From the NCBI GenBank assembly GCA_012735465.1, contig JAAYHJ010000058.1, positions 1 to 35,129 on the forward strand: a stretch of DNA of 35,129 nt. The letters run 5' to 3'. Below the pieces are notes generated by a model. It had not been told where the DNA came from. It did no database searches and saw only the letters and a program-made list of their open reading frames with translations. This stretch comes from Clostridiaceae bacterium (GTDB taxonomy: Bacteria; Bacillota; Clostridia; SK-Y3). Below are positions 1-35,129 of this stretch, piece by piece; position 1 is the first letter of the stretch, and each line of letters starts with the position of its first letter. The position numbers and the translations under genes are program-made.

Positions 1-32
1 AAAAACTCCAATATCAACAATTTTAAAGGGCA

Positions 33-68
33 TACAACGCAGCGGGTATGTGATATAGCCCGTTGTAT
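33..68. repeat. Inverted repeat, possible end of an upstream transcript
   Basis: ATACAAC at 33-39 pairs with GTTGTAT at 62-68, and an inner GGG can pair with CCC next to the right arm, leaving a short bulge. No T-run follows, so it is a weak terminator candidate. It may be the 3' end of a gene outside the window. Confidence 0.3.
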
Positions 69-140
69 CAAAAAGATGGGGATACCTTTAAGTTTAATTA
101 TCCTACAACAAATTGACACTATCTTAATCTTTAGGCATAC

Positions 141-169
141 TTGACACGTTCTTATATTACGGTTAAAAT
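141..169 (+). promoter_or_regulatory. hisS promoter (SigA type)
   Basis: A consensus TTGACA at 141-146 is followed after 17 bases by TAAAAT at 164-169, so transcription would start near 176, about 95 bases before hisS. A second TTGACA at 113-118 has only a poor -10 partner (CATACT). Confidence 0.7.
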
Positions 170-190
170 AAAACAAGGCAATAAATGTAT

Positions 191-239
191 GTTTCACCAT
201 GAAACCTTTCGTCCCTGGGTGGATGGAGGGTTTATTTTA
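191..239 (+). promoter_or_regulatory. Possible hisS leader attenuator (two competing hairpins)
   Basis: A 13-bp stem including three G-U pairs joins 202-214 with 221-233 around a six-base loop and is followed by a T-rich stretch (TTTATTTTAT), like an intrinsic terminator. A smaller hairpin, GTTTC 191-195 with GAAAC 201-205, overlaps its left arm, so the two cannot form together. No T-box consensus is visible. Attenuation is an inference from the geometry and from the position between promoter and start codon. Confidence 0.4.
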
Positions 240-269
240 TAGATAGATGTATGCTAAGGAGTTGATAAA

Positions 270-1526
270 ATGCTTATAAAAGCACCGAGGGGTACAAAGG
301 ATGTAATTCCGGAGGAATCCTATAAATGGCAATACATAGAAGAGATGATCAGAAAGATTTGCAAAAGCTATGGATATAAAGAAATCAGAACGCCGGTATT
401 TGAGTACACCGAGTTATTTGAGCGGGGAGTGGGCGATACAACCGACGTGGTGCAAAAGGAAATGTATACTTTTGAGGATAAGGGCGGCAGAAGTATAACG
501 CTGCGTCCTGAAGGCACTGCCCCGGCTGCCAGAAGTTATTTGGAAAACAGCTTGTATGCGGCGCCCATGCCTGTTAAGATGTATTATATAAATTCATGTT
601 ACCGGTATGAAAACCCACAGGCAGGAAGATTAAGAGAATTCCACCAGTTTGGTATAGAGGTTTTTGGTTCTGAAAAACCTTCTGTGGACGGGGAGGTTAT
701 CTCCCTGGCAATGACCCTGTTGAATAAACTGGGTGTACAAGGGTTGGAGTTAAATATAAACAGCATTGGCTGTCCCAAATGCAGGAGTGAATACCATAAA
801 AGGCTAAAGGATTATCTGGTAGGGCACCTGGACAAGCTTTGTCCTACCTGTAATGAAAGGTATAAAAAAAATCCGTTGCGGGTTTTAGATTGCAAGCTGG
901 ATAAATGCAAGGCAGTTGCAGGCAGTGCACCCATATTGCTTGACAGCCTCTGCGATGAATGTAAGGCTCATTTTGAAAGCTTGAAATCCTATCTTGATTG
1001 CATGAATATTCCATACGGTATCGACCCGTATATTGTGCGTGGACTGGACTACTATACCAGGACGGTATTTGAAATTGTATCAAAAAATATAGGGGCACAA
1101 AGTACGGTATGCGGTGGTGGAAGGTACGATGGCCTGATTGAACAATTAGGCGGCAAACCGGCTCCCGGTATCGGATTCGGGCTGGGATTGGAGCGTCTGC
1201 TGCTCATCCTTGAAGAACAGGGGATTGATATTCCCAAACCCGACCCTATTACTTTGTTTATTGTGTCCGTTGGTGAAAAGGCCGAAATGAAAGCCCAGTC
1301 CCTTGTATATACTCTAAGGCAGCAATACATAAGTGCGGAAAAGGATCACATGGGAAGAAGTGTTAAGGCACAGATGAAGTATGCAGATAAGCTGGGAGTA
1401 AAGTATACCATGGTCCTGGGTGATGATGAAATTGAAAAGGGTACGGCCGTACTGAAAGATATGAGAACGGGGGAAAAGCAGGAGATTGCTTTGGACAACC
1501 TTGTGGAAATATTAAAAGATGCATGA
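270..1526 (+). CDS. hisS: Histidyl-tRNA synthetase
   Basis: Class II aminoacyl-tRNA synthetase that charges tRNA-His in the cytoplasm. The 418-residue length is normal for bacterial HisRS. The motif-2 region RPEGTAPAARSYLEN lies near residues 79-93, and the HisRS signature GLDYYTRTVFEI lies near residue 260, followed by a glycine-rich motif 3 (GFGLGLERLLL). A cysteine-rich middle segment (CPKC, CPTC, CDEC) also occurs in many HisRS proteins and is not a fused zinc protein. The C-terminal anticodon-binding domain is complete. The ATG has AAGGAG at 256-261, eight bases upstream. aspS follows after 21 bases, so the two are probably one operon, a common Firmicute arrangement. Confidence 0.97.
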   Translation: MLIKAPRGTKDVIPEESYKWQYIEEMIRKICKSYGYKEIRTPVFEYTELFERGVGDTTDVVQKEMYTFEDKGGRSITLRPEGTAPAARSYLENSLYAAPMPVKMYYINSCYRYENPQAGRLREFHQFGIEVFGSEKPSVDGEVISLAMTLLNKLGVQGLELNINSIGCPKCRSEYHKRLKDYLVGHLDKLCPTCNERYKKNPLRVLDCKLDKCKAVAGSAPILLDSLCDECKAHFESLKSYLDCMNIPYGIDPYIVRGLDYYTRTVFEIVSKNIGAQSTVCGGGRYDGLIEQLGGKPAPGIGFGLGLERLLLILEEQGIDIPKPDPITLFIVSVGEKAEMKAQSLVYTLRQQYISAEKDHMGRSVKAQMKYADKLGVKYTMVLGDDEIEKGTAVLKDMRTGEKQEIALDNLVEILKDA

Positions 1527-1547
1527 TAAATTGGAGGAGATGAAAAG

Positions 1548-3326
1548 ATGGAAACAATGCAGGGCTTAAAAAGAACCCATATGTGCGCCGAGCTGAGCTT
1601 GCAGGATGTTGGGAAGAAAGTTGTATTAATGGGTTGGGTACAGGGAAGAAGAAATCTTGGAGGATTGATTTTTGTTGACTTGAGAGACCGTTCGGGTATT
1701 ATACAAATAGTATTTGATGAAAATGTAAGTGCTGACATTTTTAAGAAAGCAGAGCTAATACGCAATGAATATGTGCTTGCAGTGGTTGGAACTGTTGCTA
1801 GTAGGGCACCCGAGGCCATAAATGACAGGATGAAAACGGGACATATTGAAGTAAAGGCAAGTGAATTAAGGATACTGAGCAAAGCGGAAACCCCTCCTTT
1901 TTATATTATAGAAAATTTGGATGCCAATGAACAGCTTCGCCTGAAGTACAGGTACCTTGACTTAAGAAGACCGGATATGCAAAAAAATATAATGTTGAGG
2001 CATAGGGTGGCAAAGATTGTACGGGATTTTTTTGATGAGAATGGGTTTTTGGAGATTGAAACGCCCATGCTTACAAAAAGCACTCCTGAAGGCGCCAGGG
2101 ATTACCTGGTTCCCAGCCGTGTGCATCCGGGAAAGTTTTATGCGTTGCCCCAGTCGCCCCAATTGTATAAGCAGCTTTTGATGCTGGCGGGTATGGACCG
2201 CTATTTTCAGATTGTGCGCTGCTTCCGGGATGAAGACTTAAGAGCGGATCGCCAGCCGGAATTCACACAAATTGATATAGAGATGTCCTTTGTTAATGTG
2301 GAGGATGTATTGGAGATAAATGAAAGGTTAATGGCAAAAATTTTTAAGGATGTACTTGGTATAGAATTGCAAATGCCTTTTTTGCGGTTGCCTTATAGTG
2401 AGGCCCTGGAGCGGTTCGGTTCAGACAAGCCCGATATACGTTTTGGACTTGAGCTTAAAAATATCTCTGACATAGTGGCAGGCAGCGGGTTCAAGGTTTT
2501 TGCGGATGCGGTTGCAAGGGGCGGAAGCGTAAGGGCAATAAATGCAAAACAGTGTGCTGATAAGTTTAGCAGGAGAGATTTGGACAGCCTTGGCGAATAT
2601 GTAAAGACATATAGGGCAAAGGGATTGGCCTGGATTATAGTTACAGAAAACGAAATAAAATCGCCTGTCAAAAAGTTTTTAAGCGACGAGGAAATGCAGA
2701 CGATACTGGGAAGAACGGATGCTCAACCGGGAGATATAATAATGATAATAGCCGACCGGGATGATATCGTGTTTGATTCCCTGGGCCATCTACGACTGGA
2801 ACTGGCAAAAAGGTTAAACCTTATAAAGAAGGACGATTATAAACTGCTATGGGTAACCGAATTTCCGCTGCTGGAATATGATGAAGAAGAAAAAAGATAT
2901 GTGGCTAAGCATCATCCTTTCACGTCACCTATGGATGAGGATATTCCCCTCTTGGACAGCGACCCGCTAAAGGTAAGGGCAAAGGCCTATGACATAGTAT
3001 TAAACGGGGTAGAAATAGGTGGCGGAAGCATCAGAATTTTTAATACCGAACTGCAACAAAAGATGTTTGAAACCCTTGGTTTCAGTAAAGAAGAAGCATG
3101 GGAAAGATTTGGATTTCTGATGGAAGCTTTTAAATATGGTACACCGCCTCACGGTGGCATGGCCTATGGTCTGGACCGTTTGGTAATGCTTCTTGCAGGA
3201 AGGGACAGCATAAGGGATGTAATTGCGTTTCCAAAAGTACAAACGGCAGCTGAACTGATGACCAATGCCCCGTCGGAGGTAGACGCAAAGCAATTGAAGG
3301 AATTACACATAAAACTGGATGTATGA
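1548..3326 (+). CDS. aspS: Aspartyl-tRNA synthetase
   Basis: Class IIb synthetase that charges tRNA-Asp. The 592-residue length fits the bacterial AspRS type, with an N-terminal OB-fold anticodon domain (about residues 10-110), the catalytic core and the bacterial GAD insertion in the middle (about 290-420). Motif 2 includes FRDEDLRADRQPEFTQID and motif 3 includes GGMAYGLDRLVMLL. The chosen ATG has a GGAGGAGA ribosome site about ten bases upstream. A second ATG three codons later is less well spaced. An asparaginyl-tRNA synthetase is also present at 11038, so indirect Asn-tRNA formation would not be required. Whether this enzyme is discriminating cannot be told from the sequence alone. Confidence 0.97.
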   Translation: METMQGLKRTHMCAELSLQDVGKKVVLMGWVQGRRNLGGLIFVDLRDRSGIIQIVFDENVSADIFKKAELIRNEYVLAVVGTVASRAPEAINDRMKTGHIEVKASELRILSKAETPPFYIIENLDANEQLRLKYRYLDLRRPDMQKNIMLRHRVAKIVRDFFDENGFLEIETPMLTKSTPEGARDYLVPSRVHPGKFYALPQSPQLYKQLLMLAGMDRYFQIVRCFRDEDLRADRQPEFTQIDIEMSFVNVEDVLEINERLMAKIFKDVLGIELQMPFLRLPYSEALERFGSDKPDIRFGLELKNISDIVAGSGFKVFADAVARGGSVRAINAKQCADKFSRRDLDSLGEYVKTYRAKGLAWIIVTENEIKSPVKKFLSDEEMQTILGRTDAQPGDIIMIIADRDDIVFDSLGHLRLELAKRLNLIKKDDYKLLWVTEFPLLEYDEEEKRYVAKHHPFTSPMDEDIPLLDSDPLKVRAKAYDIVLNGVEIGGGSIRIFNTELQQKMFETLGFSKEEAWERFGFLMEAFKYGTPPHGGMAYGLDRLVMLLAGRDSIRDVIAFPKVQTAAELMTNAPSEVDAKQLKELHIKLDV

Positions 3327-3344
3327 TACCATCATAAAAAACAT

Positions 3345-3392
3345 GGCAGTGGCATTGTTTGGGACGTTTCCCACAGCGTCCCGGTGACTGCC
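3345..3392 (+). repeat. Two-level hairpin between aspS and pfkA
   Basis: An inner stem pairs GGGACG 3361-3366 with CGTCCC 3377-3382. An outer stem pairs GGCAGT 3345-3350 with ACTGCC 3387-3392. No T-run follows, so a simple terminator is unlikely. It could be an mRNA processing or stability element, or part of the pfkA leader. Confidence 0.45.
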
Positions 3393-3430
3393 CACAGGTC
3401 TTGATGTATAAATATTATAAGGAGGTCAAC

Positions 3431-4402
3431 ATGAAAAGAATAGGTGTTTTAACAAGCGGGGGAGATGCTCCCGGTATGAATGCTTGCATCCGTGCAATTG
3501 TAAAAGCAGCTGCGGCTTATGGAATTGAAGTGATGGGAATTTATGAAGGATATAAAGGTCTTATGGAAGGCAAGATGAATGTGCTGACCTGCAATTATGT
3601 GGATGATATCATAGAACTCAGCGGTACAATCCTTAAAAGTGCACGCAGCAAATTATTCCGTACCGAAGAAGGACTTAAGCTTGCCAAGGAACAGGCAGAT
3701 AAGAATGGCATTGAGGGGCTAATTGTTATAGGAGGCGATGGCTCCTTTAGAGGAGCTTGTGATATATCCAGGTATGGCTTGCCTGTTATAGGCATACCAG
3801 GTACAATTGATAATGATATTGCAGGCACGGATTATTCCATAGGCGCCGATACGGCAGTAAATATTGTAACCGAAACCCTGTCAAGGATACATGATACGGC
3901 AAGATCGCTCATTATGGACAGCCCAAGGGTGTTTCTGGTGGAAGTGATGGGACGGGCATGTGGATATATTGCAATGACAGCCTCGATTGTAGGTGGAGCC
4001 GATTACTGTCTTGTACCGGAAATACCTTATGATATAGATGAAATGTGCTCACATCTTAAAAAGAAATTTGATAATGGGAAGATGTATAGTGTTGTGGTTG
4101 TTGCAGAAGGTGCCACCAATGTGAATGATTTAAAAAAACAGGTGGATGCAGCATTGAATATTGATGCAAGAACATGTGTCCTGGGCCATTTACAGAGAGG
4201 CGGATCACCCACCGCCTTTGACCGCATGATTGCAAGCCAGATGGCTTTAAAGGCTGTGGAATTGCTGGTTGAAGGCAAAACAAACCAGATGGTGGGAGTT
4301 GTAGCCGGTAAGGCGGTATCCTGTGATATATCCGTAGGAATTAACGATAAAAACAAGATAAGCGCCGAAATGGTACGATTAAATAATATACTTATTGGTT
4401 AA
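3431..4402 (+). CDS. pfkA: ATP-dependent 6-phosphofructokinase
   Basis: Converts fructose-6-phosphate to fructose-1,6-bisphosphate in glycolysis. It is 323 residues from this ATG, close to the usual 320. It has the N-terminal nucleotide loop VLTSGGDAPGMNA, the GGDGSFRGA motif and the catalytic PGTIDND segment with the proton-abstracting Asp, then VEVMGRACGYIA for substrate binding. The frame is open 24 codons further upstream, but the ribosome site AAGGAGG at 3419-3425 and the family N-terminus (MKRIGVLTSGGD) select 3431. It lies 104 bases after aspS across a hairpin and ends at a strong terminator. It may be read from the hisS promoter or from its own. Confidence 0.96.
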   Translation: MKRIGVLTSGGDAPGMNACIRAIVKAAAAYGIEVMGIYEGYKGLMEGKMNVLTCNYVDDIIELSGTILKSARSKLFRTEEGLKLAKEQADKNGIEGLIVIGGDGSFRGACDISRYGLPVIGIPGTIDNDIAGTDYSIGADTAVNIVTETLSRIHDTARSLIMDSPRVFLVEVMGRACGYIAMTASIVGGADYCLVPEIPYDIDEMCSHLKKKFDNGKMYSVVVVAEGATNVNDLKKQVDAALNIDARTCVLGHLQRGGSPTAFDRMIASQMALKAVELLVEGKTNQMVGVVAGKAVSCDISVGINDKNKISAEMVRLNNILIG

Positions 4403-4407
4403 AAAAA

Positions 4408-4485
4408 AGAAGGTTGCCTTCCTTTTTGTAAACGTAACGGTAAAATTTTTATGAATTAAAAATTTTACCGTTACGTTTTTATATT
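4408..4485. terminator. pfkA terminator (21-bp perfect hairpin)
   Basis: A perfect 21-bp inverted repeat joins 4430-4450 with 4458-4478 around a seven-base loop and is flanked by A- and T-rich sequence. A smaller hairpin, GAAGG-TTG-CCTTC followed by CTTTTTG, precedes it at about 4409-4428. Together they separate pfkA from the ABC transporter operon. Confidence 0.8.
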
Positions 4486-4616
4486 TTTTATAAAATTCAT
4501 AAATTATTTACAATTTATATAAAAAATTATGTTATTATACCAGTGTTAAAATGCGTTTATGATAAATGGTTTAATTGCTAAGAAATATAAAATTTAATAG
4601 GATCGGGAGTGAAAGG

Positions 4617-5579
4617 ATGATTGAGATTAAGAATTTAACCAAAAAGTACGGAAACCACGTGGCCGTGGACAATATCAGTTTCACGGTGGAAAAAGGTGAA
4701 ATTCTTGGCTTCCTTGGACCTAATGGTGCCGGAAAATCCACCACGATGAATATCATAACGGGATATCTGCCATCCACCGAAGGTACAGTAACCATTGATG
4801 GTTACGATATTTTAGAACAACCCTTTGAAGCAAAAAAAAGAATTGGCTATCTTCCGGAACAGCCACCTCTTTATATGGAGATGACTGTGGCCGAATACCT
4901 TGATTTTGTAATGAAAATAAAAAAAGTAAAACAAAAAGGTAAGAGCCATATTGATGATATTATGTCATTAGTGCAAATTGGAGATGTAAAAAATCGTTTG
5001 ATAAAAAATCTTTCAAAGGGATATAGGCAAAGGGTTGGGCTGGCACAGGCGCTGATTGGAAATCCTGAAGTGCTGATTTTGGATGAACCGACGGTTGGAT
5101 TGGACCCAAAACAAATTATTGATATTCGAAATGTGATTAAGGATTTGGGTAAAGAGCATACCATCATACTTAGTTCCCATATTCTCCCTGAAGTAAGTGC
5201 CATATGTGAACGGGTTATCATTATCAATAAGGGAAAGATTGCGGCTATTGATACACCGGAGAACCTGTCACAAGCTTTAACCAATGAAAGAAAACTTATC
5301 GTGCGGGTAGCCGGTGAAGAAAAACAGGTAATGAAATGCATCCAGGAACTGGAAGGAGTCAGGAATGTTGAGGTCCAGGGCCAGGAAGAACCGGATGCCA
5401 TTGACTACATAATTGAGTCGGAACCGGGCATCGATATTCGTAAGCCTTTGTTTTATGTGTTAAGCAAAAATCAATTTCCTATTCTCATGTTAAAGCCGTT
5501 AACCCTTAGCCTGGAGGAAATTTTCCTGCAGCTTATAACGTCGGAAAAGGAGGTTATCAATAGTGATAGCAATATTTAG
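4617..5579 (+). CDS. ABC transporter ATP-binding protein, GldA/NatA type
   Basis: Cytoplasmic ATPase of an ABC-2-type exporter, 320 residues. It has Walker A GPNGAGKSTT at residues 34-43, a signature segment LSKGYRQRVGLAQAL, Walker B VLILDEP and a switch histidine in LSSHILPE. The C-terminal 100 residues are the extra domain usual in GldA/CcmA-like ATPases. The frame is open back to a TTG at 4575, but the ATG at 4617 with GGGAGTGAAAGG upstream starts the conserved domain. The permease gene begins inside its last 17 bases, so the two are translationally coupled. The substrate is unknown. The set resembles the gliding-motility-named Gld exporters, but that name does not imply gliding in Clostridia. 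Confidence 0.93.
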   Translation: MIEIKNLTKKYGNHVAVDNISFTVEKGEILGFLGPNGAGKSTTMNIITGYLPSTEGTVTIDGYDILEQPFEAKKRIGYLPEQPPLYMEMTVAEYLDFVMKIKKVKQKGKSHIDDIMSLVQIGDVKNRLIKNLSKGYRQRVGLAQALIGNPEVLILDEPTVGLDPKQIIDIRNVIKDLGKEHTIILSSHILPEVSAICERVIIINKGKIAAIDTPENLSQALTNERKLIVRVAGEEKQVMKCIQELEGVRNVEVQGQEEPDAIDYIIESEPGIDIRKPLFYVLSKNQFPILMLKPLTLSLEEIFLQLITSEKEVINSDSNI

Positions 5580-6267
5580 AAGGGAACTTAAGGCATACTT
5601 TTTTTCGCCTTTAGGTTATGTCTTCATAGGTTTTTTCCTACTGTTATCCGGGTATTTTTTTTCAGTATCCAATATATTAAGGGCTACTGTAAATATGGCG
5701 GTGTTTTTCTCAAATTTAAGCCTTGTATTTTTATTCCTCATACCTATTCTTACAATGAGGCTGATATCGGAAGAAATAAAGAACCGAACCGACCAGCTTT
5801 TATTTACTTCCCCGGTGAGCCTTACGGGAATAGTATTGGGTAAATATTTAGCAGCATTATCCATGCTTTTAATAACCTTGGTTATTACAGGCATTTACAC
5901 AATCTTCCTTAATATTTTCAGTGATCCGCCTATGGGAGAAATAATCACGGGATATATTGGTTTCTTTTTACTAGGAGCTTCTTTTATATCGGTTGGCATC
6001 TTCATATCATCTCTTACAGAAAACCAGATTATCGCTGCGGTGGCCAGTTTTTCAGTACTTATTATTTTATGGTTTATAAATTGGATCATACCCTATGCAT
6101 CCAATCCAATGTTTGTAAAAGTGTTGGAATGGTTTTCCATGTTAAAGCGGTTTGAGGTTTTTAATATGGGAATTTTGAGTTTAAATAACATAGTATATTT
6201 TGTCAGTTTTATAATTACTTTTGTGTTTCTCACCATAAGGGTGCTTGAAAAAAGACGTTGGAGTTAG
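5563..6267 (+). CDS. ABC-2 type permease, GldF-like
   Basis: Integral membrane subunit of the exporter, 234 residues with about six hydrophobic segments: an N-terminal cytoplasmic REL(K/R)AYF motif, then spans near residues 18-38, 55-75, 100-122, 135-160, 165-185 and 205-228. The start is GTG at 5563, with AAAGGAGG nine bases upstream, overlapping the end of the ATPase gene. The EEIKNRTDQLLFTSPVS segment after the second span is the conserved coupling region of ABC-2 permeases of this group. The GldG-like gene follows 12 bases later. The fold and role are well supported; the cargo is not known. Confidence 0.9.
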   Translation: MIAIFRRELKAYFFSPLGYVFIGFFLLLSGYFFSVSNILRATVNMAVFFSNLSLVFLFLIPILTMRLISEEIKNRTDQLLFTSPVSLTGIVLGKYLAALSMLLITLVITGIYTIFLNIFSDPPMGEIITGYIGFFLLGASFISVGIFISSLTENQIIAAVASFSVLIILWFINWIIPYASNPMFVKVLEWFSMLKRFEVFNMGILSLNNIVYFVSFIITFVFLTIRVLEKRRWS

Positions 6268-6279
6268 GAGAGGGAAAAG

Positions 6280-7212
6280 ATGAGGACATTAAAAAAGCTT
6301 TTACGGGACAGGAAGTTTAGGCATGGAGCAAGTGCTACCATGGTAACGGCAATTTTTATTGCAGCATTAATTGCCATAAACCTACTTATAGGAAATTACC
6401 ACTTAAATATTGATTTAACAAAGGATAAGATATTTACCCTTTCCGGCCAGACTTTGAAAGTGTTAAAGGAACTAAAGCAGCCGGTTACCATATATGCTCT
6501 TTACAGGCAGGGAAATGAGACACCGGAAATCAAGGAGATTTTAGATCGATATGAAATGGGTTCCCCAAACATAAAAGTGGAATATGTTGACCCGTCAAAA
6601 GATACCGATTTTGTAAACAAATACGCTGAAAAAGGTTATGCTATTTACAATGGAACGATTATAATTGAGCGCGGAGGAAAGTGTAAAGTTATTTCGCCCA
6701 ATGATATTGTGGACTATAATACATACACTCAAGAGGCACGGTCACTGCTGGTTGAGCAGAGAATTACGTCTTCCATTGCTAGTGTGGCTAACGAAAAGGA
6801 GACAATTGTATATTTTGTAGAGGGGCATGAAGAAGCGAGCTTGTCGTTACTGAAGCAAATACTGGAAATGGAAGGTATAAAAACAGGTACGGTACAGCTT
6901 GCTGATCAAGAGATACCGGAAGATGCCCAGTTATTATTGGTTTCAGCCCCTGTCTTTGATTTTGAAGAATCAGAAATTGAAAAATTGGACGCTTATCTGA
7001 ATAAAGGAGGACGGGCTGCCTTTTTATTCCACATATCCCTGGAGTCATTGCCTAATCTGGAAGATTATTTAAAAAAGTGGGGAGTAGCTCTTCATACCGA
7101 TGTGGTTGTTGAAGGGGATAGTCAATACTTTTTCCAGGACATTACCAACTTGATTCCGGAAATGAAGGAACATCCTATTACTTCTGTATTAAAAAAAGGG
7201 AAATGGCTTTGA
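6280..7212 (+). CDS. GldG-like ABC auxiliary protein, N-terminal part (frame broken)
   Basis: Membrane-anchored auxiliary subunit of the Gld-type exporter. An N-terminal membrane segment (about residues 20-38) is followed by DLTKDKIFTLSGQT, the family hallmark, and a large extracytoplasmic domain ending near HPITSVLKKGK. Full GldG-type proteins run on to a second membrane segment near the C-terminus. Here the frame stops at 7212, and the missing part is in the -1 frame from 7203. The junction is an A7 run (7191-7197) in the context TTA-AAA-AAA-GGG. Restoring one A gives LKKREMALIVPIAKS, continuous with the family. The start ATG has AGGAGAGGGAAAAG directly upstream. Confidence 0.85.
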   Translation: MRTLKKLLRDRKFRHGASATMVTAIFIAALIAINLLIGNYHLNIDLTKDKIFTLSGQTLKVLKELKQPVTIYALYRQGNETPEIKEILDRYEMGSPNIKVEYVDPSKDTDFVNKYAEKGYAIYNGTIIIERGGKCKVISPNDIVDYNTYTQEARSLLVEQRITSSIASVANEKETIVYFVEGHEEASLSLLKQILEMEGIKTGTVQLADQEIPEDAQLLLVSAPVFDFEESEIEKLDAYLNKGGRAAFLFHISLESLPNLEDYLKKWGVALHTDVVVEGDSQYFFQDITNLIPEMKEHPITSVLKKGKWL

Positions 7213-7703
7213 TAGTACCAATTGCAAAAAGCATGGATGTTCTGTTTGAAGAACAGGAAGGGATTAAGGTGACACCTTTATTGACCTCATCAGCTCAATC
7301 CTGGGGTGAAGTTAATCTGGAAGATGACAATATACAAAAACAGGAGGATGACAGGGAAGGGCCTCTGGTAATTGCAGCTTCCATAGAGAAACAAATTTCT
7401 GATAAGAATAACCCCGGGCTTAAAAATGCAAAAATATTTGTTTCAGGAAGCGCTGCATTCTTAAGTGACGAAATCCTATCCTACTCTTTGGGAAATGCCA
7501 ATAAAGACTTTTTTATGAATGTTATAGGCTGGATGACGGACCAGGAAGAAATAATAACTATTTCACCTAAGAATATTGCTAGAGAAGTATTGATTATTTC
7601 ACCGGTACAGCAAATTGTATTCATGTTGTTGCTGTTCTTGGGCGTTCCTTTAATCGTATTTATATTGGGCGGTGTGGTTTGGATTAAACGAAGGCATTTA
7701 TAA
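7203..7703 (+). CDS. GldG-like protein, C-terminal part in the -1 frame
   Basis: Continuation of the preceding gene: 166 residues with the remaining extracytoplasmic domain and a C-terminal membrane segment (VFMLLLFLGVPLIVFILGGV) followed by a short basic tail, as expected for the end of GldG. The ATG at 7203 lies inside the overlap and has only the A7GGGAA run as a ribosome site, so independent starting is doubtful. Whether the cell makes a fusion by slippage, two pieces by coupling, or whether a base is missing from the sequence cannot be decided here. The DUF4340 gene that often closes such operons is absent. Confidence 0.75.
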   Translation: MALIVPIAKSMDVLFEEQEGIKVTPLLTSSAQSWGEVNLEDDNIQKQEDDREGPLVIAASIEKQISDKNNPGLKNAKIFVSGSAAFLSDEILSYSLGNANKDFFMNVIGWMTDQEEIITISPKNIAREVLIISPVQQIVFMLLLFLGVPLIVFILGGVVWIKRRHL

Positions 7704-7720
7704 TGTGATATTAAAAGAAA

Positions 7721-7790
7721 GGGTATTATGCCACCTTAAGGGCAGAATATTTATTTGCCCTTAAGGTGGCTCAATATATAATGCCCTTAT
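7721..7790. terminator. Bidirectional terminator between converging genes
   Basis: A 15-bp perfect stem joins 7730-7744 with 7756-7770. It is extended by imperfect outer arms (AGGGTATTAT at 7720-7729 against ATAATGCCCT near 7779-7788). It serves the ABC operon on the plus strand and the S41 peptidase gene on the minus strand. Confidence 0.75.
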
Positions 7791-8710
7791 TCTCTAATCT
7801 TTTTAATTGCAAAGGATAGTATATCTTCCTCCTGGTAAAATAAATCCGGTTTAATACCTTTTCCATGGATATTTACACCCCTCGGAGTGTACCAGAGCAT
7901 GGTAGTTGCTTTTACGGCAAAACCCTTCTTAAGGGGCATGGTAAACTGGCCTATGCCTTTCCCGTAAGTTGTATCACCTATTAAAAGTACATTGTCAAGG
8001 TTATCCTTTAGCGCTGCAATAAAGTTTTCTGTTGCGCTGGCAGAATTATTGTTTTGAAGTATAATTATTTTTTCATATTTAAGTGCCTGATCCTTTTTTG
8101 ATTTATGTGTCCATTTAAAGGTACGCATGACATCTTCTGCAATAACACTGTCTTTAGGGAGAAATAACCCGGCAATATTTTTCATATCAAATATGTCCCC
8201 TCCCAGGTTATTTCTTAAATCTATTATCAGGTACGGGTATTTTTCTAGCTGATTAAGATTATCATTAACAAACTTACGCGTATATTTTGAAAAATTGGTA
8301 ATATGCAGATAAATGATGTCCTTATCCAATACCTTTATTTCCGATTGTTCCGCTTCCTCCTTTTCTTCCTTAAGATACTGCTGATATTGTTCCGGAATAT
8401 AAAGATAGGTGTACAGATCATTATTTTTTTCGCGGATACGTTGAGTTACAATGGATATTACAAGATCGTCAAAATACGAGAAATAATCACCTTCAACATC
8501 TCTTTTTAACTCTTCCTTGTAAAGTTGGTCCAGGGCTTCCGGATAAATGTAATGCTGTGTGATTAAATGTTTAAAGGCCAAATAATCAAAATTGAGATAG
8601 AGATAATAGGAGGCACCCAGTATCAGGATAATAAGAAGGAACAGCACAATACGAAATCTTCTTTTGTACATCTTTAATTTCTTTTCAATTGTAATATTTT
8701 TCTTTTTCAT
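7787..8710 (-). CDS. Membrane-anchored S41-family peptidase (C-terminal processing peptidase-like)
   Basis: Serine protease of the tail-specific (Prc/CtpA) superfamily, 307 residues. A basic N-terminus and one membrane span (about residues 21-40) place the catalytic domain outside the cell. LIIDLRNNLGG near 161-171 is the family core. The NNSASATEN motif gives the nucleophile Ser225, and TTYGKG gives the general base Lys251, with the spacing seen in Prc. No PDZ domain is visible between the anchor and the core. In its place is a glutamate- and lysine-rich linker, so substrate selection must differ from PDZ-containing CtpA. It is a single gene convergent with the ABC operon. The substrate is unknown. 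Confidence 0.85.
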   Translation of the reverse strand: MKKKNITIEKKLKMYKRRFRIVLFLLIILILGASYYLYLNFDYLAFKHLITQHYIYPEALDQLYKEELKRDVEGDYFSYFDDLVISIVTQRIREKNNDLYTYLYIPEQYQQYLKEEKEEAEQSEIKVLDKDIIYLHITNFSKYTRKFVNDNLNQLEKYPYLIIDLRNNLGGDIFDMKNIAGLFLPKDSVIAEDVMRTFKWTHKSKKDQALKYEKIIILQNNNSASATENFIAALKDNLDNVLLIGDTTYGKGIGQFTMPLKKGFAVKATTMLWYTPRGVNIHGKGIKPDLFYQEEDILSFAIKKIRE

Positions 8711-8896
8711 AGGATCTACTCCGGTATTTTATTTATATTTTTCATTTTAGAAAATATTATGCGACTATTCAAGCTATAGTAATATCGAATACCAAAAGAA
8801 TTATGGCAAATATTATTGAATAGTAACAAATTACTATGGATTTTCCAGGTAGAATATGTTATTATCTTATCGGATTTTGTCAAAGGAGGTCTAACT

Positions 8897-9088
8897 ATGT
8901 TTAGATATAAGGTTGATTTATATGCAGTTGACGAAAAAGGTAATACTATTATGGAGCCGCGGAGAGCAATGTGTTTTGCGTTTACCAGGAGTAAAGCCAT
9001 AGACAAATGTAAGAGGGCAATTTCCAATGCAAAGAAGGTCCGTTCAACGTATTTGCGCGTATTAAATGTTGAGAAATCAATATTTTAA
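8897..9088 (+). CDS. Small uncharacterised protein, 63 residues
   Basis: I do not recognise the family. The ATG at 8897 has a very good AAAGGAGGT site (8882-8890), which is why it is preferred to the longer open frame starting at 8816. The product is basic, with two cysteines, an N-terminal strand-like part (FRYKVDLYAVDEKGN) and a C-terminal lysine/arginine-rich part (SKAIDKCKRAISNAKK) predicted to be helical. There is no signal peptide or membrane span. It stands alone, upstream of a decayed ORF and divergent from the S41 peptidase gene. A nucleic-acid-binding role would only be a guess from the charge. Confidence 0.65.
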   Translation: MFRYKVDLYAVDEKGNTIMEPRRAMCFAFTRSKAIDKCKRAISNAKKVRSTYLRVLNVEKSIF

Positions 9089-9203
9089 AATAAATTATTT
9101 AAATTAAAATACATCGCTTTTTTGAATTCCCGTTCGAATACTATATTGCATTTGCAGAAAGCATGCATAATGCAATAGGTATCAGAGGGGAACAAAAAGG
9201 AAT

Positions 9204-9536
9204 ATTGATGAAATAAAGCTTCAGGATAATGTTTCCGTTGTGGTTGATGACAGGAACCGAGTACGGACGGTGTATGTGGACAGGGAACGGCAACAACAGG
9301 TATTGTACGAAGTTAAGGAGGTAATCACCGACATAACAAGTACATACATAAAAATAGATACAAAGGATGAGGAACAAAAATATTATTATGCCAGCATTTT
9401 TACGGTATATATTGACGGAGTTGAAGAAGATTATCATTCCCATGTGCAGCTTATACTGCCATGGGATTTTTTTTGTGTCTGTATCTTATTGCTTAACATA
9501 AACATATATTGGATTAGGAGGATAAATATGCATTGA
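9204..9536 (+). pseudogene. Decayed ORF resembling a surface-protein repeat fragment
   Basis: The frame is open from 9171 to the TGA at 9534-9536, but there is no proper start: the best-placed codon after an AAAAAGG site is ATT at 9204, and the first GTG is at 9240. The alternating beta pattern (DNVSVVVDDRNRVRTVYVD, then ITSTYIKIDTKDE, then TVYIDGVEED) resembles the repeating C-terminal modules of Clostridial surface proteins, though this is an impression and not a search result. An intrinsic terminator lies within the last third of the frame, so the hydrophobic tail is probably read-through of non-coding DNA. It is best seen as a remnant. Confidence 0.4.
9439..9474 (+). terminator. Intrinsic terminator inside the decayed ORF
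   Basis: CCCATG-T-GCAG at 9439-9449 pairs with CTGC-CATGGG at 9456-9465, with one bulged T and a six-base loop, and is followed by an A and eight Ts (9467-9474). This is one of the cleanest intrinsic terminators in the window. Confidence 0.75.
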
Positions 9537-9550
9537 AAGGTGTGATAAAA

Positions 9551-10831
9551 TTGATTATACATGTTGTAAAGCCCGGAGAAAGCATTTATGCGATTGCACG
9601 GCTCTATGGCGTGTCACCGAATAAGATTATTTCGGACAATGAACTGCAAAATCCCGACAGGCTGGTAGTTGGCCAAACCATAGTTGTTTTGGAAGGTACC
9701 CAACCTCACCGTGTTGCACCGGGACAATCCTTATACATCATTGCACGAAATTATGGGGTAACGGTTGAAGATATTTTGGAAGCAAACCCTCAGATTACAA
9801 ATCCTTCCCTGATATATCCCGGACAAATTATAATGATACCTCCAAGAACCAGAAAGCTTGGTACCATTGATGTAAATGGATATGCATTTCCTGGTATTAA
9901 CAGGGATGTTTTAAGAAAAACCCTTCCTCATCTGACTTATTTAAGTATCTTTAGCTATGAAGTTAACACGGACGGAAGCTTAAGGACAATAAATGATACT
10001 CCTTTAATTGAAGCTGCCCGACAAGCCAGGGTTGCTCCATTGATGGTAATTACCAACTTAAGGGAAGGAGGGGGTTTTAGCAGCGACGTTGCCCGGACCA
10101 TATTAACTAATGCGGAGGTACAAAATAATTTAGTTAATAATGTTGTCCGAACCCTTAGGGAAAAGAACTACTATGGATTGGATATTGATTTTGAGTATAT
10201 ATATCCTGAAAACCGGGAGGACTACAATAATTTTGTAAGGCGGATGGCGCAGACATTAAGACCTTTAGGATATACAATTACGACCGCACTGGCTCCTAAA
10301 ATTGCGGCAGACCAGCCGGGATTGCTGTATGAAGCCCACGACTATCCTGTTCATGGGGCTTTGGTGGACCATGTTATTTTAATGACCTATGAATGGGGTT
10401 ACACGGCCGGGCCGCCCCTTCCGGTAGCGCCTATTAATGAAGTAAGGCGTGTGCTAAATTATGCGGTTACTGCAATACCAAGATCTAAAATTTTAATGGG
10501 CATACCGAATTATGGTTACGTTTGGGCACTACCTTATACTCCTGGTTCACGGGCAACAACTTTATCCAATGTGGGAGCCGTGGACCTGGCGGCAAGGATG
10601 AGAGCAGCCATACAATATGACCAAAGGGCCGAATCCCCTTTTTTCACCTATTATGACAGCAGCGGCAGGCAACATATTGCATGGTTTGAGGATGCACGAA
10701 GCGTCCAGGCAAAGCTGCGCCTGGTAAATGAGTATAAACTTGGAGGTGTAAGTTACTGGACAATAGGAAGGTATTTCCCGCAATTATGGCTGGTCCAGGA
10801 TGCATTGTATGATGTAAGAAAAGTAATTTAA
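9551..10831 (+). CDS. LysM-LysM-GH18 protein (spore cortex-lytic, YaaH/SleL type)
   Basis: Likely N-acetylglucosaminidase acting on spore cortex or cell-wall peptidoglycan. Two LysM peptidoglycan-binding domains (about residues 2-46 and 52-97) precede a GH18 barrel (about 105-425). The catalytic motif GLDIDFEY is present with its acid/base Glu encoded near 10193. This domain order and length (426 residues) match the Bacillus YaaH/SleL family. The start is uncertain. TTG 9551, with AAAGGTG at 9537-9543, gives the family N-terminus IIHVVKPGES. TTG 9533, after AGGAGG 9516-9521, would add six residues. The same AGGAGG is better spaced for ATG 9528, which opens only a two-codon ORF (ATG CAT TGA). 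There is no signal peptide, as usual for this family. Confidence 0.9.
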   Translation: MIIHVVKPGESIYAIARLYGVSPNKIISDNELQNPDRLVVGQTIVVLEGTQPHRVAPGQSLYIIARNYGVTVEDILEANPQITNPSLIYPGQIIMIPPRTRKLGTIDVNGYAFPGINRDVLRKTLPHLTYLSIFSYEVNTDGSLRTINDTPLIEAARQARVAPLMVITNLREGGGFSSDVARTILTNAEVQNNLVNNVVRTLREKNYYGLDIDFEYIYPENREDYNNFVRRMAQTLRPLGYTITTALAPKIAADQPGLLYEAHDYPVHGALVDHVILMTYEWGYTAGPPLPVAPINEVRRVLNYAVTAIPRSKILMGIPNYGYVWALPYTPGSRATTLSNVGAVDLAARMRAAIQYDQRAESPFFTYYDSSGRQHIAWFEDARSVQAKLRLVNEYKLGGVSYWTIGRYFPQLWLVQDALYDVRKVI

Positions 10832-10845
10832 AAAATAAAGCAATA

Positions 10846-10877
10846 AGGGCATTACGTTATAATGAATGCCCTTTTTG
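10846..10877 (+). terminator. Terminator after the LysM-GH18 gene
   Basis: AGGGCATT at 10846-10853 pairs with AATGCCCT at 10865-10872, followed by a run of five Ts starting at 10872. Confidence 0.75.
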
Positions 10878-10935
10878 TTAGTTAAGAGTGTTCTTTAAAA
10901 TCTTTATGGAAAATATGGAATTAAAATAAGTATAG

Positions 10936-10944
10936 TGGTATAAT
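10936..10944 (+). promoter_or_regulatory. asnS promoter, extended -10
   Basis: TGGTATAAT gives a perfect TATAAT (10939-10944) with the TG of an extended -10 element. The -35 region is poor (TGGAAT about 17 bases upstream), which an extended -10 can offset. It lies about 95 bases before asnS. The leader shows no T-box consensus. Confidence 0.6.
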
Positions 10945-11037
10945 AAGGTTCAATAAATACATGGATTTTCAACTTGAATTTTTGGAATAATAGCATAAAA
11001 TACGTAGTAGAAAGTTTACACAAGAGGAGGCAGATTA

Positions 11038-12438
11038 ATGACTATTGTTAAAAAGACCATTAAGCAGTTATACCGTGAAACAAAAGATGCTTTAAATACC
11101 ACCGTACAGGTTTCGGGTTGGATACGCACAATAAGAAATTCAAAATCCTTTTCTTTTGTTGAATTAAACGATGGAAGTTTCTTTAAAAACCTGCAAGTCG
11201 TACTTGAGGAAAATAATTTGCCGAACTATAAAGAGGTCTCCAAATTAAATGTGGGTTCTGCAATTACGGTTCAGGGGGAATTGGTTGAAACTCCAAATGC
11301 TAAACAGCCTTTTGAGCTCAAAGCAGTAAATGTTATTATAGAAGGCAGGTCCCTGCCGGAATATCCGCTTCAAAAGAAGAGGCATACTTTCGAGTATTTA
11401 AGGACCATTGCTCATCTGAGACCCAGGACAAACACTTTTTCTGCGGTGTTTAGGGTCCGGTCGTTGCTTGCCTATGCTATTCATAAATTCTTTCAGGAGA
11501 GAGGCTTTGTATATGTGCACACCCCAATTATAACCGGCAGCGATGCGGAAGGCGCCGGTGAGATGTTCCGGGTTTCAACGCTGGATTTGGATGCTTTGCC
11601 GAGGAATGATAAGGGAGAAATTGATTTCTCAAAGGATTTTTTTGGAAGGGAAACCAATTTAACTGTAAGCGGGCAACTGGAAGTTGAGGCTTACTGTATG
11701 GCTTTCAGAAATGTTTATACCTTTGGACCTACTTTTAGAGCTGAAAATTCCAATACTGCCAGACATGCAGCAGAATTTTGGATGATTGAACCTGAAATTG
11801 CATTTGCAGATTTAAAGGATGATATGACTCTGGCAGAAGAAATGATGAAATACATAATTAATTATGTGATGGAAAATGCACCGGAGGAGATGGAGTTTTT
11901 CAATAATTTCATAGATAATTCGCTACTTAAGCGTTTGAACAATGTTGCTGAGTCAGATTTTGCCCACATTACCTATACGGAGGCGATAGAATACCTAAAG
12001 AAAAATGAAGAAAATTTTGAGTATCCTGTAAAATGGGGCTGCGATCTTCAAACAGAGCACGAAAGATATCTAACGGAGCAGGTTTTCAAAAAGCCGGTAT
12101 TTGTTACCGATTACCCAAAGGATATCAAAGCCTTTTACATGCGATTAAATGATGATAATAAAACGGTTGCAGCGATGGATTTGCTTGTTCCCGGTGTAGG
12201 AGAAATTATAGGAGGAAGCCAGAGAGAAGAAAGATTGGATTATTTGGAAAGAAGAATGGATGAGCTGGGCCTTAAAAAGGAAGATTATTGGTGGTACCTG
12301 GACCTGAGGCGTTTTGGAGGCGTAAAACATGCGGGATTTGGACTTGGCTTTGAAAGGGCAATCATGTACATTACGGGAATGACAAATATTCGCGACGTGA
12401 TTCCTTTCCCAAGGACGACAAAGTCGGCAGAATTCTGA
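11038..12438 (+). CDS. asnS: Asparaginyl-tRNA synthetase
   Basis: Class IIb synthetase that charges tRNA-Asn, 466 residues, normal for bacterial AsnRS. The N-terminal OB-fold anticodon domain spans about residues 15-115. The AsnRS-type segment [19 protein letters not shown] follows motif 1. Motif 2 is [20 protein letters not shown] and motif 3 is [20 protein letters not shown]. The AENSNT and GAGEMF features separate it from AspRS. The ATG has a GAGGAGG site upstream. The gene is monocistronic, between its own promoter and a weak hairpin. Confidence 0.97.
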
Positions 12439-12456
12439 TTAATTATCCGTTTCAGC

Positions 12457-12479
12457 GAGGCAAGAGATATTCTTGCCTC
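12457..12479 (+). terminator. Probable weak terminator after asnS
   Basis: GAGGCAAGA at 12457-12465 pairs perfectly with TCTTGCCTC at 12471-12479 around GATAT. The T-run comes late (about 18 bases downstream), so efficiency is doubtful. Confidence 0.5.
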
Positions 12480-12576
12480 CATTAATATAAAAAATCTTTT
12501 TATACTAAAAAACAAGTATTCTATTGTTTGGTTATTGTAAGATAGATACATCTGGGCGTATTATAGGGGGATGCAG

Positions 12577-12831
12577 ATGGGGTGGTATGAAGGTATTTTT
12601 GTAAAAAGAAATAAATACTATATTTTGCTCATCGTAAATGTTCTTTGTTCATGCCTATTATTTAAGTTTGCATATTTGTTTCAGCATAAGTTTAATCAGT
12701 TGGTGGGTATTGCATCTTTTTTAACATGGCATAGCATTTTTGAAATATTCAGTGTTGTGGTATCCTTTGCTGTTTTTTTGTATGCTATTACACCTATTAT
12801 CAGACCAAAAGCCTCAGGTCTGTGTTTTTAG
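12577..12831 (+). CDS. MASE3-like membrane sensor part of a PP2C phosphatase (frame broken)
   Basis: N-terminal piece of a membrane signalling protein, with two to three hydrophobic segments. WHSIFEIFSVVVSFAVFLYA matches the second-helix pattern of MASE3-type sensor domains. ATG 12577 is preferred to 12571 because GGGGG at 12566-12570 is then correctly spaced. The frame ends at TAG 12829-12831 straight after a T5 run (12825-12829). The remaining MASE3 helices and the phosphatase domain follow in the -1 frame. Adding one T gives SGLCFLGSVFLAVG, a smooth join. The original protein would be about 560 residues. Confidence 0.65.
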   Translation: MGWYEGIFVKRNKYYILLIVNVLCSCLLFKFAYLFQHKFNQLVGIASFLTWHSIFEIFSVVVSFAVFLYAITPIIRPKASGLCF

Positions 12832-14252
12832 GCAGTGTTTTTTTGGCAGTAGGTATTATTGACCTTTTTCATGTATTATCTTATAAGGGTATGCCGGATT
12901 TTCTAATTTCAAATCAAGGTGCCAATAGGGCAACCACGTTTTGGATTATTTCCGGCTTGCTTATTGGACTTGGTTTTTTTATATCCGGCTTCATTCGCCA
13001 GGATAAAAAGAAATTGATTCCCAGGAGCTTTTTTTCAATCATACCTATAGCAATTGGTATTATCTCGTTGATAATAGCAACTTATTACCCCATGATGTTT
13101 CCGCCTATGTACATTGAAGGTGAAGGCCTGACGGATATAAAGGTAAACCTGGAATATTTTATAATTATCCTGCTATTTGCATCAATTATAAAATACTACC
13201 ATGAGTATAGAAAAACAAAAGATAATCTGGTTGCCCTTTTAATAAATGCTTTTATTTTAAGGATTTTTTCCGAGTTGGCTTTTACCTTGTACGACAGCGT
13301 TTATGATATTTATAACTACCTGGGGCATGTATATAAGGCAGTTTTTACATTTGTTATTTTTAGGGTGATCTTTATTTATAACGTACAAAAACCCTATGTG
13401 GAGCTTTCCAATGCACAGGTTGAGTTAAAAAGATATATAGAAAATTTGGACTGGCTTGTAGAGCAGCGGACAAGGGAATTAAACCTGATCAACCAAAAAC
13501 TAATGGATGACCTGGAGTATGCACGGGACATACAATTGGCTTTACTTCCCACCAGTTTTCCCATTATGCCTGAAGTTTCCTTTGATGCACGGTATTTCCC
13601 AGCTGAAAGGATAGGCGGTGATTTTTATAATATTTTCAGGATTGATGAAGAACACATTGGCATGTATATAGGAGATGTTTCAGGTCACGGTGTTCCTGCC
13701 GCTATGCTAACCGTTTTTTTAAATCAGAATATACATCCCACCAGAGAACTGGTTAAAGGCAAAATAGAAATTATTTCGCCCTCGGAAGTGCTTACCAATG
13801 TATATGATTCTTTCAATAAGACAAACTTTAAAGATGATGTGTATGTGGTGATGTTGTATGCTGTCTACAATATAAGGACTAAAATTTTTACCTATTCTTC
13901 TGCAGGGTTGAATGTAGCGCCTCTTCTATTTAGAAATTTTGGGGGAATAGATGAGCTTAAAATATCGGGTTTCCCCATTTGCAAGTTTATAGAATATTAT
14001 ACACCGGGTTATGAGAATCAATCGATAAAACTTAATTCCGGTGATGAAATCCTTTTTTATACCGATGGTTTAACCGAGGCAAAAAACCAGCATGGGGAAA
14101 GGTTTTCTTTGGACAATATTCAGTTAATATATAGTAAGTATGGACATACGATTGGTATGCCGTCAAAAATGCTTATTGAAGAAATTTTAAGGTTCACGGA
14201 TGGATGTAAATTTGATGATGATATAACATTTTTTTTAATGCATGTAAACTAA
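12822..14252 (+). CDS. PP2C/SpoIIE-type serine phosphatase with MASE3-like membrane domain
   Basis: Main part of the split signalling gene. The first 190 residues hold five or six membrane helices, including IIDLFHVLSYKGMPDF, a MASE3-like segment. A coiled coil (about residues 195-235) leads into a SpoIIE/RsbU-type PP2C domain (about 245-475). Metal-binding aspartates lie in IGGDFYNIF and GDVSGHGVPAAML, with further acidic motifs in FYTDGLTEA and CKFDDDITFF. Such enzymes dephosphorylate anti-sigma-factor antagonists, so this one probably links a membrane signal to a partner-switching pathway. No antagonist gene is adjacent. The GTG at 12822 is only the first possible start in this frame and has no convincing ribosome site, so normal expression needs the upstream part. 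Confidence 0.8.
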   Translation: MFLGSVFLAVGIIDLFHVLSYKGMPDFLISNQGANRATTFWIISGLLIGLGFFISGFIRQDKKKLIPRSFFSIIPIAIGIISLIIATYYPMMFPPMYIEGEGLTDIKVNLEYFIIILLFASIIKYYHEYRKTKDNLVALLINAFILRIFSELAFTLYDSVYDIYNYLGHVYKAVFTFVIFRVIFIYNVQKPYVELSNAQVELKRYIENLDWLVEQRTRELNLINQKLMDDLEYARDIQLALLPTSFPIMPEVSFDARYFPAERIGGDFYNIFRIDEEHIGMYIGDVSGHGVPAAMLTVFLNQNIHPTRELVKGKIEIISPSEVLTNVYDSFNKTNFKDDVYVVMLYAVYNIRTKIFTYSSAGLNVAPLLFRNFGGIDELKISGFPICKFIEYYTPGYENQSIKLNSGDEILFYTDGLTEAKNQHGERFSLDNIQLIYSKYGHTIGMPSKMLIEEILRFTDGCKFDDDITFFLMHVN

Positions 14253-14284
14253 AAGGCAGGTATTTTAGAAAAGGGGTGCGGTAA

Positions 14285-15421
14285 ATGAGAGTGTTGTTCT
14301 TATCTGTAACAGCGGGGCAAGGACATCATTCTGCTGCAAAGGCAGTGATGGATTACCTTAAGAAGAAAAATGTCGAATGTGCGATGCTTGATACCTATGA
14401 GTATATTAATCCGATTTTAAGCGAATCCATAGCACGAGGGTATTTAATTTCTACCAAGTTCACACCTGTGGTGTATGGTAGGTTATATCGTATGGCGGAA
14501 AAAAAGGAAAAAAATGATTCGTCATTTTCTATTTCCAAGATAACAAATTCAGTTTTATCAAAGAAGCTGGTAACATTTATACGTGAATATGACCCCGATG
14601 TAATTGTATGCACTCATATTTTTTCCGCTCAGATTATAACCCATATGAAAAATAAAATTACGTTAGGTTATACGATTGGTATTATTACTGATTTTACTAT
14701 TCATCCTTTCTGGCAGGATACGGACCTTGATTATTATATTACTGCCAGCGAACTGTTGAACCATCAGGCTTGCCGCAAGGGTATACCCCTTGAAAAGATT
14801 AAACCCCTGGGGATTCCAATAGATATGAAATTTGCATCCAAGATGAGCAAAGAAGAGGCCAGAAAGCTGTTAGGGATAAAAGATAAATATACCGTATTTG
14901 TGATGAGCGGAAGTATGGGCTATGGAAATGTCCTGAAGGTAATAAAACAACTGGACAGGATGGACATGGATTTTCAAATTATTTCCGTGTGTGGAAATAA
15001 CAAATCCCTTAAGCGCAAAATAGATGCCCTGGAAACACAAAAGGAAATACATAATTTTGGATTTGTCGATAATGTGGATGTTATGATGGATGCTGCTGAC
15101 TGTATTGTAACCAAGCCGGGGGGATTAACGGTGTCCGAAAGCCTGGCAAAAGGGATTCCCATGATTTTAATCAACCCCATTCCCGGGCAGGAAGACCGCA
15201 ATGTGGAATTTTTGCTCAATAACGGAATGGCAATGAAAACCACATCTACGTATCCAATTGATGAAGCTATATTTCAACTGATGACTAATCATCAGAGGAG
15301 GGAAAATCTAATAGAAATGGGCAGGGTTGTTGGAAGGCCAAACGCTTCTAAGGATCTGGGAGACTTTATCATAGATATTGCATCTAAAAAAGAAAATAAT
15401 AAAGAGAATAATAATGAATAA
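14285..15421 (+). CDS. UgtP/MGDG-synthase-like glycosyltransferase
   Basis: GT28-family glycosyltransferase, 378 residues. The N-terminal MGDG-synthase domain starts with FLSVTAGQGHHSAA, a hallmark of diacylglycerol glycosyltransferases, and the C-terminal domain contains the donor-binding segment TKPGGLTVSESLAKG and then IPGQEDRN. The family transfers sugar from UDP-sugar to diacylglycerol (glycolipid, lipoteichoic acid anchor) or, as MurG, to lipid I. The GHHSAA start favours the UgtP/MGDG side. It has no transmembrane helix and would be membrane-peripheral. The ATG has AAAAGGGGTGCGG upstream, 32 bases after the phosphatase gene, with the CCA enzyme 20 bases downstream, so all three may be co-transcribed. 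Confidence 0.87.
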   Translation: MRVLFLSVTAGQGHHSAAKAVMDYLKKKNVECAMLDTYEYINPILSESIARGYLISTKFTPVVYGRLYRMAEKKEKNDSSFSISKITNSVLSKKLVTFIREYDPDVIVCTHIFSAQIITHMKNKITLGYTIGIITDFTIHPFWQDTDLDYYITASELLNHQACRKGIPLEKIKPLGIPIDMKFASKMSKEEARKLLGIKDKYTVFVMSGSMGYGNVLKVIKQLDRMDMDFQIISVCGNNKSLKRKIDALETQKEIHNFGFVDNVDVMMDAADCIVTKPGGLTVSESLAKGIPMILINPIPGQEDRNVEFLLNNGMAMKTTSTYPIDEAIFQLMTNHQRRENLIEMGRVVGRPNASKDLGDFIIDIASKKENNKENNNE

Positions 15422-15441
15422 ACATTGGGAGCAGAATCGGT

Positions 15442-16779
15442 ATGAAGTATTTTAAAATAAATATACCAGAATATGTGCAACTGATTATCAATAAATTAAA
15501 TGAAAACGGGTATGAAGCCTATGTGGTTGGGGGATGTGTCAGAGATTCTATACTGCAAAAAATTCCAATGGATTGGGATATAACAACATCTGCTGAACCC
15601 TGCCAGGTTAAACATTTGTTTTCCCAAACCTATGATACCGGGATTATGCATGGTACAGTTACAGTATTGATGGATGGTAAGGCATGTGAGGTGACCACTT
15701 TTCGTGTGGATGGCGCATACCAGAAGCATAGGAAGCCTGCTCAGGTTTCCTTTACCGATAATATCATAGAGGACCTTAAAAGAAGGGACTTTACGATGAA
15801 TGCAATTGCCTATCATCCGGATATAGGTTTTGTGGACCCTTTTAATGGTAATGCTGATATTGAAAATAAGATTATCCGTTGCGTGGGAACTGCTGCGGAC
15901 CGATTCGAGGAAGATGCTCTGCGTATGTTGCGGGCAGTTCGGTTTGCGTGCCAGCTGGATTTTGATATTGAGCCCGATACCTATAATGCCATATGCAATA
16001 AAGCCAGGCTAATTGCTGCCGTAAGCAAGGAAAGAATCAGGGAAGAACTGAACAAGATTCTTTTATCGGATAAACCGGAAAAACTGATTTATTTGAGTGA
16101 AACGGGTCTTATGCCCCATATAATGGAGGAACTGGAAGCTTGCTTCCGCACTCAGCAGAATCATCCGTATCATGCCTATTCGGTTGGAATGCATACGATA
16201 AAGGCGATAGAAAGTGCCGAAAAGGATATTGTACTGAGGTGGGCGATGCTGCTGCATGATATAGGCAAGCCCCTTTGCAGGACAACGGATGATAAGGGAA
16301 TAGACCATTTTTATGGTCATGGGGAGAAAAGCGTGGAGATTGCGTATAAAATACTGAAACGTTTTAAGTTTGATAACAAAACCATATCAAGAATCATAAG
16401 GCTTATAAAATGGCATGACCGCCCCATAGAAGCCCATCCCAGGGCCGTCAGGAAAGCGGTTGTTACAGTGGGAGAAGATATTTTCCTGGATTTACTGAAG
16501 GTCAAGGAAGCGGATATAAAGGCACAAAATGCTTCTTTTATGAATGAACGAATGAAAAGGCTTGCCCAGATAAGGGAAATATATTTTGATATAAAGGAAT
16601 CTGGGCAATGTCTTTCAATTAAAGATCTTGCGGTAAACGGCAGGGATTTGATTTTGCTTGGCATTCCGGAAGGTGAAAGGATTGGAATGGTCCTTCATAA
16701 GCTTCTGGATACTGTCATAGAAAACCCTAAAATGAACACTAAAGAAATACTGCTTGACATAGCAAAAAAGTACGTATGA
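15442..16779 (+). CDS. cca: CCA tRNA nucleotidyltransferase
   Basis: Adds or repairs the 3' CCA of tRNAs. It is 445 residues, class II polymerase-beta superfamily. The G-G-x-V-R-D motif (VVGGCVRDSIL) is followed by the metal-binding DWD in MDWDITTSAEP. RRDFTMNAIAYHP gives the RRDxxxN nucleotide motif, and EEDALRMLRAVRFACQL is the next conserved block. An HD domain with LLHDIGKP follows near residue 275, typical of Clostridial CCA/polyA polymerase-type proteins. Whether it adds all of CCA or only some bases is not visible from the motifs alone. It ends 25 bases from azlD, which runs toward it. Confidence 0.93.
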   Translation: MKYFKINIPEYVQLIINKLNENGYEAYVVGGCVRDSILQKIPMDWDITTSAEPCQVKHLFSQTYDTGIMHGTVTVLMDGKACEVTTFRVDGAYQKHRKPAQVSFTDNIIEDLKRRDFTMNAIAYHPDIGFVDPFNGNADIENKIIRCVGTAADRFEEDALRMLRAVRFACQLDFDIEPDTYNAICNKARLIAAVSKERIREELNKILLSDKPEKLIYLSETGLMPHIMEELEACFRTQQNHPYHAYSVGMHTIKAIESAEKDIVLRWAMLLHDIGKPLCRTTDDKGIDHFYGHGEKSVEIAYKILKRFKFDNKTISRIIRLIKWHDRPIEAHPRAVRKAVVTVGEDIFLDLLKVKEADIKAQNASFMNERMKRLAQIREIYFDIKESGQCLSIKDLAVNGRDLILLGIPEGERIGMVLHKLLDTVIENPKMNTKEILLDIAKKYV

Positions 16780-16804
16780 GGATGGTTATCAAGGATGCAT
16801 AAGG

Positions 16805-17125
16805 TTATAGTATTCTTTGGAGTATAAACATGCTTACTATGCCAACCAAAACAGTGATAAACAGGTTTCGCGTCTTTGCTGCAACAAAGAAGCAAGGAAG
16901 CGAAGCCAGAAAAGACTTATTGTTCAAGCCCATGGAGAAGCCCTGCTCAGTAATAAGTATACCGGGTAACAAGAGGGCGGATAATACGGCTACCGGTATG
17001 TATTTAAGCCATTTTAGAAAAAGAGGCGGCATATCAAATTTTGATAATATTACCAAAGGGATCATACGTGGTATGTACGTTACAAGGCCCATTCCAAATA
17101 TTATTAAGAGGATTTTGCTGTCCAT
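16805..17125 (-). CDS. azlD: AzlD small subunit of a branched-chain amino acid exporter
   Basis: Small integral membrane subunit, 106 residues with about four hydrophobic segments. The sequence TYIPRMIPLVIL near the N-terminus is the usual AzlD helix-1 motif. It partners with AzlC, whose gene precedes it on the minus strand and overlaps it by 22 bases, indicating translational coupling. The pair exports branched-chain amino acids or analogues in Bacillus. The direction and substrate here are inferred from the family. Confidence 0.9.
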   Translation of the reverse strand: MDSKILLIIFGMGLVTYIPRMIPLVILSKFDMPPLFLKWLKYIPVAVLSALLLPGILITEQGFSMGLNNKSFLASLPCFFVAAKTRNLFITVLVGIVSMFILQRIL

Positions 17126-17790
17126 TGTTCAATAATCACTCCCATCGTAGCTGCCAGTATTGTGGCTATGATAATGTTCCAACTTCCATTCATGTTTAAT
17201 GCAATCAGTATGGAGATAACTCCCGCACATATGGAAACCAAAACGTCCTTTTTATCCTTCATCTGCATAAATAAAAGTCCAATAAACATGGCTGACAGCG
17301 CAAAATCTATCCCCAATCGGGACGGATCAGGGATCATATTGCCCAAAACACCCCCAAGCACCGTGCTAAGTATCCAGCTTACCTGGGAAGTAATATGCAG
17401 TGCCAAAAAATATCTTGCGGAGCGGGTATTTGTACGTGCTTCTGTAATGCCAACTGCATAGGTTTCATCGGTGATGCCAAAAGAAATTAATGATTGCATA
17501 AAGGATGAAATATGCTTTAAATAAGGCGAAAGGGAAGCACTCATCAATAAATGACGCAGGTTTACCAAAAAGGTTGTGGTAATGATGGATGCAGCAGTTG
17601 CTCCCGAGGAAATCATGGATGCTGCAATAAATTGGGCAGAACCGGCATAAACAAATAGAGACATGCAAAATATTTCCCAGACGCTAAGCCCTTGTTGTAC
17701 TGCAAGTACTCCAAAGGCAAGCCCGATGGGTATATACCCCATAACTACGGGTACAGCTCCTTTTATCCCTGATAAAAGTTCATTGCGCAT
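17104..17790 (-). CDS. azlC: AzlC large subunit of a branched-chain amino acid exporter
   Basis: Integral membrane protein of 228 residues with about seven hydrophobic segments. GYIPIGLAFGVLAVQQGLS and SLFVYAGSAQFIA are signature segments of AzlC/YgaZ proteins, and the GITDETYAV segment is also conserved. The ATG at 17790 has AAGGAGGG eight bases upstream on the minus strand. It forms an operon with azlD. A possible minus-strand -10 (TATAAT, plus coordinates 17834-17839) lies about 45 bases upstream. Confidence 0.92.
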   Translation of the reverse strand: MRNELLSGIKGAVPVVMGYIPIGLAFGVLAVQQGLSVWEIFCMSLFVYAGSAQFIAASMISSGATAASIITTTFLVNLRHLLMSASLSPYLKHISSFMQSLISFGITDETYAVGITEARTNTRSARYFLALHITSQVSWILSTVLGGVLGNMIPDPSRLGIDFALSAMFIGLLFMQMKDKKDVLVSICAGVISILIALNMNGSWNIIIATILAATMGVIIEQWTAKSS

Positions 17791-17888
17791 AAAGCTTCCC
17801 TCCTTGTTTGTGTATAATAAAATATCATCATTATAGAATAAAACCTACAGATGGTCAAGAGTAGTCGAGGTAAATCGCCTAATGGAAT

Positions 17889-17922
17889 TTGACATTCTTA
17901 GTTATATCAAGTATGGTATAAG
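17889..17922 (+). promoter_or_regulatory. Probable promoter of the GNAT-Rnk gene
   Basis: TTGACA at 17889-17894 is followed after 17 bases by TATGGT (17912-17917). An overlapping TGGTATAAG gives an alternative extended -10 at 17917-17922. Transcription would begin 50 to 60 bases before the gene. Confidence 0.5.
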
Positions 17923-17979
17923 CATAAAAAGAACCGTCATAGTCAAATTCTGTGAAAGGCTTTTATTTCATACGACAGG

Positions 17980-18918
17980 ATGTGGGGAAAGATGAAAGAA
18001 CCTTTTATTTTTTTGCGCTCGGAAGTAACAAGGGAAGATGCATTAAAAATCATTGATTGGTTGCAAGATAATGAGGTAAGGAAATATTTAAGCGATAATC
18101 AGGATGTATCCGAAAGTATAAGGCAGGTAATCGATAGAGTTAATCTACCGGTTCTTACTCACCTGTTCAACAATAAAGGTAGGTTTTATTTGGTCCATAG
18201 CAGAGATAACAATCCTGTAGGCTTTGTTCGTTTGGTTACAAAAGGCGATGAAACCGAAATGGTTATTGTAATCGGTGACAGAAAGAACTGGGGGCAAAGG
18301 TTTGGAACCAGTGCCATTCATGAAAGCATGAAAATTGCTTTTTTTGAACTGAGGTCTTCAAAGCTTGTGGCAAAGATTCATAAAAAAAGCAAACGTTCTA
18401 TACTAGCATTTTTAAATGCAGGATTTACGATAGAACGTGAATCTTTGTACATGAAATACTTTTCTATAACCATGAATGAATATTTAAGGTTAGTTCGAAG
18501 AAGAGCTGTTTTGGTAAGCCAGATATATATTACGGAAACTGATAAATTTAGGCTTAATGAATTGATTGTAGAAGAGCTGTATATGGATAAACAAATGAAT
18601 ATTATTATCCGGGACTTGAAACATGAGATTAGCAGAGCAAAAATTGTTGATTCAAGAAATATTCCTGAGGATGTCATAACCATGAATTCAAGGGTTCTGT
18701 TGTGCCTGAATGGTAATGATATGGAAATTTCACTGGTGTATCCCCGGGATGCCGATGAATCAAAAAGCAACCTTTCAATATTATCCCATATAGGTACTGC
18801 TATCTTGGGATACAGAGAAGGAGATAAGATTGAATGGGAGATTCCATCGGGGACTGCCGAGATTTTTATAAAGAAAATATTGTACCAACCGGAGGCAGCA
18901 GGAGATTATCATTTGTAG
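17980..18918 (+). CDS. GNAT acetyltransferase fused to an Rnk-like (GreA/B C-terminal) domain
   Basis: Two-domain cytoplasmic protein of 312 residues. Residues 9-165 form a GNAT N-acetyltransferase with the acetyl-CoA loop region NWGQRFGTSAI and a closing FLNAGFTIERES segment. Residues 180-312 match the nucleoside-diphosphate-kinase-regulator Rnk fold: a short helical hairpin (about 182-220), then an FKBP-like GreA/GreB C-terminal domain with DVITMNSRV, SLVYPRDAD, GTAILGYREGD and the nearly diagnostic end YQPEAAGDY. Rnk and the Gre factors bind RNA polymerase, so the fusion suggests acetylation linked to transcription, but the substrate is unknown. The ATG at 17980 or at 17992 (after GGGGAAAG) could be used; the second adds no loss to either domain. 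Confidence 0.85.
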   Translation: MWGKMKEPFIFLRSEVTREDALKIIDWLQDNEVRKYLSDNQDVSESIRQVIDRVNLPVLTHLFNNKGRFYLVHSRDNNPVGFVRLVTKGDETEMVIVIGDRKNWGQRFGTSAIHESMKIAFFELRSSKLVAKIHKKSKRSILAFLNAGFTIERESLYMKYFSITMNEYLRLVRRRAVLVSQIYITETDKFRLNELIVEELYMDKQMNIIIRDLKHEISRAKIVDSRNIPEDVITMNSRVLLCLNGNDMEISLVYPRDADESKSNLSILSHIGTAILGYREGDKIEWEIPSGTAEIFIKKILYQPEAAGDYHL

Positions 18919-19029
18919 CAATCAGGCATACTTTTTTATGTTGCTGATAAATGCTTGGGAGGTATGATATAAAGTAAATTGGTGAAAAATATTAGTGAAA
19001 TCTTTATCTTCTGACTGAGGAGGAAAGGT

Positions 19030-19227
19030 ATGCGTGAAGGATTGATACCAACTGTTTTAGGTACAGCGGTAACAGCGACAGGAGTAGCGCTTAGAGTAAA
19101 GGATATGAAGAATAAAAGAGGTACGAACAAGGAAGACATCATGCCAATGATTGGAGCCGGTTTAATTGGAATGGGCATTGCACATATAGCATTGGGAGCA
19201 ATTGACTTAGTTCAACACAGGAGATAA
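19030..19227 (+). CDS. Small glycine-rich membrane protein, 65 residues
   Basis: I do not recognise the family. The ATG has a strong GAGGAGGAAAGG site directly upstream. Two hydrophobic glycine/alanine-rich segments (about residues 5-22 and 39-60) are separated by a charged loop (RVKDMKNKRGTNKEDI), consistent with a small hairpin membrane protein that ends in a basic tail (QHRR). It is followed by a terminator, then the tyrS leader. It may be read from the GNAT-Rnk promoter, since the 111-base gap holds no clear terminator. Confidence 0.65.
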   Translation: MREGLIPTVLGTAVTATGVALRVKDMKNKRGTNKEDIMPMIGAGLIGMGIAHIALGAIDLVQHRR

Positions 19228-19236
19228 AAGATTCAT

Positions 19237-19277
19237 AAAGTAGGGGCACCTATTGCCCTTACTTTTTATGTTTTTTT
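19237..19277 (+). terminator. Terminator upstream of the tyrS leader
   Basis: AAAGTAGGGGCA at 19237-19248 pairs with TGCCCTTACTTT at 19254-19265 with one G-U pair. T5 (19263-19267) and T7 (19271-19277) runs follow. Confidence 0.75.
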
Positions 19278-19283
19278 AAAGTA

Positions 19284-19313
19284 TTGCATCTGAGCATGAT
19301 ATTGTGATAAAAT
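19284..19313 (+). promoter_or_regulatory. tyrS promoter
   Basis: TTGCAT at 19284-19289 and TAAAAT at 19308-19313, 18 bases apart, stand just before the T-box leader, placing the transcript start near 19320. Confidence 0.55.
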
Positions 19314-19319
19314 ACACAA

Positions 19320-19582
19320 AAAGACGTTAGTTAAAAGACAATGAAAGAGATAAGTAGTGATCCATGGTTACAATTCAGAGAGAAGCCCGGATGGTGAGAG
19401 GGCTTCAGCACATGGATTTACGAATTACCCTCTGGAGTTGCGCACTGAAAGCATGTTGCCGGTAGGTGTAGACGGATGCGCCCGTTAAAGCGTAAATATA
19501 AATGAGGTACATCCATAGGATGTACGAATAAAGGTGGTACCACGGGTCTTCTCGTCCTTTTATAAAAGCGAGAAGATTTTTT
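19320..19582 (+). promoter_or_regulatory. T-box riboswitch for tyrosine (tyrS leader)
   Basis: Senses uncharged tRNA-Tyr and prevents early termination. Stem I begins with GAGATAAGTAGTGATCC, containing the AGTA bulge. The specifier loop has GAATTACCC with a TAC tyrosine codon at 19426-19428. The T-box proper is AAGGTGGTACCACGGG (19531-19546), in which the TGGTACC bulge has T to pair with the A discriminator of tRNA-Tyr. The terminator is TCTTCTCG 19547-19554 with CGAGAAGA 19569-19576, followed by six Ts (19577-19582). Specifier, discriminator match and downstream gene all agree on tyrosine. Confidence 0.93.
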
Positions 19583-19624
19583 AATTATTATAATAAATAA
19601 TAAAAGTTGGATGGAGGGAGAAGG

Positions 19625-20857
19625 ATGGCTAATGTTTTTGATACATTAAAAGAAAGAGGATTGTTAGCGCAGGTAACCCATGAAGAAAAGGTCAGAGAAA
19701 TCCTTGGAAAAGAAAAAGTAACATTTTACATCGGATTTGATGCTACAGCAGACAGCCTGCATGTCGGACATTTCCTTCAGTTGATGGTTATGGCCCATAT
19801 GCAGAGGGCAGGACATCGCCCCATTGTAATCATTGGGGGTGGAACCACCATGGTGGGAGACCCTACGGGCAGGACGGATATGCGCAAGATGCTGACTCGT
19901 GAGGAAATACAGAAAAATGCAGATAACTTCAAAAAGCAGATATCCCGCTTTATTGATTTTAGCGACGGAAAAGCCCTTATGCTTGATAATGCAGAATGGC
20001 TGTTGAAGCTTAACTATATCGATTTTCTTAGAGAAATAGGAGTCCATTTTTCTGTAAATCGTATGCTTACTGCGGAATGTTTTAAGTCAAGGCTGGAAAG
20101 AGGTTTATCCTTCATTGAATTTAACTACATGTTGATGCAAAGTTATGATTTCTTGAAACTGTTCCAGGATTATAATTGTACTTTCCAGTTAGGTGGTGAC
20201 GATCAGTGGTCCAATATCCTTGGAGGGATTGAACTTATCCGAAGGGTGGAAGGAAAGGAAGCCTATGGGATGACCTTTACCCTTCTTACCACCAGTGAAG
20301 GAAAGAAAATGGGTAAGACGGAAAAGGGTGCGCTTTGGCTGGATGCGGAAAAAACCTCGCCCTATGAGTTTTACCAGTACTGGCGAAACGTACATGATGC
20401 GGACGTGATTAAATGCTTAAAGCTGATTACATTCCTTCCATTGGAGCAGATAGAAGATTTAGCCAAGCTAAAGGATGAAAAAATAAACGAAGCAAAAAAA
20501 GTATTGGCATATGAAGTAACTAAACTGGTACATGGGGAAGAAGAAGCAATTAAGGCACAAAAGGCTGCAGAGGCCCTCTTTGAAAAGGGCGGAAATGCTA
20601 AGGATATGCCTACCTCTGAGATAAGCAGCAGGGAACTGGAAGGCGGAATAAACATACTTGACCTTTTACTGTTAAGCAAAATAATCCCTTCCAAGGCGGA
20701 AGGCCGTAGGTTGATAAGCCAGGGAGGGCTATATATAAATGACCGGCGCATCGAAACCATAGATACGGTGTTCCATCGCGAAGATTTCAGTGAAAACGGC
20801 TTGATGGTGCGAAAAGGGAAAAAGACGTACCACAAGATTATGCTAAAGGATGAATAA
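19625..20857 (+). CDS. tyrS: Tyrosyl-tRNA synthetase
   Basis: Class I synthetase that charges tRNA-Tyr, 410 residues. The signature [19 protein letters not shown] contains the HIGH-equivalent HVGH, and the KMSKS-equivalent is [11 protein letters not shown]-terminal S4 RNA-binding domain covers about residues 340-410 ([12 protein letters not shown]-like region). The frame opens six codons earlier at a TTG, but those codons are the ribosome site itself (GGAGGGAGAAGG), so ATG 19625 (MANVF) is the start. It is controlled by the tyrosine T-box immediately upstream. Confidence 0.97.
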
Positions 20858-20903
20858 GCTATTGAGTATGGGCACCGGGCAAACCTGTGGTTGCTGGTGA
20901 AAC

Positions 20904-20928
20904 AAGGACGGATTATGTGTCCGTCCTT
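20904..20928. terminator. Bidirectional terminator between tyrS and the minus-strand gene
   Basis: AAGGACGGA at 20904-20912 pairs with TCCGTCCTT at 20920-20928 around a seven-base loop, between converging genes. The U-tract is modest on both sides. Confidence 0.6.
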
Positions 20929-20936
20929 ATATTGTA

Positions 20937-21536
20937 CTAAAAAACCATTTTTTCTATATCTTCTTTTACGAGGAGTCTTGTCCTGGCTACCGCCTGGGAT
21001 ACCAAGTCATTCATATATAATATGCATTTGAAGGTGGAATACATATGCTCATCTTCTTTAAAGCCTCCGCTAAAAACTTGTGGTACCAATTCGCTATAAT
21101 TTTTTTGGTCAACAGGTACAAAAACCTGGCAACCTATGACCATAAGCTGTTGAATTAAATCAGGATATGCTTCACCCTTTTTTAAAGGGAAGGTCATAAT
21201 TTCAAAGGTCCTGGTTTTTTTCTTTGTTTGGATAAAGAGGCTGAGAATACTTTTGTTAGGATCCTCGCCTTCAAATGTCCTGTATTCAAAGGGTATACCG
21301 GTAGCGCTTAATGTGTTACGGAAAGCATTAATTTTTTTATAGATGTCCTTCTGGTTATAGAAACATAAGGAAGTATCCACGTGTATTATTACGTTATGTT
21401 CCCTTGATATATTGGACAGTATCCTGGCACCTGAAGGAACATATTCAAGAAACTTTCTCGGATAAACTATTGTAAAATATTTAGTTGAGTCTTTCTCAAA
21501 GGATTGTATTTTCATTTTGCTGTTAAACAGGCCCAT
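20937..21536 (-). CDS. Uncharacterised soluble protein, 199 residues
   Basis: I do not recognise the family. An upstream in-frame ATG (21551) lies on the ribosome site, because GGAGG is inside its codons. The ATG at 21536 (MGLFNSKMK) is correctly spaced and preferred. There is no signal peptide or membrane span. The product has mixed alpha/beta character: a strand-rich N-terminal half (KYFTIVYPRKFLEYVPSG, VIIHVDTSLCFYN), a central FEYRTFEGEDPNKS region and a C-terminal half ending in a charged helix. The Asp in HVDTS and the conserved-looking charged loops could belong to an enzyme, but no motif is diagnostic. It is a single gene with a terminator. Confidence 0.7.
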   Translation of the reverse strand: MGLFNSKMKIQSFEKDSTKYFTIVYPRKFLEYVPSGARILSNISREHNVIIHVDTSLCFYNQKDIYKKINAFRNTLSATGIPFEYRTFEGEDPNKSILSLFIQTKKKTRTFEIMTFPLKKGEAYPDLIQQLMVIGCQVFVPVDQKNYSELVPQVFSGGFKEDEHMYSTFKCILYMNDLVSQAVARTRLLVKEDIEKMVF

Positions 21537-21654
21537 TATTGAAACCTCCATTGACAGTGCTTTTTCAGCAAGTTTATTGCTACCATTATATCATATTTTA
21601 ATATTAATTGGGTGGTAAACTGCAGACATAATTATTTGTATTTTCCGTCTGTTA

Positions 21655-21663
21655 TGGTATAAT
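21655..21663 (+). promoter_or_regulatory. Promoter of the hydrogenase-like sensor operon, extended -10
   Basis: TGGTATAAT with TATAAT at 21658-21663 has an extended TG. A weak -35 (TTGTAT) lies about 16 bases upstream. It precedes the 48-codon TTG ORF by about 75 bases. Confidence 0.55.
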
Positions 21664-21737
21664 CTTTTATGATATCTAATCTTTTGCCACGGGGTAAAAA
21701 AAGACATTCTACATTATGATAAGGTGAGGATGTACAC

Positions 21738-21884
21738 TTGAGATTAAATAGGCTAGAAAGATTTAAACTGAAGAAAAAAATTAAACTGAATATATTTCTT
21801 TGCTTTTTTGTTTTCGTTCCTATTATATCGATTTTTCTAGGCTATATCATATCCAGAGTTTTTATCGTACCCTATTTAAAATAG
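21738..21884 (+). CDS. Small basic single-span membrane peptide, 48 residues
   Basis: A short ORF starting with TTG, with AAGGTGAGG (21721-21729) eight bases upstream, ending at TAG 21882-21884. The product has a strongly basic first 18 residues (RLNRLERFKLKKKIKL), then one hydrophobic segment (about residues 19-42) and a short tail: a type-II-anchored topology. The sequence resembles the N-terminal anchor of some Clostridial SPOR-domain proteins, but no SPOR domain follows, so it is either a true small protein or a truncated gene. It is the first gene after the promoter, 29 bases ahead of the DRTGG gene, and would be co-transcribed with the sensor operon. Confidence 0.55.
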   Translation: MRLNRLERFKLKKKIKLNIFLCFFVFVPIISIFLGYIISRVFIVPYLK

Positions 21885-21913
21885 ACTATTAAATTATTGA
21901 AAGGATTGTATGT

Positions 21914-22264
21914 ATGAAGGTGGAACGAATAAAGGAAATATTGGATGCAGAGATTTTGGCCGGTAAAGAGCACCTAGATATTGAAATAACATCAGCTTGT
22001 GGAAGCGACCTGATGAGCGATGTGCTTGCTTTTGTAAAGGATCAGGCACTGCTGCTTACAGGATTGGTTAATTCACAAGTAATAAGAACTGCAGAAATGA
22101 TGGATATTAGAGCAATTGTGTTTGTAAGGGGAAAGGTACCGGATAAGGAATTGATTGATCTTGCCAATCAAAAGGAAATGGTCCTTCTTACAACAAAGCA
22201 TCCTATGTACATTGCCTGCGGTCTTTTATACAGCTCAGGATTGACCTGCGGTGGGGAGGGCTGA
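21914..22264 (+). CDS. DRTGG-domain-type protein
   Basis: Cytoplasmic protein of 116 residues, probably a stand-alone DRTGG domain. This is based on its overall pattern (ALLLTGLVNSQVIRTAEMMD, then AIVFVRGKVPDKELIDLA) and on its position directly before an RsbW-like ATPase and an Fe-hydrogenase-like protein, a recurrent order in Clostridia. The domain's biochemical role is not known. A TTGAAAGGATTG site with ATG nearby supports the start. The next gene starts 10 bases after its stop. Confidence 0.75.
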   Translation: MKVERIKEILDAEILAGKEHLDIEITSACGSDLMSDVLAFVKDQALLLTGLVNSQVIRTAEMMDIRAIVFVRGKVPDKELIDLANQKEMVLLTTKHPMYIACGLLYSSGLTCGGEG

Positions 22265-22274
22265 TTTTTAATTT

Positions 22275-22694
22275 ATGATGATTTCTCTCCATTATGAAGT
22301 TGATGGTCAAGACTTTGCTCTGGCTGGCGAAGCTTCCAGCAATGTAAAAAAAGTATTGAAACAGTTGGGGGTAAAACCGGATATAATCAGAAGGGTTGCC
22401 ATAGCAATGTATGAAGGAGAAATGAATATGGTAATCCATGCAAATGGCGGAATTGCAGACGTGGAAATCACTCCCAGCAAAATCGTGATAATAATGCAAG
22501 ACACTGGACCGGGTATTGAAGATATTGAGTTGGCCATGAAAGAAGGATATTCTACGGCACCGGATGCAATAAGAGAGATGGGATTTGGTGCCGGCATGGG
22601 CTTGCCCAATATAAAAAAATACACCGATCAACTGCAGATTATATCTGAAGTAGGAAAAGGAACAAGGTTAGAGATGACTATTTTTGTAAAATAG
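22275..22694 (+). CDS. Anti-sigma-factor-like ATPase (RsbW/HATPase_c fold)
   Basis: GHKL-fold ATP-binding protein of 139 residues. The N box is in YEGEMNMVIHA, the G1 box is DTGPGI (Asp binds adenine) and the G2 box is GFGAGMGLPNI. This is the RsbW/SpoIIAB size class with no sensor domain, so it is either a serine kinase of a partner-switching pathway or a simple ATPase. It sits 10 bases after the DRTGG gene and 17 bases before the hydrogenase-like gene. Two adjacent ATGs (22275, 22278) are possible. The ribosome site is poor and translation is probably coupled to the upstream gene. Confidence 0.85.
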   Translation: MMISLHYEVDGQDFALAGEASSNVKKVLKQLGVKPDIIRRVAIAMYEGEMNMVIHANGGIADVEITPSKIVIIMQDTGPGIEDIELAMKEGYSTAPDAIREMGFGAGMGLPNIKKYTDQLQIISEVGKGTRLEMTIFVK

Positions 22695-22711
22695 AAAGAA
22701 AGTGAGATGTC

Positions 22712-24022
22712 ATGGCTCAGTATTTTCATTCTGTTACTCTTGATAAAGAAAGGTGTAAGGGTTGTACCAATTGTATAAAGAGATGTCCTACGGAAGCAAT
22801 CCGAGTCCGGGCCGGAAAAGCAAAGATTATCAATGAACGCTGTATCGATTGCGGCGAATGCATACGCGTATGCCCTTATCACGCTAAAAAGGCTATTACG
22901 GATCCCTTTGATGTAATTTTTTCTTTTAAGTATAAAGTGGCACTTCCCGCTCCTTCATTATATGGGCAGTTTAAAAACATATATGATATAAATGTAATTT
23001 TGACCGGTTTAAAAAGACTGGGATTTGATGATGTTTTTGAGGTGGCAAAGGCAGCAGAAGTGGTTACACTTGCCACAAAGCATCTTATTGCAGGCAATAA
23101 GGTGCAAAAGCCTGCCATTTCATCTGCTTGCCCTGTCATTATACGGCTGATAGAAGTAAAATATCCCAACCTGATTGATAATGTGGTTCCCATAAAGTCC
23201 CCGATGGAAGTAGCTGCGCGGATGGCAAAACGCATCATTTCCAAGAATACCGGTTTGCCTCAGAAGGAAATAGGTGTTTTTTTTATTACACCTTGTGCGG
23301 CTAAGATGACCAGTACAAAGGCGCCTATGGGTTCCGACTGTTCCTTTGTGGACGGTGTGATTTCCATGAGCGAGGTTTATTATAAAATGATTCACGATAT
23401 TAATAAGATTACTCATCCCGAAAACCTGTCCACTGCGGGGATGAAAGGTATATCATGGGCAAAGAGCGGAGGGGAAAGCTTTGCATTGGGAGATGAGCGG
23501 GCCATAGCCGTAGACGGGATACACAATGTTATTAAAGTGCTTGAGGAAATGGAGGATGATAAAATATCGGATATTGATTATGTTGAGCTTCAGGCTTGTA
23601 CCGGCGGCTGCGTAGGCGGACCCCTCACGGTGGAAAACAATTTCATAGCCAAAAACCGGATCATGAGGATTGCCAGGATGGCACCCAATATCGACCTGGT
23701 AACCCGGTTTGATGATTTATGCAATTGGGATATATCATGGACAAATCCAATTACCTATAAGCCCATATTAAATTTGGACAATGATATGGTTAAAGCAATG
23801 CAAAAGATGAAGGAAATGGAAAATATTTATAATAGTTTGCCGGGCCTGGATTGCGGTTCTTGCGGTGCACCCAGCTGTCGTGCATTGGCAGAGGATATTG
23901 TCAGGGGATTTGCTACCGAGACTGATTGTATTTTCAAGCTAAGAGAGCAAGTGAGGATGCTGGCCCGGGAGATGATGGAATTAGAAGGCAGAATGCCTCC
24001 TCCTTTTAGAAAGGATGAATAG
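22712..24022 (+). CDS. [FeFe]-hydrogenase-like sensory Fe-S protein
   Basis: Iron-sulfur protein of 436 residues. Two [4Fe-4S] ferredoxin motifs (Cys15, 18, 21, 25 and Cys44, 47, 50, 54) precede a hydrogenase large-subunit domain. The H-cluster ligand cysteines are present: SSACP (Cys140), TPCAAK (Cys195) and QACTGGC (Cys296, Cys300). In catalytic enzymes the first motif reads TSCCP. Here the proton-relay Cys is Ala139. A C-terminal DCGSCGAPSC module (Cys381, 384, 389, plus Cys406) could bind another cluster. This layout fits the putative sensory (group C/D) hydrogenases, not a bulk H2 producer. Its operon partners are signalling-type proteins. Confidence 0.88.
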   Translation: MAQYFHSVTLDKERCKGCTNCIKRCPTEAIRVRAGKAKIINERCIDCGECIRVCPYHAKKAITDPFDVIFSFKYKVALPAPSLYGQFKNIYDINVILTGLKRLGFDDVFEVAKAAEVVTLATKHLIAGNKVQKPAISSACPVIIRLIEVKYPNLIDNVVPIKSPMEVAARMAKRIISKNTGLPQKEIGVFFITPCAAKMTSTKAPMGSDCSFVDGVISMSEVYYKMIHDINKITHPENLSTAGMKGISWAKSGGESFALGDERAIAVDGIHNVIKVLEEMEDDKISDIDYVELQACTGGCVGGPLTVENNFIAKNRIMRIARMAPNIDLVTRFDDLCNWDISWTNPITYKPILNLDNDMVKAMQKMKEMENIYNSLPGLDCGSCGAPSCRALAEDIVRGFATETDCIFKLREQVRMLAREMMELEGRMPPPFRKDE

Positions 24023-24050
24023 GTAAATTTAAAATGATGGGGGAATCTTA

Positions 24051-25085
24051 ATGAGTGAAAGGCCTTTTCCATTAAAACCCATGACCGTGGGGAACATATT
24101 GGATTATTCCTTTCGTATATACCGCAATAATTTTAAAAGCATAATAACCTTTAGCGTGCTAATTGGTGGTTTATTCAATTTGGTATTACTGGTATTGACC
24201 AAGCTTGCAGCGCCACCGGGCACCTTTGTAAATCCCTGGCCTTATATTATTGACGGTATTAAGACCGGTAACTGGGAAAGCATTTTTAATAGTATTCTAA
24301 ACCAGCAAGTATCCCCGGCACTGATTGGACCTGATTTCTTTATCCGTTCATTGCTCATGATAATTATTGCCTACGGGGGTACGTTTATACTTTATGTTTT
24401 CATAAATCCCTTTGTACACGGAGGTATTATTAATATAGCTTCCGATTATTTTCATGGCGTCCCTTCGAATGTGTCTACGGCATTTAAGAAAATAGGTGAA
24501 AAGTACGGTAAATTGGTTCTAACGGCTTTAAGCCTCGTGGTATGTTATATGGGGGTTAGTATTGTCTGTTTTATACTGATAATCGTTTTTGTCTTAATAA
24601 TTGGACTTTCATCAGTTGGTTTATCCGCTGTAGGCGGTGGGGAAGTTGCCATACTTATAGGTTTTGTAGTATTCTTCATTGTACTTGCTTTAATTTTTGC
24701 TGTGTGTTTTGCATCCATCTCCTTTGTATATCCTGTTGCAATATCAGAAGGAGTTTACCATTTCAATGCCATTGGACGCAGTTTTAAGCTGGCATTTAAA
24801 AAGTTCTGGAGGGTGCTGGGGGTAAATATATTGGCATATTTGCTTGTGAGCATATTGAATACTGCCATCGCGGGAATTATGATTTTGATTGCTGTACTGT
24901 CCCCGGTGCAAATCCTTTTTCAGGAGATACTCACGCTCTTTACTTCTGCAATAGCCGCCCCAATCATATATATTGCTACCACCATGCTGTACTTTGATAT
25001 GCGCATCCGTACGGAAGGATATGACCTGGAACTTTTATCGGATGAGATGAAGGAGAACGAACAATGGGAAAATACATCTTATTGA
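24051..25085 (+). CDS. Multi-spanning membrane protein of the DUF4129/MoxR locus
   Basis: Integral membrane protein of 344 residues with about six hydrophobic segments. The N-terminal motif RPFPLKPMTVGNILDYSFRI and the later KLAFKKFWRVLGVN resemble the glycerophosphodiester-phosphodiesterase membrane-domain family found next to DUF4129 genes in Firmicutes. No phosphodiesterase catalytic domain is present. The role is unknown. It is the first gene of a three-gene cluster, 28 bases after the hydrogenase-like gene, and its end overlaps the DUF4129 gene by 22 bases. Confidence 0.8.
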   Translation: MSERPFPLKPMTVGNILDYSFRIYRNNFKSIITFSVLIGGLFNLVLLVLTKLAAPPGTFVNPWPYIIDGIKTGNWESIFNSILNQQVSPALIGPDFFIRSLLMIIIAYGGTFILYVFINPFVHGGIINIASDYFHGVPSNVSTAFKKIGEKYGKLVLTALSLVVCYMGVSIVCFILIIVFVLIIGLSSVGLSAVGGGEVAILIGFVVFFIVLALIFAVCFASISFVYPVAISEGVYHFNAIGRSFKLAFKKFWRVLGVNILAYLLVSILNTAIAGIMILIAVLSPVQILFQEILTLFTSAIAAPIIYIATTMLYFDMRIRTEGYDLELLSDEMKENEQWENTSY

Positions 25086-25762
25086 GTCATTGCATGAATG
25101 GTTTGCTGAATATTTCTGGCCCGTCTGCTATGCCTTCCTCGCAGGAAATTGAAGAAAGGATGGAAAAAATACTGTCTGCTCCTGAGTTTAAGGAGCAGAC
25201 TGATTATATTGGAGAATTTATACTTGACTTGCTTGACAAAATCTTTGGCAGCCTGTCGATAGGAGGCAAAAGGATTCAATTTATTGCAGTGATTGTATTT
25301 ATTGCTACGGCCTTGTTGTTAGCATTGCTGGTGGTTCTTGCAGTTAAGAATATTTCAAAGCATATGGGAAAATCTTTTAATGCCTTGGGGCCACAGGAGG
25401 ATGTATCATCAGGCAGGTTGTCGGCAGATGAAGCACTTATTATGGCAAAAAAAGAAGCGAAAAAAGAAAACTACGTAGGGGCCATCAAATGGCTTTTCCT
25501 GGGCGTCTTATTATCCCTTCACATTCAGTCCTATATTGTATTACATGAGTCAAAAACAAATCGCCAGTATTTTAATGAACTGAAGAAAAATCGTTTTGAG
25601 CTGTTGGGGCTGTTTGAAGACTTGGTGAGAAGGTTTAACAGTATTCGATATGGGGGTAGGCAGGCAACCAGGGAAGATTATTTGTATTGGTCGGATGCCG
25701 TCGGCCGGATTTATGCCAGTATATACAAGACTGGGAACAAGGGAGATGGTCAGCATTCATAA
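25064..25762 (+). CDS. DUF4129-type membrane protein
   Basis: Protein of 232 residues with one membrane span (about residues 70-95, FIAVIVFIATALLLALLVVL) and a C-terminal cytoplasmic helical domain. SADEALIMAKKEAKKENY, ESKTNRQYFNEL and RFNSIRYGGRQATREDY match the DUF4129 pattern, normally the C-terminus of transglutaminase-type proteins of MoxR clusters. The ATG overlaps the end of the upstream gene and has AAGGAGAACGAAC before it. It is coupled to the DUF4350 gene by overlap. Confidence 0.83.
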   Translation: MGKYILLSHCMNGLLNISGPSAMPSSQEIEERMEKILSAPEFKEQTDYIGEFILDLLDKIFGSLSIGGKRIQFIAVIVFIATALLLALLVVLAVKNISKHMGKSFNALGPQEDVSSGRLSADEALIMAKKEAKKENYVGAIKWLFLGVLLSLHIQSYIVLHESKTNRQYFNELKKNRFELLGLFEDLVRRFNSIRYGGRQATREDYLYWSDAVGRIYASIYKTGNKGDGQHS

Positions 25763-26822
25763 AAATAAAGAGTTGTGGATACTTTTTATAATTATTGCCT
25801 TAATCATTACAGGCAGTTTTATGCTGTATATTTTTTCTTTTCAGGACGATTTGCTTATTCTTTCGACAAAAAGTGCACAACCCTTGGGAGTAAAAGGCCT
25901 GTATCTTTTGCTGGAAGAGCTGGATTTTAATGTATCATCCGTAAGCGGTGATATTTCACATTATAAAGGTGTGGTTATTTTATTTGAGCCGCAAATGGGC
26001 ATGGCTCATGACGAAAAAATTATGCCCTTTAAAGAATGGGTAAGCCGCGGCAATACATTGATTATAGTAGGCAATTACAACCGCTTTTTTAAGTTTTTAG
26101 ATGACCCGGATGATATGCAGGAAAAAAGCATACCGGAGACCTTCAAATGGCCTGAAGACCATGAGGGTATATTTTACGACATACCCTATGGCAGGGGGAA
26201 TTTTAGATTGATTCCTGATTTAAATTTTTTTACCAATGCAGGAATGAGGAAAAAAGGGAATGCAACCAGGATAATAAATTGCCTGTGGGAGTATCATGAT
26301 GTACCCATATATTTTTATTCTTTTTTGGATGAAGGCAGATTAAAATTGTCCGGGGTGTGGAGCAATTCCCCTATTAGCCTTTTAAACTGGACCGAAAGAT
26401 TTATCCTTATTCAAATACTGCTGGGAATAATCCTATATGTTTTCTTTGTAGGGAAAAGGCTGGGGCTTCCCGTGGTTTATGAGGAAGAAGCATTAAGAAA
26501 AGAAAATGAAGATGTGCTGGCACTGGCAGCGCTTATGGAGAGGGCGGACCTCAGGCAGGATGCATTAATGCTGTATTACAGGCAGTTTGAAAAAGAGGCG
26601 TCCGGTTATTTTAAAAGGGATATAAGCGGAAATGCCGAATTGTTGGAAGAACTTTGGATGCAGTATGAACTTGGCAATCTTGATGAATTAAGGGAGGTAC
26701 ATGAATATACAGAAAGCATTAAAAAAGGAGAGGCCTTGTCTAAAGAAAATATGATTGATGCTTTTAGGAAGATAGATAAGTTAAGAGAAACATTTGTAAA
26801 TAATGGAAAAGGTTATTGCTAA
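25746..26822 (+). CDS. DUF4350-type membrane protein
   Basis: Protein of 358 residues with an N-terminal membrane span (about residues 10-32), an extracytoplasmic DUF4350 domain (GLYLLLEELDFNVSSV, then a GATase-like WVSRGNTLIIVGNYNRF core) and a second span near residues 215-237 (FILIQILLGIILYVFFVGKRLG). A charged helical tail follows. The open frame extends back to 25650, but that part lies within the DUF4129 gene, and ATG 25746 begins a typical anchor. The GGGAG just upstream is close to the ATG, so coupling to the overlapping upstream gene is likely. In related genomes moxR usually follows at once. Here it is 8 kb away. Confidence 0.83.
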   Translation: MVSIHKNKELWILFIIIALIITGSFMLYIFSFQDDLLILSTKSAQPLGVKGLYLLLEELDFNVSSVSGDISHYKGVVILFEPQMGMAHDEKIMPFKEWVSRGNTLIIVGNYNRFFKFLDDPDDMQEKSIPETFKWPEDHEGIFYDIPYGRGNFRLIPDLNFFTNAGMRKKGNATRIINCLWEYHDVPIYFYSFLDEGRLKLSGVWSNSPISLLNWTERFILIQILLGIILYVFFVGKRLGLPVVYEEEALRKENEDVLALAALMERADLRQDALMLYYRQFEKEASGYFKRDISGNAELLEELWMQYELGNLDELREVHEYTESIKKGEALSKENMIDAFRKIDKLRETFVNNGKGYC

Positions 26823-27234
26823 GGATCACCTCGACTGGTCATGTTAGTAGGGATGTTTTTTTTGGCCTATAACAACTGCCCTTGTTGCGGTTTTGCCGTT
26901 CATCCAATGAAATATGCATTTTGTCAGGAATAATTGAAAAATGTAGAACGGTTTAATATGATGAAACAAGATTAATTATGTATACACATAATGAATAGGA
27001 AAAATTTGGAGTCGGAGATTTCAAAACCAGCGATATAGATGCCTTGAAAGTTATTATAAAGGTTTGTAGTAAGCATGAAAATTTGATTGTTATTTCCAAT
27101 ATGAAGTAAAATATCAATTCAATTTGGAAGGTGGTGACATAAATGATATGGTTGTGCTTAAAATTTGAAAATACATCATAAGCTATCTGCTAATTATTTC
27201 TTAGTTTAAGTCCAGCTGTGGTATTAGTTTTTTA
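26823..27234. other. Gene-poor stretch with short protein remnants
   Basis: No full gene is visible in these 412 bases. A 26-codon ORF at 26853-26933 (CPCCGFAVHP, then FCQE) resembles the start of a small CPCC zinc-motif protein but is cut short. Codons around 27000-27108 read FGVGDFKTSDIDALKVII and then stop. ATG 27143, with AAGGTGGTG upstream, opens only 12 codons. The stretch looks like decayed coding DNA at the left edge of the segment that separates the DUF4350 gene from moxR. Confidence 0.5.
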
Positions 27235-27924
27235 TTGCCATATTTTACTACAGGATGGGGGCGAATTATTATAGAAGCAATACAGAAAGCCATAAGGGAA
27301 AGCAATATTAGTGTTGTTTTTATACTGGCAGGTATATTGATAGCGGTGGTGGCCATTTTTTGTTGCTTGATTTTTAGTCCTGCAGCAAAAAGTTATACGA
27401 AAGTTCAATGGATTATCATTCTAGCTTTGGTTGCCGTAATTTCTATAACTATTTCTATATTTTTAGCAAGGAAAATAATGGACAGTTTAGATATAAAAAG
27501 GAGCAAGGTTTGGCAGGATTTACGGAAAAGAGGATACGAAAATGATTTTATTTCATCCATTGATTACGAAATAAATCATAATCTTCTTGTGAAGTTTGAA
27601 GATAAGAATTATAAACTCCATTTATTTGTTACTCGTGCTTGGTTCATATTTATTTCAAGAAATGGGTCGACAATAAGGAAGACAGAGGAAGTAGTTTGGA
27701 TGTATTCCAAAATGCCTCAGGGAGTTACATTTGACAATGGTAAAGATATGCTGATTATTGGTTTCCGGGATGGAAGTGTTTTTAATAACTATTGCTTTTT
27801 ATCTTGCGCTAAAATTATCGCAGCTTGTAAAAATAAACTGCCCAACATTTCTTACGGTTATAGCGAGGAAATGGAAAATTTGTTTAACAAGAATCCAGAA
27901 GCGTTAATAAAAAAATCATTTTAA
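27235..27924 (+). CDS. Uncharacterised membrane protein, about 229 residues
   Basis: I do not recognise the family with confidence. It has two hydrophobic segments (about residues 26-48 and 58-76), then a soluble C-terminal domain with strands (HNLLVKFEDKNYKLHLFVTR, WFIFISRNGS, DMLIIGFRDGS) of PH-like or bacterial-PH-like character. There is no good start: the frame opens after TAG 27202 with only TTG 27235 and no ribosome site, so the N-terminus may be lost or wrong. The gene lies in the decaying segment left of the broken SLH surface gene. Confidence 0.5.
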   Translation: MPYFTTGWGRIIIEAIQKAIRESNISVVFILAGILIAVVAIFCCLIFSPAAKSYTKVQWIIILALVAVISITISIFLARKIMDSLDIKRSKVWQDLRKRGYENDFISSIDYEINHNLLVKFEDKNYKLHLFVTRAWFIFISRNGSTIRKTEEVVWMYSKMPQGVTFDNGKDMLIIGFRDGSVFNNYCFLSCAKIIAACKNKLPNISYGYSEEMENLFNKNPEALIKKSF

Positions 27925-28244
27925 TTATAAGCAACATAAATACATGCTTAAAAGGAGTGTTGATTAAAATGAGAGTTAGAGTAGAACGCATAATGTCAAC
28001 AATTTTAATTTTGTGTATGTTGTTAACATTGGTGCCACCAGCTGTTTTTGCAAACACAAATTTTTTTTATGAAGACGTGATTGGTTTAGAATCACGGCAG
28101 CTTGATGATATTATTGCCGAAGCATTCCAAACAGATGTTTAATCGGCAGCAACAAATGAAGCACCGGATGGATATGTTCCTAAAAACACGGTTATTGAAC
28201 CAACTGTTCGACTATTTGCTGAAGAATCTTCAAAAAAGGTTTTA

Positions 28245-29051
28245 TTGGTGGAAGATGTTCTTCCGTGGGATTCAACAGCAAATCAAGTGGTATTAGGGTC
28301 AATAACTCAATATCAGAAGGTTACAACATCCCAGTTTTTATCTGTAGATTTATCCGAGTATGGAGTAATTGTTTTTGCGAATGACCAACCGTTTTCCACA
28401 TATGAAAATTATAGGGAATTTAAAGAATACATGGAGTTGTTTGCAAGTATAGGCGGTGTTATTGTTTTTGGAGCTTGTGATGCTGGTTGGTCAGAAGGAT
28501 CTTTGATTGAGAAGTTGCCAGGTAATGTAAGTAAAAAAACACACTATGTTGTAAGGAATCATATTGCAGATTATAATCACCCTATTGTGACAGGAGTACT
28601 GTCTGATAACATAGCTTTGTTGGATGAAGATTTAACAGGATCATATTGCAGCCATGTTTCTTTTGACGAAGAATCATTACCGGCGGGTAGCAAAATAATT
28701 TTGAGAGAAAATGACACAAATCGTCCAACATTAGTTGAATATCCGCTTGGAAAAGGTCGAGTTATAGCATCAGGGCTTACTTGGGAATTTACATATGATA
28801 GGGCAGGGAGAAATGGTTCATATGGGTATATTGGTTATTTTGCTCGGAAAGCAATGGACGATATGTTCCGCTATGCTATCCGCGTAAGTAGCATTGACGT
28901 AGTGGATTTGAAAGAACTAAAACAATATTATATGAACAAAAATGCTCATTACATTGTAGTGGGTAATAAGCATGCTCCCAATAATGCTCCGATAGAAAAT
29001 GCAACTGTATCAATCGGAGAAAAAAATATACTACCGATGCTAATGGAATGA
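28245..29051 (+). CDS. Surface-protein fragment: GATase-like domain (same gene as 27969-33562)
   Basis: Open piece between the first in-frame stop and the frameshift, 268 codons. VLLVEDVLPWD starts a class-I-glutamine-amidotransferase-like or ThuA-like Rossmann domain (YGVIVFANDQPF, GGVIVFGACDAGW, YPLGKGRVIASGLTWEF), the same fold type as in DUF4350 proteins but without the catalytic amidotransferase Cys-His-Glu. It then enters a small beta module (NAPIENATVSIGEK) whose second half lies in the next frame. ATG-independent; no ribosome site at 28245. Confidence 0.55.
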   Translation: MVEDVLPWDSTANQVVLGSITQYQKVTTSQFLSVDLSEYGVIVFANDQPFSTYENYREFKEYMELFASIGGVIVFGACDAGWSEGSLIEKLPGNVSKKTHYVVRNHIADYNHPIVTGVLSDNIALLDEDLTGSYCSHVSFDEESLPAGSKIILRENDTNRPTLVEYPLGKGRVIASGLTWEFTYDRAGRNGSYGYIGYFARKAMDDMFRYAIRVSSIDVVDLKELKQYYMNKNAHYIVVGNKHAPNNAPIENATVSIGEKNILPMLME

Positions 29052-30403
29052 TTACATATAACGATGCTTTTGGTGTTAATACAGTAACAGTCACTGCTGA
29101 TGGATACAGAACCAACAAGCAGTACTATAATTTACAACCAAGAACCTCCCGTATGATATTTATGGAGAAGGATAAGAATGACGGGAAACCATACATATCC
29201 ATGGTTGCTGATACTAAAATGTATTACGACTTAAGAACTCAAACAAGGCAGTTTACCGAAGGTGATTCCACCATGCTCAATTTAAAAGTGGAAGGGGTTT
29301 GGAGGGAACATTCGCCCGGCAGATATATTATTTATCAAGACAGCATAGCCGGGGGTGCAGCCGGGAAATCAATTTCAAGTGCTGATGGTAATTTTTCGTT
29401 TGCACCAGGCAAATTATTAAATCCTGAGGTACCAGTAAAATTAAAAATGGTTTCAAATAACGGCATTGAATCAGAACCTATCGTTATTAATCTTACAATC
29501 AGTAAAAAGAATAATGTTTCAAACCAATTCAAGAATGCGTATAACATTAATAATGTCAGTAAGATAAAGCTAGGCGGAGACATCAATGCAAACGTCCCTA
29601 ATGATGATTTCAAAAAATTATTCCCTCTTGATTTATCTATAGAGGGTGCGGAAGTTCCCGTTGAGATAAGTGTATCGGAGGACGCTGACGGATATACAAT
29701 CAAGGGCGTTGTTGGCTTTATTTCAGGTGAATACACTAAGGGCCTTTTGAATGGTAGAAGCGAAGATGATAAAAAAGAATGGAGCAATTTAAAAAAGGAC
29801 ATTCAAAATGCAAAAGAGCTTCTTAGTGATAGAACTAAACTATTTAATGAGCGAAGGGATAAATTAGCGAAGACCCCATGGAAAAGCGGTGTTTCTTTTG
29901 AGGTACAAGTATGCGGATTTATTGAGGTAAAGCTTGATAAAAATGGCAATATTGTATCTGGAAGCGGTGGGCTCGTTGTTGACGGAGGAGCGGAGTACAA
30001 GTTCGGAAGGACATTTGCCGCTGGCCCTGTTCCTGTATATTTTGAACTTAAGGTAGGGGTTGGAGCCAAATTCCAAGGCGATTTTACTTTTTATACAGCA
30101 GATGAGGGTTTAGGATTTAAATTAGGAGGCTCAATAAAAATAACTCTTCCAAAGTTAGCGGTAGGTGGCGGTGTTGGCGTTCACGGTGTTGCAACCGTTG
30201 GTGTTGAAGGCGGAGCAGAATTGGAAATGGGAATCGCTCCCGACTGGGAGGGAACAATAGAAGCATATGGTGCAGTTAATATTAAAATACTTTTTGTTGT
30301 GGATTTTCAATGGAAATTTGCCAAAGGAACTTGGCAGCTTTGGCCGACCGCCAATAAAGCAAAAGCACTTTCCTTATTTGGCGATGAATATGAATATCTA
30401 TAA
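29048..30403 (+). CDS. Surface-protein fragment: beta-module and beta-rich region
   Basis: Middle fragment, 451 codons, in the -1 frame relative to the previous piece. It completes the carboxypeptidase-regulatory-like module (GVNTVTVTADGYRTNKQYY) and then holds about 300 residues of strand-rich sequence with many glycines (LGGSIKITLPKLAVGGGVGV, HGVATVGVEGGAELEMG) that looks like a repetitive beta sheet or barrel. It ends at TAA 30401. I cannot assign this middle region to a known domain. Confidence 0.5.
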   Translation: MITYNDAFGVNTVTVTADGYRTNKQYYNLQPRTSRMIFMEKDKNDGKPYISMVADTKMYYDLRTQTRQFTEGDSTMLNLKVEGVWREHSPGRYIIYQDSIAGGAAGKSISSADGNFSFAPGKLLNPEVPVKLKMVSNNGIESEPIVINLTISKKNNVSNQFKNAYNINNVSKIKLGGDINANVPNDDFKKLFPLDLSIEGAEVPVEISVSEDADGYTIKGVVGFISGEYTKGLLNGRSEDDKKEWSNLKKDIQNAKELLSDRTKLFNERRDKLAKTPWKSGVSFEVQVCGFIEVKLDKNGNIVSGSGGLVVDGGAEYKFGRTFAAGPVPVYFELKVGVGAKFQGDFTFYTADEGLGFKLGGSIKITLPKLAVGGGVGVHGVATVGVEGGAELEMGIAPDWEGTIEAYGAVNIKILFVVDFQWKFAKGTWQLWPTANKAKALSLFGDEYEYL

Positions 30404-30472
30404 CCCGAATTATCAATAATATCACGTGATTACAACCAAAAAACGACTGCGTGGAACGGCGGTGGAAACGCA

Positions 30473-33400
30473 ATGCTATTTGGTATAGTCGATGAGGCAG
30501 ATATTACCTCCTTGCAAGATTGGATTATGCCAAACTCAATTCCACAAATGTCCAAGGTAGGGGATAAATTAGTGATGCTTTTCCATGCAGATGATCCCTC
30601 AAGAGCTACAGGGGATAATACGGTACTTATGTATTCTGTTTACGAAAACAATGTATGGAGTGAGCCGAAACCAGTATGGGCAAGTGATACCGCCGATTTA
30701 TTCTTCGATCAAATCGTAGTAAATGATGAGCTGTACGTTGTTTGGCAAAAACAAAATAGCAAAGTAACCAAAGTTACGCCAGAAGAATTATTAGCAGAAA
30801 CAGCAAGGAACGCAGAGATTTGCTATGCAAAATGGAACAAGAATAATAATTCTTTTGAGCAGCAAAGGTTTATTACCAACAATACTGTTTTAGATATGTA
30901 TCCAACAGTAGCGGTAAATGGTAGTGAAGTTTCTGTTGTTTGGGTAAGCAATAGTGAAAGTGATCCATTTGGAACTTCAGGGAAGTATTCAATAATGAAA
31001 TCATCTTTAGTAAATGGAAATTTTAGCACCCCGGTTAAGGTGTATGAAACAACGGATTATATTTCAGATATATCGGCTGGATTTATAAATAATAAGTTGG
31101 CTGCAATAGCTCTGACCGGATTTGATGTAGAAACCGCGGCCGTTATTTACATAAGTGATGATGAGACAAAGAATGTACAAAATTCTGTTACCGCCAGTGC
31201 GCCTAAATTTAACAATGGAAAATTTTATTGGCAATTAGAGGGTGCTATTTACGAATATGATCCGGTGAAAAACTTAACAACGGAAATTACTGCCGGCTTT
31301 GAAAAGGTTATTTCTTCCTCTTATAAACTTGTCAACAATAAAGATAAATCCGCTATTGTGTGGGTAGATGTAACAGATAATATTTATAGTTTAAAAGCAT
31401 CTATATTATCAGGAAATAGCTGGAGTGCTCCGATTACATTGTTGACACTTGATGATAATATCATTCAGTATATGGACGTTTCTTTGCTTGATAACGGTAA
31501 TTGGCAGGTCGTTATGAATAACCTGAAAAAAGACAGTGATAGGTACTCGCTTATGTTTGCAAACATCAACACTAAAACGGATATTTCGTTAGAATCAGCA
31601 TACGCTAACGAACGTGATAAAAACGGTAATTCTTTGCCTATTAATTATTCGGTTAAAAATTTGGGTGAAAATACTGTTGAGAGAGTGCATTTGAAAATTT
31701 ATACAGGTGACCACACTTATGTTGATAAATTTGTTACTTGCAAAATTGAACCGGGAGCAACAGTCAATTTTACAGAAAATATTGATGTCTCTAATATAGA
31801 TACTGTTACAGATGTAGCCATATATGTTGAATCGGAAGATGAGAGTAACTTAACTGACAATAGTGCAATTATTAAAATAGGACTTGTTGATGTTTCAGTA
31901 TCATTGTCAAGATATCAGATAGATCAGAATACTATAGTTGTAAACGCCCATATAAAGAATGAATCAAAAACACCGGCCAACGTTGCAATTAGTGTTATTG
32001 AAGATTCGTTGGATGGCATTGTATTGGATGTAAAAAATCTTGGTGTGTTAAGCAATGAGCAAGATTATATTTATATTTACACCATTGATATAACGAAAGT
32101 AGATTTCAGGGGTGATGATAAAAAATCATACTTTTTTAAGATAGATACCCTTGAACCAAATTTAAACAGCGATATCAGCGATGTGATTATTGTTTATCCT
32201 ATTGCAGAGGAAAATATTGGGACGGAACAAATAGAAGAAATTGTTATAGTACCTGTCACTGGAATATCCCTCAGCAGAAAAACCGTGGAACTTACCATAA
32301 ATGGCGAAATATATGAGAGTATGCAACTTTCCGCTACTATTTATCCGCAAAATGCTACAAATAAAGGTGTTATGTGGGAAGTGGAAAATGCCGATATTGC
32401 GCATATTGATAGCGAAGGTGTAATTACCGCAAGAAGTGCCGGAAAAACAAAAGTAATAGCAAAAAGCTATGACGGAGAATTTATTGATGAAGCTATTGTA
32501 ACCGTAAGCGACGTTGCAAAATATCAGTTGACAATAAAGGCGGGTACTGGCGGAACAATTACAAAAGGTTCGGAAGGAAAATATCTTGCCGGCGAGAGCA
32601 TCGAGATTTCTGCAAAAGCAAATAGTGGATATGTATTCAAGAACTGGACATCATCAAATGGAGGAACATTTGCGGATGCAAACAGTGCCTCAACCACATT
32701 TACCATGCCATCAAACGATACTACCATAACTGCCAATTTTGAGTCAACTGGCGGCGGTGGTGGCGGCGGTGGTACAACCACCTACACTGTAAAATTTGAA
32801 ACCAATGGTGGAAGTAAAATTGCTAATCAGTACGTAGCACAAAATGAAAAAGCTGTTCAACCAGACGCTCCCACCAAGCACGGTTTTACTTTCGCTGGCT
32901 GGTATTTGGATAAGGAATTGACAAAAGAATATGATTTTAATACGCTGATAACAGCTAACATAACTCTCTATGCTAAATGGATAGATGAGCCAACAAAGAC
33001 GGATGAATGGGTGAATCGATTTACAGATGTAAAGGATTCCGATTGGTTCTATGACGCAGTGCAGTTTGTTGCACAAAAAGGAATAACTCAGGGGATATCC
33101 GCAACATTATTCGATCCGCAAGGAAAGGTGACAAGAGCACAGTTTATCACTATGCTTTGTAGAGCTTATGGTATTGAGGAAAGGACTGGTGATAATTTCT
33201 CGGATGCCGGTGATACATGGTACACAGGCTATCTTGCAGCGGCAAAACAGCTCGGTATTTCCAATGGTGTTGGTGATAATATGTTTGCGCCGGAACAGGA
33301 AATCACAAGAGAGCAGATGGTCACGCTGATTTATAACTATGTAAAATCTATCAGCAGAGAGTCAATAGAGGAATGGGAAATTAATTTACCATATGCGGAT

Positions 33401-33562
33401 AAAGACAGTATTTCCAGTTGGGCGATAGAAGGTGTTATGTTCGGAACAATTAAAAAATGGGTTAAAGGAAAAGACAATAATTCTTTTGTTCCACAAGGCA
33501 AGGCAACAAGAGCTGAACTTGCACAAATATTCTATAATATGTTTACAGTCGAAAATGAATAA
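30473..33562 (+). CDS. Surface-protein fragment: propeller-like, CARDB, Big2, repeat and SLH domains
   Basis: The largest surviving piece, 1,029 codons. Residues 1-370 show repeated blocks like VVWVSNSES and IVWVDVTDNIYSLKAS, suggesting a beta-propeller. About 375-590 contain two CARDB-like units (INYSVKNLGENTVERVHLKI, VVNAHIKNESKTPANVAISV). A Big2 domain follows (VTGISLSRKTVELTINGE to DEAIVTVSD), then a cell-wall repeat (KAGTGGTITKGSEGKYLAGE), a short poly-Gly linker, a Listeria-Bacteroides repeat (FETNGGSKIANQYVAQNEKA) and three SLH domains to the end. SLH domains bind pyruvylated wall polymer. ATG 30473 has GGCGGTGG upstream, so a restart is possible but would lack a signal peptide. Confidence 0.6.
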   Translation: MLFGIVDEADITSLQDWIMPNSIPQMSKVGDKLVMLFHADDPSRATGDNTVLMYSVYENNVWSEPKPVWASDTADLFFDQIVVNDELYVVWQKQNSKVTKVTPEELLAETARNAEICYAKWNKNNNSFEQQRFITNNTVLDMYPTVAVNGSEVSVVWVSNSESDPFGTSGKYSIMKSSLVNGNFSTPVKVYETTDYISDISAGFINNKLAAIALTGFDVETAAVIYISDDETKNVQNSVTASAPKFNNGKFYWQLEGAIYEYDPVKNLTTEITAGFEKVISSSYKLVNNKDKSAIVWVDVTDNIYSLKASILSGNSWSAPITLLTLDDNIIQYMDVSLLDNGNWQVVMNNLKKDSDRYSLMFANINTKTDISLESAYANERDKNGNSLPINYSVKNLGENTVERVHLKIYTGDHTYVDKFVTCKIEPGATVNFTENIDVSNIDTVTDVAIYVESEDESNLTDNSAIIKIGLVDVSVSLSRYQIDQNTIVVNAHIKNESKTPANVAISVIEDSLDGIVLDVKNLGVLSNEQDYIYIYTIDITKVDFRGDDKKSYFFKIDTLEPNLNSDISDVIIVYPIAEENIGTEQIEEIVIVPVTGISLSRKTVELTINGEIYESMQLSATIYPQNATNKGVMWEVENADIAHIDSEGVITARSAGKTKVIAKSYDGEFIDEAIVTVSDVAKYQLTIKAGTGGTITKGSEGKYLAGESIEISAKANSGYVFKNWTSSNGGTFADANSASTTFTMPSNDTTITANFESTGGGGGGGGTTTYTVKFETNGGSKIANQYVAQNEKAVQPDAPTKHGFTFAGWYLDKELTKEYDFNTLITANITLYAKWIDEPTKTDEWVNRFTDVKDSDWFYDAVQFVAQKGITQGISATLFDPQGKVTRAQFITMLCRAYGIEERTGDNFSDAGDTWYTGYLAAAKQLGISNGVGDNMFAPEQEITREQMVTLIYNYVKSISRESIEEWEINLPYADKDSISSWAIEGVMFGTIKKWVKGKDNNSFVPQGKATRAELAQIFYNMFTVENE

Positions 33563-33574
33563 ATAGCAATGATG

Positions 33575-33614
33575 CAGCGGTTTAGTCGAGAGACTGAACC
33601 GCTGTTTTATGGAT
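33575..33614 (+). terminator. Terminator after the SLH surface gene
   Basis: CAGCGGTTTAGTC at 33575-33587 pairs with GACTGAACCGCTG at 33592-33604 with one G-U pair and a GAGA tetraloop, followed by TTTTA. Confidence 0.8.
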
Positions 33615-33630
33615 TTTTTCCAAAAAATCA

Positions 33631-33659
33631 TTGTAAGATGTGGTAAAAAATTATATAAT
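33631..33659 (+). promoter_or_regulatory. Promoter of the LytTR regulator gene
   Basis: TTGTAA at 33631-33636 and a perfect TATAAT at 33654-33659, exactly 17 bases apart, predict a start near 33666 and a leader of about 110 bases. Confidence 0.65.
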
Positions 33660-33697
33660 TTTATTAATAAACTAAAGTTAAGTTAATATTTGTATTT

Positions 33698-33750
33698 AAG
33701 GAGGTTGTTAACATATTATAGTTTATCTTACATTTATCCTCCTTTTTTTT
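33698..33750 (+). promoter_or_regulatory. Leader hairpin that can act as terminator and hide a ribosome site
   Basis: A perfect Shine-Dalgarno sequence AAGGAGG (33698-33704) with no start codon at a useful distance pairs with CCTCCTT (33738-33744), which runs into eight Ts (33743-33750). The loop is 33 bases. It lies between the promoter and the LytTR gene, so it is a candidate attenuator. The long loop lowers confidence. Confidence 0.4.
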
Positions 33751-33774
33751 AATAATTGGATGTGGTGATGAGAC

Positions 33775-34503
33775 TTGCTTGAAATAATCATTTGTGATAA
33801 TGAAAAAGAGTATGTTAATTCTTGTACAGCTGCAATCAAAGGGGCTATAGAGAGATACAACCTTGATGCAGAGGTCTTATTGTCTACTACCAATCCCAAT
33901 GAGGTAGTTAGCCTTATTAGAGAAAAAGAAGGTATTTTTTTTGTGTTGCTGTCATTGATTTATGATATAGGTGTCAAAGGGGTTGATATAGCAAAAAAAA
34001 TTAGGGAGCATGACCGCGATTGCTACATAGTATTTGCCACAAGACATGTTGAGCTTATGCCTACGGTGTTTGAAGGACTGATAAGGCCTTCAGGTTTTCT
34101 AAACAAGCCTATTAATATAGACGATATGCTGTCTGTCTTTCTGGATGCTTATTGTGATCATATTAACAGTTTACAAAAAGAAGAGTGCTACAGTATTACT
34201 ATTGGTCCAAGGTTTTATAAGATTCCTCAAAAGAGCATATATTACTTTGAAGCTGCACAAAAAAAGATAATTATTAATACCGATACTCAAAGGATCGGGT
34301 ATTATGATAGCCTCGAGACTATCGGAAAGGAACTTAATGGAAGCATCTTTGTCCGTTGCCATAAGGGGTTTATCATTAATATCACAAAAGTAGAGAGAGT
34401 AGATTTTTCCGAGATGCTTGTTTTCTTGAATAACGGTGCATGTATTCCTATTTCCAGAAAGTATAAGGATTCATTAAGACAGTCTTTATATAATATTTTT
34501 TAA
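33775..34503 (+). CDS. LytTR-family regulator with atypical receiver domain
   Basis: DNA-binding response-regulator-like protein of 242 residues. Residues 1-125 are a receiver-like domain: Asp8 of the acidic pocket, Thr89 and Lys111 are kept, but the phosphoacceptor position in FVLLSLIYDIGVKG is Ser60 where AgrA-type proteins have Asp. Residues about 137-240 are a LytTR DNA-binding domain (YYFEAAQKKIIINTD, then GSIFVRCHKGFIINI and IPISRKYKD). It starts at TTG with GGTGATG upstream. No sensor kinase is adjacent in the window. Loss of the phosphate site suggests control by level or ligand, or a decaying gene. Confidence 0.8.
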   Translation: MLEIIICDNEKEYVNSCTAAIKGAIERYNLDAEVLLSTTNPNEVVSLIREKEGIFFVLLSLIYDIGVKGVDIAKKIREHDRDCYIVFATRHVELMPTVFEGLIRPSGFLNKPINIDDMLSVFLDAYCDHINSLQKEECYSITIGPRFYKIPQKSIYYFEAAQKKIIINTDTQRIGYYDSLETIGKELNGSIFVRCHKGFIINITKVERVDFSEMLVFLNNGACIPISRKYKDSLRQSLYNIF

Positions 34504-34586
34504 ATGATATTTAATGTGTAATTTTGCATTTCATCCTAATTGTGATAGAGATTCATGTTTGTAAAATAATATTTAATTTTTAAAAA

Positions 34587-34637
34587 CTGGCCGGACACTA
34601 CCATTATTTACATTGCGCGTGTTTCCGGTCAGCTTTT
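34587..34637 (+). terminator. Probable terminator after the LytTR gene
   Basis: CTGGCCGGACAC at 34587-34598 can pair with GTGTTTCCGGTCAG at 34619-34632, with a two-base bulge and one G-U pair, then CTTTTATT follows. Confidence 0.55.
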
Positions 34638-34779
34638 ATTGCTGATAGACATATTTCCATGTGTGCCATTAAACTGAAATGGAAATGAAATATATATTCA
34701 GGAAGGATATTATTTTTCCGGAAACCTGATGCGATATCTATGTCAGTTTTGTGAGTCTATGGCAATTTTCACTAATAAA

Positions 34780-34788
34780 TGTTATAAT
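34780..34788 (+). promoter_or_regulatory. moxR promoter, extended -10
   Basis: TGTTATAAT contains a perfect TATAAT (34783-34788) with an extended TG. The -35 (TGGCAA) is weak. It is about 75 bases before the moxR start, so moxR does not depend on the distant DUF4129/DUF4350 genes for transcription. Confidence 0.55.
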
Positions 34789-34864
34789 ACTGTCTGTATC
34801 TTTATTTTTAGGTAAAAAACAATAATATGCTGGATTGTTCGTATAGTTTGAGAGGAGATAAAAA

Positions 34865-35129
34865 ATGAGCCAACAGATGATCACTGCAGCTGTAACTCAG
34901 CAAATTAAGGAAGAAGTAGGACGTGTACTGCTTGGACAGGAAGAGTTTTTAAATCTTTTGCTTGTTTGCTTGTTTACCGGCGGACATGTATTGATTGAAG
35001 GCGTGCCCGGGCTTGGTAAAACCCTGGCAGCCCGAACCTTAGCGGCGGTTGCCGATGTGGATTTTCGCCGCGTCCAGTTTACACCGGATATGATGCCTTC
35101 CGATTTGATAGGTACAAATGTTTTTGACA
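34865..35129 (+). CDS. MoxR-family AAA ATPase (cut by window end)
   Basis: The N-terminal 88 residues of a MoxR chaperone-like AAA+ ATPase. GQEEFLNLLLVCLFTGGHVL leads into a Walker A IEGVPGLGKTLAARTLA, then FRRVQFTPDMMPSDLIG, the typical MoxR block after Walker A. MoxR proteins act with DUF58/VWA partners in maturation of secreted or metal-containing proteins, and with DUF4129 and DUF4350 membrane proteins in many Gram-positive loci. The ATG has GAGAGGAGA upstream. The partner genes would be expected downstream of the window. Confidence 0.93.
   Translation, partial: MSQQMITAAVTQQIKEEVGRVLLGQEEFLNLLLVCLFTGGHVLIEGVPGLGKTLAARTLAAVADVDFRRVQFTPDMMPSDLIGTNVFD

Follow-up and report, generated by a model that had tools for sequence, protein, structure and literature searches.

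The MoxR-type gene cluster at the end of contig C42 is split between DUF4350 and moxR by 8,042 bp of DNA, which very probably represents horizontally acquired DNA inserted at the junction of the two genes, with its SLH surface-protein gene now decaying. An insertion into a formerly tight cluster had been proposed in a sequence-only reading of this DNA, and is supported by the contiguous arrangement of the cluster in relatives and by the match of the inserted two-gene module in a genome of another family. The window, that is, the whole stretch of DNA analysed here (35,129 nt), comprises all of contig C42 in a draft genome of 2.32 Mb in 95 contigs.

The split cluster and its counterparts in relatives

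The features of the locus are compiled in Table 1; gene and family calls place the end of DUF4350 and the start of moxR where the sequence-only reading had put them.

Table 1. Features of the split cluster and of the insert (positions in the window; G003, G004, G021 and G114 are genomes described in the text)
Feature	Position	Strand	Remark
DUF7847-like membrane protein, first host-cluster gene	24051..25085	+	53%/49% identical to G003/G004
DUF4129 protein, host cluster	25064..25762	+	Pfam; order as in G003, G004, G021
DUF4350 protein, host cluster	25746..26822	+	last codons (GKGYC) stand in place of ancestral moxR-overlapping stop
Insert, 8,042 bp	26823..34864	.	missing from the three cluster-keeping relatives
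Left part of insert	26823..27270	.	no homology found
Membrane-protein gene of module	27271..27924	+	72% identical to G114; open frame 27235–27924
SLH surface-protein pseudogene	27969..33562	+	intact 1,889-aa frame in G114
In-frame TAA stop in SLH gene	28140..28142	+	ACA in G114
1-base deletion in A-run, frameshift, at ~29020	29019..29026	+	alignment with G114
In-frame TAA stop in SLH gene	30401..30403	+	CAA in G114
LytTR-type regulator, intact	33775..34503	+	open frame; outside G114 module
Right junction, GAGAGGAGAT + moxR ATG	34843..34868	+	counterpart stretch in relatives inside DUF4350 end
moxR (AAA_3), 5' 88 codons	34865..35129	+	cut by contig end; rest on contig C48 (L028)

Contig C48 starts inside moxR, with ≈ 3 bases missing between the two pieces by comparison with G003, and continues with genes read as DUF58, SpoIIM (opposite strand) and RDD. 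Identity to moxR of the same-family genomes is 70–85% for the first piece and 72–74% for the second, and the DUF58 gene adjoining moxR is 54–59% identical to the gene at the same place in G003 and G004. Because moxR continues on C48 with DUF58, SpoIIM and RDD, both flanks of the insert belong to one host cluster, which has the arrangement typical of MoxR clusters, AAA_3 followed by DUF58 with DUF4129 nearby (AAA_3 and DUF4129 assigned by Pfam).

The comparison set consisted of five genomes of the same family, none of them of the window's genus and including Petroclostridium sp. X23 (G003), together with a more distant genome from another family of the same class (G021). In G003, in a second genome of the family (G004) and in G021 the genes are contiguous in the order DUF7847–DUF4129–DUF4350–moxR–DUF58–SpoIIM–RDD, and the stop of DUF4350 overlaps the start of moxR by 4–8 nt in an ATGA-type arrangement, the direct adjacency that had been anticipated for close relatives. 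The site is empty in all three, as expected of a horizontal insertion, and the contrary outcome, the 8-kb segment being kept at this place in all relatives, was thus not encountered. The cluster is retained in two of the five same-family genomes (G003, G004); in the other three, DUF4350 and DUF7847 were not found at the threshold used, and DUF58 gave weak, partial matches at best. Even inside the family, host-cluster DUF7847 and DUF4350 proteins share no more than 38–54% identity with their counterparts. That the segment was here from the start and disappeared in the relatives might be entertained, the comparison set having no genome of the same genus that would give an empty site in a closer relative, but this would require independent exact deletions in three lineages, one of them of another family, each restoring the overlap of 4–8 nt, and the closest match of the module is in another family; such a history is highly improbable.

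Elsewhere in the window, a single frame (17980–18918, + strand) combines an N-terminal GNAT acetyltransferase domain with a C-terminal GreA/GreB domain, a combination that is not known as a standard one. A tyrosyl-tRNA synthetase gene (19607–20857) follows shortly after a T-box leader (19332–19562, + strand), which is the expected arrangement.

The probably acquired module and its match in another family

A blastn comparison of the window with G114, a genome from the same class but another family, gave one match of 5,488 bp (81.6% identity, 27271 to 32751); weaker similarity extends as far as the SLH gene runs, and the module's share of the insert is 27271–33550. In G114 the module is composed of two genes, encoding a membrane protein and an SLH surface protein of 1,889 aa. 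Both are present between DUF4350 and moxR in the window, where a membrane protein and a broken SLH gene had been described before, the latter being one interrupted gene; for the "remnants" reported at 26823–27270 no homology was found. The membrane protein has weak DUF6709 similarity, below cut-off, while the SLH gene comprises a signal peptide, an unnamed N-terminal part, a CARDB-like part, Big_2, InlB/List_Bact repeats and three SLH domains, and the N-terminal 300 aa had no match in Pfam, NCBIfam or PDB sequences.

Identity of the SLH protein to G114 is 87% over the N-terminal 292 residues and 73% over the later part (30404–33012). By comparison, a housekeeping phosphoglucomutase from the contig of the G114 module is 61.7% identical to its copy in the window genome, and the SLH proteins of G114 and its congener G179 are only 43% identical. 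With the N-terminal SLH part (87%) closer to this distant taxon than a host gene such as phosphoglucomutase (61.7%), and with 87%, 73% and 72% within the module set against 61.7%, 38–54% and 43% elsewhere, the module of the window is out of place with respect to the relationship of the species. Neither the membrane-protein nor the SLH gene occurs anywhere in the five same-family genomes (E ≤ 1e-3), and no second copy of the module was found in the window genome. The module would thus have arrived by horizontal transfer, and G114 is not the direct donor, because the DNA identity amounts to just 82%. Relative to G114, the SLH gene shows a synonymous divergence of 0.40 in 28143–29018 and of 0.80–0.92 in the following parts, as far as 32760, a pattern suggestive of a mosaic history. 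A replacement of the SLH end by a host SLH gene was considered and is not supported (41% identity to G114, 29–37% to the host copies).

An assembly chimera, in which G114-like DNA was wrongly joined into the contig, might come to mind for a draft in 95 contigs with a contig end inside moxR. The flanks, however, are the two halves of one host cluster, so that the assembly would have to contain two wrong joins, both precisely at the boundary between two genes; furthermore, the neighbours of the module in G114 (MCP, phosphoglucomutase) are absent here, and the module is decayed in the window and intact in G114. A chimera is accordingly very hard to credit, and horizontal acquisition followed by insertion is retained.

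Among 391 genomes, the N-terminal SLH part was found in four others and the membrane protein in three others; two of the 14 genomes of the G114 family carry the module, and its neighbours differ between G114 and G179. The case marks an undescribed pair of membrane-protein and SLH genes at unrelated places in a few Clostridia. It is conceivable, if rather doubtful, that the pair wanders between families of Clostridia as a two-gene surface module that carries no mobility gene, and that by entering here it separated the expression of moxR from that of DUF4350 and so rewired a conserved MoxR chaperone cluster.

Composition could be expected to bear on this question, since the segment had been called foreign-looking, with base and codon use proposed as a check. 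The insert genes have a GC3 of 0.25–0.33, mildly low against 0.379 ± 0.051 for 271 host genes (2nd–16th percentile), and the codon-use scores of the membrane gene, the SLH pieces and the LytTR gene range from the 18th to the 92nd percentile of the same host genes. Composition was consequently dismissed as proof of foreign origin: with ordinary codon use and mildly low GC3, such a check would not settle transfer, and the foreignness of the insert rests on homology rather than on composition.

Probable decay of the module

Alignment with the intact homologue in G114 shows the SLH gene to be interrupted by two in-frame TAA stops and one frameshift (Table 1), on which grounds it is a pseudogene; the remaining length differences are multiples of three. 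The ATG of the membrane-protein gene in G114 aligns with ATA at 27271–27273, the rest of the frame being open; a TTG further upstream, at 27235, shares the reading frame of the gene, yet falls outside the homologous stretch. Over 1,595 codons, dN/dS of the SLH gene versus G114 is 0.16, and most of the divergence therefore built up under selection, with the lesions arising late. Any single lesion could be a sequence error, given the draft assembly. Along these lines, the SLH gene may be supposed to be functional, with stops and frameshift due to sequence errors or recoding, which would agree with the low dN/dS, with the otherwise open membrane frame and with the position of the frameshift in an A-run. 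This is unlikely in view of three independent lesions and a lost ATG in one 6-kb module, next to intact host genes and an intact LytTR gene. In the favoured reading of a decaying gene, the surface protein presumably gave no lasting benefit, and the LytTR and moxR genes would still be usable.

Junctions of the insert

In the relatives, the ribosome-binding stretch of moxR sits within the last DUF4350 codons (G003: CTGCGAGAGGAGATCGTAAATAATG). At the left junction of the window, TTAAGAGAAACATTTGTAAATAATG keeps its coding sense and is followed by a new tail and TAA, the GAGGAG motif being gone; at the right junction, GAGAGGAGATAAAAAATG is found ahead of moxR. These motifs fit a short duplication at the insertion point, which is taken as a hint only, because such motifs are common before genes.

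Family searches of the segment revealed no transposase, integrase or recombinase; for terminal repeats, whether direct or inverted, matches stayed at chance level, and no tRNA or RNA element that could serve as target was found in the segment. Apart from the weak hint of a short duplication, the segment thus lacks the attributes of an autonomous mobile element (transposon, integron, prophage). A phage or plasmid origin of the module was rejected, as it matched nothing in viral contigs, phages or plasmids; no defence genes were found, and literature searches returned nothing relevant. Very probably, the lineage of this genome received the 8-kb segment precisely where DUF4350 meets moxR in the conserved cluster. 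Module and LytTR gene may have arrived together, as a composite, or in two separate events, and moxR would now be expressed from its own leader, with a candidate promoter at 34759–34788, and no longer via coupling to DUF4350.

The LytTR-type regulator

The regulator has a LytTR domain above cut-off, a weak receiver match and a match to the AgrA model far below cut-off. Its best relatives in 391 genomes are found in G159 (40%) and G329 (38%), the best copy within the family reaching 28%. Where receivers usually have Asp, the window protein has Ser, the G329 relative Glu and the G159 relative Asp; without the phosphoacceptor Asp in its receiver, the window protein is not a classical response regulator. 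As this residue varies among the nearest relatives, the Ser is not clear decay and looks like variation within a LytTR subfamily. The regulator called "altered" in the sequence-only reading looks intact and forms a piece of its own, apart from the G114 module. The promoter of its own that had been assigned to the gene (33631–33659, 10 of 12) is indistinguishable from chance, with 51 promoter-like sites observed versus 44 ± 7 in shuffles.

Relatives of the window LytTR gene lie inside type VII secretion-like clusters (L113, 1–8336; L114, 1–18487), and the neighbours of the G159 and G329 genes look, from their sequences, like WXG100-like (small) and EssC-like (large) proteins. No type VII secretion genes were seen in the host in 0.9 Mb sampled of 2.3 Mb. 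A phage origin of the window LytTR gene was discarded: a PHROG model matches well, and the listed phage copies (22–28%) are no closer than cellular ones. Another LytTR regulator of the same genome is located near a 2,278-aa SLH-domain protein (L075, contig C22, 9813–18769), for which no homology to the SLH gene of the window was seen other than in common repeat and SLH domains.

Comparison with known systems

The kind of event is well known, being one of ordinary gene transfer, insertion and decay; in the present case an insertion where two genes overlapped can be resolved cleanly, and both an intact relative of the module and its decay are visible. With MoxR-type clusters (MoxR AAA+ ATPase with DUF58/DUF4129 neighbours), the window and C48 share genes and order, whereas in the window 8 kb separate DUF4350 from moxR. 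The SLH gene has the domain set of the giant SLH surface proteins of Clostridia in common with the intact G114 protein, but it is broken, and its N-terminal 300 aa stand apart by having no match in Pfam, NCBIfam or PDB sequences. The regulator shares the LytTR domain and a weak receiver match with LytTR/AgrA-type regulators, from which it differs by Ser in place of the receiver Asp and by nearest relatives that adjoin WXG100/EssC-like genes.
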